Source: Proteus penneri
GTDB lineage: Bacteria > Pseudomonadota > Gammaproteobacteria > Enterobacterales > Enterobacteriaceae
Length of the DNA stretch: 64,000 nt
Direction of reading: 5' to 3'
NCBI RefSeq assembly: GCF_003144535.1
Contig: NZ_PHFJ01000008.1
Coordinates: 1 to 64,000, forward strand
Shown here: in pieces, positions 1-64,000 of the stretch
Numbering within the stretch: position 1 is the first letter of the stretch
Layout: every line of letters begins with the position of its first letter
Notes under the pieces: generated by a model
The model's database searches: none
What the model saw: the letters and a program-made list of their open reading frames with translations, nothing else
Told to the model about the DNA's origin: nothing
Translations under genes and position numbers: made by a program

Positions 1-20
1 CGACTATATTCCTTAATATC

Positions 21-41
21 GCTCCCTCAAATAGAGGGAGC
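21..41 (-). other. Hairpin downstream of fusA, before the expected tuf gene
   Basis: An 8-bp perfect inverted repeat (GCTCCCTC / GAGGGAGC, 5-nt loop) lies between the fusA stop and the window edge. No T-run follows on the minus strand, so it looks like an intercistronic mRNA structure rather than a terminator. The leftmost bases read on the minus strand contain AAGGA, which would suit the ribosome binding site of a tuf gene starting just outside the window. That last point is inference from the conserved fusA-tufA order. Confidence 0.4.
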
Positions 42-68
42 GTAAACTAAATTGAACTCGAAAGGATC

Positions 69-2183
69 TTATTTCGCTTTACGAGCTTCGATAATAGCCT
101 GAGCGACGTTGCTAGGCGCTTCGCTGTACTTCAAGAACTCCATAGAGTATGAAGCACGACCCTGAGTTTGTGAACGCAGGTCAGTTGCATAACCGAACAT
201 CTCAGCCAGTGGTACTTGGGCACGGATGATCTTACCGGTAGGCAGATCGTCCATACCTTCAACCATACCACGACGACGGTTTAAGTCACCGATAACGTCG
301 CCCATGTAATCTTCTGGCGTTTCAATCTCAACTTTCATGACTGGCTCAAGCAGAATTGGCTTAGCTTTCATGAAGCCGTCTTTAAATGCCATTGATGCGG
401 CGATTTTAAACGCGATTTCTGAGGAGTCAACATCATGGTAAGAACCATAATGTAAACGAGCCTGAATATCCACAACAGGATAACCTGCTAATGGACCAGA
501 TTTCAGCTGTTCTTGAATACCTTTATCAACAGCTGGGATGAATTCTTTAGGAATTACACCACCAACGATATCGTTGATAAATACGTAGTTCTCTTCACCA
601 CCTGCTGGTAATGGAGACAGGTCGATAACAACATGACCGTACTGACCACGACCACCAGATTGTTTCGCGTGTTTACCTTCGATATCAGTTACTGTATCAC
701 GAATAGTTTCACGGTAAGCAACCTGTGGTTTACCTACGTTCGCTTCAACTTTAAATTCACGACGCATACGGTCAACTAACACGTCTAAGTGCAGCTCACC
801 CATACCAGCAATGATAGTCTGACCAGTTTCTTCGTCACTTGATACGCGGAAAGATGGATCTTCCTGAGCCAGACGGTTCAGAGCGATACCCATTTTTTCT
901 TGGTCAGCTTTAGTCTTAGGTTCGATAGCAACAGAGATTACTGGCTCTGGGAATTCCATACGTTCTAAGATGATTGGTGCCTCAATTGCACACAGAGTAT
1001 CACCTGTAGTAACGTCTTTCAGACCGATAGCAGCAGCGATGTCGCCTGCACGAACTTCTTTAATTTCTTCACGCTTATTAGCATGCATCTGAACAATACG
1101 GCCAAAACGTTCTTTTTTGTCTTTAACCGGGTTCAGAACTGTGTCACCTGAGTTTACAACACCAGAGTACACACGGAAGAATGTTAAGTTACCAACAAAT
1201 GGGTCAGTTGCGATTTTGAATGCCAGAGATGAGAACGGCTCTTCGTCGCTTGAATGACGTTCTGCTGGAGTATCTTTACCGTCTGGTAACATACCTTTAA
1301 TTGCAGGAACATCTGTTGGTGCTGGCAGGTATTCAATTACCGCATCCAGCATTGCCTGAACACCTTTGTTCTTAAACGCAGAACCACAGGTAACCAGGAT
1401 AATTTCATTATCTAGAACGCGTTTACGCAGAGCAGCTTTGATTTCTGCTTCTGTCAGTTCTTCGCCGCCCAGATATTTGTCCATCAGTTCTTCTGATGCT
1501 TCAGCTGCTGATTCGACTAGGTTGTTGTGCCATTCTTCAGCTAAATCTTGCAGATTTGCAGGAATGTCTTCGTATTCGAAGGTAACACCTTGGTCTTCTT
1601 CATTCCAACGGATTGATTTCATTTTAATTAAATCAACAACACCGGTGAAATGTTCTTCAGCACCTACTGGAATTTGCAGTGGAACTGGGTTTGCAGCCAG
1701 ACGTGTTTTGATTTGTTCAACAACACGCAGGAAGTTTGCACCCATACGGTCCATTTTGTTAACGAACGCGATACGTGGTACATGATATTTGTTAGCCTGG
1801 CGCCATACTGTTTCTGACTGAGGCTGAACACCACCAACTGCACAGTAAACCATAACCGCGCCATCAAGAACACGCATAGAACGTTCTACTTCGATTGTGA
1901 AGTCAACGTGTCCTGGGGTGTCGATGATGTTTACACGGTGAGGCTCAAACTGTTTAGCCATACCAGACCAGAATGCAGTAGTTGCTGCGGATGTGATAGT
2001 AATACCACGTTCCTGCTCCTGCTCCATCCAGTCCATTGTTGCTGAACCTTCGTGAGTTTCACCAATTTTATGGTTTACACCGGTATAAAACAGAATACGT
2101 TCACTTGTAGTGGTTTTACCGGCATCGATGTGCGCACTAATACCGATATTACGGTAGCGTGCTATGGGGGTTTGACGAGCCAT
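69..2183 (-). CDS. fusA: Elongation factor G
   Basis: This is the translocation GTPase that moves tRNA and mRNA through the ribosome after peptide transfer and, with RRF, helps recycle ribosomes. The 704-residue length is normal. The G1 P-loop [10 protein letters not shown] is at residues 17-26, DTPGH at 88-92 and NKMD near 142, followed by the usual domains II-V. It is the third visible gene of the str operon (rpsL-rpsG-fusA), read leftward, with a 78-bp gap after rpsG. Tuf is expected next, beyond the window edge. Nothing is unusual about the sequence. Confidence 0.99.
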
Positions 2184-2261
2184 TTTTTCCTCTCTCGTGG
2201 GCGTTCAATTCAGGTAAAGGACAGCAGAGCTGTCCTGAAAAGAGTTGCGATACTCCGTGGA

Positions 2262-2789
<528 letters not shown>

Positions 2790-2831
2790 TTATTGGTGAA
2801 AAAATGTTTGGCCTTACTTAACGGAGAACCA

Positions 2832-3206
<375 letters not shown>

Positions 3207-3288
3207 TTAAAAAAAGCTCCTGGTTTTTGCTTCGTAAACACGGATTTGAACTCTGTCTTGTCAACAAGACAAAACATGAGGACGCAGA

Positions 3289-3317
3289 ATTTTATTGCTG
3301 ACGGGCTCATGTGTCAA
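3289..3317 (-). promoter_or_regulatory. Sigma-70 promoter of the str operon
   Basis: Read on the minus strand, a perfect -35 TTGACA (3312-3317) is separated by 17 bp from -10 TAAAAT (3289-3294), upstream of rpsL. A second TATAAT-like element lies just upstream and could be a tandem start. This is the expected location of the str promoter. Confidence 0.85.
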
Positions 3318-3333
3318 GAATTATACAGCAATT

Positions 3334-3627
3334 CTACGCTCCCCAATGAATTTGTTGGGGGTGTTTTACCGTTAAATCGACAAAATCACCATAATTGATG
3401 AGTTTAATATGATGAGATACTTGATCTTTTAAGCCTCTTGCCAAAACATCATCAATTAATGCGTAAATTGAAATTTGCTGTTGAAGACAATATTTTAATA
3501 AGGGATTCTCTTCAAGAACTGCCAGTACACCATCTTGTATTAACAAAACATCATCTTCTTTTGTCAATAAAGATAAAAAAGTCTCTAAATCACTTTGATA
3601 AATAGAGACGGAATAAGTATACAACAT
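3334..3627 (-). CDS. tusB: Sulfurtransferase complex subunit TusB
   Basis: TusB is part of the cytoplasmic TusBCD sulfur relay. The relay takes persulfide sulfur from TusA and passes it through TusE to MnmA for 2-thiouridine at the tRNA wobble position 34. The 97-residue protein has the family's LLLIQDGV-type strand and ends in the conserved LTVKHPQQ-W tail. It is the last gene of tusDCB, 31 bp after tusC, in the E. coli order just upstream of rpsL. TusB has no catalytic cysteine in this family and serves structurally. Confidence 0.95.
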   Translation of the reverse strand: MLYTYSVSIYQSDLETFLSLLTKEDDVLLIQDGVLAVLEENPLLKYCLQQQISIYALIDDVLARGLKDQVSHHIKLINYGDFVDLTVKHPQQIHWGA

Positions 3628-3658
3628 AACCGTTCAACCTTCCTGACTAACTTCTGTA

Positions 3659-4027
3659 TTAAAAGCGCAATATCACATCATATTCACTCAATTTTTGAGC
3701 AATATCTTGTTGGGATATCACCTGTGCATCCAAGACAAAAGAAGTTTGAGAGGATAATCCACGATGAACCATGTCTTTCAGTGATATATAGACGTTTGTC
3801 ACATCATACAAGGGTAGCACTTTAAATGTTGCTGCATGATGACGTGATAACACCCCTTCAGGCTGTTGATTTTCAACGAGTTGAAATACACCATCAGAGA
3901 TAAAAAAAACGCCAATATCTTCTGTTAAGGCTGAGGTTGCTAGTAAAGCATCCAAACCTTCTCGACCTGCACTATTACCATGAGGTGCTTGAGTAAAAAG
4001 GAAGGCAACTGAATTCATTTTCTTCAT
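3659..4027 (-). CDS. tusC: Sulfurtransferase complex subunit TusC
   Basis: TusC is the second subunit of the TusBCD heterohexamer that relays sulfur for tRNA 2-thiolation. It is a DsrE/DsrF-like fold protein of 122 residues with the family segments [20 protein letters not shown] and [10 protein letters not shown] and a C-terminal YDVILRF. Its ATG directly follows the tusD stop codon (TAA ATG), which suggests translational coupling. A second in-frame ATG three codons in is an alternative start. Confidence 0.95.
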
Positions 4028-4423
4028 TTAAAATTGCACCACACGAGAACAAGTCAATATAGCTTGAGCCAGTGAACCCAAACCACTTAACTCAAATTCA
4101 GGCGCCATGTTATCGTTCATCATTTCCAGTTCTTTGGCCTGTTGTTTATCAATAATTCCTCTACGCAATGCCGCAGCAACACAAACATGTAAGGGGATTT
4201 GATGTTTTTTCGCCAACGCAACCCACGCTTTAGGAAGATCAAATTCATCATTTGCAGGCGATACCAATTTATTAGCATTCACAACACCTTCTCGATAGAA
4301 GAAAATTTGTGCAATTTGATGCCCTTTTTCAATAAGGGCATTTGCGAATAAATAGGCACTTGAAGCTTGTTCAGTTCCGTAATGAGGCCCCGTAACCACT
4401 AAACAATATGTCAAGGAACTCAT
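4028..4423 (-). CDS. tusD: Sulfurtransferase TusD
   Basis: TusD is the catalytic subunit of TusBCD. It receives persulfide sulfur from TusA and passes it to TusE. The 131-residue protein has the DsrE-like fold. The acceptor cysteine lies in the segment [11 protein letters not shown], near residue 78, matching the E. coli active site position. It is the first tus gene and starts 9 bp after the end of yheO, so the four genes may be cotranscribed. Confidence 0.96.
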
Positions 4424-4432
4424 AATGTTGCC

Positions 4433-5137
4433 TTATTCTCCATTTTTAAATTGGCGAATATAAAGATACACAGTATGTTTTGAAATATTTAAGCGGTCTG
4501 CAACCTGATTAATGGCATCTTTAATATCAAAAATACCTTTCTCATAAAGATTTAACACAACTTGCTTATTCTTGGCATTATTCGCGACTTCACGATCATT
4601 ATTTACTTCTTCAATCGTGAACTCTAATGTTTGAGCCACTAAATCATCAACTGATGAGGCAAAGTTAACATCAGATGCAACTTCATGTGTTTCTTCAGGA
4701 ATAAAGGTTTTAATTACTTCAGAGAATGGAACATCAAGGTTCATATTGATACACAATAAACCAATGACTCGACGTTCACGATTACGAATAGCAATCGTGA
4801 TTGATTTCATCAGTGCACCACTTTTCGCTCTAGTAAAGTAAGCCTTTGAAAAACTTGAATCTTCATCTGTAATATCATGTAACATTTGTAATGCCAAATC
4901 GGTAATTGGAGAGCCAATCTTACGACCAGTGTGTTCTCCATTGGCGATTTTAACCGCTGAACATTTCAAATCTTCCAGAGAGTGCAATACGATTTCGCAA
5001 TGGTTACCGATGAGCATAGCCAAACCATCCACGGCTGCTTCATAGGACTTCAATATTTCGTGATCAGTTTGAGTAAAAGGTCGGCTATCTAGTTTTTCAA
5101 ACTCGCTGCTGTCACCATTAAATAACGGGCTAGACAT
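4433..5137 (-). CDS. yheO: YheO-family DNA-binding regulator
   Basis: A 234-residue putative transcription regulator with an N-terminal PAS-like YheO domain (about 25-140) and a C-terminal helix-turn-helix around INQVADRLNISKHTVYLYIRQF. The regulon is not known. Its position immediately upstream of tusDCB matches E. coli. The 5' region holds a perfect 8-bp inverted repeat (5266-5287) that could serve as an operator or as part of a small RNA. Confidence 0.9.
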   Translation of the reverse strand: MSSPLFNGDSSEFEKLDSRPFTQTDHEILKSYEAAVDGLAMLIGNHCEIVLHSLEDLKCSAVKIANGEHTGRKIGSPITDLALQMLHDITDEDSSFSKAYFTRAKSGALMKSITIAIRNRERRVIGLLCINMNLDVPFSEVIKTFIPEETHEVASDVNFASSVDDLVAQTLEFTIEEVNNDREVANNAKNKQVVLNLYEKGIFDIKDAINQVADRLNISKHTVYLYIRQFKNGE

Positions 5138-5255
5138 TTGATTATATAATCCTTAAAGGCTTTAATTATGATAATGACTTGAGGTTCTATTTTTTATAAC
5201 GATTCGTCATTGCGGATCAATTCAATATTGAAAAAATTTAAATATAAAAACAGAA

Positions 5256-5345
5256 TTAAGAACGATTCTGACGTTAGATCGTCAGAAGATCTACGTCAAG
5301 TGACTTAAAATAAGAGCTTTGTGATAGGTCACAGCTTTTTTCATT
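5256..5345 (+). ncRNA. Candidate small RNA or orphan terminator opposite yheO
   Basis: On the plus strand a perfect 8-bp hairpin (TTCTGACG / CGTCAGAA, 5266-5287) is followed by a second, bulged hairpin (about 5312-5336, GTGA/TCAC core) ending in a run of six T. This resembles a small RNA with an intrinsic terminator, and no coding frame precedes it. A weak promoter (TTCAAT, 16 bp, TATAAA) lies just upstream. It could equally be an operator plus a chance hairpin. Confidence 0.35.
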
Positions 5346-5787
5346 TTTCTTCATATTTTGTACTCATCCCCTCTCTTTATTTTTGAAGAATTCCTTTTTT
5401 AGGCGTGAGAAGGATCAAAATTGACTCTATTGAATAGATTACCTATATTCCAATTTATTGTTATTTTAACTAGCGATTAATCCCATGAATATACTGATGA
5501 TATGCCAATCTCAGCAAACTTCATCAATAATAGGATTAATTTCTGTCGCTTCTATGCCTATTGAAACTCTCTTTCCACCACCTCAACCTATGAAAGAGGT
5601 TGTAGTCAATACAACGGTTATTGTTGCAACTTGCATCGCTTGATCTATTTAATCGGCTTAATCGCATATTTAACCAACAGGCTAAATTGATGTGTTATTT
5701 ACGTTTATTTATTGATGTTTTATCAATCGCCAACCATGACTAAAAATAATCAAGCTATCTTACTGCTCATTTTACAGGTGTATCATC

Positions 5788-6067
5788 ATGCATTTACGTC
5801 AATATTGCGCGAGATTCGGTCCAACGACATTATTTGTTTTATTATGGAATAGCGGTGCTATCTTTTCTCGTTGGGGCTTAGATAATGGTAGCGCATTTGC
5901 TATTATACCGCTTACTCTCAAGCGGTAACTTAGTTAATGTCACGAGCTTATTCTATTTAGTACCCTAAGTGACAGCCTTAATGGATTATATTTTCTTGGG
6001 CAATAAGATGTCGCTACTTAGCTTAGTAGGAATGGGGCTATTATTATTGGTTTGCTGTTTGTATTAA
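5788..6067 (+). pseudogene. Decayed DMT-superfamily (EamA) permease
   Basis: Two pieces of an EamA-type drug/metabolite transporter survive. From the ATG at 5788 about 40 codons encode a typical N-terminus (LFVLLWNSGAIFSRWGLDNG). Translation then stops after LKR. From about 5910 a second frame gives the family's C-terminal helices (GNLVNVTSLFYLVP, then VTALMDYIFLGNKMSLLSLVG), interrupted by an in-frame TAA and ending at 6067. An intact member has about 300 codons, so most of the middle is deleted. E. coli has no gene here between yheO and fkpA. Confidence 0.8.
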
Positions 6068-6122
6068 AAAAAACAAAAATCGATTAATACTATATGTGTT
6101 AATAAATAATGTATTAGAAACA

Positions 6123-6153
6123 AAAATGCTGACATTTATGTCAGCATTTTTTT
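6123..6153. terminator. Bidirectional intrinsic terminator downstream of fkpA
   Basis: A 12-bp perfect stem (AAAATGCTGACA / TGTCAGCATTTT, loop TTTA) is flanked by A and T runs, so it can work in both directions. It lies just beyond the fkpA stop codon. Confidence 0.85.
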
Positions 6154-6166
6154 CTTTATAAATAAA

Positions 6167-6916
6167 TTACTTGTCGCTTTCAACACTCAGTAATTCAATT
6201 TCAAACACTAAGGTTGAATTAGCTGGAATACCGCTAGTTGCACGTTGTCCATAACCTAATTCAGGTGGAATAACTAATTTGATTTTACCGCCTTCTTTGA
6301 TGTATTTCATACCTTCAGTCCAACCAGGAATAACGCTTTTCAGGCTAATTGTCAGAGGTTCTTTACGATCATAAGAGCTATCAAATTGTTTACCATCAAT
6401 CAGCATACCCTTGTAGTTTACAGTAACACGGTCAGCATCTGTTGGTGTTTTTCCTTTACCCGGATTTTCAACTAAATACAGTAAACCGGATTTTGTTTTT
6501 ACCACACCTTTTTCAGCAGCAAATTCTGTGCGGAATTTATCACCAGCAGCTTTGTTTTCAGTCGCTTCTTTTTCCATTTTTGCCGTTGCTGCAGTACGGA
6601 CTTGATCTTCAAAAGCCGCTAATGTTAATTCAATTTCAGCATCTGATAATTTTGATTTACTATTAAATGCATCCTGAACACCGGCTAACAGTTGTTTAGA
6701 ATCTAAAGTAATACCAATATTTTTTTGTTCTTGTAATGCAGCTTCCATATAGCGACCCATCGACGCACCTAACGCATAGGCATTTTGCTCATTTTGAGTT
6801 TTAAATGCGCTATTTAGTGTTGGCACTTTAGCTGCTTCTTCAGCGAATGCATGCGGTGCACTGAATGCGAAAGCTAAACTGGTTGCCAACAACGTCGTTT
6901 TTAATAAAGATTTCAT
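6167..6916 (-). CDS. fkpA: Periplasmic FKBP-type peptidyl-prolyl isomerase FkpA
   Basis: FkpA is a periplasmic chaperone and prolyl isomerase that helps fold exported proteins. The 249-residue precursor has a signal peptide (about 1-25, ending APHAFA). An N-terminal helical dimerisation domain follows (about 30-130), then an FKBP domain (about 140-245) with GTPTDADRVTVNYKG-like, DSSYDR, IPGWTEG and IPPELGYG motifs. A bidirectional terminator follows. In E. coli the gene belongs to the sigma-E envelope stress regulon; I did not identify that promoter here. Confidence 0.97.
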   Translation of the reverse strand: MKSLLKTTLLATSLAFAFSAPHAFAEEAAKVPTLNSAFKTQNEQNAYALGASMGRYMEAALQEQKNIGITLDSKQLLAGVQDAFNSKSKLSDAEIELTLAAFEDQVRTAATAKMEKEATENKAAGDKFRTEFAAEKGVVKTKSGLLYLVENPGKGKTPTDADRVTVNYKGMLIDGKQFDSSYDRKEPLTISLKSVIPGWTEGMKYIKEGGKIKLVIPPELGYGQRATSGIPANSTLVFEIELLSVESDK

Positions 6917-7017
6917 CCCATTCTCCAGTATATGTTAGTGAGTCGCTACGTTTTGCAAACGATCATCATAGACCTTCACTAAAACGTTTTGCATCACTTC
7001 TTGCTGTCGTTGCGGTA

Positions 7018-7143
7018 TGTACTCGTCATACTTCAAGTTGTCGAGTTGTTGACTGAGTTTATTTGCACGAGTCACATACGATGTATGTTCTTAGTGACTT
7101 ATTCACTTGTCGCCTAGTCGCACCTCGAATATTCAGAGTATAA
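7018..7143. repeat. ERIC-sized imperfect palindromic intergenic repeat
   Basis: About 126 bp bounded by imperfect inverted ends: TACTCGTCATACTTCAAGTTG on the left, and CACCTCGAATATTCAGAGTA on the right, which is similar when reverse-complemented. Internally it has the arrangement 'cataCTTCAAGTTG ... TTCACTTGtCGCCTAG.CGCAcCTCGAATATTcAG.GTATA'. From memory this resembles dispersed enterobacterial intergenic repeats. It lies between fkpA and slyX. No coding frame crosses it. Confidence 0.55.
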
Positions 7144-7374
7144 ACCTCATCTACGGGTAGCAATTTTATATGAATTTAAAAAATTTTGCCGACACTCTTA
7201 ACAGTTAATGTTAGGATTTTTGTCAGCACTGAGTGCTACCACATTAGCAAAATAGTCTTTTATCTCAAACCAGATTTATGTCTTCCTGTGTATATATCAG
7301 TAAATAAGATTAAATTTCGCAAGTTTGTTAGTCATAGTCGTCGTAATAGGACATTTTAAAGGAGGAAAAACACA

Positions 7375-7593
7375 ATGGATATTAAGGAAGTAGAGCGATT
7401 GCTCATTCAATTAGAAAGCAAAGTTGCTTTCCAAGATGCGACTATTGAAGAATTAAATCAGGTGGTCACACAGCAACAAATTGAAATCAGCCGCTTTAAA
7501 GAAGCCTTAAAAATTGTTTCTGAGCGCCTAAAAAATTCTCAAACCTCAATACTTGCTAGACCTGAGGATGAAACACCGCCACCTCACTATTGA
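7375..7593 (+). CDS. slyX: SlyX family protein
   Basis: A small 72-residue coiled-coil protein of unknown function, conserved next to slyD in enterobacteria. The helix runs through most of the chain (VERLLIQLESKVAFQDATIEELNQV as a heptad pattern), and the C-terminus has the family's PPHY ending. A strong ribosome binding site (AAAGGAGG) sits 9 bp before the ATG. It converges on slyD, with a shared terminator at 7630-7655. Confidence 0.93.
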   Translation: MDIKEVERLLIQLESKVAFQDATIEELNQVVTQQQIEISRFKEALKIVSERLKNSQTSILARPEDETPPPHY

Positions 7594-7629
7594 GTTGTTG
7601 TTCGCTGTTAATATCAAAGCTGAAAACAA

Positions 7630-7655
7630 AAAAGGAGCGCTTAAACGCTCCTTTT
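7630..7655. terminator. Bidirectional terminator between slyX and slyD
   Basis: A 10-bp perfect stem AAAAGGAGCG / CGCTCCTTTT with a 6-nt loop lies between the converging slyX and slyD genes. Confidence 0.9.
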
Positions 7656-7673
7656 GATCTTTTCAAAGAAAGA

Positions 7674-8309
7674 TTAGTGCTGACAACCACAACCGCCATT
7701 GCCGTGACCACCGTGACCACCGTGACCATGACCACCGCCACAGCATCCACCTTCTTCACCGTGTGAATGACCATGACCGTGACCACCGCCACAGCATCCG
7801 CCTTCTTCACCGTGACCGTGGCCACCACAACATTCGTGCTCTTCTTCACCATGTACGTGACCGTGAGCTAATTCTTCTTCGGTCGCTTCACGAATTGCAA
7901 CGATTTCAACATGAAACTTCAGGTTTTGGCCTGCTAACATGTGGTTACCATCAACAATAACTTCGTCACCTTCAATACCTGTAATTTCTACTGGTACTGG
8001 ACCTTGGTCGGTATCAGCCAGAAAACGCATACCAACTTCTAACTCATCAACGCCCACAAAAACATCTTTCGGTACGCGTTGAACTAAGTTTTCGTCATAT
8101 TGACCATATGCATCATCAGAAGCCACTTCTACGTCGAATTTCTCACCGACTTCGCGACCTGTTAATGCATTTTCTAAACCACTGATTAAAGAACCACGGC
8201 CATGCAGATAGTCTAACGGTGCGCTCACCGTGGACTCATCAACTAAAACACCGTCTTCTGATCTTACTTGATAAGCCAGACTAACTACCAAGTCGTTTGC
8301 TACTTTCAT
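7674..8309 (-). CDS. slyD: FKBP-type peptidyl-prolyl isomerase and metallochaperone SlyD
   Basis: SlyD is a cytosolic prolyl isomerase and chaperone that also binds Ni2+/Zn2+ and helps hydrogenase maturation. I start it at the ATG of MKVANDLVVSLAYQVR, giving 211 residues. A longer upstream reading frame is not family-like. It has an FKBP domain with an inserted flap (about 1-150) and a C-terminal tail of about 55 residues rich in His, Cys and Gly, where GEEGGCCGGG-type units recur three times. The DNA of the tail is correspondingly repetitive. Proteus depends on nickel for urease, so nickel storage is a plausible added role (inference). Confidence 0.97.
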   Translation of the reverse strand: MKVANDLVVSLAYQVRSEDGVLVDESTVSAPLDYLHGRGSLISGLENALTGREVGEKFDVEVASDDAYGQYDENLVQRVPKDVFVGVDELEVGMRFLADTDQGPVPVEITGIEGDEVIVDGNHMLAGQNLKFHVEIVAIREATEEELAHGHVHGEEEHECCGGHGHGEEGGCCGGGHGHGHSHGEEGGCCGGGHGHGGHGGHGNGGCGCQH

Positions 8310-8397
8310 GACATCTCCTACATACCCGTGGGCAAAATTTTCCCGATTGTAACGAAAAATAAATCTTCTGTATCGGGTTATATCAAAAAACCTATAA

Positions 8398-8601
8398 TTA
8401 TTGTGGTGTAAAGATCCCAATGACTTGTTCATTTTTACGAACAAGTGAGTTAACTTCACCCTCTGTTTGCCGTTGTTGATGGCCACATTTCGCACATTCC
8501 ACAATATCCACTTTATCTTCACGCCACATTTTAAGTGTATCTTGAGCTTGACAGTGTGGGCACACAGCTCCTGCAATAAAGCGTTTACGGGTTGCAGACA
8601 T
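8398..8601 (-). CDS. yheV: YheV family putative zinc-ribbon protein
   Basis: A 67-residue protein of unknown function with two CxxC pairs (CPHC and CAKC) forming a probable zinc ribbon. I chose the start at MSATRKRFIAGAVCP, which matches the family N-terminus; an upstream in-frame ATG adds eight residues that overlap kefB. It follows kefB by 4 bp and is likely cotranscribed with kefGB, as in E. coli. Confidence 0.9.
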   Translation of the reverse strand: MSATRKRFIAGAVCPHCQAQDTLKMWREDKVDIVECAKCGHQQRQTEGEVNSLVRKNEQVIGIFTPQ

Positions 8602-8605
8602 GGGG

Positions 8606-10468
8606 TCAGTTCTCCTGTTTATCAATAGATCTTTTTTCTTTACTTATTTGAGGAATATCCTCTGTTAAAGACTCATCCCAAATATCCGGTTGGTGATGCT
8701 CTTGACGAATTTCTTCACTAAAAAGTTCTTCAAGCTCTCGCCTTGCTTCTTTTACACGAGAAACATTGGAAACTTCTTCAGGTGATTCATCCACCAACTT
8801 TCTAAGCAATTGCATATCCAAACGACGAAAATGCTGTTGTGCTCGATAAGCTTGGTGAGGATGCATACCTAATTCAATTAATGTCTTACGCCCTAACTCT
8901 AAAGCACTAGAAAATGTTTCTCTGCTAAAATCTGTTACACCTGCTTTAAGCAATTCATGAGCCTCAACACGTCCTCTTGCTCTGGAAATAATATGCAAAT
9001 TAGGGAAGTGTCGCTGACAGAGATGAACAATTTCCATCGTTGCTTCAGGTTCATTACTAGTGATTACAATCGTTTTTGCGTGTTCCGCACCCGCTGCACG
9101 CAATAGATTGAGATCGGTTGCATCACCGTAATAAACTTTATAGCCGTATTTACGCATGGTGCTTATGCTTCCGACATCATGCTCTAATACCGTGACATTA
9201 ACCTTGTTCGCCATTAATAAGCGCCCTACAACCTGTCCCATTCGACCAAAACCAACAAGAATAACTTCTGGATGATTGTTTTCAACAAAAGGCTGTTCGT
9301 CTGTTTTAGGATCATTATAACGGCGAGATAATACAGCGTCTGTCATTTGCATCACAAGTGGCGTTGTCATCATAGAAAGCGTGACAACAACCAACAATAA
9401 TGCCATTTGCTGACTTTCTAATACGCCCATTGCCATAGACGTCGAGAAAACAACAAACGCAAATTCCCCACCTTGGCTTAATACAGCTGAAAATTGTAAG
9501 CGCGTGGAAAAACGTAATCTGGCTAACCAAGCGATACTATAAAGTATTAATGCTTTCACAATAACCAGCACTAAGACACCTAATAATACTTGTGGAAGAT
9601 AACGCCATAAAATACCGATATCTAAAGACATACCGACAGAGATAAAAAAGAGTCCTAAAAGAAGACCTTTAAAAGGTTCAATAGAGATCTCTAATTCATG
9701 TCGATATTCTGAATCTGCCAATAACACCCCTGCAATAAAGGTTCCCATTGCCATTGAAAAACCTAGGGTTTCCATAAAAATAGCAGCACCTAATACAACA
9801 AGTAGCGCAGCCGCAGTAAAAACTTCCCTTACTCCAGATTTCACAACTAAGCGTAAGAGTGGACGTAATAAATAACGCCCACAAATCAGCAATCCAGCAA
9901 AAGCAGCTACTTTCAACGCAATTCGATACCAATCGCTACTTGCTGTTTCTCCGGCTAACAAAGGAATAACGGCAAGGATAGGAATAACCGCCATATCTTG
10001 GAAAAGTAAAACAGCAAAACCTAATTGCCCACCTTCATTATGGTTCATTCCTTTCTCATTCATAAGTTGCAATGCCATCGCCGTAGAAGACATCGCAATA
10101 CCTAATCCACCAATAACGGCAGCCTGCCATGAAAAAGAAGTAAAAACGAGAATGAGCCCTGAAAAAATAGAAGCGGTTAATACCACCTGCATTGAACCAA
10201 CACCAAAAATAGCACGTCTCAATTCCCATAACTTAGCTGGATTTAATTCCAAACCAATAAGGAACATTAAAAAGACCACACCTAGCTCAGCAAAATGCAA
10301 GATATTATCGACATCTTTAAACAGCCCGAATCCCCAAGGTCCAATGACAATCCCAGCAATCAAATAACCGAGTACTGCACCAATTTTAAGACGTTGAGCA
10401 ATAGGTACCATAACTACAGCAGCACACAGGAAAAAGAGCACCGCCTTAATCATCCAATTATCTTCCAT
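8606..10468 (-). CDS. kefB: Glutathione-regulated potassium-efflux antiporter KefB
   Basis: KefB is an inner-membrane K+/H+ antiporter of the CPA2 family. It is held closed by glutathione and opened by glutathione adducts, so cytoplasm acidifies and resists electrophiles. The 620-residue protein has 12-13 membrane segments (about 1-380). A cytoplasmic RCK/KTN nucleotide-binding domain begins [17 protein letters not shown] at about residue 401, followed by a charged C-terminal tail. Its start overlaps the end of kefG by one base, which implies coupling to its activating partner. Confidence 0.96.
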
Positions 10469-11022
10469 TAAGCTTGCTCCCCTTCAAGTGGCGCACTTAA
10501 CCAATGACGATAAGCTTCACCAATATGGGTCAGTGTTGTTTTAGATTGTTGTCTTGCTGAATACACAATCATGGGTGGTAGCCAGCGCATACCACACATT
10601 TCTGCCATTAATTCCAAGGGACGTAATAGTTCTGTGAGTGTATAGTGATTTTTTCCATTATGTTGGTAAGCATATTCAGGCTCACCGGTGGTCACAACAC
10701 AGCGAAATGCTTTCCCTTTTAAATGTGACCGTCCACTTTCATTCGCAAATGGACGTGTTAACACTCTGTCTTGCCACTCTTTTAATAACGCAGGGCAACT
10801 ATATGTTTGCAATGGAAATTGAAAAACGATCACTTGATGCTTACACAACAAGGATTGTTCATGGTGTATATCAATAAAAAAATCAGGATAAGTAGCATAT
10901 AAATCATGGATAGTTATATTCTCTAAATCCCTCACCGCTTTTAATAACGCTTTATTGGCGACTGATTGGCGCGGCTCGGGATGAACATACACCAGTAATA
11001 CATTTGATGCGTTTGACATCAT
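10468..11022 (-). CDS. kefG: KefB ancillary oxidoreductase KefG
   Basis: KefG is a flavodoxin-fold, quinone oxidoreductase-like subunit needed for full KefB activity. The 184-residue protein has the family's [20 protein letters not shown]-terminus, [19 protein letters not shown] and TTGEPEYAY segments. Two consecutive ATG codons follow an AAGGAGG sequence; the second has the better spacing, so residue 1 is uncertain by one. It is the first gene of kefG-kefB-yheV. Confidence 0.95.
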
Positions 11023-11140
11023 TCCTCCTTACAAAACGTGTCAGAAACTGTTTTTTCCGTTACCATGCACGCATTGTGACCAACTGTTACGAACAACTTA
11101 CTCTATATATTAATTTACATACTCTTAATAGACGATATTT

Positions 11141-13075
11141 ATGATTGTTTTTTCTTCTTTGCAAATTCGCCGTGGCGTCAGAGTGTTACTGGATAATGCC
11201 AGTGCAACCATTAATCCAGGGCAAAAAATTGGTCTAGTCGGCAAAAATGGTTGTGGTAAAACCACATTGCTCTCTTTATTAAAAGGTGAACTTCAAGCAG
11301 AAGCAGGCAATGTCACCTATCCTAGTACATGGTCAATGGCATGGGTTAACCAAGAAACACCGGCACTTGATGTACCCGCTATTGATTATGTTATTGATGG
11401 TGATAGAGAATATCGCCAGTTAGAGCAACGATTACAAAAAGCTAACGAGATAAATGATGACCACGCCATTGCACTAATACATGGGCAATTAGATGCAATA
11501 AACGCATGGACAATACAATCTCGTGCAGCGACCTTACTAAATGGTTTAGGTTTCAGCCAACAGCAGCTTAGTGAACCTGTAAAATCATTTTCAGGTGGCT
11601 GGAGAATGCGTTTAAACTTAGCACAAGCGCTGATTTGTCGATCTGATTTACTACTACTCGATGAACCCACCAACCACTTAGATTTAGATGCTGTTATTTG
11701 GCTAGAAAAATGGCTGAAAAGCTACACAGGCACACTTATTTTAATTTCCCATGACCGTGATTTTCTTGATCCTATCGTGGATAAAATATTGCATATTGAG
11801 CAAGAAAAAATCTTTGAATATTCGGGTAACTACTCTTCGTTTGAAATGCAACGTGCAACCAAACTCGCACAACAACAAGCTTTGTTTGAAAATCAACAAG
11901 CCAAAATTGCACACTTACAGAGTTTTATAGATAGATTTAAAGCAAAAGCGACAAAAGCAAAACAGGCCCAAAGCCGTGTCAAAATGCTTGAACGAATGGA
12001 ACGAGTCGCTCCTGCACATTCAGATAACCCATTCCAATTTAGTTTCCGCCAACCCGAAAGTTTACCTAATCCACTTTTATCAATGGAGAAAGTCAGCGCG
12101 GGTTATGGTGAAAAAGTTATTCTTAATGACATCAAACTCAATTTAGTTCCTGGCTCACGTATTGGATTATTAGGGCGCAATGGTGCAGGTAAATCAACAC
12201 TGATTAAATTACTTGCAGGTGAAATTCAACCATTACAAGGGAAATTGGCTCTTTCTAAAGGTATAAAGCTTGGTTATTTTGCCCAGCATCAATTAGAGTT
12301 TTTACGTCCTGATGAATCGGCACTACAACATTTAACTCGTTTAGCGCCCAAAGAAACTGAACAAAAATTACGTGATTACTTGGGGGGATTTGGTTTCCAT
12401 GGCGATAAAGTCACTGATGCTTGTGGTCAATTTTCTGGTGGTGAAAAGGCACGTTTGGTCTTATCACTTTTAGTTTGGCAACGCCCTAATTTGCTATTAA
12501 TGGATGAGCCAACAAACCACCTTGATTTAGATATGCGCCAAGCACTGACCCAAGCTTTAATTAGCTTTGAAGGGGCAATTGTAGTCGTATCGCATGATAG
12601 GCATTTATTACGTTCAACCACTGACGACCTCTATCTTGTTCACGATGGTCAAGTTGAATCATTTGATGGCGATCTTGATGATTACCAACAATGGTTAGTT
12701 GATCAAAATCGTCAAGAGACACAGGCAAATAAGAGCCAACAAGAGAATGGCAATGCTACAGCAACCGCCAATTTAAGTGCGCAAGACAAAAAAGAACAAA
12801 AACGTAAAGAAGCCGAGTTTAGACAACAAACTCAACCGCTACGTAAAAAACTGACTACCTTAGAAAGTAAAATGGATAAACTCAGCCAAGAGCTTACCCT
12901 CATTGAAACAGCACTTTCTGACAGTGGCATTTACGATATCAGCCGTAAAAATGAGCTTTCAGATTGTTTAAGCCGACAAGGTATCGCAAAGTCAGCACTT
13001 GAAGAAGTTGAAATGGAGTGGATGGAATTACAAGAAACGCTGGAAGAAATGACAAACGCATTTGAAGCCCAGTAA
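11141..13075 (+). CDS. yheS: ABC-F family ATPase YheS
   Basis: A cytosolic ABC-F protein with two ATPase cassettes and no membrane domain. Members act on the ribosome; E. coli YheS has been linked to translation of particular stalling sequences. The 644-residue protein has Walker A motifs GKNGCGKTT (about 35) and GRNGAGKST (about 345), signature sequences SGGWRMRLNLAQ and SGGEKARLVLS, an interdomain linker rich in Lys/Gln (about 240-290), and a C-terminal coiled coil from about 550. In E. coli yheT follows directly; here an 8-kb insertion intervenes. Confidence 0.95.
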   Translation: MIVFSSLQIRRGVRVLLDNASATINPGQKIGLVGKNGCGKTTLLSLLKGELQAEAGNVTYPSTWSMAWVNQETPALDVPAIDYVIDGDREYRQLEQRLQKANEINDDHAIALIHGQLDAINAWTIQSRAATLLNGLGFSQQQLSEPVKSFSGGWRMRLNLAQALICRSDLLLLDEPTNHLDLDAVIWLEKWLKSYTGTLILISHDRDFLDPIVDKILHIEQEKIFEYSGNYSSFEMQRATKLAQQQALFENQQAKIAHLQSFIDRFKAKATKAKQAQSRVKMLERMERVAPAHSDNPFQFSFRQPESLPNPLLSMEKVSAGYGEKVILNDIKLNLVPGSRIGLLGRNGAGKSTLIKLLAGEIQPLQGKLALSKGIKLGYFAQHQLEFLRPDESALQHLTRLAPKETEQKLRDYLGGFGFHGDKVTDACGQFSGGEKARLVLSLLVWQRPNLLLMDEPTNHLDLDMRQALTQALISFEGAIVVVSHDRHLLRSTTDDLYLVHDGQVESFDGDLDDYQQWLVDQNRQETQANKSQQENGNATATANLSAQDKKEQKRKEAEFRQQTQPLRKKLTTLESKMDKLSQELTLIETALSDSGIYDISRKNELSDCLSRQGIAKSALEEVEMEWMELQETLEEMTNAFEAQ

Positions 13076-13091
13076 TACAACGCAATTCACT

Positions 13092-13134
13092 AATAAAGGA
13101 ACAATTTTACTTAAAATCGTTCCTTTATTTTTAC
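13092..13134 (+). terminator. Intrinsic terminator of yheS
   Basis: An 11-bp stem AATAAAGGAAC / GTTCCTTTATT with a partly paired inner loop is followed by TTTTTA, 17 bp after the yheS stop codon. Confidence 0.85.
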
Positions 13135-13317
13135 CCTTCAATTCATTCTTAAAATTTATACAATTCATTTCGCTTAGGGGATTTATATCATTTTACAATA
13201 GCACTATTTACACAAAACATAATCTCACCCTATCTAGTAATAACCCAATAAAAATAACCATCTAACGTTTATTTTTTACCTATTTATATTAAGTAAAGGA
13301 AATAAATTCTTTCTCGC

Positions 13318-13344
13318 TAAAGTTTTTAACATTCCAGCCGAATT
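13318..13344 (+). promoter_or_regulatory. Flagellar sigma-28 (FliA) promoter of the first chemoreceptor
   Basis: TAAAGTTT (13318-13325), 11 bp, GCCGAATT (13337-13344). This matches the enterobacterial FliA consensus TAAAGTTT-N11-GCCGATAA at the exact spacing. It lies 62 bp upstream of the receptor start codon. Confidence 0.88.
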
Positions 13345-13406
13345 AATCATTCTGCTAAGTGGACCTCCCACTTACCAACGAAAAGACAAAGCTAATAGGT
13401 AGGGTT

Positions 13407-15095
13407 ATGTTAAAACGAATTAAAATCTCTCAAGGTTTAATGTGTGTCCTGACTCTGTTTTGTATTATTCAGATCATTTCTGGAGTACAGAGCATTCACG
13501 ATGCCTACCAAACTCAAAATAAACTCAAGCAAATTTCATACAGTTTCGACCAACTACGCACAATGGATAATACCTATGCGGAGTTGAACACATTGCGTAC
13601 AGATATTATTGCGCAAGCATTTAGCTATATATCAAACCCTCAAGCAGAAGATGCAAACATCACCGCATTTATGCAAACCATGCCAGCACGTAAAGCGCAA
13701 GTTGATGCTTTGATGAATGAGTATGTTGAGTTATCTGCTCAAACAGGTTTCGATCAGCAACGTATGGCACAGATCAAACAGCTCTATCAAAAGAGCCGCG
13801 CTGATCTTGATTTATTGGCACAATATTTAAATGAACGAAATACTAATGCTGTTCGATTGATCTTAAAAAGCCCAGCGAATACTAACTTTACTAACTCACT
13901 GTATGAAGCCACAGACTTTATTACAGATGAAGTGGTTAATCCGTCAGTGACCGAAGCGGAAAAGAACTACGACAGCATGCTGTGGATAGCGTCTACCTTT
14001 ATGGGGATTTTCCTTATTTTCACCACATTAGTGCTTATTTGGATACGTAAATACATCATTGCTCGTATTAATCAAATGATCACCTATCAAGAGACAATTG
14101 CTAAAGGTGATTTAGTCAGTCGTGTGGACAGTGACATTTCAGGTAATACTGAAATAGACCAGCTAATGCTGGGATTACAGCAAATGCGCGCACAATTAAA
14201 AGAGATGGTAAGCTCTATCCGAAATAGTAGTGCGGCTATTTATACAGGTGTACAAGAGATTGCTGCGGGTAATAATGACTTATCGAGCCGAACTGAAGAA
14301 CAAGCTAGCGCACTAGAAGAAACGGCGTCTAGCATGGAGCAGATGACCGCAACCATTCGCAATAACACAGAGAGCGCTCGTGAAGTCACAGAGTTGGTGA
14401 TGAGTACTGCAGATATCGCCGTTCAAGGTGGCGAACACAGTAATAAGATGGTTATGACAATGACAGATATTGCCGATCGTTCACAAAAGATTGGTGAAAT
14501 TACGGCTGTTATTGATGATATTGCATTCCAAACAAATATCTTAGCCCTTAACGCTGCCGTTGAAGCAGCCAGAGCCGGCGAACAAGGCCGAGGTTTCTCT
14601 GTAGTGGCAAGTGAAGTCCGCAATTTAGCACAGCGTAGTGCAGAAGCAGCGAAAGAAATTAAAGAGCTTATTGAATCGACAATATTACGTGTTAGACAAG
14701 GTAACGATCTCGTCGAACAAGTTAGTTTATCAATGGGCGAGATTGTGACATCGGTTAATCATGTCTCGGGTTCGATGAAAGAAATTTTATCGGCATCAGA
14801 AGAGCAAACACGTGGCATTACACAAATCAGTCTTGCTGTTAATGAGATGGATAAAGCAACTCAGCAAAATGCAGCGATGGTTGAACAGTCAACAGCAGCT
14901 TCTGCCACATTAAGTGAACAAGCAAGTATGTTGGATACTATTGTGAATACATTTAAAGTTGAGCATGAAAAAGTCACACCCGTTAAAGCTATATTGCCTA
15001 CATTATCAGCTAAATCACAAGACACTGAAACACTAAAAACACCAACAATAAAAACCAATAATCATGAAACAGATGATAATTGGGAAAGCTTTTAA
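13407..15095 (+). CDS. Methyl-accepting chemotaxis protein (first of tandem pair)
   Basis: A transmembrane chemoreceptor signalling through CheW and CheA. I start it at [13 protein letters not shown], which has a purine-rich site (AGGTAGGG) and matches the start of the neighbouring paralogue; the longer frame begins with GTG and is less likely. The 562 residues comprise TM1 (about 10-30), a Tar-like four-helix periplasmic sensor (about 31-190), TM2 (about 191-212), HAMP (about 213-265) and the signalling hairpin. The highly conserved tip has [20 protein letters not shown]. The C-terminal NWESF is the pentapeptide that tethers CheR and CheB. The ligand is unknown. Confidence 0.95.
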
Positions 15096-15103
15096 TGATA
15101 TTT

Positions 15104-15123
15104 CTCACACAACATCGTGTGAG
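15104..15123 (+). terminator. Hairpin just after the first chemoreceptor gene
   Basis: A 7-bp perfect stem CTCACAC / GTGTGAG with a 6-nt loop lies 9 bp after the stop codon. There is no clear T-run, so it may be a mRNA 3'-end structure only. Confidence 0.4.
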
Positions 15124-15174
15124 AGCTCTGTGTAGAAAATAGTCCAGAACATATAACAAAACCTCTACCTACCC

Positions 15175-15205
15175 TACTCCCAGTGATTTTTCTGGGAGTA
15201 TTTCT
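15175..15205 (+). terminator. Probable intrinsic terminator of the first chemoreceptor gene
   Basis: A 9-bp perfect stem TACTCCCAG / CTGGGAGTA with an 8-nt loop is followed by TTTCTGTTT. Confidence 0.65.
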
Positions 15206-15540
15206 GTTTCTGTCGTACATAAACACCCAAAAAAGATCGTTTTTCATACAAAATAAAGAATTTTTTTAAGAAAGATTAAGAGCATTTATGAAATAGAAAA
15301 TTTTATTTTACTTATCATAAGATAAAAAAATAAATAAAAACAAAATACTGCTTATTATCGTTTTAATATTAAACAATGCATTATTAAGATTTACATATTA
15401 GTAATTAACACAAAAAATAAGTAAGGTAATATACTTATGGTTTTTTCTATTAATCATTAGAAAATTTTAGCCATTAGCTGACAATTAAAGCTAAAAAAAG
15501 AAATATAAGTTGTCTTTACTATCAAACTGAGTAGAAAAGG
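15206..15540. other. AT-rich spacer between tandem chemoreceptor genes
   Basis: About 335 bp of very AT-rich DNA with no plausible coding frame, RNA gene or clear repeat. The only recognisable elements are at its borders: the upstream terminator and the downstream sigma-28 promoter. Confidence 0.6.
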
Positions 15541-15567
15541 TAAAGTTTTTAAATATCAAGCCGAATA
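15541..15567 (+). promoter_or_regulatory. Flagellar sigma-28 (FliA) promoter of the second chemoreceptor
   Basis: TAAAGTTT (15541-15548), 11 bp, GCCGAATA (15560-15567). This is the same element as upstream of the first receptor, 67 bp before this start codon. Confidence 0.88.
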
Positions 15568-15634
15568 AGTTTAATTGATAAATAGTTATCGCTCCTTGCT
15601 GTGTGTCCTATAAACCAATTAAATAGGTAAGGCT

Positions 15635-17383
15635 ATGCTGAAACGAATAAAAATATCTAATGGCTTAATGTTTATCTTAATACTGTTTTGCGCTATTCAA
15701 CTTTTTTCAGGTGCAATGAGTATCCGTGATGCGAGTTTAACAAATAAACGGCTCTCACAATTAGCGAATGGTTTTGAACAGATACAAACGATGGATTATG
15801 GTTATGCCGAGTTAAATAAATTACGTGAAGATATGCTAAATGTTATGTTTGAAGCTCATCTCACACCCGATATAGCAGAAAATAAAACCTCTGATTTCCT
15901 TTCCTCTTATCCACAAAGAAAACAAGAAGTTATACGTATTATTACCGAATATTTTACAGCTACCGAAAAAGCAAATTTTGCTCCCGAAAAAATAGAGAGT
16001 ATGAAAAAACTCTTTAATCGTGTGCTTTACGACCTTGATCAACTTGCATCATGTCTAGAGATCCGCGATTACTACGGTTTTCAATCTATTTATGCACATA
16101 ATACCAATGAACGCTTTACTCAATCCCTTTATGAAGCAACAGATTATCTCAGTGATAACGTTGTTACTCACGCAATAAAAGCCGCTCAAGGTAATTATGA
16201 ACGTACCTTGGTCTTAGCTTTTGTCTTTATGTTTATTTTTATTCTTTTCACTATTCTTGTTGTAGTTTGGATACGCCGAAATATTGTTTTACGTATCAAT
16301 CAAATTGTCGGTTATATGTCGGAAATTTCACAAGGAAATTTATTAGAAAATAAAGATATCACCGCAAAAGGGAATAATGAAATCGACCAATTAATTACAG
16401 GTATTCAATATATGCGTACCGAATTGTCATTAATTGTGAATGCGATCCGAGGGACAAGTCATCATATTTATACAGGTGTTCAAGAATTATCAGCAGGAAA
16501 TACTGACCTCTCTTGTCGTACTGAAGAGCAAGCGAGTGCCTTAGAGGAAACTGCATCAAGTATGGAACAACTCACAGCAACAGTGAGAAACAATACAGAA
16601 AGTGCTCGTGAAGTTTCACACCTTATCAGCCAGACCTCCAATATTGCCAGCAAAGGGGGCGATGTCACCAATAGAATGGTGAAAACGATGACTGATATAG
16701 CCGATAGCTCACAAAAAATTGGTGAAATCACTGCCGTTATCAATAGCATTGCGTTCCAAACCAATATTCTCTCCTTAAACGCAGCCGTTGAAGCAGCTAG
16801 AGCGGGCGAACAAGGGCGTGGTTTTTCTGTGGTGGCGACGGAAGTCAGGGAGTTAGCACAGCGTAGTGCTGAAGCAGCGAAAGAAATTAAAGAATTGATT
16901 GATGCCTCTATTAGCCGTGTTCGTCATGGTAATGATCTCGTTGAACAAGTTAGCATTTCTATGGGTGAAATACTGACATCTGTAAAACATGTTGAAGACT
17001 CAATGACTGAAATTTTATCTGCGTCAGAAGAACAAACTCGAGGTATCACTCAAGTCTCTCTTGCAGTCACTGAAATGGATAAAGCAACACAGCAAAATGC
17101 AACGATGGTTGAACAATCTTCCGCTGTTGCCAGTTTATTGACTGAAGAAGCAGGTAATCTTGAACAAATCGTTGAACAGTTTAAAACAGCGGAAAGTGAA
17201 CTGTTCAATAACAAAAAGGCACAACACAAAGCAATAGAAAAACAGTTCTCATCTGAAAAATCACTACAGACAAAACATGAGGAGAGAAAAAATACAGTCA
17301 AAGATGAAGCGAAAGAGAGGAAATCGGCGAAAGGAACAGCGACTGTAAATGATGATGAAGATGATGATTGGACAAGTTTTTAA
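15635..17383 (+). CDS. Methyl-accepting chemotaxis protein (second of tandem pair)
   Basis: A 582-residue chemoreceptor paralogous to its neighbour, with the same start [11 protein letters not shown]. It has TM1 (about 10-30), a divergent periplasmic four-helix sensor (about 31-190), TM2 (about 191-212), HAMP and a near-identical signalling tip ([20 protein letters not shown]). After the signalling hairpin comes a charged linker rich in Lys/Glu. A C-terminal DWTSF follows four aspartates and fits the CheR/CheB tether W-x-x-F pattern. The sensor domains diverge much more than the signalling domains, suggesting duplication followed by ligand divergence. Confidence 0.95.
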   Translation: MLKRIKISNGLMFILILFCAIQLFSGAMSIRDASLTNKRLSQLANGFEQIQTMDYGYAELNKLREDMLNVMFEAHLTPDIAENKTSDFLSSYPQRKQEVIRIITEYFTATEKANFAPEKIESMKKLFNRVLYDLDQLASCLEIRDYYGFQSIYAHNTNERFTQSLYEATDYLSDNVVTHAIKAAQGNYERTLVLAFVFMFIFILFTILVVVWIRRNIVLRINQIVGYMSEISQGNLLENKDITAKGNNEIDQLITGIQYMRTELSLIVNAIRGTSHHIYTGVQELSAGNTDLSCRTEEQASALEETASSMEQLTATVRNNTESAREVSHLISQTSNIASKGGDVTNRMVKTMTDIADSSQKIGEITAVINSIAFQTNILSLNAAVEAARAGEQGRGFSVVATEVRELAQRSAEAAKEIKELIDASISRVRHGNDLVEQVSISMGEILTSVKHVEDSMTEILSASEEQTRGITQVSLAVTEMDKATQQNATMVEQSSAVASLLTEEAGNLEQIVEQFKTAESELFNNKKAQHKAIEKQFSSEKSLQTKHEERKNTVKDEAKERKSAKGTATVNDDEDDDWTSF

Positions 17384-17426
17384 TCCATTAATTTGATCAT
17401 GACAAAAACATGATTTAGATAAACAC

Positions 17427-17460
17427 AAAGACACCTATTTTAGTGGGTGTCTTTTATTTT
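17427..17460. terminator. Intrinsic terminator after the second chemoreceptor gene
   Basis: A 9-bp stem AAAGACACC / GGTGTCTTT with a 10-nt loop is followed by TATTTTTT. It lies between this gene and the converging Aer-type gene. Confidence 0.85.
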
Positions 17461-17475
17461 TTAACTCATGACAAA

Positions 17476-19020
17476 TTAATGAAATACATTGATTGCACTA
17501 ACTAAGTAGTTAGTTTGTACTTTCATTTCACCTGAAATCATTGAGGCTTTGGAAACATAATTCGCATTTTCATGCGTAATCGATTCTAATTTTTCAACCG
17601 CACGACCAAGCTCTTTTAACCCCGCACTCTGCTCTGATGAGGCTAGGCTAATTTCACCAATTAAATCAGTCACATTTTTAACATGCACCACAATATCTTC
17701 CATAGTTCCGACAGTTTCATTAACTTGCTTTGAACCGACTTTGATATTGCTACTTGAGGCACTGATCAAGGCTTTGATCTCTTTAGCCGCTTCTGCACTA
17801 CGCTGAGCCAGCTCCCTGACTTCGGTCGCAACGACGGAGAAACCTCGACCTTGTTCGCCGGCTCTGGCCGCTTCTACGGATGCATTAAGTGCAAGGATAT
17901 TAGTTTGGAAGGCGATACTATCAATAACACCAATGATATTACTAATGCGATCAGAGCTTTTCGCAATATCATTCATTGTATTAACGATACTATCCATTGC
18001 ACTACCTCCTTTTATCGCAGCTTCACAAGTGATATTAGAAAGACTGTTTGCCTGCCCTGCCGTTTCACTATTACTACTTACCGCTGTTGTTAACTCATTC
18101 ATTGTTGAGGCAGTTGCTTCAACATTACTAGCGGTTTGCTCCGTTCTCACATACAGATCGCGATTACCTGCGGCTAATTGATCACAAGAGATATCGACTT
18201 GATGAATTTGATGACTCACATCACTGACTAACCAACGGAACATACGCCCTAATTGATTAACTGAACGCTGTGTCATACCCACTTCATCAATGCGGTTTAT
18301 ATATGTAACGTTATGTTCATCGCCAGTTGCAACACGATTTGCTTGTTCATTAAGTAGTCTAATTGGCTTAACAAGCTGAAAATAGAGAATACGCTCATTT
18401 GCCATCAGTAATACCAGCAAAATCATAATATGCATAAAAAGAGCATAACCCGATAAACCAGCAAACCATGCACTTAACAACATGAAAGGTAGAGGTAATA
18501 GGATAAAAAGACGGAGTCGTTTTTTTAATGAAATGGTTTGATTCCATGAGCGCCAACGTTGCCATCCTTTATACACAAAAGCGCCTTTTAAAAACATATG
18601 TGAAGGATACTTACCTTGATTAAATGCAGCGTAAAGTGCTGAAGCCTGTGCGATTTCCTCTTTTTTTACTGAAGTCCTTACCGACATAAAACTTTGAATT
18701 TTACCCTGACGTATAATTGGGGTGATATTCGCTCTTACCCAATAATAATCCCCATTTTTACGTCGATTTTTCACGATCCCTGTCCAAACTTCTCCTTGCT
18801 TTAACGTTTGCCACATATCCTTAAAGACTGCTGAAGGTATATCTGGATGTCGGACAATATTATGGGGTTGCCCCACAAGCTCTTCCATTGAAAATCCACT
18901 GACTTCAATAAAGTCCTCATTGGCATAAATAATATTGCCATCAAGATCTGTCGTCGACATCAGTGTTGCGTTTTCAGATACCGGGTATTCTCGCTGTGTC
19001 ACCGGTTGATTGTTACGCAT
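17476..19020 (-). CDS. aer: Aer-type PAS-containing aerotaxis receptor
   Basis: An energy/redox-sensing receptor. The 514 residues begin with a cytoplasmic PAS domain (about 10-120) carrying the Aer-like NIVRHPDIP and YYWVRANITPI motifs expected to hold FAD. A short linker and a hydrophobic anchor follow (about 170-212), with no periplasmic domain. A HAMP-like region comes next, then the signalling domain with [20 protein letters not shown]. There is no C-terminal pentapeptide (it ends VFH), as in E. coli Aer, so adaptation is probably methylation-independent. It lies next to two periplasmic-sensing receptors, and a sigma-28 promoter precedes it. Confidence 0.9.
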   Translation of the reverse strand: MRNNQPVTQREYPVSENATLMSTTDLDGNIIYANEDFIEVSGFSMEELVGQPHNIVRHPDIPSAVFKDMWQTLKQGEVWTGIVKNRRKNGDYYWVRANITPIIRQGKIQSFMSVRTSVKKEEIAQASALYAAFNQGKYPSHMFLKGAFVYKGWQRWRSWNQTISLKKRLRLFILLPLPFMLLSAWFAGLSGYALFMHIMILLVLLMANERILYFQLVKPIRLLNEQANRVATGDEHNVTYINRIDEVGMTQRSVNQLGRMFRWLVSDVSHQIHQVDISCDQLAAGNRDLYVRTEQTASNVEATASTMNELTTAVSSNSETAGQANSLSNITCEAAIKGGSAMDSIVNTMNDIAKSSDRISNIIGVIDSIAFQTNILALNASVEAARAGEQGRGFSVVATEVRELAQRSAEAAKEIKALISASSSNIKVGSKQVNETVGTMEDIVVHVKNVTDLIGEISLASSEQSAGLKELGRAVEKLESITHENANYVSKASMISGEMKVQTNYLVSAINVFH

Positions 19021-19085
19021 TAGTTACTCTCCTCGATATTGAAATTAAAACATCTCAACAAAAAAAGACTGCCTAAATAACTATC

Positions 19086-19112
19086 GTTTCGGCCGTTAAG
19101 AGAATAACTTTA
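19086..19112 (-). promoter_or_regulatory. Flagellar sigma-28 (FliA) promoter of the Aer-type receptor
   Basis: Read on the minus strand: TAAAGTTA (19105-19112), 11 bp, GCCGAAAC (19086-19093). It is the third sigma-28-like element in this cluster at the same spacing, 65 bp upstream of the start codon. Confidence 0.8.
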
Positions 19113-19169
19113 GTAATAAGTGTAAATACTTATCTTTAAATATTAATTTTTTGAATCAGTTCAAATTTT

Positions 19170-20030
19170 TTAATTATCCAGACTATTAATTAATGCCTGT
19201 GAACTTAGTACTAATGTCTTCGCACATTCATCACGTTTCTTTAATAATGCCATAAAAATAAGGTCAGTGATTGTGTTTTGTGCTGTACGTGAAGAGATTG
19301 AAGCGCTTCGCCACTCTCCCTCATCCGCAATTGTTTCTAATATATAGTCAGAAATTTGGCCCAATGGTGAATGTTTTTCTCCTGTAATAGCAATGATTTT
19401 GGCCCCCTGTTTTTTAGCCACAGAGGCTGCAACTAACATGTCTTTCCTTTTACCACTATAAGAAATTACAATCTGTAAATCCTTTGGACTTAACATTTGA
19501 GCAACAGATATTTGTACATGATGATCTGTTTCAATCAGCGTTGTTATTCCTATTTTTTGCAATTTATAACTTAGATCTCTCGCAACTAACCCTGAGCCAC
19601 CAATACCGATAATTTGAACACGTTGTGCTTCATCAATAAGCTGAACGACTTTTTCAAAATGAAGGTAATTAATTTGACGAGTCGTATCACAAATTGAATT
19701 ACTTTTCTCTTGAGCGAGTTTCTGTGCAATAACAACTAAGCTATCATCAGCGTCTATTTGGTTATGTAATATATTAGGGTTGGTTCCTGAGTTCGCATTT
19801 TTCCTGCCAAGATCTTCACTGATTGCAAGTTTCAAAGAAGGAAAACCTTTAAATCCTATTTTTTGGCTAAATTTAACAATTGCCGATTGACTCACCCCCA
19901 TAATTTGAGCAAGTTGTTGTGATGAAAGAGTCACTGTTTTTTCCGGATTGTCTAAAATATAGTCCGCTATTTTGCGCTGATTTGTAGCCATACCTGGCTT
20001 TATCCAGGCAATTTTTGTTAATGTTGGCAT
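19170..20030 (-). CDS. MurR/RpiR family transcription regulator, YfhH-like
   Basis: A 286-residue regulator with an N-terminal RpiR helix-turn-helix (SSQQLAQIMGVSQSAIVKFSQKIGFKGFPSLK, about 40-75). A SIS sugar-phosphate binding domain follows (about 125-255), with GIGGSGLVARDLSYKLQKIG and SYSGKRKDML. From memory it is closest to E. coli YfhH, whose regulon is undefined. An in-frame GTG lies five codons upstream; the ATG was preferred. No sugar gene is adjacent, so the effector cannot be inferred from context. Confidence 0.88.
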   Translation of the reverse strand: MPTLTKIAWIKPGMATNQRKIADYILDNPEKTVTLSSQQLAQIMGVSQSAIVKFSQKIGFKGFPSLKLAISEDLGRKNANSGTNPNILHNQIDADDSLVVIAQKLAQEKSNSICDTTRQINYLHFEKVVQLIDEAQRVQIIGIGGSGLVARDLSYKLQKIGITTLIETDHHVQISVAQMLSPKDLQIVISYSGKRKDMLVAASVAKKQGAKIIAITGEKHSPLGQISDYILETIADEGEWRSASISSRTAQNTITDLIFMALLKKRDECAKTLVLSSQALINSLDN

Positions 20031-20580
20031 AATGACAATATCCACTTCGAGTTCTATATAATTATATCTGGAATAGTTCTTAGTACAGCGTTTACTACCT
20101 AAAAAATTAAATTTTCAGAATAAAATCAATTAAAAATAGAAAATAAACAATCATAAAGTATAGGGGAAATTACCTTATTATTAGAATACTTATTTTTATA
20201 ATAGTTTTATAATTATCTTTTCAATCCAATCTATGTTTATCGAACCCAGCTTTTATAATACTTAATTTACTTTCTTCTTTGTTTTAAATAATAATTTATT
20301 CTTTTAGGTCAATAGGACGATATAGGCTTATTCTATTTACATTTAATTATTTATTATTTTCAAATAATTTCATTAAGTTAACAACAATTCAAAAACGTAA
20401 GCGTAATATAAAATATTTTAAAAGAAAACCACCAAAAAAGAATAAATAATTCTCTATAAAATAGTTATTTTTTCATTTTAATGATGTAAAGAATGAAAAA
20501 TAAAAAATCAAGTCGTTAAATAATAACGATCTGTATAGCGACTAAAAATGAGTCATCTGTTTATATAAAGTAGTATTTTA
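20031..20580. other. AT-rich gap upstream of the RpiR-family gene
   Basis: About 550 bp with no credible coding frame. The DNA is extremely AT-rich with no operator-like palindrome that I could see. It must hold the promoter of the RpiR-family gene. Confidence 0.5.
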
Positions 20581-20600
20581 ACATGAATAATTGTGTCAGT

Positions 20601-20626
20601 GGGCGATCGTAGATCGCTCTTTTTAT
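20601..20626 (+). terminator. Orphan plus-strand intrinsic terminator
   Basis: GCGATC / GATCGC stem with a 3-nt loop, extended by a G-C and a G-T pair and followed by TTTTTAT. No coding sequence ends upstream of it on the plus strand. It may end a small RNA or a short peptide gene: a nine-codon frame from the ATG at 20583 ends inside the hairpin. Confidence 0.55.
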
Positions 20627-20743
20627 AGAGAAATACTCTTTTTTTAACACATATCAAAAGATATCATTTCAACCAATCTTAAAAAAACATCATTTACATC
20701 AAAAAAGGTTTATTAGTTATTGATTTTAAATTATTTTATTAAC

Positions 20744-21349
20744 TTATTCTATCCAGATCAACGGTACACAGAGCGCCGTTAATAATCCCATTGAGATATT
20801 GAAAATAAACCAAGCGCGTCGGCTTTGTAAAAATAGGCTAATTAATGTTCCGCCTAATATCCAAACAATACCCGCAACGAAATTAACAATGACCATAACA
20901 ATACTAATAGTAATAACCGAGCTAAAATAAGCATCGCCCGATAAACTGAAGCTTCCTACTGCACCTAATCCCATCATCCACGCTTTTGGATTTAGAAATT
21001 GCAATAATCCACCCTGAAACCAACTTACTGCCTGCAAGGTTTTTGCTGGAATATCTAAACGCTGATAAGATGATGCTGCGGTTTTCCAAGCAAGCCAAAG
21101 CAAATACGCACTCCCAACTATCTTCAATCCGACATGCAGAGCAGGATAAATTATCAATAAAGTGGCAACACCAAATGCAGAGCTCAATAAAACGCATTGC
21201 ATACCTAGCATAATGCCGGCCATTAGTTTTAACGAGCCTTTGAAGCCTACATTTGCCCCTGATGAGGTAAGCAGTAAGTTGTTTGGTCCAGGTGTTATCG
21301 CGGCAATAAACAGGAAAATAGTTAAGGAAAAAATAAGGCTAATTGTCAT
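20744..21349 (-). CDS. LysE/RhtB family amino acid exporter
   Basis: A 201-residue inner-membrane protein with about six hydrophobic segments and the family N-terminal AAITPGPNNLLLTSSGANVGF motif. The resemblance is to the RhtB/EamB (cysteine/O-acetylserine, threonine, homoserine) branch; the substrate cannot be told from sequence. It lies at the right end of the segment inserted between yheS and yheT and is divergent from yheT. Confidence 0.85.
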   Translation of the reverse strand: MTISLIFSLTIFLFIAAITPGPNNLLLTSSGANVGFKGSLKLMAGIMLGMQCVLLSSAFGVATLLIIYPALHVGLKIVGSAYLLWLAWKTAASSYQRLDIPAKTLQAVSWFQGGLLQFLNPKAWMMGLGAVGSFSLSGDAYFSSVITISIVMVIVNFVAGIVWILGGTLISLFLQSRRAWFIFNISMGLLTALCVPLIWIE

Positions 21350-21448
21350 GATAAAGACTCAAAAATGTGACAGGCGTTTTATTTTCACCGAAAATAGCAG
21401 TATGTTATTTAGCAAACAAGTGTTAATTCATTTTGATAGACGGAAAAT

Positions 21449-22429
21449 ATGTCTCAATACTTTAATCCAATGCGTTGGGCTAAAAATCCACATTTACAGA
21501 CACTCTTACCGAGAATTATACGTAGGACGCCACAACTGACGCCACATTGGCAACGACTCAATCTTCCAGATAACGATTTTGTTGATTTAGCGTGGAGTGA
21601 AGATCCGACAACAGCACTCAATAAACCGCGCTTAGTCATCTTTCATGGCTTAGAAGGTGGATTTAATAGTCCTTATGCTCACGGCATGTTAACCGCAGCA
21701 AAAGAGAGAGGCTGGCTAGGCGTTGTGATGCACTTTAGAGGATGTAGTGGTGAACCCAATAGACAAAACCGTATTTATCACTCAGGTGAAACGGAAGATG
21801 CTCGCTACTTCTTAAATTGGTTGAAAAAGGAATTTGGTGAACAACCAACAGCCGCGGTTGGCTATTCTCTTGGTGGAAATATGCTTGCCTATTATCTTGC
21901 AGAAAGTGGCGAAAATGCCGTTGTAGATGCAGCCGTTATTGTCTCTGCACCATTAATGCTAGAACCTTGCTCAACAAAAATTGAACATGGCTTTTCTCGT
22001 TTTTATCAATGGTATCTGTTAAAAGAACTCAAAAATAACGCAACACGAAAACTTATTCGTTATCCAGAATCCTTACCAATCAGCTTATTAACGATAAAAT
22101 CCATCAAAAAACTACGCCAGTTTGACGATCTTATTACATCTAAAATTCACGGATTTAAAGATGCGTTAGATTATTATCGCCAATGCAGTGCATTACCTTT
22201 ATTAAATAAAATAAAGAAAACTACACTTATCATTCATGCTAAAGATGATCCATTTATGTCTGCGGATGTTATTCCTGATGTCAGAACACTCCCCAACAAC
22301 ATTGAATATCAACTTACAGAATTTGGTGGGCATGTGGGATTTGTTGGTGGAAAACTATCAAAACCTGTGATGTGGCTTGAAAGCCGAATACCTGACTGGT
22401 TATCCGCTTATTTGGAGAAAACCCAATGA
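21449..22429 (+). CDS. yheT: Alpha/beta hydrolase YheT
   Basis: A 326-residue cytosolic hydrolase of the AB_hydrolase_4 (UPF0017) group. The oxyanion region [18 protein letters not shown] is near residue 70. The nucleophile elbow GYSLGGNM is at about 143-150, the acid lies in HAKDDPF, and the His in [10 protein letters not shown]. The physiological ester or amide substrate is unknown. Its stop overlaps the yheU start by 4 bp (ATGA), and prkB follows, as in E. coli. Confidence 0.93.
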
Positions 22430-22647
22430 TAATTCCTTGGAATGAGCTTTCCGCAGAGACACTTGATAATCTTATTGAAAGTTTTGTTTTACGAGAAGGC
22501 ACTGATTATGGTATCCAAGAGAAAACGCTTGAACAAAAAGTCGCCGACGTAAAAAAACAACTTAAATCGGGTGAGGCCGTGTTGGTTTGGTCTGAACTTC
22601 ATGAGAGCGTTAATATTATGCCAGCATCGCAGTTTCGCTCTGGTTAG
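22426..22647 (+). CDS. yheU: YheU family protein (UPF0270)
   Basis: A 73-residue protein of unknown function beginning [29 protein letters not shown], the family signature. It is translationally coupled to yheT by a 4-bp overlap and lies 65 bp before prkB. Confidence 0.93.
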
Positions 22648-22712
22648 TTATTCAAAGCAAACAATGCATCGCCATCAATAAGGGCCAACCTTATTTAGCA
22701 AAAGGATAACCT

Positions 22713-23582
22713 ATGTCAATCAAGCATCCTATCATCGCAGTGACTGGCTCGAGTGGTGCAGGAACTACCACAACAAGCCAAGCTTTTCGTAAAATATTCC
22801 AACAACTCAATGCAAATGCCGCATTAATTGATGGAGATAGTTTCCATCGCTATACCCGTCCCGAAATGGATATGGCGATAAGGAAAGCGAGAGAACAAGG
22901 TAGACATATCAGTTATTTTGGCCCTGAAGCAAATGATTTTAGCCTACTGAGCAAAACATTAAGTCAATATAGTGATACAGGACAAGGTCAATCTCGCAAA
23001 TATCTACACTCTTATGATGAAGCAACACCTTACAATCAATTACCAGGAACATTTACCCCTTGGGAACCCTTAGCCAATAATACTGATGTTCTCTTTTATG
23101 AAGGATTACATGGTGGCGTTGTTACTAACGAACATAATGTAGCTCAACATGTTGATTTATTAGTCGGAGTTGTTCCTATCGTAAACCTAGAGTGGATACA
23201 AAAGCTTATTAGAGACACCACTGAAAGGGGACACTCGCAAGAAGCGGTAAGAGATTCGGTTGTACGCTCAATGGATGATTATATTAGCTACATTATTCCT
23301 CAATTCTCGCGCACTCACATTAATTTCCAACGAGTCCCAACTGTTGATACTTCAAACCCTTTTTCTGCCAAAGCAATTCCCACTCTTGATGAAAGCTTTA
23401 TTGTTATTCGTTTTCGAGGCTTAACCGATATTGATTTTCCCTATTTACTTGCGATGCTGCATGGCTCATTTATGTCGACAATAAACACAATTGTTGTACC
23501 GGGAGGGAAATTAGGATTAGCGATGGAATTAATTATGGCGCCATTAGTCAAAAAATTATTAAATGGCGAAAAGATAAGTTAA
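22713..23582 (+). CDS. prkB: Phosphoribulokinase-like protein PrkB
   Basis: A 289-residue P-loop kinase of the phosphoribulokinase/uridine kinase family. The Walker A is AVTGSSGAGTTTTSQAF at about residues 9-25, and the segment EGLHGGV is near 126. These organisms have no Calvin cycle, so the real substrate is unclear. It is the last gene of yheT-yheU-prkB, with a terminator shared with yhfA. Confidence 0.93.
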   Translation: MSIKHPIIAVTGSSGAGTTTTSQAFRKIFQQLNANAALIDGDSFHRYTRPEMDMAIRKAREQGRHISYFGPEANDFSLLSKTLSQYSDTGQGQSRKYLHSYDEATPYNQLPGTFTPWEPLANNTDVLFYEGLHGGVVTNEHNVAQHVDLLVGVVPIVNLEWIQKLIRDTTERGHSQEAVRDSVVRSMDDYISYIIPQFSRTHINFQRVPTVDTSNPFSAKAIPTLDESFIVIRFRGLTDIDFPYLLAMLHGSFMSTINTIVVPGGKLGLAMELIMAPLVKKLLNGEKIS

Positions 23583-23607
23583 CCAAAATAAAAATTATCT
23601 CTATAAA

Positions 23608-23641
23608 AATAATATCCCATTAATTAAGGGATATTATTTTT
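23608..23641. terminator. Bidirectional terminator between prkB and yhfA
   Basis: An 11-bp perfect stem AATAATATCCC / GGGATATTATT with a 9-nt loop and flanking A/T runs lies between converging genes. Confidence 0.85.
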
Positions 23642-23671
23642 CAAATTAAACTTTATTTTAAAATATCAAAT

Positions 23672-24079
23672 TTAGTCAGCGTTTTTTATTTCAAATGAAT
23701 GCGTAATATTGGCTGCTTTTCCTAACATTAAAGAAACAGAACAATATTTTTCTGCAGATAATTGAACAGCTCGTTCTACGATTTTATCCGTTAATTCCTT
23801 ACCTGAAACAATAAAATGTAAATTGATATCAGTAAATAAACGAGGAGCTTCTTCGCGTCGTTCTGATGTTAATTTTACTTCACAATCAGTCACTTGGTGA
23901 CGACCTTTTCGTAAAATGCTTACAACATCAATAGCGCTACACCCACCCGCAGCAATTAATACCATTTCCATTGGGCTTGGGGCTTTATCTCCTGAATTCC
24001 CATCCATCATAATTTGATGGCCAGATGAAGATTCGCCGACAAAAGATAAATCTTCAACCCACTTAACTCTCGCTTCCAT
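23672..24079 (-). CDS. yhfA: OsmC family protein YhfA
   Basis: A 135-residue OsmC/Ohr-fold protein. The family cysteines are in GGCSAIDV (about residue 48) and EKYCSVSLM (about 112), consistent with a thiol-based peroxidase-like activity. Its role in the cell is not established. It is divergent from crp, as in E. coli. Confidence 0.93.
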   Translation of the reverse strand: MEARVKWVEDLSFVGESSSGHQIMMDGNSGDKAPSPMEMVLIAAGGCSAIDVVSILRKGRHQVTDCEVKLTSERREEAPRLFTDINLHFIVSGKELTDKIVERAVQLSAEKYCSVSLMLGKAANITHSFEIKNAD

Positions 24080-24392
24080 TTATTTTCCCCCTAAAGATGA
24101 CAGAAACTAAAAGAGTACATTCTCATAATTCAACTAGCAATTAGCAAATAGGTTTATTATGCTGACTGCGTAAAACGAGACTTAATGCACTAATTGTGTT
24201 AAAAACAATATCTGCTTGATGATAGTGGTTAAGATCAATGCATTATTTTCTCATTTATTATAATCTACTCCATATTAACTTACCGTGTTCTCAGGAAGTT
24301 AATAGGTCAAGATAGGATTTTTAAGCACGCTGTCTCAAAAGGGAGCCTATCCGTTTTGAAAGGCTGCATTTAACGTACAGAGGATAACGCGA
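24080..24392. promoter_or_regulatory. Divergent yhfA-crp control region
   Basis: This gap must hold both promoters. A perfect -10 TATAAT is at 24259-24264 on the plus strand, about 130 bp before crp, but it lacks a good -35, as is common for activated promoters. I could not place a convincing CRP site. In E. coli, CRP regulates its own gene from this interval. The crp leader ends ACAGAGGATAAC before the ATG. Confidence 0.45.
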
Positions 24393-25025
24393 ATGGTTCT
24401 CGGCAAGCCGCAAACAGACCCGACTCTTGAATGGTTTTTGTCACACTGCCATATTCACAAATATCCATCCAAGAGCACGCTGATCCACCAAGGTGAGAAA
24501 GCGGAAACACTTTATTATATTGTTAAAGGTTCCGTGGCTGTTCTTATTAAAGATGAAGAAGGAAAAGAAATGATCCTCTCCTACCTAAATCAGGGGGATT
24601 TCATCGGTGAACTTGGATTATTTGAAGAAGATCAAGAACGTAGTGCATGGGTTAGAGCAAAAACAGCCTGTGAAGTAGCAGAAATTTCCTATAAAAAATT
24701 CCGCCAATTAATTCAGGTTAACCCTGATATTCTGATGCGCCTTTCTGCTCAAATGGCGAACAGATTACAAACGACATCAGAAAAAGTAGGCAACCTTGCT
24801 TTCTTAGATGTAACAGGTCGTATTGCACAAACCTTATTAAACTTAGCAAAACAACCCGATGCAATGACGCATCCTGATGGCATGCAAATTAAAATTACAC
24901 GTCAGGAAATCGGTCAAATCGTTGGTTGTTCACGCGAAACTGTAGGCCGTATTCTGAAAATGTTAGAAGATCAAAATCTGATCTCTGCACACGGTAAAAC
25001 TATCGTCGTTTACGGGACTCGCTAA
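24393..25025 (+). CDS. crp: cAMP receptor protein
   Basis: CRP is the global cAMP-dependent regulator of carbon catabolite control. The 210-residue protein is almost identical to E. coli CRP. It has a cyclic nucleotide-binding beta roll (about 20-110, with [22 protein letters not shown]), a dimer helix and a helix-turn-helix with the recognition helix [12 protein letters not shown]. It starts [20 protein letters not shown]. Likely local targets include the glucosidase locus, which has a near-consensus site at 38496-38511, and spf at 28979-29089. Confidence 0.99.
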
Positions 25026-25044
25026 GTTTCCCAGCCCGAACAAA

Positions 25045-25070
25045 CAATAGCCCGATACAAAGGGCTATTG
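25045..25070 (+). terminator. Hairpin downstream of crp
   Basis: A 9-bp stem CAATAGCCC / GGGCTATTG with an 8-nt loop lies 20 bp after the crp stop codon. There is no strong T-run, so termination may rely on the next hairpin. Confidence 0.6.
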
Positions 25071-25082
25071 ATAACAAATCTG

Positions 25083-25113
25083 TATAAACCCCATTCTTGC
25101 GATGGGGTTTATA
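25083..25113. terminator. Hairpin between crp and argD
   Basis: A 12-bp perfect stem TATAAACCCCAT / ATGGGGTTTATA with a 7-nt loop lies at the shared 3' end of the converging crp and argD genes. Confidence 0.75.
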
Positions 25114-25120
25114 ATAATGC

Positions 25121-26350
<1,230 letters not shown>

Positions 26351-26364
26351 TTATTCATGTTCAA

Positions 26365-26403
26365 TATGAAAATATAATCACTAAATATGAATAAAAAATC
26401 AAA
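26365..26403 (-). promoter_or_regulatory. Tandem ARG boxes (ArgR operator) of argD
   Basis: Two 18-bp boxes spaced by 3 bp lie 30-68 bp upstream of argD: 26386-26403 (one core mismatch to TNTGAATWWWWATTCANW) and 26365-26382 (about two mismatches). The paired arrangement with 3-bp spacing is the typical ArgR hexamer operator. They overlap a likely promoter (TTGATT, 17 bp, GATTAT on the minus strand). Confidence 0.8.
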
Positions 26404-26452
26404 TGTGGTTTTGTATAAAAAGACGTTATTTCGCTATTTAAATGCTATCCAT

Positions 26453-27028
26453 TTAATATTTAAGGAAATTATTTAACAGCTCATGTCCTTGTTCACTTAA
26501 AATACTTTCAGGGTGAAATTGAACTCCTTCAATTGGCAGAGTACGATGACGAATTCCCATAATTTCATCAACATTTCCATCATGCTGGCTCCATGCCGTC
26601 ACTTCAAAAGGTACAGGCAATGTTGTCGCATCAATCACTAAAGAGTGGTAACGCGTCACACTTAAAGGTCGATTAAGTCCTTTAAAAACACCTTGTTGAT
26701 TATGATGTATTAATGAATTTTTACCATGCATCACTTCTCGCGCTCTGACAACCGACGCACCAAAAGCTTGCCCTATTGCTTGATGTCCAAGACAAACGCC
26801 AAGAATAGGAATTTCACCGGCAAACCGCTGTATAGCCTCAAGAGAGATCCCAGCTTCATCAGGAGTACAAGGTCCTGGCGAGATCACTAGATGTGCTGGC
26901 ATCATCTTTTCTATCTCTTTAAGTCCGATCTCATCGTTACGCTTAACAACAACCTCAGCACCCAATTCACAGAAATACTGATAGAGGTTGTAAGTAAACG
27001 AGTCGTAATTATCAATAAGTAACAGCAT
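26453..27028 (-). CDS. pabA: Aminodeoxychorismate synthase glutaminase subunit PabA
   Basis: PabA hydrolyses glutamine and passes ammonia to PabB, making 4-amino-4-deoxychorismate for folate. The 191-residue class I glutamine amidotransferase has the nucleophile cysteine in GVCLGHQ (about 79) and the His-Glu pair in VQFHPES (about 168-170). The start [19 protein letters not shown] is typical. In E. coli fic lies upstream; here it is absent and a 373-bp gap precedes. Confidence 0.96.
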
Positions 27029-27322
27029 ATTAGCCTATCCGACTGATTTTCTTATCATTATCTATTTTATTACTATTTTAAAGCGAGTGTAGATTTGCCA
27101 AAATAGCTCGTTGTTTAACCGACTTGGGTACAACAAAGCCGATTATCATAGCACAGGTATAAAATATGAATAGTAAGCAAGAAAACCTGCTGGTTTATTG
27201 CGCAATAACAAGAATGACGGTAATTGATGATGAATAGAGTGATTAATAGTGTAATGAATACTTATTGCAGGAGATCACACGAAAAAAAGAAGGATAAAAA
27301 TATTTTTTTCGTACTAAAAACC
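27029..27322. other. Intergenic region between pabA and ppiA
   Basis: About 290 bp without a gene. E. coli has yhfG-fic here; I see no trace of either on any frame. The interval must hold the pabA promoter, but no strong elements stood out. Confidence 0.5.
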
Positions 27323-27346
27323 CCGGAATGAAAACATTCATTCCGG
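27323..27346 (-). terminator. Terminator of ppiA
   Basis: A 10-bp perfect stem CCGGAATGAA / TTCATTCCGG with a 4-nt loop. On the minus strand it is followed by GGTTTTTAG, downstream of ppiA. Confidence 0.8.
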
Positions 27347-27401
27347 TTTATATGCTTTCTATCTTATTAGAATAAGTAAATATCCTATCCTAATAATGCG
27401 T

Positions 27402-27971
27402 TTATTGTTTTACAACTTCCGCAGATAAAATAGTGACCGTTTTTACTGGCACATTTTGGTAAGGTCCAATATTCCGAGTAGGCGTTTGTGAAATTTTATC
27501 AACGACATCCATTCCTTTCACAACTTTACCAAAGACAGCATAGCCAAAATCACGTTGGCCATGATCTAAAAATGCATTATCAGCCACATTAATAAAGAAC
27601 TGGCTGGTTGCACTGTCTTTATCTGACGTGCGCGCCATGGCAATAGAGCCTTTTACATTACGTAATCCATTGTCGGCTTCATTTTTAATTGGTGCTCTGG
27701 TTTGTTTTTGCTGTAAATCAGCAGTAAAACCACCACCTTGAACCATAAAACCAGGAATAACACGATGAAAAGTGGTGCCGTTATAGTATCCATCTTCGAC
27801 ATACTGAATAAAATTTTTCGTTGTTATTGGGGCTTTTTTATTATCCAGTGATATTTCAATATTGCCTTCAGAGGTGACTAATTTAACGAAGGTTTCTCCC
27901 GTTGCCATTGCAAAAGTCGCTGTTGTTAAAGTGCAAGCGGTAACGAAGGTGACAAGAAAACGTTTTAACAT
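27402..27971 (-). CDS. ppiA: Periplasmic peptidyl-prolyl isomerase A (cyclophilin)
   Basis: An exported cyclophilin that speeds cis-trans proline isomerisation in the periplasm. The 189-residue precursor has a signal peptide (about 1-23, ending FAMA). The cyclophilin domain includes [34 protein letters not shown] and [16 protein letters not shown]. It lacks the tryptophan associated with cyclosporin sensitivity in eukaryotic members, as usual in bacteria. Confidence 0.96.
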
Positions 27972-28241
27972 GCAGGGATCCTTTACTTTAATAGTCTACA
28001 ACTTACTTAATATGCAGCGATTCTAATTCGCTGAGGTAAATAGTGCCAATCATTTACCTTTATTTACGCTCAATAAGTCTAATTACGCTATAGCGGAGTA
28101 AATTTTAATTTTTAATCGCTGTTATAAGTCATTAAATTGCGCCAAAATAGAGCAAATAGATATTTTAGATATTCATTTTCATGCAAAATTGAAATGAGTA
28201 TGCATGAAAAGCCGCATTATTTCAGAGAGGTTTATACCATA

Positions 28242-28874
28242 ATGACCCAATTTAATTACCAAAAAGCACATTTCATCATCAGTGCACCTGATATCCGCCA
28301 TTTACCACCAGATTCAGGAATTGAAATTGCCTTTGCGGGTCGCTCTAATGCCGGTAAATCCAGTGCTTTAAATGCGTTAACCCAACAAAACGGATTAGCC
28401 AGAACCAGTAAAACGCCAGGCCGTACGCAATTAATCAACCTTTTTCAAATTGAAGAAGGTTTACGCTTAGTTGATTTACCTGGCTATGGTTACGCCCAAG
28501 TTCCTGAAGAAATGAAGCGTAAATGGCAACGCTCTTTAGGTGAATACCTACAAAAAAGAGAGTGCTTAAAAGGTGTAGTTATTTTAATGGATATTCGTCA
28601 TCCATTAAAAGATCTCGATATGCAAATGATTGACTGGGCTGTTGGCTCAGAGCTTCCGACTCTCGTTTTACTGACTAAAGCAGATAAACTAGCATCAGGC
28701 GCGCGTAAAAAGCAGCTCATGAGCGTACGTGAAGAGCTAGCAAATAAAGTAGGTGATATCCGCGTAGAATATTTTTCATCATTGAAAAAAATTGGCATTG
28801 ATAAACTACGTAATACGCTTAATGAATGGTTTTCAGACAAAGAAGAAGCACCTGTAAACGACAATAACGTTTAA
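28242..28874 (+). CDS. engB: Ribosome biogenesis GTPase EngB (YsxC/YihA)
   Basis: A cytosolic GTPase required for 50S subunit assembly. I chose the start at [22 protein letters not shown], which fits the family (210 residues); a longer frame from 28137 adds 35 residues without homology. G1 is [14 protein letters not shown] (about 33-46), G3 DLPGYGYA and G4 LLTKADKL. It is divergent from spf and polA, as in E. coli. Confidence 0.96.
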
Positions 28875-28918
28875 TCTCTTCTTTTTCCTACCCAAAACTG
28901 ACTGATCTTTTATTGATT

Positions 28919-28944
28919 AGGGGAAAATCACCTTTCCCCTTTCA
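28919..28944 (+). terminator. Terminator of engB
   Basis: An 8-bp perfect stem AGGGGAAA / TTTCCCCT with a 6-nt loop is followed by TTCACTT, 44 bp after the stop codon. Confidence 0.65.
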
Positions 28945-28978
28945 CTTCTAGCACAAACCACTTCAGCAAATTTTAGGC

Positions 28979-29089
28979 AAAAAAATGCCCCAGCCGAAAT
29001 AAGTCGACTGGGGCAGCTAATATTCAGCTAAATCCGATTACGTGAAGTAAAAGGTCTGAAAGATAGAACATCTTACCTCTGTACCCTAC
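28979..29089 (-). ncRNA. spf: Spot 42 small RNA
   Basis: The minus strand from 29089 reads GTAGGGTACAGAGGTAAGAT, the 5' end of Spot 42. It continues with the conserved TTTCAGACCTTTTACTTCAC region and closes with the GCCCCAGTCG / CGGCTGGGGC terminator hairpin and T-run. It is about 111 nt long against 109 in E. coli. Spot 42 is an Hfq-dependent RNA that represses non-preferred carbon use and is itself repressed by cAMP-CRP. A -10-like TACATT lies just upstream. A CRP-like site (TGTGA...TTACA with 7 rather than 6 bp between halves) is at 29131-29149. Confidence 0.96.
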
Positions 29090-29357
29090 GAGAGATAATG
29101 TACTCTATTTTATTGGTTAATAAAAGCCCTTTTGTAATTTTTTTTCACAGGCAGACACGATTCAGCTATGCATTTATGTATTCAAATCATAAATAAATGT
29201 AGTTTAATTACATAATTATGAGACTTTAATCACTCGCATGAATATGATTAAAAATAGAACAAATCACACAAAAGGTGCGGTTTCTCCTTAATGATTTTGT
29301 GATACGCTTACCGCGAGACCGTAGTAAATATGTAATTAGCGATAAAATGAGGTATCC

Positions 29358-29876
29358 ATGGCTGTATTACCGCTCCTGCGTTTTCCCGATGAGCGTCTGC
29401 GCAGAGTCGCAGTACCAGTGGAAAAAGTAGATGACGAAATACGCACATTAATCGATGACATGATTGAAACCATGTATGCAGAACGAGGTATTGGCTTAGC
29501 AGCACCTCAGGTTAATGTATCTAAACGCATTGTTGTAATTGATGTTTCTGAAAACCGAGATCAACCGATTGCACTTATTAATCCTGAAATTATCAGCACT
29601 GAAGATGAAGTGATGGATATGATGGATGGGTGTCTATCTATTCCAGATTCTTTTGCCCCAACAGAACGTTACCGCTTCTTAAAGGTGAGAGCATTAGATA
29701 GAAATGGTGATGAAATTGAACTTGAAGCCTCTGATTTGTTTGCAGGCTGTATTCAACATGAGTTAGACCATCTTGATGGTAAACTCTTTATTGACCATTT
29801 ATCTCCGTTAAAACGTCAACGTATTGAGAAAAAACAGAAGAAATTAAGCAAACTGATCGATTCACAAGTTGCTTAA
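29358..29876 (+). CDS. def: Stand-alone peptide deformylase
   Basis: Removes the N-terminal formyl group from nascent proteins, using a metal ion. The 172-residue protein carries all three motifs: GIGLAAPQ (about 45-52), GCLS in DGCLSIP (family usual EGCLS) and HELDH (about 132-136). It lies between spf and polA, where E. coli has no gene, and is not beside fmt, so it is probably a second copy. It may be functional, since the metal ligands Cys, His and His are intact. Confidence 0.93.
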
Positions 29877-29921
29877 TAATTCACTTATCTCTTTTTCATA
29901 TTTTTATAAGTTTTGACATAA

Positions 29922-29952
29922 AAAAGCTCGGTAATTAACCGAGCTTTTCTTT
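29922..29952. terminator. Bidirectional terminator between def and polA
   Basis: An 11-bp perfect stem AAAAGCTCGGT / ACCGAGCTTTT with a 5-nt loop and T-rich flanks lies between converging genes. Confidence 0.88.
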
Positions 29953-29984
29953 TTTCTACTTTAAACAAGAATAATATTTAAAAA

Positions 29985-32783
29985 TTAATGTGCTTCATCC
30001 CAGTTATTACCCACACCCACTTCGACTTTTAATGGGATAGCTAATTCCATACTACTTTCCATCAATTTATGGATCATGATATTTGCGTTCTCTAGGTAAG
30101 ACTCCCGCACTTCAAACACCAATTCATCGTGTACTTGCATAATCATATGCACATCAGCAGGACATTCATTGCAAATCCAATTATCCACAGCAATCATTGC
30201 TTTTTTAATGATATCCGCAGCTGTACCCTGCATTGGAGCATTAATCGCTTCACGCTCTGAAGCTTTACGACGAATTGCATTCTTTGAATTAATTTCTGGT
30301 AAATAGAGACGACGACCCTCTAACGTTTCAACATAGCCTTGTTCAGAAGCTTGTTTACGTGTGCGCTCCATATAATCCAATACGCCAGGATAACGCTCAA
30401 AATAGAGATCCATATAACGCTGAGCTTCTCTTCTCTCAACACCAATCTGCTGCGATAAGCCAAAAGCGCTCATGCCATAAATAAGACCAAAGTTAATGGC
30501 TTTCGCACTACGACGTTGTTCAGAAGTGACTTCTTCTAAAGGTATACCAAACACTTCAGATGCCGTTGCACGGTGAATATCTTTACCTTGAGCAAAGGCA
30601 TCTAACAAGCCTTTATCTTGCGATAAATGCGCCATGATCCGTAATTCAATCTGTGAATAGTCGGCTGCAACAATTTTAAAACCTTCACGCGCGATAAAGG
30701 CTTGGCGAATACGGCGTCCTTCTTCGTTTCTCACTGGGATATTTTGAAGATTCGGATCGCGAGAAGATAAACGACCTGTTGCCGTCACAGCTTGATGATA
30801 TGAAGTATGTACACGCTTCGTTTTACTATTAACCATCAATGGCAATTTATCCGTATAGGTAGATTTTAGTTTCGCAAGACCACGATGCTCTAAAATCAAA
30901 CGGGGCAGTTCATGGCTATGTGCTAACTCTTCCAATACTTCTTCATTGGTAGATGGTGCCCCTTTTGGCGTTTTCTTAATAACAGGTAATTGCAGTTTAT
31001 CAAATAAAATTTCTTGTAACTGTTTAGGTGAAGAGAGATTAAATTCTTGTCCTGCTAGCGCAAACGTCTCTTTTTCAATTTCAGCTAAACGCTGTGTGAT
31101 TTCTTGAGATTGAACAGCTAACACTTGAGCATCAATTAATACCCCTTTGCGTTCCATTCTAGAAAGCACTGGGACTAATGGCATTTCAATATCGCGGTAA
31201 ACATGTTTAAGAGGCTCAATGGCTTCTATTTGAGGATATAGCGCTTGATGGAGTAATAAAGTGATATCCGCATCTTCAGCAGCATATAACGTTGCTTGCT
31301 CAACCTCAATTTGGTTAAAAGTCAGTTGGCCTTTACCTTTACCCGCAATCTCTTCAAATGTTGTAGTTTTATGATTTAAGTGCTTTTCAGCCAACGTATC
31401 CATATCATGTCGATTACTGACACTATTTAATACGTAAGACTCCAACATCGTATCAAAATGGATACCGTTTAATTCGATGCCTTCATTTTCCATAATGCCA
31501 CGGTCAAACTTCAAATTTTGCCCAATTTTTAGAATGTTCTTATCTTCTAAAATAGGTTTTAATGCCGCTAGCACATCATTAACAGGAAGTTGCTCTGGTG
31601 CATCTAAATACTCATGACGCAACGGAATATAAGCTGCTTTTCCTGGCTCAATCGCAAACGACATGCCAATTAAACGTGCATCAATATTATTTAAGCTGTC
31701 CGTTTCTGTATCGAATGCAAATGTGGGTGCTTTTTTGAGAAGCTCAACCCATCGTGCTAAGCTTTCATGTGTCAAGATAGCTTCATAATTCTCTTGTGTA
31801 ATAACAGGGAAATTAGCTGATGCAGAGGCTTCTTTGGGTTTAACAGCTTCAGAGGTATAAGGCACAGCAACTTTTTGTGTACTACGTTGTGCTAACCACC
31901 CACCATTTTGAAGATCACTTATCCAGCGTTTAAATTCATAACGCGTGAACATTTCTAGTAATTGCTCTAAATTTGGCTCACTAACCACTAAATCATCAAA
32001 CGTTTTATCGAGTTCAACATCCGTTTTAATTGTTGCCAACTTATAAGAAAGTTTTGCCACTTTCTCATGCTCTGCCATTTTAGCGCCAAGTGTTTTAGCA
32101 CCACGGAAACTCAACGTTGCGATATTATCAAGCTGTTGATAGATATCATCTAAACTACCAAGCCCTTGTAAAAGACCTAATGCAGTTTTTTCTCCCACTC
32201 CTGGAACACCAGGGATGTTATCGGATGAATCGCCCATTAATGCGAGAAAATCAATAATCAGTTCAGGAGGAACACCATATTTTTCTTTAACTTCATCAGG
32301 ACCTAAAATAACGTTGGTCATAGTGTTAATTAGCGTGATCTTTGGCGTTACTAATTGCGCCATATCTTTATCGCCAGTACTGATTAAAACATCACGGCCA
32401 TCAGCTGCCGCTTTTAGTGCCAATGTTCCAATGACATCGTCTGCTTCCACACCTGAAATAGATAACAAGGGTAAACCCATTGCTTGTACCATTTCATGCA
32501 AAGGTGCTATTTGCTCGCGTAAATCATCCGGCATTGGAGGACGGTTAGATTTATATTCCTCATACAATTCATCACGGAATGTTTTACCTTTAGCGTCAAA
32601 CACAACCGCAACATGGCTTGGTTTATACTGTATTATCAGGCTACGTAGCATGTTCAACACGCCATACATCGCACCTGTTGGCTCACCTTGGCTATTGGTT
32701 AGAGGTGGAAATGCATGATAGGCGCGGTAAAGATATGAGGAGCCATCTACAAGGATAAAGGGGTTTTCTGCTATCTGGACCAT
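29985..32783 (-). CDS. polA: DNA polymerase I
   Basis: The repair and Okazaki fragment-maturing polymerase. I chose the ATG of [21 protein letters not shown], matching the E. coli start, giving 932 residues; an upstream in-frame ATG would add 18 unrelated residues. It has a 5'-nuclease domain (about 1-290) and a 3'-5' proofreading domain with intact DTETD (about 360). The polymerase domain (about 520-932) has DYSQIELR, the O-helix region [14 protein letters not shown] and VHDELVFE. A DnaA box lies upstream at 33147. Confidence 0.98.
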
Positions 32784-33290
32784 AATCTGTTCATCATTGT
32801 TCTGAGGTTCGTTGATATGACTAGAATGCCACATCACAGCCCAATAGACGAATATTACCTGTTCTTAAATGCAGAAATTCGGCTTAAATACTCAATTATT
32901 TATTATTAACCAGACTTAACAAAAAGAATAAGTATGAATGATAAGTTAATATTCATTAAGGTCATTTTGTCAGAGTAGATATCCATTAATCTAATTTCAA
33001 TTAAAAACAAAGAATAAACAGTAAACTTATTGTGTAATTTAGAAAGTATTTAAGAAAGAGCCATTTACTCATCATTAATATTAACGTTCATATTAGTGTC
33101 ATCTTTTTTATTAAGAATTTATTTTGTAACCAATATCAAAAAAACCTGTGGATAACTCTGTGAGTAGTTTTGTAACCCTCTCTATATTAATAAGTTAGCT
33201 TCCTTTTCAATTTATTAACATAATTAAAAAATCAATCACTTAGCAAATTCATTAAGATATTATAAATTAATATCTGTATTTTTTATTAAT
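32784..33290. other. Intergenic region upstream of polA
   Basis: E. coli carries yihF and yihG here; neither is present. The segment is very AT-rich and has no credible coding frame. It contains the DnaA box listed separately and must contain the polA promoter. Confidence 0.5.
33147..33155 (-). promoter_or_regulatory. DnaA box upstream of polA
   Basis: TGTGGATAA, a perfect complement of the strong DnaA box TTATCCACA, lies 364 bp upstream of polA. A one-mismatch copy (TGTGGATAG) lies near 33293. DnaA has been reported to stimulate polA expression in E. coli, so this may be a conserved control site. A 9-mer can also occur by chance. Confidence 0.5.
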
Positions 33291-33327
33291 GTGGATAGTT
33301 ATATTATGACAAAATTATGAAAGTAAA

Positions 33328-33364
33328 AAAATAGCACTCCTATTTCTTGAGTGCTATTTTTTAT
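33328..33364 (-). terminator. Terminator of dsbA
   Basis: A 12-bp perfect stem AAAATAGCACTC / GAGTGCTATTTT with a 9-nt loop lies between the dsbA stop codon and the polA upstream region, flanked by A and T runs. Confidence 0.85.
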
Positions 33365-33417
33365 ATAAGAACCTATATACTTTTACTTAGTCTACATAGG
33401 AAAAAATTAAGCCTATA

Positions 33418-34041
33418 TTATTTTTTCAGCAATAACTGATTCACAATATCAGAATATGTCTTTGCATACTCTTCTGGTGATTTTGCGCTAATACCGTCAT
33501 TTTTCATTTTATATTTACCACCAATTATCATGGCAGGAACACCATTGATTTGAAAATCCGCAACAGCATTTTGTTGTTGGCTAACTAAAGAGTTCACCAC
33601 AAAGCTATTCATTGCCGCATCATAATCTTCGCCTTTAACGCCGGCCTTAATAAAAGCATTACGGATATCATCAACAGAACGAATAGATTGAGTTTCTTGA
33701 ATACCTTTAAATAAAACAGGAGAGACTTGATCTTCAACACCTAAGGCCATTGCTACAGCCCAAGAACGTGTTAAGTCCTTACCCAAAGGCCCTAAAAAAT
33801 CAACGTGATAGCGGACAACATTGGTATTTTCTGGCGCATTCTTTTCAACAGTACTATTGACTTTATACACTTCAGAAAATTGATAACAATGTGGGCAATA
33901 AAAAGAGAAAAACTCAACAACATCAGGCGCAGCCGCAACAGGTTTAGAAAGGTTAGTGTACTGTTTTCCTTCAGATATATCAGCAGCAGAAACACTGAAT
34001 GCTAACACCATACTTGCTAACGCCAGCCAATTTTTTTTCAT
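33418..34041 (-). CDS. dsbA: Periplasmic thiol:disulfide oxidoreductase DsbA
   Basis: Introduces disulfide bonds into exported proteins and is reoxidised by DsbB. The 207-residue precursor has a signal peptide (about 1-19, ending SVSAA) and a thioredoxin fold with the CPHC active site (FYCPHCYQF, near 50). The cis-proline is in INGVPAMII. It follows srkA by 20 bp, the conserved operon order. It should affect motility, fimbriae and secreted virulence factors. Confidence 0.97.
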   Translation of the reverse strand: MKKNWLALASMVLAFSVSAADISEGKQYTNLSKPVAAAPDVVEFFSFYCPHCYQFSEVYKVNSTVEKNAPENTNVVRYHVDFLGPLGKDLTRSWAVAMALGVEDQVSPVLFKGIQETQSIRSVDDIRNAFIKAGVKGEDYDAAMNSFVVNSLVSQQQNAVADFQINGVPAMIIGGKYKMKNDGISAKSPEEYAKTYSDIVNQLLLKK

Positions 34042-34061
34042 TTCTCATCGTCTCCTAAAAA

Positions 34062-35057
34062 TTAATACATTGGACTAAGTTGTAAAGGAGGCTCATTTAG
34101 TTGCTCCACTTGTCCCTTGAATAAGGCTAATTGTTTAAACCAAAAATCTTGTTCTTGAAACCAAACAAAAGCACGAGGAAAAGCAGGATCATTCCAACGT
34201 TTTAATACCCACGCGAGATAATGCACCATTCTCATTGCTCTTAATGGTTCAATCAATGACAATTCACGTAAATCAAAATCTTGATATTCATAATAAGACT
34301 CAAGGATCGTATCTAATTGTATAACCTGCTCTTGCCGTGAGCCGTTTAATAACATCCAAAAGTCTTGTACTGCAGGTCCCATTCGGGAATCATCAAAATC
34401 AACCATTACAACTTCATCACGCCACAATATATTACCAGGATGGCAATCACCATGTAGCCGTAACATTTGCCATGCAGAGTCCTCTATTCTAGGACGCACA
34501 TCATGAATAAGTTTATCTATAACCTCTATAAATTGAGGTTTCAGGTTATTAGGAATTAACGCACTACTTTCAAATTCTAATTTTGGCGCTATCAGATATT
34601 CTGCAATAGAAACTGTCGATCGATATTCATAACTCTTTTTTCGGCCTATTTGATGAATACACCCTAATGTGCGTCCAACTTCTTCTAACTGAAATAAATT
34701 ATCAGTTTCATAGGCTCTTCCTCCTATACTAGGAAAGATTGCAAAATAAAAGCCACCATCAGAAAGATGAACCGTCTCACTATTAATCATTAAAGGAGCA
34801 GCAACAGATATCTCAGCCTCCTTTAATGCTAAAACAAACTCATGTTCTTCTTTTATTTGTTCATACGACCAGCGTTGAGGACGATAAAATTTCACCACAT
34901 AACGTTGTCGATGCTCATCCATAAATTGAAAAACACGATTTTCATAGCTATTTAATTCTGTTAACCCTGACTCAGGATAAAAACCAATTTTAACTAACGC
35001 GTCCCAAATGTTGTCAGGTGACAGTCCCTGAAAATTAAATGAGGCAGACATTTCCAT
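34062..35057 (-). CDS. srkA: Stress response kinase A (SrkA/YihE)
   Basis: A 331-residue cytosolic protein kinase-like enzyme of the APH/ChoK fold, which in E. coli limits MazF-dependent death under stress. The catalytic loop is LHGDCHPGNILW (about 205-216), followed by the metal-binding DFDDS motif (VMVDFDDSRMGP). The first ATG has an AGGA site at good spacing; an ATG two codons later is possible. It is upstream of dsbA and downstream of yihD (14-bp gap). Confidence 0.95.
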   Translation of the reverse strand: MEMSASFNFQGLSPDNIWDALVKIGFYPESGLTELNSYENRVFQFMDEHRQRYVVKFYRPQRWSYEQIKEEHEFVLALKEAEISVAAPLMINSETVHLSDGGFYFAIFPSIGGRAYETDNLFQLEEVGRTLGCIHQIGRKKSYEYRSTVSIAEYLIAPKLEFESSALIPNNLKPQFIEVIDKLIHDVRPRIEDSAWQMLRLHGDCHPGNILWRDEVVMVDFDDSRMGPAVQDFWMLLNGSRQEQVIQLDTILESYYEYQDFDLRELSLIEPLRAMRMVHYLAWVLKRWNDPAFPRAFVWFQEQDFWFKQLALFKGQVEQLNEPPLQLSPMY

Positions 35058-35071
35058 TTTCTATCCTGAAT

Positions 35072-35341
35072 TTAATCTTTAATCACACCACGAGCACGTA
35101 AAATAGCGGTTTTAAAATCTTCTTCGTAATCTTTTTTTAGTCCTGGTATCACTTCTGTCGGTGCTGAACCACGCATTTTCAGATGGTAAATCAAAATATC
35201 ATCAGTCAGATCAGATAATTGACCTTTAAAACCCGCTTCATCAGCCAGTTTCTGCAATAATTGAACTAAGTTTAAATCAGAATTTTCTTCCCAAACTGGG
35301 TGCAGTAATTCCATAACTTCATTAAGACGGTGACATTTCAT
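35072..35341 (-). CDS. yihD: YihD family protein
   Basis: An 89-residue acidic protein of unknown function (DUF1040) that starts [20 protein letters not shown]. It heads the conserved yihD-srkA-dsbA order and is divergent from mobA. Confidence 0.93.
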
Positions 35342-35561
35342 ACAAAAAATCCTTATTATTAATTACAACAACAAAGTACCAATTATTATCCGATAGAAAA
35401 AGGAAACCTCTGTCAATATGCGTAAATATTACGCTTTTTTGATAAAAATTGCTGTCGCTTTACATGAAATCTCATTATGTCGATATTTTTTATTAGTATA
35501 TCGTCTTTACTTGATAAAAATCGTTCGGAAATTTTAGCCAATTTATTCACAAATATTGAAT

Positions 35562-36170
35562 ATGAAAATGAAGAATATTACAGGTGGTATACTTGCGGGT
35601 GGTCAAGCAACACGAATGGGTGGCGCTGATAAAGGACTTCAAATTCTACATGGACAGCCTTTATACCGCCATATAGCCCAAAAACTAGCACCTCAAGTTG
35701 ATAATATACTGATTAGTGCTAACCGCAATTTAGAACAATATCGCCAAAGCCAATATCCTGTTATTACAGATGAAATAGAAGGATTTTCAGGGCCTTTAGC
35801 TGGCATGCTCACATTATTAAAGCAAGCCCCAACACCTTGGGTTGCCTTTGTGCCTTGCGATGTTCCCTATTTCCCTCTTAATTTAGTTGAAAAACTCTAT
35901 GAACAAAGAGGCGAAGCATTAGCCGTTTATGTTGATGATGGTGAAAGAGAACATCCTACCTTAGCACTACTAAATCGTCGTATTATTCCTATGCTAGAAG
36001 CTTATTTAGCACAAGGCGATCGAAAATTAATGTTGTTTATGAAGCAAATAAATGCACATCCTGTTTTATTCGCGGATCAAGCAAATGCTTTTATTAATTT
36101 AAATACCCCTGACGATATTGAAAAAGCCAATAAATTAAAAAATAGGAATGAAAAATATGGCGCAAGTTGA
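35562..36170 (+). CDS. mobA: Molybdenum cofactor guanylyltransferase MobA
   Basis: Attaches GMP to molybdopterin to make the bis-MGD cofactor of enzymes such as nitrate and formate dehydrogenases. The 202-residue nucleotidyltransferase has the GTP-binding GGILAGGQATRMGGADKG motif near the N-terminus and the FVPCDVPYFP metal site near 100. I used the ATG at 35562; an in-frame TTG two codons upstream is less likely. Its 3' end overlaps mobB by 14 bp. Confidence 0.95.
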   Translation: MKMKNITGGILAGGQATRMGGADKGLQILHGQPLYRHIAQKLAPQVDNILISANRNLEQYRQSQYPVITDEIEGFSGPLAGMLTLLKQAPTPWVAFVPCDVPYFPLNLVEKLYEQRGEALAVYVDDGEREHPTLALLNRRIIPMLEAYLAQGDRKLMLFMKQINAHPVLFADQANAFINLNTPDDIEKANKLKNRNEKYGAS

Positions 36171-36675
36171 TCTACCCCTTTTAGGGATCACGGCATGGAG
36201 TGGAACCGGTAAAACGACATTACTAAAACAACTTATTCCACAATTACGCAAAAGAGAAATTCGCGTAGGCATGATCAAGCACACTCATCATGATATGGAT
36301 GTGGATAAGCCTGGCAAAGACAGCTACGAGCTTAGAAAAGCAGGTGCAGATCAGACATTAGTCGCAAGCCAACAACGTTGGGCATTAATGACAGAAACCC
36401 CAGAACTACCAGAATTAGATTTGTATTACCTCGCATCTCGTTTTGATACAAGTAAACTAGATTTAATCTTAGTCGAAGGATTTAAAGGCGAAACCATTCC
36501 TAAAATTGCACTTTATCGCCACATCAACGAGCGTGATTTTAATGAATTACTCGATGAGCATGTTATTGCCATCGCCAGTGATTGTGATTTAAGTGTGGAC
36601 TTTCCACTACTAGATATCAACGCACCCGAAGCTATTGCAGAATTTATTGCAGATTGGCTGAAACAAATGAAATAA
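36157..36675 (+). CDS. mobB: Molybdopterin-guanine dinucleotide biosynthesis adaptor MobB
   Basis: A GTP-binding protein that works with MobA; it raises cofactor activation but is not strictly essential in E. coli. The 172 residues have the P-loop GITAWSGTGKTTLLKQL (about 11-27) and a DxxG-like VEGFKGE. I start it at MAQVDLPLLG, 9 bp after an AGGA; an ATG three codons upstream is also possible. It is cotranscribed with mobA, and a strong terminator follows. Confidence 0.95.
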   Translation: MAQVDLPLLGITAWSGTGKTTLLKQLIPQLRKREIRVGMIKHTHHDMDVDKPGKDSYELRKAGADQTLVASQQRWALMTETPELPELDLYYLASRFDTSKLDLILVEGFKGETIPKIALYRHINERDFNELLDEHVIAIASDCDLSVDFPLLDINAPEAIAEFIADWLKQMK

Positions 36676-36686
36676 AAATGGCCAAT

Positions 36687-36720
36687 AATAAAGCGCCCAA
36701 TAAAGGCGCTTTATTTTCAA
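36687..36720. terminator. Bidirectional terminator between mobB and the glucosidase gene
   Basis: An 11-bp perfect stem AATAAAGCGCC / GGCGCTTTATT with a 7-nt loop and flanking A/T runs. Confidence 0.9.
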
Positions 36721-36734
36721 TCAAATAGAAGAAA

Positions 36735-38393
36735 TTAAGCAAAAATAATCGCTTGATAAGGCTGAAGGATAAGGTCGCCGTGCGCATTTTTCACTATTGG
36801 GCTGTTATGCAAATAGATATCCTTAGCTTTAATGGTTAGTGCCTTTTCTTCACCACTAAAATTACAATAAATATTGATTGAATTACCTTCATAAGTACGC
36901 TTAAAAGCAATCACATTTTCTGGTGAATCTAATGGCAAAAATTCACCATAAATCAAAATATCACTGATCTCTGAATGCCGTCTTAATGCAATCAATTGCT
37001 GGTAATAAGCGAAAAGAGAGTGATTATCTTGCGTTTCTTTCTGTGCATTAATATCGACATAGTTAGGATTAACTTTTAACCATGGTTTACCTGTACTAAA
37101 ACCACTATTTACTTCGCTATTCCATTGGAAAGGTGTTCTTGAATTATCACGGCTACGGTCATTAAAGTATTCAATGATTTGCTTATCGCTGTAACCTAAT
37201 TTCTTACCCCACTCATGTAATTTAAACACATGTAAATCATCATGTTCTTCTAATGTCATCGGGCAATTTGTCATGCCAATCTCTTGCCCTTGATAAATAA
37301 AAGGCGTGCCCCGTTGCGTTAATAAAAATGTTGCTAACATTTTGGCACTAATGGGATTAATAGCACCTTTAGGGAGAAATTTATTTAATGAACGAGGTTG
37401 ATCGTGATTTTCTAAATAAGGCGCTCCCCACCCTACTCTTTGAGTATCTAATTGGCTTTTGATAAATACAGGTTTTAATCTTTCACCTGTAATTGGGTTA
37501 ATTGTAAATGGCTTTTCATTGCGGATATCTAAATCGGCAATGCTAAAATCAAATACCATAGAGAAATAACCATCTTCGCCGACATAAGCACGTAAATCTT
37601 TTTCTGGCACATCAATTTCTGCAACGGTCATACTGTTCACAGGCTTAAAAGTTTTCTCGGCTAATTCAGTTAAGAATTTATCAATACCTGGTTGATTTAA
37701 AACCCAAGGCACTAAAGATGCAGTACCATCATCTTTATCAGGTTCAAATTGATATTCAGATAAGGCTTCAGGGGATTTTTTTAAATTACCAATCGCATCA
37801 ATGCGAAATCCTGCAACCCCTTTTTTGATCCAGACATTTATCATGTCGATAATATCTTTACGTAATTGTGGGTTTTCCCAATTTAAGTCCGGTTGTTCCG
37901 GACCAAATGAATTAAAGTACCAACGATTAGTTTTTCCAACACGACTCCAAACAGAGCAATCAAAATAAGTGCGTAAATTATTAGGAGGAGTCGGCTTATC
38001 CCATTGTTTAAAAATATAATAATCGTTATATGGGCTATTAGGATCTTCAATTGCCGATTTAAACCATGGGTGCTCATCAGAAGTGTGATTTAATACTAAA
38101 TCTAATAAAATTTTAATATCACGTTTTTTAGCTTCACTAATCAGTTTATCTAACGCGTTATTATCGCCAAAGATAGGATCGACAACAGAATAATCAGCAA
38201 TATCATAACCATTGTCTTTCATTGGCGATTTAAAAATGGGGCATAACCAAATAACATTTGTACCGAGTGACTGAATATAATCTAATTTCTCTGTGATCCC
38301 TGCTAAATCCCCAATACCATCCCCATTACTATCATAATAACTCTTGGGATAAATTTGATAGACCACTGCTTCTTTCCACCAAGTTTTAGACAT
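36735..38393 (-). CDS. GH13 alpha-glucosidase (oligo-1,6-glucosidase-like), cytoplasmic
   Basis: A 552-residue glycoside hydrolase of family 13 that cleaves terminal glucose from short alpha-glucosides. The motifs are complete: DLVLNHTSDEHPWF, the nucleophile Asp in GFRIDAIGN, the acid Glu in MTVAEIDV, and ENHDQPRS. There is no signal peptide, so the substrate must be imported, yet no transporter or PTS gene is adjacent. The residue after the nucleophile is Ala rather than the Val of oligo-1,6-glucosidases, which hints at alpha-1,4 preference. I chose the ATG of MSKTWW; a GTG two codons upstream is possible. Confidence 0.88.
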   Translation of the reverse strand: MSKTWWKEAVVYQIYPKSYYDSNGDGIGDLAGITEKLDYIQSLGTNVIWLCPIFKSPMKDNGYDIADYSVVDPIFGDNNALDKLISEAKKRDIKILLDLVLNHTSDEHPWFKSAIEDPNSPYNDYYIFKQWDKPTPPNNLRTYFDCSVWSRVGKTNRWYFNSFGPEQPDLNWENPQLRKDIIDMINVWIKKGVAGFRIDAIGNLKKSPEALSEYQFEPDKDDGTASLVPWVLNQPGIDKFLTELAEKTFKPVNSMTVAEIDVPEKDLRAYVGEDGYFSMVFDFSIADLDIRNEKPFTINPITGERLKPVFIKSQLDTQRVGWGAPYLENHDQPRSLNKFLPKGAINPISAKMLATFLLTQRGTPFIYQGQEIGMTNCPMTLEEHDDLHVFKLHEWGKKLGYSDKQIIEYFNDRSRDNSRTPFQWNSEVNSGFSTGKPWLKVNPNYVDINAQKETQDNHSLFAYYQQLIALRRHSEISDILIYGEFLPLDSPENVIAFKRTYEGNSINIYCNFSGEEKALTIKAKDIYLHNSPIVKNAHGDLILQPYQAIIFA

Positions 38394-38420
38394 ATTCACC
38401 TCACCAAGGTAATTAGTATA

Positions 38421-38437
38421 TATGGAACAGTTCCATA
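38421..38437 (-). promoter_or_regulatory. Palindromic operator, probably for the adjacent LacI-family regulator
   Basis: TATGGAA-CAG-TTCCATA is a perfect 7-bp inverted repeat with a 3-bp centre, 28 bp before the glucosidase start. Size, symmetry and place, beside a divergent LacI-type gene, suit an operator at which that regulator represses the glucosidase. Confidence 0.65.
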
Positions 38438-38495
38438 GTTAATATAAGATACTATAAGCACTAAAAAGGAGGGTAAGGTAATTAACATACTAAAA

Positions 38496-38511
38496 TGTGA
38501 AATAGCTCATA
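38496..38511. promoter_or_regulatory. Probable CRP binding site in the glucosidase-regulator interval
   Basis: TGTGA-AATAGC-TCATA differs from the TGTGA-N6-TCACA consensus at one position and has AAA in front. It lies about 100 bp from both divergent start codons, where CRP could activate either one. Confidence 0.6.
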
Positions 38512-38609
38512 CTAAAAAAACACAATTACCTCAATAAAAATGGGTTTGTAATAATCATATTAAGATATATTAGGACATCAACGAATTGAAAGGAGCAACA
38601 GCATATTCA

Positions 38610-39590
38610 ATGGCCGGGATCCGTGATGTCGCAAAAAAAGCAAATGTCGCAGCAAGTACTGTTTCCAGAGCATTAAATAACAGTGGTTATGTGTCTCAAG
38701 CTGCACGAGAAAAAATAAAAAAAGCGGTAGAGGAATTAGATTATATTCCTGATACTTGGCTAAGAAATTTATATCAACAAAAAAGTGCAGTTGTTGGTGT
38801 CATTATTAATAGCCTTGAATACCCTTATTTTGCGACAGTAACCCGTTTTATTGAAAATAAACTCGCTGAAAATGGCTATAGCATGATGTTATGTGCAACC
38901 CAAAATAGCAAAGTACGTGAGCGTATATTTTTTGATATGCTTAAACGTGGTCAGATCGACGGTATTATTGCAGAATATCTGTTATTGGATGATAGTGAAT
39001 ATCAGCATATTCAAAGACCTGTAGTCACACTAGATCGCCATCTTCGTGATATTCCATTAGTTTGTTCTGATCACCACACGGGTGGTCGATTAGCAGCAGA
39101 ACACCTTATTCAAAAAGGTTGCAAGAAAATCCTCTATATTGAAGATAACTCAAGTTATTTATCATCAACCCCTTCATATCAAAGCTGTTTAGCCTTTAAA
39201 GAAACGCTTATTCAGGCAGGTATTAACCCCATTCCTTGCAAAGTAAATTGGAAAGAAGAAGAGAAAGACTATTTTCACTCTTTCGCAACAAAAATACTTT
39301 CTTTGCATACAGATATCGATGCTATTTTTGCTGCTGATATTCCTGCCATGGCATTGTTTAATGAAGCCACAAGGCGAAATATTACCATTCCAGAGCAACT
39401 AAAAATTGTTGCTTACGATGGTAGCCCTTGGTTAAATCAAACACTGCGCCAGTTAACCTGTATTGAACAACCCTTTGAAAAACTAGCTGAAAAAAGCGTA
39501 GAAGTGATTAGTACATTAATTGAGAATAAAGAAATAACAGATAACGTTTCTGTTATTCCAGTGAAGTTTATTCAAGGTGAAAGTAGTTAG
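38610..39590 (+). CDS. LacI family transcription regulator
   Basis: A 326-residue regulator with the N-terminal LacI helix-turn-helix (GIRDVAKKANVAASTVSRALNNSGYVS, about 3-29), then a hinge helix and a periplasmic-binding-protein-like effector domain (about 58-320). I start it at MAGIRDV; a TTG eight codons upstream is poor. The AGGAG sequence is 14 bp before this ATG, which is long. It is divergent from the glucosidase gene and very likely controls it through the palindrome at 38421. The inducer is unknown. Confidence 0.9.
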   Translation: MAGIRDVAKKANVAASTVSRALNNSGYVSQAAREKIKKAVEELDYIPDTWLRNLYQQKSAVVGVIINSLEYPYFATVTRFIENKLAENGYSMMLCATQNSKVRERIFFDMLKRGQIDGIIAEYLLLDDSEYQHIQRPVVTLDRHLRDIPLVCSDHHTGGRLAAEHLIQKGCKKILYIEDNSSYLSSTPSYQSCLAFKETLIQAGINPIPCKVNWKEEEKDYFHSFATKILSLHTDIDAIFAADIPAMALFNEATRRNITIPEQLKIVAYDGSPWLNQTLRQLTCIEQPFEKLAEKSVEVISTLIENKEITDNVSVIPVKFIQGESS

Positions 39591-39649
39591 AGCCCTTGTA
39601 AAAAATACTTAATTTACCCCTTATAGTTTAAAGGCTATAAATGAAATAA

Positions 39650-39690
39650 AAAACGCCAAAGAAAGTTACCCTTCTCTAGCGTTTTAGTCG
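39650..39690. terminator. Possible terminator between the LacI-family and RidA genes
   Basis: AAAACGC / GCGTTTT arms with a 22-nt interior lie between the converging genes. The stem is short, so termination here is likely but weak. Confidence 0.4.
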
Positions 39691-39729
39691 ATTGTGTTTT
39701 ACGTCAAAATTGAGTAAAAGCTATCGCTC

Positions 39730-40224
39730 TTATTTTGCAGGACGAACCGCAATCACTTCAATTTCTACACGCCATGCTGGATTCGCCAGTTTAGCGATTT
39801 GGAAAGTTGAGCGTGCTGGCAGTTGGTCAGTTTTCGAAGCATCAAAGTACTTAGAATAACCATCCATAAAACCTTTAAAGTCCATCTCACCTTTAGTTTC
39901 TTCACCACCAACTAGGAAGACTTGCATTTTAACAACGTCTTTCATGTCTAGGCCAAGTTCATTTAAGTGAGTTTTAATTTGTTCTAATACACTGATAGTT
40001 TGTTCTTCAGTGTTACCATAAGACGCTAATACGCCTTCTGGTGCATCTGCTGATTTCTTAGCAGGTACTTTACCGCTTAAGAATACAAGGTTGTTACCTG
40101 CACTCACTTCAACAGATTCTGAAATAGGCATACCGTTTAATTTATGGTGCACAACACCCTCCGCATTCGCGCTTGCTACACCAAAGATAAAAGGCAGGGC
40201 AACAAGTAAACTTTTATAACGCAT
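39730..40224 (-). CDS. Exported RidA-family (YjgF/YER057c/UK114) protein
   Basis: RidA proteins hydrolyse reactive 2-imino acids to 2-keto acids and ammonia. This 164-residue member has a signal peptide (about 1-21, ending ASANA) that most RidA proteins lack, so it should act in the periplasm. The C-terminal motif PARSTFQIAKL with its catalytic arginine, and RVEIEVIA with the glutamate, are conserved, so activity is plausible. It lies 45 bp downstream of the L-amino acid deaminase with a good ribosome site (AAGGAG) and no terminator between, so the two are likely one operon. Confidence 0.88.
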   Translation of the reverse strand: MRYKSLLVALPFIFGVASANAEGVVHHKLNGMPISESVEVSAGNNLVFLSGKVPAKKSADAPEGVLASYGNTEEQTISVLEQIKTHLNELGLDMKDVVKMQVFLVGGEETKGEMDFKGFMDGYSKYFDASKTDQLPARSTFQIAKLANPAWRVEIEVIAVRPAK

Positions 40225-40269
40225 GAAAACTCCTTAACATGTTTAATTTACAGTAAAACAAGGGGTTAT

Positions 40270-41691
40270 TTACTTCTTAAAGCGATCCATACTAAATGGT
40301 GTTGGATCAATAACTGGTTTTTTGCCCGTTACGATATCAGCAGTAACTTCACCTGCTGCTGGGCCTTCGGTCATACCCCATACCGTCGCCGTATTAATGA
40401 CAAGACCAGGGTATTCTTTAACCTCAGAGATAATTGGTAATTCATCAAATGTTGGGCTAACAACAGCACCCCAACGCTCCACAACTTGTGATTTTTCAAA
40501 TACTGGGAATTCAGCTTTCATTCTTTGGAATACCGCATCTAAGTGCTCAGTATTTTGTGTTGCTGTTGCAATACGATATTGTTCAAACGGTGTTTTTTCA
40601 TCTAATTTCCAAGATGTTGGCATCTTGAATGAATTAAACAAGTCTTCACCGATAGAGAATTCTAATGGCAGCTCACCACCACCTAATAGGTGCATGAACT
40701 TAGGCCCTAATAAGAAGCTATCTTTCACAATAGAACTGGTGAAAATACGCGGTGCGACAGCATAAGTACCGTCGGCTTGTTCACGGAAGTGAATACCATT
40801 CGGTAAATGCACGTTACCACGAGGTGCGCCAGGAACACCTGATACACGTTGTTGTGATAAGTAAACATTCAGCGTTGGAATATCAATGCCCATGTTACCC
40901 ATAAATAAACGTGACCAAATACCACCAGCAAGAACAACGTGAGATGTTCTAATTGCGCCTTTTTCTGTTACAACATCAGAAATTTTACCACCGGCAGTTT
41001 CAATGCCTCTTACCGCGCAGTTAGTATAGATTTTTACGCCAATTTGTTTAGCGTAGCGTGCTAATGCAGGTGTTCCTGTTTCGGGATCAACAGAACCTGA
41101 GTCTTCTTCAAAAGCAGCAACTGTCCATGGTGTTTGAGCACCAACAAGACGGTTTGATAACTCTTCACCTTTAATAATGCGAGTATTTAATGGTGTATCA
41201 AATCCCGCAGTTTCTTTTGCTGTTTTGATCCACGCTTGAGCTTTATCAAATGCTTTTTCATCAGCAAGCGCTTCTACACGACCTTGTGTACGATAACTAG
41301 TATCAGCACCAATTTTCTCGTTCATTCCGCGCCATAAGATTTTCCCGTAATGGTGCAATGGGAAAATTTCTGGTGATGTTTGATAACTAATAATTTGGCT
41401 GTATGCACGGCCAGATTGTTCACCGCCAATCTCGCCCTTTTCTAAAATAGTGACACTCATGCCACGTTCTGCAAGGTTGATAGCAGTCATGATACCTTGA
41501 ATACCACCACCAATAATCACTGCATCAGACTCTTTAGGCAGCGCACCCTCTGTACCTTCGACAAATGATGCTCTAGATTTAGCTTCAACGAATTTGCCAT
41601 CACGGCGCACCATTGGAACTAATGCAGCACCACCGGCCAAAACCCCCGCAGCACCAACACCTAAAAGCAGCTTTCTCCTTGAAATTTTCAT
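40270..41691 (-). CDS. Membrane-bound FAD-dependent L-amino acid deaminase
   Basis: Oxidatively deaminates L-amino acids to 2-keto acids and ammonia, passing electrons to the respiratory chain rather than to oxygen directly. The 473-residue protein starts MKISRRKLLLGVGAAGVLAG, a twin-arginine motif inside a hydrophobic anchor. It then has the FAD-binding VIIGGGIQGIMTAINLAERG (about 57-76) and a DAO fold ending in VINTATVWGMTEGPAAGE. From memory it matches the Proteus type II deaminase, with a broad range that includes aromatic and basic amino acids. It is the first gene of a likely operon with the exported RidA. A TyrR box is upstream. Confidence 0.93.
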   Translation of the reverse strand: MKISRRKLLLGVGAAGVLAGGAALVPMVRRDGKFVEAKSRASFVEGTEGALPKESDAVIIGGGIQGIMTAINLAERGMSVTILEKGEIGGEQSGRAYSQIISYQTSPEIFPLHHYGKILWRGMNEKIGADTSYRTQGRVEALADEKAFDKAQAWIKTAKETAGFDTPLNTRIIKGEELSNRLVGAQTPWTVAAFEEDSGSVDPETGTPALARYAKQIGVKIYTNCAVRGIETAGGKISDVVTEKGAIRTSHVVLAGGIWSRLFMGNMGIDIPTLNVYLSQQRVSGVPGAPRGNVHLPNGIHFREQADGTYAVAPRIFTSSIVKDSFLLGPKFMHLLGGGELPLEFSIGEDLFNSFKMPTSWKLDEKTPFEQYRIATATQNTEHLDAVFQRMKAEFPVFEKSQVVERWGAVVSPTFDELPIISEVKEYPGLVINTATVWGMTEGPAAGEVTADIVTGKKPVIDPTPFSMDRFKK

Positions 41692-42237
41692 CTTCTACCT
41701 CAGTAATGGATTTACCATTTATATTTATAATGTCATTCATTTATTGCCTTAAAATTGAATAATACCATAGTTTATTATATTGTTAATAATTATAATTATT
41801 TGTTAACCATTTCTTAGAATAACAATATCCATAGATACAATATGGTTACTTCAATCGTTTTTTTTCATAGAAATTCATCACTCAATGAAATAACAATGAG
41901 AACTTTATCTTTATTACATATTGATAAATAATGAGATAATAAGAATGAAATAAGTTTTAAATAGAAAAAGTAATTGTTTAAATAATTAACATTTTGATAC
42001 AAACAACAAGGAGGGTCTGTAAAAAATTATTTACAAAACAAGCAAAATCGATAGCACAATTGCATAAATAAAAAGATGATCCTAATCCTGTAATAACCTT
42101 ATTTTCACAAAATAAGTAAATTCACTTAATAACTGGTTTGTTGGTCAGTAAGTAGACGAATATGCTTTTGGGAAAATGCATAGAAAGAGGAGGTTTGAGT
42201 TCGAAATAAAGCTAGGTTAAGTCAAAATTTTCAATAA
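41692..42237. promoter_or_regulatory. Upstream region of the deaminase operon
   Basis: A 546-bp AT-rich interval with no gene between the gor terminator and the deaminase start. The single clear element is the TyrR box at 42018-42035. The long distance suggests either a long leader or additional regulators. Confidence 0.5.
42018..42035. promoter_or_regulatory. Perfect TyrR box upstream of the L-amino acid deaminase gene
   Basis: TGTAAA-AAATTA-TTTACA matches the TyrR consensus TGTAAA-N6-TTTACA at all fixed positions. It lies 327 bp upstream of the deaminase start. The gor gene ends downstream of its own terminator (42238-42266), so the deaminase promoter is the only evident target. TyrR responds to tyrosine, phenylalanine and tryptophan, which are substrates of these deaminases. 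Confidence 0.75.
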
Positions 42238-42270
42238 AAAAGCCAGAGCGTTAAACTCTAGCTTTTGCAT
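42238..42270 (-). terminator. Terminator of gor
   Basis: An 11-bp stem AAAAGCCAGAG / CTCTAGCTTTT with one mismatch and a 7-nt loop lies just downstream of the gor stop codon. Confidence 0.75.
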
Positions 42271-42300
42271 ATTAATATCAAAGTAAGCCGTATTACGTGC

Positions 42301-43656
42301 TTATCTCATCGTAACAAATTCTTCTGCCGCTGTAGGGTGGATTGCCACAGTATCATCAAAGTCTTTTTTCGTTGCCCCCATTTTCAGAGCCACAGCAAAA
42401 CCTTGTAGCATTTCATCCATGCCAAACCCAATACCATGAATACCAACAATTTTTTCATCGGCACCAACACAAACTAACTTCATACGGCATGGTTGACGAT
42501 GACGAGTCACGGCACTATACATTGCGGTGAAAGACGATTTATACACTTTAACTTGATCAGCACCATATTGCTCAATCGCTTGAGGCTCTGTTAAACCAAC
42601 AGTACCAATAGCAGGATGGCTAAATACAACGGTTGGAATATTTGAATAGTCTAAATGTTCGTTAGGTTTGTTGTTAAATAAACGCTCGGATAACCGACGC
42701 CCTGCGGCAACAGCAACTGGCGTTAATTCAACCGCACCAGTATTATCGCCAACCGCATAAATTCCTTTTACATTGGTGTTTTGGAATTTATCGACTTTGA
42801 TATAACCTTTTTCATTTAACTCAACACCCGTTACTGCCAGATTCAAATTATCTGTTGCAGGTTCACGACCAATCGCCCAGATTAAGGTATCAACAATCTG
42901 TTCTGTACCATTTTCCAGTTGTAGCGTTAAACTTCCGTCGGCATTTTTAATCACAGCTTTAGGAATGGCATGTGTGTGTAACTTAGGCCCTTCGGTTTCC
43001 ATCACTTCTAACAGTGTTTCAACAATTAATGGGTCAAAATTACGCAGTGGCGCATGTTTACGCACAAATAAATGAGTTTCACTACCTAAAGCATTTAACA
43101 CACCAGCAAGTTCAACAGCGATATAACCAGCACCAACAACAGCAACACGTTTTGGTAAAGCTTTTAATTCAAAGAAACCATCAGAATTAATACCATATTC
43201 AGCACCTGGAATATTAGGCTGAACAGGACGACCACCTGTTGCAATTAGAATATTATCCGCTGTGATCTTTTCACCATTGACTTCAATAGTATTGGCATCA
43301 ACAAAACGAGCAAAACCTTGGATAACATCAACTTTGTTATTACCTAAGACACGGTCATAAGATTGATGAATTCGGTCAATATAAGCAGAACGGCTACTGA
43401 TGAGTGTATCCCAATCAAAACGGTTCACCGTAGTGTCAAAACCATAATCAGGGCCATATTGATGAATAGCTTCAGCAATTTGCGCCGCATGCCACATCAC
43501 TTTTTTAGGTACACAGCCCACGTTAACACAAGTGCCACCTAATGCTTTCGCTTCAATTAATGCACATTTTTGTCCATACATTGCTGCTCTATTAATTGAC
43601 GCGATACCGCCACTACCGCCACCGATGGCGATGTAATCGTAATGTTTGCTCGTCAT
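42301..43656 (-). CDS. gor: Glutathione reductase
   Basis: NADPH-dependent reduction of glutathione disulfide in the cytosol. The 451-residue flavoprotein has the FAD site [18 protein letters not shown], the redox-active disulfide [13 protein letters not shown] (about 39-51) and an NADPH site [14 protein letters not shown]. The C-terminal base is His in AIHPTAAEE. Neighbouring rlmJ is on the same strand, as in E. coli, where rlmJ (yhiR) lies upstream. Confidence 0.98.
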
Positions 43657-43800
43657 TTATCTGATCCATTTATCTGTAGAAAAATAGGTAACTCACAGTC
43701 TAAGCCTTTCATATCATGATATCTATTATGACAAAATTTAAAACATAGCTCGTCAGATTTTAGCTTTTACAGTAATAGACAAAAACAATAATAAAGATAC

Positions 43801-44643
43801 TTATTCTGGTACAACCCACTCAACTAATGTATGCCCAATACCCTCAGGAACTAAGGTTTTATGTAACCAAGGAAGTATTGATTTCATTTGTGATTCTAAT
43901 TTCCAAGGTGGATTAATCACAATCATGCCTGATGCCGTCATCCCGAGTTGATCACTATCGGGTTTCACTGCTAATTCAATTTGTAAAATTTTACGGATCC
44001 CTGTTGCTTCAAGCTCTTTTAACATGCGTTTGATTTGCTGACGATGAACCACGGGATACCAAATCGCATAAGTTCCCGTCGCAAATCGCTTATGACCTTC
44101 AACAATACCTTTAACAACGGCAGAATAGTCTTGTTTAAGTTCATAAGGTGGATCAATTAATGCGAATCCACGCCGACTTGGTGGAGGTAACTTAGATTTT
44201 AATTGGCCAAAACCATCTTCACGAGAAACTCTAGCTCGCTCATCACGAGAAAATTCTGTGCGTAATAAAGGAAAATCTGTCGGATGTAATTCTGTTAGCA
44301 TTAAAGAATCTTGTTCTCTTAGTAATTTACCCGCTAACAGAGGTGATCCCGGATAATAACGCAGTTCCCCATTTGCGTTTAATTCTCCAACCGCTTCAAG
44401 GTAAGGCAAAATAAGCTCTGGCACTTCTTCTTGCTGCCATAAACGCGCAATCCCTTCTAAATATTCACCGGTACGAGTCGCATGAGCATTGGTTAATTGA
44501 TAACGTCCAGCGCCAGCATGAGTATCAAGATAAAGGAAAGGTTTCTCTTTCTCTTTTAAAGACTCAATGATCAGTGTTTGAACAATATGTTTTAAAACAT
44601 CGGCGTGGTTGCCAGCATGGAAACTATGGCGATAGCTCAGCAT
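43801..44643 (-). CDS. rlmJ: 23S rRNA m6A2030 methyltransferase RlmJ
   Basis: Methylates N6 of A2030 in 23S rRNA. The 280-residue protein has MLSYRHSFHAGNHADVLKH at the N-terminus. The catalytic N6-methyltransferase motif is DPPYE (near 164), and the SAM-binding YLDTHAGAGRY lies near 40. It is upstream of gor with a 144-bp gap. Confidence 0.97.
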   Translation of the reverse strand: MLSYRHSFHAGNHADVLKHIVQTLIIESLKEKEKPFLYLDTHAGAGRYQLTNAHATRTGEYLEGIARLWQQEEVPELILPYLEAVGELNANGELRYYPGSPLLAGKLLREQDSLMLTELHPTDFPLLRTEFSRDERARVSREDGFGQLKSKLPPPSRRGFALIDPPYELKQDYSAVVKGIVEGHKRFATGTYAIWYPVVHRQQIKRMLKELEATGIRKILQIELAVKPDSDQLGMTASGMIVINPPWKLESQMKSILPWLHKTLVPEGIGHTLVEWVVPE

Positions 44644-44823
44644 TCTTTATCTTCCGTTAGAAATAAGTATAGCTTAGTAATTAATTTACTCTGAAATAGT
44701 GATTGAACTCAGTGTATCAGAAAAAGCCGAACTTCTTCATTGAAAGCGAAAGAAACGTTGTGTCTTAGTACCCAACCGTTATGATAAGTCCATATTTCAC
44801 TTAAGTTTAAATAGGATATTAAA

Positions 44824-45213
44824 ATGAAAAAAGTACTCTTTACCGCAATTGCATTAACACTCTCCATTAGCAGTGCGTATGCCAACACCTCAATAAATGG
44901 CTGCGAGATTAAAAAACAAAATATCCAAAAACAGATGGAATATGCGAAAGCACACGGTAATCAATACCGTATCCAAGGCTTAGAGCGAGCATTACAAAAT
45001 GTTGAGCGCTATTGCACACCAGAAAGAGTGGTTGAAAACACGCGCCTTGAATTACGTGAAAAACAACTTGATATCAAAGAGCGCGAGCTCGAATTAAAAG
45101 AAGCACAACTTAAGGGTGATGCAGATAAAATTGCTAAACAAGAAAGAAAGCTAGCTGAAGAAAAAGCAGAATTAAAAGCTATTGAAGAAGAATTAAATCT
45201 ACTGACAAAGTAG
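44824..45213 (+). CDS. Exported DUF1090 (YqjC-like) protein
   Basis: A 129-residue exported protein with a cleavable signal (about 1-20, ending SSAYA), a paired cysteine region (NGCEI and RYCTPE), and a long charged C-terminal helix rich in Glu and Lys (about 75-129) likely to form a coiled coil. The family has no known function. Divergent from rlmJ. Confidence 0.85.
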   Translation: MKKVLFTAIALTLSISSAYANTSINGCEIKKQNIQKQMEYAKAHGNQYRIQGLERALQNVERYCTPERVVENTRLELREKQLDIKERELELKEAQLKGDADKIAKQERKLAEEKAELKAIEEELNLLTK

Positions 45214-45543
45214 TTATCATCAGTAATTAATGCCTACTCCTTATTTGACTGTGAAACACAGAATAAAACAATAAGTGAGTAGCCATTCTCTTATTAAACC
45301 AAACTTAATATCAGAATTGCTGTATTGGTTTTTTATCTTTTATTAAGTACAAGATTACCGACACCTTTTGGCAGAGCATCATCTACACTTAAGCCAGAAC
45401 AAACAAATAGATCGCTTAAAATAGTGGCTAATGATAAGAAGCATAAGGTGTGTAATAGAAATTAAGCTATGCTATTTTTGAGTAGAAATTATAGTAATGC
45501 CACTAATTTATTAAAAATGGACTGATCTAATTAAAGAGGATAT
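45214..45543. other. Intergenic region with no clear feature
   Basis: About 330 bp. A minus-strand reading frame (about 45360-45470) resembles a short exported peptide tail but lacks a start codon. I see no terminator, RNA or repeat I can support. Confidence 0.4.
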
Positions 45544-46563
45544 ATGTCAGAAGAGCAACAACCCAAAACAGAGAACGAAAAAACTCAACTGACTCAGCCA
45601 CTCAAGAAAGGGCTGGAAAAAGGATTACATGGTGGAAAAAAAGCCATCGGTATTGGGATAAAAATTAGTCATTTCATTACCAATATTCCTTTTATTGCAC
45701 ATCTTATTCGTGCCGCAGAGCGCTTTACTGACAGAATGGGAAATCAGTTTGGTGCTGCTATCACTTATTTCTCATTTTTATCATTAATCCCTGTATTAAT
45801 GCTTTCCTTTGCCTGTGCCGGTTTTGTTTTAGCCTCAAATCCCGATTTGCTCGCTAAATTAATCACAGGTGTCGCAAATAGCATTGACGATCCAACACTT
45901 GCATCTACGGTCCAACAAAGTATTGATACCGCAGTTCGCCAGCGTACAACCGTTGGTTTAACCGGTTTAGCGATTGCTCTTTATTCTGGTGTTAATTGGG
46001 TGGGTAATTTACGCCAAGCTATTTTGGCGCAATCACGCCCCGTATGGGAAAGAAACAAAGAAGAGCAAGAGAAAATCTATTTCCGCTATTTTCGTGACTT
46101 TTTAGCGCTAATTGGCTTACTTTTTGCGTTAATTTTCACTATTACACTCACATCTGTAGCGGGTTCGGCCCAAAGAATGATTGTTCATATATTGGGATTA
46201 GACGGTATTGAATGGCTAACGCCAGTATGGACAACAATAGGTTTAACTATTTCCATTACTGCAAACTATTTACTATTTTTATGGATATTGTGGATCTTAC
46301 CTCGCCATCAACCCAAACGAATTTCACTTATGAAAGGCACGCTTATCGCTGCCATTGGTTTTGAAATTTTAAAATCCGTTATGACATGGATGCTACCAAG
46401 AATAGCAAGCTCACCTTCAGGTGCTGCATTTGGTTCAGTGATAGGTTTGATGGCTTTCTTCTACTTTTTTGCCCGATTAACACTCTTTTGTGCCGCTTGG
46501 ATCGCCACTGATGGCCCAAATATGCGCAAAGAACAGTTGGTTGAAACGCAATCAACATCTTAA
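45544..46563 (+). CDS. yhjD: Inner membrane protein YhjD (YihY/BrkB family)
   Basis: A 339-residue inner-membrane protein with a charged N-terminal cytoplasmic extension (about 1-50) and about six membrane helices. The family region begins RFTDRMGNQFGAAITYFSFLS. Length and N-terminus match YhjD rather than the shorter YihY. In E. coli, YhjD mutations have been tied to tolerance of lipid A defects, but its transport role is unproven. A GAGG site precedes the ATG. Confidence 0.9.
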   Translation: MSEEQQPKTENEKTQLTQPLKKGLEKGLHGGKKAIGIGIKISHFITNIPFIAHLIRAAERFTDRMGNQFGAAITYFSFLSLIPVLMLSFACAGFVLASNPDLLAKLITGVANSIDDPTLASTVQQSIDTAVRQRTTVGLTGLAIALYSGVNWVGNLRQAILAQSRPVWERNKEEQEKIYFRYFRDFLALIGLLFALIFTITLTSVAGSAQRMIVHILGLDGIEWLTPVWTTIGLTISITANYLLFLWILWILPRHQPKRISLMKGTLIAAIGFEILKSVMTWMLPRIASSPSGAAFGSVIGLMAFFYFFARLTLFCAAWIATDGPNMRKEQLVETQSTS

Positions 46564-46632
46564 CTTTATGATAAAACTATATGGTTAATTCCCTACATTA
46601 ACCGCCTATAAATAACGTAATAAGGAAAAACA

Positions 46633-46842
46633 ATGCCATACGTTAATATTAAAATTACACGCGAAGGTGCAACCGCTGAGCAAAAAGAGCAACTCATTGC
46701 GGGAGCAACACAACTTTTGGTTGATGTCTTAGGCAAAAATCCAGCAACTACCGTTGTAGTAATTGATGAAGTTGAAACAGATAACTGGGGAATAGGCGGT
46801 AAAACAGTAACAGAATTACGAGCAGCAACAAAAAGTAAATAA
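46633..46842 (+). CDS. 4-Oxalocrotonate tautomerase family protein
   Basis: A 69-residue member with the catalytic Pro after the initiator Met (MPYVNIKITREGATAEQKEQ). The family acts as keto-enol tautomerase; the physiological substrate here is unknown. It lies 69 bp after yhjD and is followed by a terminator. Confidence 0.9.
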   Translation: MPYVNIKITREGATAEQKEQLIAGATQLLVDVLGKNPATTVVVIDEVETDNWGIGGKTVTELRAATKSK

Positions 46843-46862
46843 AAAATTTCTGCAATATAAAT

Positions 46863-46888
46863 AAAGGGTGTCAAGTACACCCTTTTTG
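46863..46888 (+). terminator. Terminator of the tautomerase gene
   Basis: A 9-bp perfect stem AAAGGGTGT / ACACCCTTT with a 5-nt loop is followed by a T-run, 21 bp after the stop codon. Confidence 0.85.
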
Positions 46889-46922
46889 CTGATTTATTTT
46901 CCTGACAGATAAGGAAGTAACT

Positions 46923-47933
46923 ATGGTTAAATCAATGACTGATGCTTTTCATGCTTTACCTTCAGCAAGCGCTATCTATATTACAGGTGCAGGCATTCAA
47001 TACCCTTTTGGTATGGCTCACGGATTTGCTGACGAAAGTACCCAAAAAAAATTAACTGTAGATACCCCATTTCGCATCGCTAGTAATACGAAAACCTTTC
47101 TCGCCGCTGCTTTTTTACGTTTATGGGAGCAGGATGCTTTATCCCTTGATGATGATATAACTAAATATTTAAGTGCGAATTATCAACAGACATTATTAGA
47201 GCTAGGCTATGATCTTAAAACCATTACACTACGCCATTTATTAAGCCATAGCAGTGGATTACTCGACCATGCAAATGAAGCTTACTTTGAAGAAGTGATT
47301 AAAGATCCCTCTCATAAATGGACACGAGAAGAGCAAATAGCACACTATGCTCAACAAGGCTTTCCCATTATTCCAGCCGGAAAACGCTTCATTTATTCAG
47401 ATACTGGATACATTTTGTTAGGTGACATCCTTTCTAAGTTTATGAGAAAAAATATGGCCACCGCCGTTCGTGAATTATTGCATTTTCAAGACTTAGATTT
47501 ACCACAAACGTGGTGGGAGGGTTTAGAACAACAACCTAAGCATCCTAAAGTACGAGCTAGACAATTTGCAGGTGAGCATGAAGGTACTCATATTGATGCA
47601 TCAATGGATGCTTTTGGCGGTGGCGGGCTTGTGATGACAACCCTTGAGTTAGCTAAATTTACAGCTGATCTCTTCGAAGATAGAGTTTACTTGCATCCAT
47701 CAACCTTAAAAGAGATGAAATGGCAAGGTTCACATACAGGTGCGACAAATTATCGTTTAGGTCTAATGGCCGAAGAAACTGACCTAGGCACACTTTACTA
47801 TCACCTTGGTTATTGGGGCTCAGCAGCTTACTACTTACCTGAAAAAAAGATTGCTATTGCAGGTTTTATAACTCAAAGAAATAACCGTGAAGATTTGATT
47901 ACCATTATTAAAGAAGCATTTAAACGCCTTTAA
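46923..47933 (+). CDS. Beta-lactamase-family serine hydrolase, no signal peptide
   Basis: A 336-residue enzyme of the class C beta-lactamase / DD-peptidase / esterase fold. The nucleophile motif SxxK is Ser54-Asn-Thr-Lys57 (RIASNTKTF), and the second motif YxD/N is the Tyr of YSDTGY. No signal peptide is visible, so it is probably cytosolic and more likely an esterase or peptidase than a penicillinase. It should not be read as a resistance gene. Confidence 0.88.
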   Translation: MVKSMTDAFHALPSASAIYITGAGIQYPFGMAHGFADESTQKKLTVDTPFRIASNTKTFLAAAFLRLWEQDALSLDDDITKYLSANYQQTLLELGYDLKTITLRHLLSHSSGLLDHANEAYFEEVIKDPSHKWTREEQIAHYAQQGFPIIPAGKRFIYSDTGYILLGDILSKFMRKNMATAVRELLHFQDLDLPQTWWEGLEQQPKHPKVRARQFAGEHEGTHIDASMDAFGGGGLVMTTLELAKFTADLFEDRVYLHPSTLKEMKWQGSHTGATNYRLGLMAEETDLGTLYYHLGYWGSAAYYLPEKKIAIAGFITQRNNREDLITIIKEAFKRL

Positions 47934-47946
47934 TATCAAAAAAACA

Positions 47947-47992
47947 AAAAGCCAAAAATGTATCAATAACACTTTTAGCTTTTTGTTTATTT
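47947..47992. terminator. Terminator between the serine hydrolase and yhjJ genes
   Basis: An interrupted stem with AAAAAGC / GCTTTTT ends and complementary inner parts (CAAAAATGT-like against ACACTTTTA-like), in the T-rich interval between converging genes. Confidence 0.55.
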
Positions 47993-48036
47993 TATCGCGG
48001 ATATTTTTTCAATATCTGTCTATTTCTGTTCTATTA

Positions 48037-49518
48037 CTATTTCGCTGTTGTTACCACTGACGTTGTTACAGCAGGTGCAGGTGTATTTGCCGTTTCTGGA
48101 TGAACTTGCTTTTCAAATTGAATACGTAATTCACCTAAATTTACGGTTGGCGTTTCACCACTTTGTGTTAATACAAAAGTAATATCTTCAGATAGAATTC
48201 TTGAAAGTTCCTGATTTAATGTCTCTTTTGTTAAACCCGCTAAAAATGCTTGGCGTAAACGTTGATATTGTTCAGGTGGAATATCAATAATATTGCTTTG
48301 TTGTGATAACAGACGCTGATTAATTAAAATCGCTGTGCTGGTTTTTGCATAACGTGCAAACAACTGAGTTAACTGCAGCTGTTTCTCTTGTTGCAACTCT
48401 TGGTATAACTCATCGCTGATGCCTTGATTACGCAAGCGACCCAATTCTTCTCCCACCCATGATGCTAATGCAGGAATATGCGCTGTGACAGTATCAAGAT
48501 TTAAAGAACAACTTGCACGTTGATATTGTACTCGGCAATCAATGTTAATCTGAGTGCTGTCTTTTTCCTTACGTTGTTCAAGGCTACGACCTAAATGCAC
48601 AAAAATCACTTCACGAGCTAAATCACTTAACCAATATTTGTTTAACGTGTCAGAGTCTTTTACTGGCGACCAGTCTAAATCCCAAATTAAAGCAATTTGG
48701 TCTTTTACACGCATAGGCTCTTGCACATATAACGTTTCAGGTTTCATATCGGCAAGGACAGGTACTGGAACGGGTGTTACACGCTTTCCTGATAGCGATG
48801 AAAAGGCTTGATTAATACTTTCAGTCAATAATCGATTATCAACATTACCTGCAACATAAAGCGTCATCATATCCGGGGTATACCAACGCTGCTGATAATC
48901 TGACAACTCTTTAGTATTTACAGATTGATTAACAGGTTTTCCCGGATTGCGGCCTTTTAAATTAGAGCCTTCAAGACGTGAACGCCAGATAGGATCTTCA
49001 ATGTTAAGAGGAAACGTTGCAATCGGAAGTGGCGATTGAACTGCGTTACGAACCGCATCTTCAGTATATTGTGCGGGTTTAGCAATACCTGCTAACAATG
49101 CAAAAGCATCCTTTAACAACTCAGGCTGGTTGTTCGGTAAACTTAAATTATAAACAGTAAAATCATATGAAACGATCATTGGAGGCAACGGATAGTCAGG
49201 ATCTAACGCATTTTTCCATAAATTATCGCGTTTTTCTGGTGTTAAACCTGTATTTTCCAAAACGTTGAGTTTGGACACTAAGGATGAAAAACCCGTTTCA
49301 CTGCTTTTTTCTGACAAAGATCCCGTATTAACTAATAAACGGATCTGTATTCTATCATTTGGGCGTTGCGGTGTTTGTAAGATTTGCCACTGAAAGCCAT
49401 TTGCTAGTCGCCCTTCTTGCCAAGCAGGATCAGGCTGTAAAGCCTCCGCTTGAACTTGGCAAACAACAGCGCCAAACATAACGCTTCCCAATAAAATTCG
49501 TGTCATTACACCCTGCAT
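48037..49518 (-). CDS. yhjJ: Exported M16-family protein YhjJ, catalytically dead-looking
   Basis: A 493-residue periplasmic protein of the insulinase/M16 family. I chose the start at MQGVMTRILLG, which has a GAGG site 5 bp upstream and matches the family; the longer frame adds 18 residues. A signal peptide (about 1-23, ending VQA) is followed by LQPDPAWQEGRLANGFQW. The zinc motif HxxEH of active M16 enzymes is absent from the N-terminal domain (GSLSEKSSETGFSSL is there instead), as in E. coli YhjJ. Its function is unknown. Confidence 0.9.
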   Translation of the reverse strand: MQGVMTRILLGSVMFGAVVCQVQAEALQPDPAWQEGRLANGFQWQILQTPQRPNDRIQIRLLVNTGSLSEKSSETGFSSLVSKLNVLENTGLTPEKRDNLWKNALDPDYPLPPMIVSYDFTVYNLSLPNNQPELLKDAFALLAGIAKPAQYTEDAVRNAVQSPLPIATFPLNIEDPIWRSRLEGSNLKGRNPGKPVNQSVNTKELSDYQQRWYTPDMMTLYVAGNVDNRLLTESINQAFSSLSGKRVTPVPVPVLADMKPETLYVQEPMRVKDQIALIWDLDWSPVKDSDTLNKYWLSDLAREVIFVHLGRSLEQRKEKDSTQINIDCRVQYQRASCSLNLDTVTAHIPALASWVGEELGRLRNQGISDELYQELQQEKQLQLTQLFARYAKTSTAILINQRLLSQQSNIIDIPPEQYQRLRQAFLAGLTKETLNQELSRILSEDITFVLTQSGETPTVNLGELRIQFEKQVHPETANTPAPAVTTSVVTTAK

Positions 49519-49692
49519 GTGAACCTCTATTGTATTAATCCTTGGTATTAAACCACTTATGAGGTTTAACAATAAGTGCCAAAAGACATGTTAGATGTTG
49601 GATATCTATTTTTTGTATTATCATTCTTTATCACCACAGAAACATGAAATAAAATCACTATAGTGATTAGACTCATTATGGCGTAAGAAGGT

Positions 49693-50403
49693 TCAGACCT
49701 TCGGCAATTTTTGATCAGATTTTTGATGATTATATCCTTTAACCAGCAAACCAATCTCATCATCACAATGTGATTTTGGACAAGATAACGCTGAAACTTG
49801 GCTATCTTTATTGAGAGTGACGGCAATTTGGCGTAACGGTTTTACAACAATACGATTAATACACCAACTAATAGCAACCGTTAGAATAAGCCCCATCAAC
49901 AGATATGTTGTTAGCATTAATGCAACAGTATTACTGGTAAAACGATAAAAACGATTTGTGTCAGCCTGTAAAATGAGATGACCACCATAGGACTTATCAT
50001 CTGTTGAAGTAATACCTAAAGGCTGTAAAGGAATAACAGCTTCAACGGGAATACCAAAAAGCCAACTTGAGAATTCAGAGACTTCTTTCTTAGGTGCAAA
50101 ATCTAAATTCATCACTTGCACATTTTCAGGTTGCATAACAATCGCTTTACCCAAAATACCCGTCGCTTTTAGTGCAACTATTTGTTGTTTAGCATCATTC
50201 AAATCTGATCGTAACAATGCATCAGCGAGTGGTTGCTGAATACTGACACCGGCATTAAAAAGCTGATTTTGATAATCTTCGCGGCGTTGATCAATCAAAT
50301 AAACAAGTTGAATACTGATAAAAATAGCAATAGTCACCAACGTAACGCCCGCAACAGCGGCCATCTGTTTTATTGTTAATGAATGTTTAAGATGAGGTTT
50401 CAT
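49693..50403 (-). CDS. Truncated HmsP/PdeK-like membrane protein lacking GGDEF and EAL domains
   Basis: A 236-residue protein with TM1 (about 14-34), a periplasmic sensor (about 35-155), TM2 (about 160-185) and a HAMP-like region (VVKPLRQIAVTL, then CDDEIGLLVKGYNHQ) typical of the c-di-GMP phosphodiesterase HmsP/PdeK (YhjK). It stops just after the HAMP segment, where the family continues into GGDEF and EAL domains (about 650 residues in full). No downstream remnant of those domains is visible. It may be a relic or a bare signal-input protein. Confidence 0.7.
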   Translation of the reverse strand: MKPHLKHSLTIKQMAAVAGVTLVTIAIFISIQLVYLIDQRREDYQNQLFNAGVSIQQPLADALLRSDLNDAKQQIVALKATGILGKAIVMQPENVQVMNLDFAPKKEVSEFSSWLFGIPVEAVIPLQPLGITSTDDKSYGGHLILQADTNRFYRFTSNTVALMLTTYLLMGLILTVAISWCINRIVVKPLRQIAVTLNKDSQVSALSCPKSHCDDEIGLLVKGYNHQKSDQKLPKV

Positions 50404-50874
50404 CGTTGCTATTTCCGGTAACCATGCTTGAACAAAGGGGATTATACTGTATTTTTTCGATTATGTATCACTCTCAATAAAGAAAATAACATTATAAAAA
50501 GCGCTTATCCATTAAAATGGAAGTAGATAAATATATAATAATTATTATTTGAGTATAGTTATAAGATAAAAATAGTAAAATAAAAATAAAACCTTACTCT
50601 CTTCTTATTACTTACAACTAATCTACTTTATTTTAATAAAAAGATACAATTCACTAAAAAATACCAAAGTATATAAAATTAAACTCTGAAAACCCCTTAT
50701 TTTAAAGTTAGAATACAATACTAAGCGTAATGTACTTCTTAATAAAAAACATTATTTCCCTTTAATATCATTGAGGTTTACATTTTAAAAGCTCACATAA
50801 ATATAATATTTTATATTTATAAGATTATTATTAGATTATTTAGTTAAAATTTATTAAACATTATTAATGAAAAA
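50404..50874. other. Intergenic region with no clear feature
   Basis: About 470 bp of very AT-rich DNA between the HmsP-like stub and the dppF terminator. I see no gene, RNA, or repeat, and no bcs cellulose genes or dctA that E. coli carries nearby. Confidence 0.5.
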
Positions 50875-50910
50875 AATAAGAACAATATAAATAAGTATAT
50901 TGTTCTTATT
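50875..50910 (-). terminator. Terminator of the dpp operon
   Basis: A 15-bp perfect stem AATAAGAACAATATA / TATATTGTTCTTATT with a 6-nt loop lies 23 bp beyond the dppF stop codon. Confidence 0.8.
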
Positions 50911-50932
50911 TAATGAGATAAATTTATTTTAT

Positions 50933-51934
50933 TTAAACTATCACGCTATCTTGCTCCACCGCAAAACAAGCAATAAGTTGGCCATTATAATCTTTTAAAG
51001 TTGGCTGTAATTGACTGCATGGCCCAAATGCACGACGGCAACGAGCTGCAAAAGCACAACCTGGTGGTGGATTTAACGGGCTTGGTAATTCTCCCGTTAA
51101 TTTAATACGCTCTCGTCTTAATTCAGGCGTCAATCTTGGGGTTGCTGATAACAATGCCTGCGTATAAGGATGTTGCGGATTTTCAAAAATTTGAGCTTTT
51201 GTTCCTTTTTCAACACAACGTCCTAAATACATTACAATAACTTCATCTGCAATATGCTCAACAACCGACAGATCATGAGAAATAAAAACATAAGAAAGTC
51301 CCATATCTTGTTGCAGATCCATCATCAAATTCAGTACTTGAGCACGAACTGATACATCCAGTGCAGAAACAGGCTCATCCGCTACCACAATGTCTGGATC
51401 AAGCATCAAACCACGAGCAATAGCAATACGCTGACGTTGACCACCAGAAAACATATGTGGGTATCGACTATAATGCTCTGTCTTTAATCCCACTTTAGCC
51501 ATCATTGATAATACTTTCTCTTTACGTTCAGAGGCATTCAATGTTGTATTGATCAATAAAGGCTCTTCTAAAATTTGCCCTACTTTTTTACGCGGGTTTA
51601 ATGATCCATAAGGATTTTGAAATACAATTTGGATCTTTTGGCGGCGCAATTTCTCTGCTGATTTATCTTTGATCAACAGATTTTGCCCACGGTAAGAAAG
51701 CTCTCCTGAAGTAGGAATTTCAATCATGGTTAATAATCGACCTAATGTCGATTTTCCACAACCTGATTCACCAACAACCGCCAATGTTTTACCGCGCTCT
51801 AATTCAAAAGAGACACCATCAAGCGCTTTCACTGTTCTCTCTTTTGAAAACAGCCCGCCTTTTACGCTGTAATACTTGGCTAAATTGACCGCCTTTAATA
51901 AGGGAGTAGTGACATTTGGATTAACTTCAACCAT
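50933..51934 (-). CDS. dppF: Dipeptide ABC transporter ATP-binding subunit DppF
   Basis: The second ATPase of the Dpp dipeptide (and haem) importer. 333 residues with Walker [10 protein letters not shown] (about 55), signature [15 protein letters not shown] and Walker [17 protein letters not shown]-terminal oligopeptide-type Cys-containing region ([17 protein letters not shown]) may bind an Fe-S cluster, as in related subunits. Its start overlaps the dppD end by 8 bp. Confidence 0.96.
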
Positions 51935-52910
51935 GAGTAGGTCTCCCTGTATTATCTAACGGTGTATGGCATTTCACGCGATGTGTTCCCAATTCTCTTA
52001 AAGCAGGTTCAGTTTTATAGCATTCATCATGAGCATAAGGACAACGTGGATTGAGTAAACAACCTGTTGGTCGATCATAGCGTCCCGGTACAACGCCCGA
52101 TAACGATGCTAATCGCGCTTTATTACTCGCGAACTCCGGAAGTGCTCTTAATAATGCTTGTGTATAAGGATGGCGAGGCGCTTTAAAAATTTCTGATGCT
52201 TTTCCGGATTCCACCACTTGCCCCGCATACATCACAATAATGGTGTCGGCAGCTTCTGCCACTAATGCTAGATCATGGGTGATCAACACTAACGCCATAT
52301 TTTCTTGTTTTTGTAAATCAAGCAAAAGCTCTATAATTTGAGCCTGAATAGTCACATCCAGTGCCGTAGTCGGTTCATCAGCAATCAATAATTTAGGGCG
52401 ACAAGCGATTGCCATTGCGATCATAACACGCTGACTCATTCCCCCCGAAAGCTGGTGTGGATAGATATCTAAGCGAGAAGCTGGATCAGGAATACCCACC
52501 AGCGTTAAGAGGTCGATAGCACGCTGCTTACGTGTTTTACGACTTCCTCCCTGATGTACTTTTAACGCCTCCATAATTTGATAGCCAACCGTAAAGCAAG
52601 GATTCAAGCTTGTCATCGGATCTTGGAAAATCATCGCAACATCAGCACCAACTAAATTGCGTCGCTCTGATTCAGAAATTTTCATCAGATCTCTACCATC
52701 AAAATAGAGCTCTTGTGCACTCACTCGCCCAGGGAAATCAATAAGCCCCATAATCGCTAATGAGCTGACTGATTTACCTGAACCTGATTCCCCTACAATA
52801 CCGACCACTTGCCCTTCTTCAACTTGATAGCTAATTCGGTCTACCGCTTTAAACGGAGTATCTTCATCACCAAAGTGAACAGATAGTTGATTAATATTTA
52901 GTAATGCCAT
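51927..52910 (-). CDS. dppD: Dipeptide ABC transporter ATP-binding subunit DppD
   Basis: The first ATPase of the Dpp importer. 327 residues with Walker [12 protein letters not shown] (about 40), signature [15 protein letters not shown] and Walker [15 protein letters not shown]. The C-terminal cysteine-rich segment ([15 protein letters not shown]) is shared with DppF. It follows dppC by 12 bp. Confidence 0.96.
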
Positions 52911-52922
52911 GTTCTTACTCCG

Positions 52923-53825
52923 TTACTGCTTTAATTTCGGATCAAGCGCATCTCGTAAACCATCACCCATTAAGTTAAAGGCTAATACGGTAAACAAAAT
53001 CGCCAAACCAGGAAACGTCACAACCCACCATGCACTTTGTGTAAACTGCAACACATCAGATAACATGGTTCCCCATTCAGGTGTTGGTGGTTGCGCACCC
53101 ATGCCTAAAAAGCCCAATGCCGCCATATCTAAGATTGCATTAGAAAAACCGAGAGAGGCTTGAACAATTAAAGGTGCAAGGCAGTTAGGTAAGATATTGA
53201 TAAACATTTGACGCAGTGAACCTGCACCAGCAACGCGAGACGCAATAACATAGTCACGGTTTACTTCAATCAAAACAGCAGCTCGTGTTAATCGGACATA
53301 ATGCGGTAAGGCGACAAAAGTTAATGCAATAGACGCATTAACAATAGAAGGCCCAAAGATGGCTACCAACACTAATGCTAATAATAAACTGGGTAATGCC
53401 AGCATAATATCGACCACTCGCATAATGCCGATATCCACAAGTCCACCGAAATAACCCGCCACCAGTCCTAGAATAATTCCTAAAATAAGTGATAGTACGA
53501 CAACGATACAGCCAACTAATAACGAAAGGCGAGCACCAAACATTAAGCGAGAAAGAATATCCCTGCCAACATCATCAGTACCTAGAATAAATTGCCAACT
53601 TCCCCCTTCTTGCCAAACAGGAGGCGCTAATAAGAAATCACGAAATTGCTCATTCGGTGCATGAGGTGCAAGAAAGCCTGCAAATAGCGCAATCAGCAAC
53701 ATAATCACGATATAAATTAATCCAACAACTGCGCCCTTATTTTGTTTAAAATAGTGCCAAAATTCTTGGAAGGGTGTCATGGGAGCCGGTGCATTGATGA
53801 CCGGTGTAACTTTATTTTCAGTCAT
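52923..53825 (-). CDS. dppC: Dipeptide ABC transporter permease DppC
   Basis: A 300-residue inner-membrane permease with six predicted helices. The N-terminal OppC-type segment (MTPFQEFWHYFKQNKGAVVGL) precedes the binding-protein-dependent transport domain, including the coupling (EAA-like) loop AGAGSLRQMFINILPNCLAPLIV. It pairs with DppB to form the channel. Confidence 0.96.
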   Translation of the reverse strand: MTENKVTPVINAPAPMTPFQEFWHYFKQNKGAVVGLIYIVIMLLIALFAGFLAPHAPNEQFRDFLLAPPVWQEGGSWQFILGTDDVGRDILSRLMFGARLSLLVGCIVVVLSLILGIILGLVAGYFGGLVDIGIMRVVDIMLALPSLLLALVLVAIFGPSIVNASIALTFVALPHYVRLTRAAVLIEVNRDYVIASRVAGAGSLRQMFINILPNCLAPLIVQASLGFSNAILDMAALGFLGMGAQPPTPEWGTMLSDVLQFTQSAWWVVTFPGLAILFTVLAFNLMGDGLRDALDPKLKQ

Positions 53826-53835
53826 TATGCATTCC

Positions 53836-54855
53836 TTATTTTTTATGGCGAATACGTGGATTCACAATGCCATAAAGAACATCAACCAACAGATTGACAA
53901 AAATAATCATCGTTGCAATTAACAGCACACCACCTTGAACTACGGGGTAATCTCGTCGTTGTAAGGCATCAATTAACCAGCGCCCTAATCCCGGCCATGA
54001 GAAGATGGTTTCTGTTAAGATTGCGCCAGCCAGCATTGTCCCAACTTGTAATCCAATTACAGTGACAACAGGTAACATCGCATTGCGTAGTGCGTGGATA
54101 AGAATAACGCGAGCACGACTTAAGCCTTTTGCTCTAGCAGTACGAATATAATCTTCACCTAATACTTCAAGCATTGAAGAACGCGTCATACGCACTATCA
54201 CAGCTAAAGGAATGGTTCCTAATACAATGGCAGGTAAAATAATGTGATGGATAGCATCAATAAAATCCCCTTCTTCACCCCAAATAAAGGTATCAATTAG
54301 CATAAATCCGGTAAGAGGATTACTATCATCTAAAAAGACACTATCAGCGAGGCGGCCAGAAACAGGGGTTAGGTCTAATTTTACAGACACTAACATGATT
54401 AACATGATCCCCCACCAGAAGATGGGCATAGAATAACCGGCTAATGACACACTAATCGCAGTATGATCAAAGATAGAGCCACGTTTTACCGCAGCTAAAA
54501 CACCTACGGGAATACCGACTGAAACCGCGAAGATCATGGCACAAACGCCAAGTTCTAAAGTGGCTTTAAAACGTGGTAAAAATTCATCCCAGACGGGAAT
54601 GCGGCTTTTTAACGAAATACCCAAATCACCATGAAAAATACCATTTAGGTAATTGAGGTATTGTTGCCATAACGGCTTATCCAAGCCTAATTCTGCCATT
54701 AAATAAGCATGTCGTTCTGGAGAAAGTCCACGCTCACCCGCCATAATCATGACCGGATCACCGGGAATAAGATGAACGAAAATAAACGTCAGTAATGTAA
54801 TTCCGATAAACGTAGGGATCACAAGTCCCAAACGTTGAAGGATAAATTGCAGCAT
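53836..54855 (-). CDS. dppB: Dipeptide ABC transporter permease DppB
   Basis: A 339-residue inner-membrane permease of the OppB type with MLQFILQRLGLVIPTFIGITLLTF, a periplasmic region and the coupling loop ARAKGLSRARVILIHALRNAMLP. It starts after a 165-bp gap from dppA that contains two stable hairpins. Confidence 0.96.
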   Translation of the reverse strand: MLQFILQRLGLVIPTFIGITLLTFIFVHLIPGDPVMIMAGERGLSPERHAYLMAELGLDKPLWQQYLNYLNGIFHGDLGISLKSRIPVWDEFLPRFKATLELGVCAMIFAVSVGIPVGVLAAVKRGSIFDHTAISVSLAGYSMPIFWWGIMLIMLVSVKLDLTPVSGRLADSVFLDDSNPLTGFMLIDTFIWGEEGDFIDAIHHIILPAIVLGTIPLAVIVRMTRSSMLEVLGEDYIRTARAKGLSRARVILIHALRNAMLPVVTVIGLQVGTMLAGAILTETIFSWPGLGRWLIDALQRRDYPVVQGGVLLIATMIIFVNLLVDVLYGIVNPRIRHKK

Positions 54856-54903
54856 ATCCTAATTCTCTTTTCAAACATCAGCTAAAAGATAGCGCTGATA
54901 AAT

Positions 54904-54987
54904 CAGAGGAAAGTCCTCTGCGCTCACAGTGTACTGAATGTATTCGTTATTATTGAATAGCGGTGTCTTTCATCAAGAAAGACACCG
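54904..54987 (-). promoter_or_regulatory. Two hairpins between dppA and dppB
   Basis: A 7-bp stem CAGAGGA / TCCTCTG (54904-54920) and an 11-bp perfect stem CGGTGTCTTTC / GAAAGACACCG (54961-54987) lie in the dppA-dppB gap. Such structures commonly stabilise the dppA message or partly terminate it, raising the binding protein over the permease. Neither has a strong T-run. Confidence 0.6.
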
Positions 54988-55020
54988 TACTTAAAGCAAC
55001 CCAACAATTAGGTATTGCTC

Positions 55021-56631
55021 TTATTTAAGAGAGACATTCTCGAAGTGATGTTTGCCTAATGGATCAACCACGTAGTTTTCTACTTTTTTACTCACTGGTT
55101 CATAAACAGTCGAGTGAGCAATAATTAGAGCAGGTGCTTGATCATGCATCACAACTTGAGCTTGTTTGTAGAGTTCAACACGTTTGTCGTGATCGGCGGT
55201 GATCCGTGCTGGTTGGATCAGATCTTCAAATGGCTTATAGCACCATTTTGAATAGTTCGAACCTTGCTCTTTTGCTGCACAACTAAATAGCGTAGCGAAG
55301 AAGTTATCTGGATCCCCGTTATCGCCTGTCCAACCCATCATAACCGCTTGGTGTTCACCGGATTTAGCACGTTTGAGATATTCACCCCACTCGTAACTTA
55401 CTATTTTGGTTTTAACGCCAATTTTTTCCCAATCCGCTTGTACCATTTCAGCCATACGACGTGCATTTGGATTATAAGGACGTTGTACTGGCATTGCCCA
55501 TAAATCGATGGTAAAGCCATCAGCAAGGCCCGCTTCTTTTAGCAGTGCTTTAGCTTTTTCAGGATTATATTCATAATCGACGATATCATCGTTATAACCC
55601 CACATTGTTGGTGGAATAAGATTTTTCGCTTTCTGGCCAGCACCTTGATAAACCGCTTCAATAATGGCGTCTTTATTCACAGCCATACTTAATGCTTGGC
55701 GAACTTTTTGGTTATCCAGTGGTTTTTTCTCGACGTTAAACGAGATATAACCCACATTTAAACCGGGTTGTTCTAACAAATTGATATCGCTATTTTGTTT
55801 CATCTTCTCAATATCAGCAGGATTTGGGAAAGGCATTACCTGACACTCACCTTTTTGCAGTTTTGCATATCGTACAGAGGCATCAGGTGTAATAGAGAAG
55901 ACTAAACGGTCAATATCTGGTTTTTTACCCCAATATTGGTCATTGGCTTTATAAAGAATACGAGAATCTTTTTGATATTGCTGTAATTGAAAAGGCCCTG
56001 TACCGATAGGCTCGAGATCTACTTTCTCAGGTGTACCTGCTTTCATCATATTATCCGCATATTCAGCAGATAATATGGATGCAAAGTCCATCGCCATATC
56101 AGCAATAAAAGGGGCTTCTGAACGAGTTAGAACAAAACGAACGGTATGATCATCAACTTTCTCGATCTTCTCGATCATGTTGTTCATATCCATTCCTGAG
56201 AAGTATTCATAACTTCCGCCAGAAACTTTATGGTAAGGATGTTGTGGGTCCATTTGACGCATAAACGTGTACATCACGTCATCCGCATTAAATTCACGGG
56301 TAGGCTTAAAGGTCTTACTACTATGCCAATTCACCCCTTTACGCAAATGGAAGGTATACACTTTTCCATCATCGCTCACATCCCAGCTTTCAGCTAAGCC
56401 CGGAATAATTTCTGTTGTACCCAGTTTAAATTCAACTAAACGGTTATAAATAGGCACTGAACTTGCGTCATAGGTTGTTCCAGAGGTAAATAACTGAGGG
56501 TTAAATCCTTCAGGTGAACCTTCAGAGCAATACACCAATGTTTTGGCCTGTACACCCGCAGAAACAGCGAATGCAAGCAATCCAATTGTGGCGGTCAAAA
56601 TTCCTGTCTGTTTTTTGGAGCTTTTCATCAT
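55021..56631 (-). CDS. dppA: Periplasmic dipeptide-binding protein DppA
   Basis: Binds dipeptides (and haem) in the periplasm and delivers them to DppBC. The 536-residue precursor has a signal peptide (about 1-29, ending GVQA) and the family 5 solute-binding signature around [30 protein letters not shown]. The translation start has two adjacent ATG codons after a GGAG site. It leads the dpp operon. Confidence 0.97.
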
Positions 56632-57023
56632 TACTCTCCGAAATTGTTCTGTTGTGTTTTGGTTTCCTATTTAAAAACGGAATACCTTTTTATTTTGTCA
56701 TTGTTCAATTAACCAACTGTATTCCCTTACGTCAATAAGGCATTAGAAGGTAAAAAGAACTCTTTATAAACACAAATGAAACAAATATCGAACAAACTCA
56801 GAATAAAAAAATAAGTATCTGGCTAATATCTAGTCAAAAAAACCACATATTAAAAAATCCTTAAGTGAAATAACTGTTTTAAAAAAAGCCATAATTTGTG
56901 ATTGAACGCTTAAATATTAAACGAATATATTGAAATGAAACAAAGAAATGGATGATTTATTCTGTTAGCCCTAAAAAATAACACCACACATAGAAGATAA
57001 TCAGTGCAATACTAAGCTAACTT
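56632..57023. other. Upstream region of the dpp operon
   Basis: About 390 AT-rich bases between the orphan TpsB gene and dppA. The interval should hold the dpp promoter. I could not place a convincing CRP or other regulator site; one half site TTTGTGA occurs but lacks its partner. No coding sequence is visible. Confidence 0.4.
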
Positions 57024-57056
57024 AAAAAGAGAAAAATGCCTTTTTCTCTTTTTAAC
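57024..57056. terminator. Bidirectional-looking terminator downstream of the TpsB gene
   Basis: A 13-bp perfect stem AAAAAGAGAAAAA / TTTTTCTCTTTTT with a 4-nt loop lies about 95 bp past the TpsB stop codon. It makes readthrough into a following partner gene unlikely. Confidence 0.75.
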
Positions 57057-57147
57057 TACTAGAATGCTATATAAGCCAATAATATATAGTTATTTATCAA
57101 ATGATTTACAAAATCAATAGTAAAAAATATAAGATAAACCACCAAAA

Positions 57148-58830
57148 TCAGAAGTTAAATTGGGCGTTGAAATTAAACTGTGATCCTGTTGCTTTTCTAC
57201 TAGAAGGGGCCGATAACGGTATGCTCCATATTAACTGATAACTCAGCTGTTTAAAGCTTCCTTCTAGCCCTGTTGCTGCACCAATCAAATATTTATTTTT
57301 ATTATAAAAAACGTTTTTTCTCTCTTCAGAGACGGAACCATAATCTATTGCAGAGAATAGCATTTGGTTATTAAAGGGTGTAAGCCAAGTGACCTTGTGT
57401 CGGGAAACAAACTGATTTGCATCAGAATAACCTTTGCCTGACTCAAAACCATACACACTATATAAACCGCCGATATTTGCTTTATCAAGTAACCCATCAA
57501 TATCCGATCGAGTTAGTTGAAACAGTATTTCTGGCTGATAAAAAAATAACTGTGAATTAATTTTAAAAGGAATTAACGCTTCTAAATTAATATTAAAAAT
57601 TGGCACACCATTAAGCGAATCTATCGGAGAAAGTTTAGCGCCAGGAATAAAAACGCTCTGCTTATAATTAAATTTAGTATTAAGATAACCCCCTCTCATA
57701 AAACGATAATTTTGCTCAATACCCGCATTAACATAAGGGCTACGACGCTCATGTACTGATAAGCGATAGCCTGACATTTCATTTCGGTAAGTGTAATACT
57801 GAATTCCCCCTTTTAAAGTCACTGTACGCTGCGTTGAGGGTCTAAACTGGCGCTGGATCTCAAAGGAAAGAAGTTGTTGACGCGTTTTTTGTAACTTTTT
57901 TGTCGTTTCCGATATTCTACGGTTTGATCCAATGTTATAACCAAATAATGTCGCACGCCAATAATGATAAGGTACCTGCCATAAAAAGATCTGCTTTTTG
58001 ATACCTCTTGATTTTAAGGTATCAAGTTGACTTGAAAGAATAACCATTAATGTGTCATTAAGTTGCGCTAAATTACCAAAGCTTAACCTTGTCGTACCAA
58101 ATAGATCTCCGTAAATTTTTTGCTCTTTATTATCAATCGATACCGAGCCTGCGACTGTCCTTTTTCCAACTTGAGAAAGAGAAATAATTGACTCATTTTC
58201 TTTTGATGATGGTTCTATCTGAATTTTGACATTACTTTTAGGAATGGTTTTGAAATTTTCAGCGCCCTGTTCAATATCTTTAATATTTAAAATATCGCCT
58301 TTTTTTATAGGCATCGCCTGTGAGATCAAATAGTGTTTATCTGTCGACGTTTTAGAAACAATGTCTTGTACTTTCCCGACATTTAATGTGATATCCAATA
58401 CCTCGTCATCAGCATAAAGATCAACGTTACCCACTTCACTCGTCACATAGCCAGCATCATAAAGCATCGCATTAAGAATATTGATATCTTGTTCTAATAA
58501 TGATTGCGAATGACAATGCCCTATTAATGCTGCTTGCCATTTCGCCACTTGGCGTTGTAATGATGGAGAAGAAAACTCCTCCAAATGATGAATTTTTACC
58601 TGTTTGATTGAAAAACATGGCAAAGAAGGCGTGACAAACTCCATTTTATTTTGTTGCGCTAAATTCACTAAAGAGACACTGTCATTTTGTTGTAGTAAGT
58701 CATCTCTAAGTTGTGTCTCTGTTGGTAAATCTACTGGTACGGAAAGATCAATATGACTTTCATTCGCTACAGAGAAAAAGGCACAACACCATAAAATACA
58801 GTAGATTAGAATAGACAACTCAATACGCAT
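57148..58830 (-). CDS. Two-partner secretion outer membrane protein (ShlB/FhaC/HecB family), orphan
   Basis: TpsB proteins are 16-strand outer-membrane barrels that export and activate one large TpsA substrate. The 560-residue precursor has a signal peptide (about 1-23), a POTRA region (about 70-220, with CFSIKQVKIHHLEE and DAGYVTSEVGNVDLY) and a barrel (about 225-560) that ends in a C-terminal Phe. Length fits Proteus HpmB. No TpsA gene lies next to it: a terminator and 516 bp without genes follow. It sits between dppA and tRNA-Pro. Confidence 0.87.
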   Translation of the reverse strand: MRIELSILIYCILWCCAFFSVANESHIDLSVPVDLPTETQLRDDLLQQNDSVSLVNLAQQNKMEFVTPSLPCFSIKQVKIHHLEEFSSPSLQRQVAKWQAALIGHCHSQSLLEQDINILNAMLYDAGYVTSEVGNVDLYADDEVLDITLNVGKVQDIVSKTSTDKHYLISQAMPIKKGDILNIKDIEQGAENFKTIPKSNVKIQIEPSSKENESIISLSQVGKRTVAGSVSIDNKEQKIYGDLFGTTRLSFGNLAQLNDTLMVILSSQLDTLKSRGIKKQIFLWQVPYHYWRATLFGYNIGSNRRISETTKKLQKTRQQLLSFEIQRQFRPSTQRTVTLKGGIQYYTYRNEMSGYRLSVHERRSPYVNAGIEQNYRFMRGGYLNTKFNYKQSVFIPGAKLSPIDSLNGVPIFNINLEALIPFKINSQLFFYQPEILFQLTRSDIDGLLDKANIGGLYSVYGFESGKGYSDANQFVSRHKVTWLTPFNNQMLFSAIDYGSVSEERKNVFYNKNKYLIGAATGLEGSFKQLSYQLIWSIPLSAPSSRKATGSQFNFNAQFNF

Positions 58831-58997
58831 TCAATTTACACTCTTATACAGGGAATAGGAGTGTTATGTATATGTAAAGAGAAACAAAAAAGATTTATAA
58901 AAAACGTCTTTTACCTACATAGGTGCCAATAATGCAACCATGCCTATCTATCAGAAAGTAAAAAGAGATGATTGATGAAGAGATGCCCAAAACGACA

Positions 58998-59022
58998 AAA
59001 CCCCGCTTTAAAAGCGGGGTTT
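58998..59022 (-). terminator. Terminator of tRNA-Pro
   Basis: A stem AAACCCCGCT / AGCGGGGTTT with a short loop is followed on the minus strand by TTGTCGTTTT, 8 bp beyond the tRNA 3' end. Confidence 0.85.
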
Positions 59023-59029
59023 CTTAATA

Positions 59030-59106
59030 TGGTCGGCGAGAGAGGATTCGAACCTCCGACCCACTGGTCCCAAACCAGTTGCGCTACCAGGCTGCGCTAC
59101 TCGCCG
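59030..59106 (-). tRNA. proM: tRNA-Pro (anticodon UGG)
   Basis: A 77-nt cloverleaf on the minus strand with encoded CCA. The acceptor is CGGCGAG / CTCGCCG, the anticodon arm ACTGG / CCAGT holds TTTGGGA (anticodon TGG), and the T arm has GGTTCGAATCC. It matches the E. coli proM isoacceptor rather than proK (CGG), although the place beside dppA corresponds to proK. It is a single-gene unit. Confidence 0.97.
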
Positions 59107-59118
59107 AAAACGAGGTGC

Positions 59119-59147
59119 ATCTTACTGCCAGAAACCCACTCCGTCAA
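59119..59147 (-). promoter_or_regulatory. Promoter of tRNA-Pro
   Basis: On the minus strand TTGACG (59142-59147), 17 bp, TAAGAT (59119-59124), followed by a GC-rich discriminator (GCACC), typical of stringently controlled stable RNA promoters. It lies just upstream of the mature tRNA. Confidence 0.85.
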
Positions 59148-59405
59148 TACTTTTTTAGTATCACCTGACTGTTCGTACGGTTTTCGACCAAAATAGTTGA
59201 TTTTTAACTTTTTTATCATAAACAAGAGGTGATTTTTAGCGTTACTGTAACAAGCTTAGCTTTCTTTCTTCGCTTTACTATGGCTTTCTTTACGTTATCT
59301 ATAAAATATGAAAAAAAATAACAAATTTATTCTTAATTATTATCGTCTAATTAGTGTACTTTTTATATAATTCGATTATGTCAAATAAGGTGGGTAATTT
59401 AGAGA

Positions 59406-59711
59406 ATGAAACAATGTTGGTTGGGTGTCGCATTACTTTTATTGTCAATCACACTTCCAGCTCAAGCATCTACAGTTCATGCTTGCCGAGTGTACTTTAA
59501 AGAAGCGGATAAATTTATTCAGTACATTTCTGAAAGAGAAGATCTAAAACATAATATGCCGGAGATTAAGGCTAACTTCGAGCAAAGCAAAAAACAGATA
59601 ATGACAGCACCTCAAGCAGAACAAAAAGTTATATGTGACAAGGAAATGCAAGAGCTTAATAGTTTGAATAAAATGTTTGGCCCTAAAGAAGAAACAGCTT
59701 TACATAAATAA
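59406..59711 (+). CDS. Small exported protein of unknown function (possibly DUF5339)
   Basis: A 101-residue exported protein with a signal peptide (about 1-21, ending PAQAS), then a helical domain. Two cysteines in the mature part (HACRVYF and KVICDKEM) may form a disulfide. From memory it resembles the small DUF5339 proteins, but I am not sure. No operon partner. Confidence 0.75.
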   Translation: MKQCWLGVALLLLSITLPAQASTVHACRVYFKEADKFIQYISEREDLKHNMPEIKANFEQSKKQIMTAPQAEQKVICDKEMQELNSLNKMFGPKEETALHK

Positions 59712-59720
59712 TCAAATAGA

Positions 59721-59765
59721 TAATGACTAAATATAATTACTTATTTATTATTTAGTCATTAATTT
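59721..59765. terminator. Terminator between the small exported protein gene and yidQ
   Basis: A 12-bp perfect stem TAATGACTAAAT / ATTTAGTCATTA is followed by ATTTTTA, between the converging genes. Confidence 0.75.
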
Positions 59766-59770
59766 TTATA

Positions 59771-60106
59771 TTAATTCTTATTTTCATGATTATTATTCGC
59801 AGTTGTATTTTCCAATCTTTTTATACGTTCCTTAGGTGAATTATCACTTTTATCATCACCTTGAGTATAATAATCATATGGTAATAATAAAGTATCTAAT
59901 ACGGCACTAAAAGGGAAATCGAGAATAACCAGTGGCTTCATTGCCCATCCGGTTTCATCATCTTTTAACATTGTCATGTTATTTTTTGTCCCTGAATAAA
60001 GTTCTTTATTCGGGCCAGCATGAGTCATAACACTTGAGCAACCTGTCAGTAATGTCGTCAAAAATGTAACTAATGTTAAATTTTTACTTGTCGTTCTGAA
60101 TATCAT
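59771..60106 (-). CDS. yidQ: YceK/YidQ family lipoprotein
   Basis: A 111-residue lipoprotein with lipobox LTGC at Cys23. Family features are GTKNNM, the hydrophobic LVILDFPFSAVLDTLLLPYDYY, and a polar tail. In E. coli yidQ is next to ibpA-ibpB and yidE. Here yidE follows divergently but the ibp genes are absent. Function unknown. Confidence 0.87.
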   Translation of the reverse strand: MIFRTTSKNLTLVTFLTTLLTGCSSVMTHAGPNKELYSGTKNNMTMLKDDETGWAMKPLVILDFPFSAVLDTLLLPYDYYTQGDDKSDNSPKERIKRLENTTANNNHENKN

Positions 60107-60498
60107 AGGGCACCTATAAAACGAGAGCTGTAATCAACGCTTTTTATCATATAGTTAAACCTGTTTTCTCTTACAGGACAAGAGAAAGATGATATAAAAA
60201 AGCTTAATTTTTTAGTCAGTAAATAAATAGTTCTAGTGTAAGAAAGTTTCATTTTCTCTAATTAAAAAAATCATAATAATATTATTAATGATTATGTTTT
60301 GATGATATTAAAATTCAACCTTCATTATTTTAAATTAACACTTTAACGCTATATTTATCTTTCTTGTTAGTTTGATCTCTATATATGTTGAATCTGTGCG
60401 ATAAGACACAGCGACTTTCATTATTCTTTGCCAAAATAGGTTTATCGTTTTAGCTCAAATTTCTTCTTTTTTTATTTTTTGGGTACAGGATCTTTTTT
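60107..60498. promoter_or_regulatory. Divergent yidQ-yidE region
   Basis: About 390 bp with no gene. A near-palindrome TGTGCGATAAGACACA (60395-60410) lies 89 bp before yidE; it has the spacing of a CRP site but two mismatches in the half sites. E. coli has ibpA-ibpB here, with heat-shock promoters; I see no remnant of their sequence. Confidence 0.4.
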
Positions 60499-62157
60499 AT
60501 GAGTGATATTGCATTAACAATGGTGATGTTGTCATTAGCAGGCGCTCTAGGTCTTTGGATTGGCAATATCAAAATTTATCGGGTTAGCCTAGGAATAGGC
60601 GGTGTTCTTTTTGGTGGAATTATTATTGGCCACTTTGCTCAGCGCTATAATTTCATACTTAATGCACAAACTCTTCATTTTATTCAAGAATTTGGGCTTA
60701 TCCTTTTCGTTTATACTATTGGTATCCAAGTCGGTCCTGTTTTTTTCTCCTCACTACGTGTTTCGGGCTTAAAACTAAACGCCTTTGCTATCCTAATTAT
60801 TCTTCTTGGTTCAATCATAACCGCGTCTATTTATCATCTATTTGATGTTCCTTTACCTATTATTTTGGGTATTTTTTCTGGTGCGGTTACCAATACCCCT
60901 TCTTTAGGGGCAGGACAACAAATACTGACTGATCTGCATGTCGACCCAGCATCAGTGGGACAAATGGGGATGGGCTATGCCATGGCTTACCCTATGGGGA
61001 TCTGTGGCATTCTGCTAGTCATGTGGCTTATTCGTGTGTTCTTTAAAATCAACATTGATGAAGAAGCAAAAGCCTTTAGCAACCAACAAAACAACACTAA
61101 AGATGCACTACATACCATTAATATTGCGATTAAAAACCCCAATCTAGATGGCTTATTAATGCAAGATATTCCTCTGCTCAATGAAGATGCCATTGTCTGC
61201 TCTCGCTTAAAGCGTGGAGATAATATTATGGTACCTATGCCATCAACAATTATTCAGTTGGGAGATTTACTGCATATTGTGGGTTCAAAAGAAGATCTCA
61301 ATAAAGTACGCCTAGTACTTGGTGAAGAGGTCGATGCTTCACTTTCAACATCAACAAATTTATTGCAATCAGTACGGATCGTTGTAACAAATGATTCCGT
61401 GCTCAGTAAGCGTTTAAAAGATCTGGATCTTAAAAGAAAATACGATGTTGTCGTGACTCGATTAAACCGCGCAGGTATCGAACTTATTCCAAGCAATAAT
61501 AGTATGTTACAGTTCGGGGATATTCTTAATGTCGTTGGGCGCCCTGAGTCTATTGAAGCCATTACAGCCCTGTTAGGTAACGCTCGTCAGAAATTAGAAC
61601 AAGTTCAAATGCTTCCTGTTTTTATTGGTATCGGTTTAGGGGTTTTACTTGGCTCTATTCCTATTTTTATTCCTGGTATTCCTGTGGCACTTAAACTGGG
61701 ATTAGCTGGTGGTCCCCTTGTTGTTGCCTTAATTTTAGGACGTATTGGTACATTTGGTAAACTCTATTGGTTTATGCCTCCAAGTGCTAACTTGGCATTG
61801 CGAGAGCTCGGTATTGTCATGTTTCTTGCGGTGGTAGGATTAAACTCTGGCGGTGAATTTGTCGAAACATTAATTGATGGTCAAGGCTTGAGTTGGATTG
61901 GCTACGGCATTTTGATTACGTTATTACCGCTATTGATTGTTGGGGTGATCGCCAGAGTCTTCTTTAAACTTAATTATTTAAGCCTCTGTGGAATGTTAGC
62001 AGGTTCAATGACAGATCCGCCTGCATTAGCCTTCGCAAATTCAATTCATAGCTCAAGTGGGGCAGCCTCACTTTCCTATGCTACAGTTTATCCCTTGGCT
62101 ATGTTTTTACGCATCGTAACACCACAATTAATGGCACTGATTATATGGACTTTGTAG
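60499..62157 (+). CDS. yidE: YidE/AAE-family putative transporter
   Basis: A 552-residue inner-membrane protein with two transport repeats (about 1-180 and 370-552) flanking two cytoplasmic TrkA-C/RCK-C domains (about 190-365). Such proteins belong to the aspartate:alanine exchanger family. The substrate of YidE is not known. Confidence 0.93.
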
Positions 62158-62390
62158 TGAAAATAATAAATATATTAAATAATTGAACCGAAGTTGTTAT
62201 CAAAATCTATATTTAGCTTAGCAGAGTGATAATTAAGGCAATGAATAGCCCTTATTTAAGCCATAGATTTTATAAATGTCTGTTTTAATAGTTCTCGTGC
62301 TAAGAAATTTAGATTGAGACGGATTACTAAATTTTTAGTAATCAATTTCTTTCCGTCAAACTTATGCTCAAAAGTCCTCGTTATTGTCTT

Positions 62391-62422
62391 TGCCCCTTCT
62401 TCTCGCTGAAGGGGCATTTTTA
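62391..62422. terminator. Terminator between yidE and avtA
   Basis: A 9-bp perfect stem TGCCCCTTC / GAAGGGGCA with an 8-nt loop is followed by TTTTTAT, between the converging genes. Confidence 0.9.
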
Positions 62423-63682
62423 TTAGATATTCACTGGCTGATAGATGTTCTCGATTTCTTCAGCCAGAATTTTTATTCCTTTCTCTATCAATTCAGGCTC
62501 TGGTACATAATTCATTCTCATACATTGATGAGCATGATCCCATGAATCTTCTAATCCCGGAAAGAAGTAATGTCCCGGCACCATTAATACACCACGTTTT
62601 TTCAAACGACGGTAAAGCTCTTCACAAGAAACCGGTAAATCTTTAAACCAAAGCCATAAAAATATCGCACCTTCAGGCTTATGAATAAGACAACGCTCTT
62701 CAGGTAAATAACGACGAATAATATTAATAGTTTCAAGTACTCGTTGATGATAAAAAGGCCCTATCACATCTTGAGATAACCGCATTAAATCATCGCGTTT
62801 TAACATTTCTAATGCCATTGCTGGTCCAATTCCACCAGGTGCGAGACTAATAATGCCGTTAACATTTGTAATGGCTGAAATCAGTTCTTCATTGGCAATA
62901 ATAATGCCACAACGTGCCCCCGGTAAACCTAGTTTAGACAGACTCATACAGAGAATAGTATTGTCATTCCAACGAGGTGTTGCTTGAGTAAAAATAATAC
63001 CCGGAAAAGGAACACCGTAAGCATTATCTATAATCAGAGGAATATTATGTCGTTTAGCTAAAATCTCTAGCTTTTCAACTTCGTCATCTGTAATCACATT
63101 ACCCGTTGGGTTTGTTGGTCTTGAAACACAAATAGCCGCAATATCATCACTAATTTCAAGATGAGCAAAATCCACATGATATTTAAATTGCCCATTCGGC
63201 AACATTTCTATTGTTGGCTTATTCGCAACAAACAGATCTTCTTCTAATCCAGAATCAGTATAACCAATGTATTCAGGCGCTATAGGGAAAAGAATTTTTC
63301 GTTTTTTCCCATCTTTAGTTGTGCCACCTAATAAATTAAACAGGTAGAAAAAAGCACTTTGGCTACCATTGGTTAATGCAATGTTTTTCGCCGAAATATT
63401 CCAACCCAGCTTCTCTTTTAAGCATGTCGCCAACGCTTGTAACATAGCATCTTTGCCTTGCGGACCATCATAGTTACAAACTGCATCACTTAACGTACCA
63501 TTTTCTGTCATCTCTTTAAGTAATTGACGAAAATAGTTGTCCATTTCAGGAATATGCGCAGGATTACCACCTCCCAACATCACGGCACCCGGTGTCCGTA
63601 TTCCTTCATTTAAATCTTGCATCAAGCGAGCAATGCCTGAGTGCTGAGCAAATTTTTGCCCGAATTGTGATAATTGAGTCAT
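62423..63682 (-). CDS. avtA: Valine--pyruvate aminotransferase AvtA
   Basis: A cytosolic PLP fold-type I aminotransferase that makes alanine from pyruvate with valine as donor (transaminase C). The 419-residue protein has the PLP lysine in SLSKLGLPGARCG (near 250), preceded by NPTGNV and DNAYGVPFPG. The start is MTQLSQFGQKFAQHSGIARLM. A shared terminator with yidE follows. Confidence 0.95.
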   Translation of the reverse strand: MTQLSQFGQKFAQHSGIARLMQDLNEGIRTPGAVMLGGGNPAHIPEMDNYFRQLLKEMTENGTLSDAVCNYDGPQGKDAMLQALATCLKEKLGWNISAKNIALTNGSQSAFFYLFNLLGGTTKDGKKRKILFPIAPEYIGYTDSGLEEDLFVANKPTIEMLPNGQFKYHVDFAHLEISDDIAAICVSRPTNPTGNVITDDEVEKLEILAKRHNIPLIIDNAYGVPFPGIIFTQATPRWNDNTILCMSLSKLGLPGARCGIIIANEELISAITNVNGIISLAPGGIGPAMALEMLKRDDLMRLSQDVIGPFYHQRVLETINIIRRYLPEERCLIHKPEGAIFLWLWFKDLPVSCEELYRRLKKRGVLMVPGHYFFPGLEDSWDHAHQCMRMNYVPEPELIEKGIKILAEEIENIYQPVNI

Positions 63683-63852
63683 CTTTGCAGGTATCTTCTA
63701 TGTTGCTTTCTCGTTAAGAAATACCATACCGCGAGCTTTAATCTGCATCAATAGTTATAATGGAAATGATAAAATAGGAATATTAATACAGATTTAAATA
63801 TTGAAATATAAAACCAATAATTTCTTAAATTAAAGATAACTCAACCCACATT

Positions 63853-64000
63853 TTAATTTTTATTGGTGTTTTCACTCTCTTCTTGGCGACAAAAACAGGA
63901 GAGAATATGGTCATTCACCATACCAACGGCTTGCATAAAAGCGTAGCAAGTTGTTGTACCAACAAATTTAAAACCTTTTTTCTTTAACGTTTTTGCCATT
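63853..64000 (-). CDS. tag: DNA-3-methyladenine glycosylase I (3' part only)
   Basis: The last 48 codons of Tag, which excises 3-methyladenine from alkylated DNA. The visible peptide has the conserved LKKKGFKFVGTTTCYAFMQAVGMVNDH, and the gene continues beyond base 64000. The tail after the zinc-binding region is unusually rich in Glu/Asn. It lies on the minus strand upstream of avtA. Confidence 0.9.
   Translation of the reverse strand, partial: MAKTLKKKGFKFVGTTTCYAFMQAVGMVNDHILSCFCRQEESENTNKN

Follow-up and report, generated by a model that had tools for sequence, protein, structure and literature searches.

An L-amino acid deaminase (LAAD) gene in Proteus penneri is followed by a gene for a Rid protein with its own signal peptide, and the locus raises the question of what an exported Rid does beside a membrane-anchored deaminase. 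The pair lies in a window of 64,000 nucleotides, the whole stretch of DNA that was analyzed (contig NZ_PHFJ01000008.1, positions 1 to 64,000); its features are collected in Table 1. The explanation that we consider likely is that the Rid protein is an accessory factor that deaminates imines in the periplasm on behalf of exported L-amino acid oxidoreductases, here in an operon with LAAD.

Table 1. Features of the LAAD-rid locus (window coordinates).
Feature	Position	Strand	Basis or remark
Terminator-like hairpin with T-run, 3' of rid	39650-39685	-	Consensus scan
rid gene, exported Rid3-type protein, probable imine deaminase	39730-40224	-	164 aa; ORF, PF01042
Glu154 codon, aligned with RidA Glu120	39763-39765	-	Glu in 143/143 aligned Rids
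Arg138 codon, aligned with RidA Arg105	39811-39813	-	Arg in 143/143 aligned Rids
Ile34 codon, in register with the active-site Tyr of RidA; Ile here is the published mark of Rid3	40123-40125	-	Alignment; signature from PMC4433059
Sec-type signal peptide of Rid, probable cleavage after residue 21 (ANA)	40162-40224	-	Sequence rules
Intergenic gap between LAAD and rid, 45 bp	40225-40269		AAGGAG (minus strand) at 40230-40235
LAAD gene (L-amino acid deaminase, FAD)	40270-41691	-	473 aa, first of the pair; ORF, DAO, 5fjm and 5hxw matches
Tat-type N-terminal membrane anchor of LAAD (SRRKLL and hydrophobic segment)	41611-41691	-	Sequence; PMC5651824

The LAAD product matches the Pfam family DAO (E 4e-56) and two solved LAADs, 5fjm (974 bits over residues 26-473) and 5hxw (573 bits), which we take to be the enzymes of P. 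myxofaciens and P. vulgaris, respectively; it belongs with the DAO-fold FAD enzymes of this family. The rid product matches PF01042 (E 3.8e-21). The preliminary description had presented the two genes as a same-strand pair, 45 bp apart, with no terminator between them. The open reading frame coordinates and a consensus scan agree: the scan found no terminator-like site in the gap, and 4 such sites in the region against 1.9 expected by chance. Promoter-like matches in the region (8 found, 9.1 expected) are not above chance. On the minus strand, AAGGAG is read 5 nt ahead of the rid ATG. Beyond rid, at 36735-39590, a gene that by eye resembles one for an alpha-glucosidase and a gene for a LacI-family regulator (PF00356) lie in divergent orientation; both look unrelated to the LAAD-rid pair.

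Both products carry predicted export signals, as had been proposed. The LAAD N-terminus, MKISRRKLLLGVGAAGVLAGGAALVP, is of the Tat type, with SRRKLL followed by an uncharged segment, and the available part of a study of LAAD membrane binding (PMC5651824) states that LAADs of this class carry a non-cleavable Tat peptide; the earlier view of a Tat-like, membrane-anchored enzyme thus holds. The Rid N-terminus, MRYKSLLVALPFIFGVASANA/EG, has an A-x-A site and looks like a Sec-type signal; a simple hydrophobicity rule agrees with this visual reading, and sequence rules find the same kind of start in its relatives. A signal peptide is absent from the other two PF01042 proteins encoded in this genome. 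One part of the preliminary description that did not survive is the treatment of a signal-bearing Rid as an exception. When one hydrophobic-segment rule, a heuristic, was used for all loci, a signal peptide was called in 128 of the 147 sampled loci, so that export is the rule among these relatives. Lipobox-like starts (LAGC, VTGC, LTGC, LGAC) are seen in the exported Rids of L066, L206, L208, L209, and L210; such lipoprotein-like Rids would represent another route out of the cytoplasm.

The protein had been called a RidA-family imine hydrolase with the R and E of the RidA motif present. The two residues were indeed found: when 143 sampled Rids and the RidA of the same genome were aligned, R138 and E154 fell on the RidA Arg and Glu. 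Both are kept in every sampled Rid, and the position of Ile34 is occupied by Ile in 140/143; the three exceptions (L268-L270) come from loci where neither signal peptide nor partner was found. The own-genome RidA also keeps Arg and Glu, and has Tyr at the Ile34 position. Arg105 of RidA is required for its imine deaminase activity. In the accessible text of Niehaus 2015 (PMC4433059), the Rid3 signature is retention of the RidA Arg and Glu with a change of the active-site Tyr to Ile. The best solved relatives of the window Rid are 9bka (PSPTO3006, 107 bits) and 9bkc (PFL1385, 82 bits), and both proteins are listed as Rid3 in table 3 of PMC5619798, as far as that paper was available. Because R138, E154, and I34 are present and the best solved relatives are Rid3 proteins, the window protein is by its sequence a Rid3 and not a RidA. 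Thus, assignment to the Rid family stands (PF01042, Arg, and Glu), and assignment to RidA proper is ruled out by the Rid3 Ile together with a TIGR00004 score of 60.2 bits, below the curated cut-off of 106.25. A Rid2 of the DadY type is likewise ruled out by the Rid3 residue and the Rid3 best matches; the protein may still work in the manner of the DadA-DadY pair.

Adjacency of LAAD and rid proved to be conserved in relatives, as the preliminary description required. The two genes adjoin in 20/20 Proteus genomes, with a gap of 40-48 bp from the LAAD stop, and also in Morganella and Providencia. Each of the 20 Proteus genomes contains a single close Rid (E up to 1e-20), located at LAAD. A second LAAD (56-57% identity, one cut short) without a close Rid occurs in 18 of the 20; in the window genome (G000), the Rid-linked LAAD is the sole copy at E 1e-100. 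Among 198 genomes of the family, LAAD with at least 74% identity was found in 4, and a close Rid (at least 69%) was found in the same 4, adjacent each time. In genome G154 of this sample, LAAD is present and a close Rid was not found. That LAAD always needs a neighboring Rid is ruled out by the unlinked paralogue and by G154.

The distribution was extended by searching named genomes for proteins similar to Rid. Among the best 80 of 571 confirmed matches, LAAD was found at 40 loci, a MAO-type oxidase at 36, and neither at 4; LAAD lies just upstream of Rid in Proteus, Morganella, Providencia, Xenorhabdus mauleonii, Ignatzschineria, a Lysobacteraceae MAG, and 10 Pseudomonas loci. All LAAD copies were then sought in 32 named genomes: 30 have LAAD, with a linked copy in 30/30 and a second copy in 18. 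No LAAD was found at E 1e-60 in two Wohlfahrtiimonas genomes, though Rid is present; their orphan exported Rids (L112 and L115) lie downstream of genes that, on visual inspection, resemble those for cytochrome oxidase. On the Lysobacteraceae MAG contig (L113), LAAD is split in two open frames and adjoins an intact Rid. Two P. mirabilis records of about 4.08 Mb that are filed as plasmids and hold Rid (one is L064, NZ_OL790811.1) are probably chromosomes, and the LAAD-Rid locus was confirmed in one of them. Synonymous distances of the two genes from the window are opposed in two species: in P. alimentorum (L105), dS is 0.21 for LAAD and 0.53 for rid, and in P. hauseri (L104), 0.68 and 0.39, respectively. 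This opposition suggests exchange of rid alleles within Proteus.

The Rid lineage is not dedicated to LAAD, since relatives of the window Rid more often adjoin another Tat-type flavin oxidase in the sampled loci. A set of 111 loci was collected by Rid similarity, not by neighbors, and includes the best 80 of 571 from the named genomes. In the stretch around Rid, 41 of these loci contain LAAD, 65 contain a MAO-type oxidase, and 5 contain neither; the oxidase is on the same strand within 700 bp in 101 of the 106 oxidase-bearing loci, and a cytochrome-c-like match is present in 54/65 MAO-type stretches. The set was enlarged by 37 of 40 Pseudomonas matches, with G687 (at a contig start), G343, and G491 (already included) left out. 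Removal of L070, in which neither a Rid start nor an oxidase was found, gave the 147 loci used here; species recur among the 148 loci (e.g., L139 and L234), and the loci do not count as independent. LAAD is the partner in 42 of the 147, always on the same strand and 12-221 bp from Rid; MAO-type oxidases are found in 98, on the same strand within 700 bp in 93, and 7 loci have neither. The irregular cases are L071, L218, and L219 (oxidase 3.1-3.4 kb off), L225 (two Rids), and L176 (opposite strand). The RR motif is present in 137/140 partner oxidases.

The MAO-type module is also found on plasmids, of which 8 of 20 listed matches were inspected. Plasmids of Ketogulonicigenium, Comamonas, Sulfitobacter, and Paracoccus have the annotated order flavin oxidase, cytochrome c, Rid. 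In three plasmid records with few or no annotated genes, sequence comparison found LAAD (P. mirabilis) or a MAO-type oxidase with cytochrome c (Microvirga), and no oxidase near Rid in the Komagataeibacter plasmid stretch. On a Sphingomonas plasmid, a TonB receptor gene sits between. The one MAO-type partner compared with solved structures, that of Comamonas, has as its best match the L-amino acid oxidase 2jae (313 bits), presumably the Rhodococcus enzyme, and from this match we infer that 2-imino acids are the expected product of LAAD and MAO-type partners alike.

Do these associations reflect function? Rid was found in 24 of 398 genomes of the phylum, the MAO-type oxidase in 20, and both in 17 (hypergeometric 1.2e-21, uncorrected for kinship). 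Chance adjacency is ruled out by the 20/20 Proteus genomes and by co-occurrence in 17/20 MAO genomes. Neutral hitch-hiking, in which rid would be kept by operon inertia with no functional coupling, might explain why some oxidases do without a Rid (of 23 strong MAO loci, 5 have none in the stretch, each with a cytochrome-c-like match), and hydrolysis can proceed without Rid. Nevertheless, hitch-hiking is very improbable in view of the same co-occurrence, of an adjacency that persists in distant families with two partner types, and of the substitution pattern of rid: dN/dS is 0.01-0.15 in 9/11 picked comparisons, with dS too high for an estimate in the other 2. By these ratios, rid is under purifying selection.

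The phylogenetic tree of the Rids is a quick one with many open forks, built on 132 columns and 145 rows, of which 143 are sampled Rids and two are paralogues from the window genome. The LAAD-linked Rids, together with the two Wohlfahrtiimonas orphans, form one starred clade, and a single change accounts for partner type on this tree. Nesting of the clade among the MAO-linked xanthomonad Rids depends on forks with support values of 84-94, which fall short of the starred level. Since the single LAAD-linked clade seems to lie within the MAO-linked Rids, the simplest reading of the tree is one switch, in which LAAD replaced a MAO/cytochrome c module and the cytochrome was lost. The tree for LAAD (80 rows, 60 different, midpoint root) groups the unlinked Proteus/Providencia-type paralogue with the linked Pseudomonas LAADs (98, starred), and no Rid was found beside the 55-57% paralogue in 16 stretches (13 distinct loci; only 112 bases downstream in L098). 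By this grouping, a Rid probably once accompanied the unlinked copy and was lost, in genomes that carry a Rid at another locus.

Partner loss is relevant to another explanation, namely that the Rid acts on some other target in the envelope, for example in a general stress or chaperone role, and that the pairing reflects shared regulation. Oxidized RidA has a chaperone role, and exported Rids with no oxidase found in the stretch do exist (L112, L115, L165, L179, and possibly L070). However, two of these are the Wohlfahrtiimonas orphans, whose position inside the LAAD-linked clade makes them look like cases of partner loss, and an amino-acid-oxidase-like gene is present in the same stretch in 106/111 loci. 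We therefore regard a separate envelope role as unlikely, and retain the function as an imine deaminase as the preferred explanation.

A second evolutionary pattern concerns export itself. Charges were counted in the 18 residues after the RR motif; the measure was revised from 24 residues, which ran past the LAAD signal into RRDGK. Where Rid has a signal (121 RR-motif loci), the oxidase Tat segment contains 0-1 charges in 120, and 2 in L257. Where it has none (16 loci: L224, L226, L240, L244, L247-L252, L255, L256, L258-L260, and L266, all PSPTO3006-like), the segment contains 2-4 charges in 16/16 (Fisher 5.7e-20, for what amounts to 1-2 independent events). The oxidases of these 16 loci keep TRREAL, with a charged, degraded Tat segment. 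The genus of these loci was deduced to be Pseudomonas; G491 was assigned to that genus by its LAAD, which is identical in L234 and in the named L139. Such covariation fits partners that must share a compartment, although the events are few.

The joint loss of export and the adjacency maintained across the partner switch fit a shared substrate, but equally well a Rid3 that is exported and co-expressed mainly as a physical partner or stabilizer of the oxidase or of a membrane complex, with imine hydrolysis being secondary. Such a role is improbable, if the least so of the alternatives considered here: LAAD and the MAO-type partners are different families, the catalytic Arg and Glu are kept in 143/143 Rids, and LAAD needs no Rid for activity when produced in E. 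coli, according to the available part of PMC5651824, where no Rid is named. A shared imine substrate would explain both partner types, and a broader scenario, which we hold to be slightly favored, can be proposed. In this scenario, exported Rid3 proteins would generally assist Tat-exported L-amino acid oxidoreductases by clearing imines in the periplasm; one lineage would have exchanged its L-amino-acid-oxidase/cytochrome-c module for the respiratory LAAD, and in Pseudomonas the two partners would have relocated together to the cytosol.

For the window locus, the following mechanism may be suggested. LAAD and rid would form an operon, with co-transcription presumed, for amino-acid oxidation at the outer face of the inner membrane. 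The Tat-anchored LAAD would oxidize L-amino acids to 2-imino acids, pass the electrons to the respiratory chain, and let the free imine out. The Sec-exported Rid3 would then accelerate hydrolysis of the imine, to 2-oxo acid and ammonium, beyond its unaided rate in water, thereby limiting side reactions in the cell envelope and speeding keto-acid release. It would be an accessory protein and not an obligate subunit, and its relatives would serve Tat-exported L-amino-acid-oxidase-like enzymes, usually with cytochrome c. The periplasmic location, the imine substrate, and the benefit are what we infer from the signal peptide, the residues, and the partners. Imines hydrolyze in water unaided, so the gain from Rid may be small. 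Two published results, each from the part of the paper available, bear on the imine step: in whole-cell reactions the imino acid made by Proteus LAAD is trapped and reduced by added borane (PMC4531825), which implies that it leaves the enzyme, and Rid2 and Rid3 proteins take flavoenzyme-released imines in vitro (PMC5619798).

If this is true, imine-damage control has a second, extracytoplasmic arm beside the known cytosolic one; the Rid literature on the subject, as far as available, does not name a periplasmic arm. The tie between exported Rid3 and exported amino-acid oxidoreductases also provides a testable substrate, compartment, and partner for Rid3. Proteus LAAD also has uses in biocatalysis, where it yields keto acids or, if the imine is reduced with borane, D-amino acids (PMC4531825); mature Rid added to LAAD should favor keto acids and harm the D-amino acid route.

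Part of this picture is already published. In the accessible text of Niehaus 2015 (PMC4433059), RidA, and sometimes Rid3, clusters with FAD amine oxidases, and imine hydrolysis is proposed; the main text, to the extent available, does not mention periplasm, signal peptide, cytochrome, or Proteus. Among the open-licence PMC main texts available, we found none that describes pairing of an exported Rid, be it with LAAD or with the combination of oxidase and cytochrome c, and none that describes the partner switch or the joint export loss. The accessible part of the study of membrane binding by pvLAAD (PMC5651824) mentions neither Rid nor imino. Within that coverage, the pairing with LAAD appears to be new, as do the exported module of oxidase, cytochrome, and Rid, the switch of partner, and the shared loss of export.

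Three known systems resemble the window pair. One is DadA-DadY of Pseudomonas aeruginosa (PMC9714295, available part), where an FAD amino acid dehydrogenase and a Rid are likewise encoded in one operon, DadA releases the imine, DadY deaminates it, and the Rid gives a fitness gain. However, DadY is a Rid2, the oxidoreductase is a different one, and the main text available contains no periplasm, signal peptide, or signal sequence. In OngC-OngD of Pseudoalteromonas prydzensis (PMC9537276), OngD has 127 aa and a role called unknown there, and the OngC deaminase is predicted to be cytoplasmic, unlike the Tat-anchored LAAD of the window. The best solved relatives are PSPTO_3006 and PFL_1385 (9bka and 9bkc), which like the window Rid keep Arg, Glu, and the Rid3 Ile. 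Imine deamination by these two proteins was shown in vitro (PMC5619798, available part). In the Pseudomonas loci, the PSPTO_3006-like Rids lack a signal peptide and the oxidase Tat segment is charged, whereas the window Rid is predicted to be exported and is paired with LAAD.
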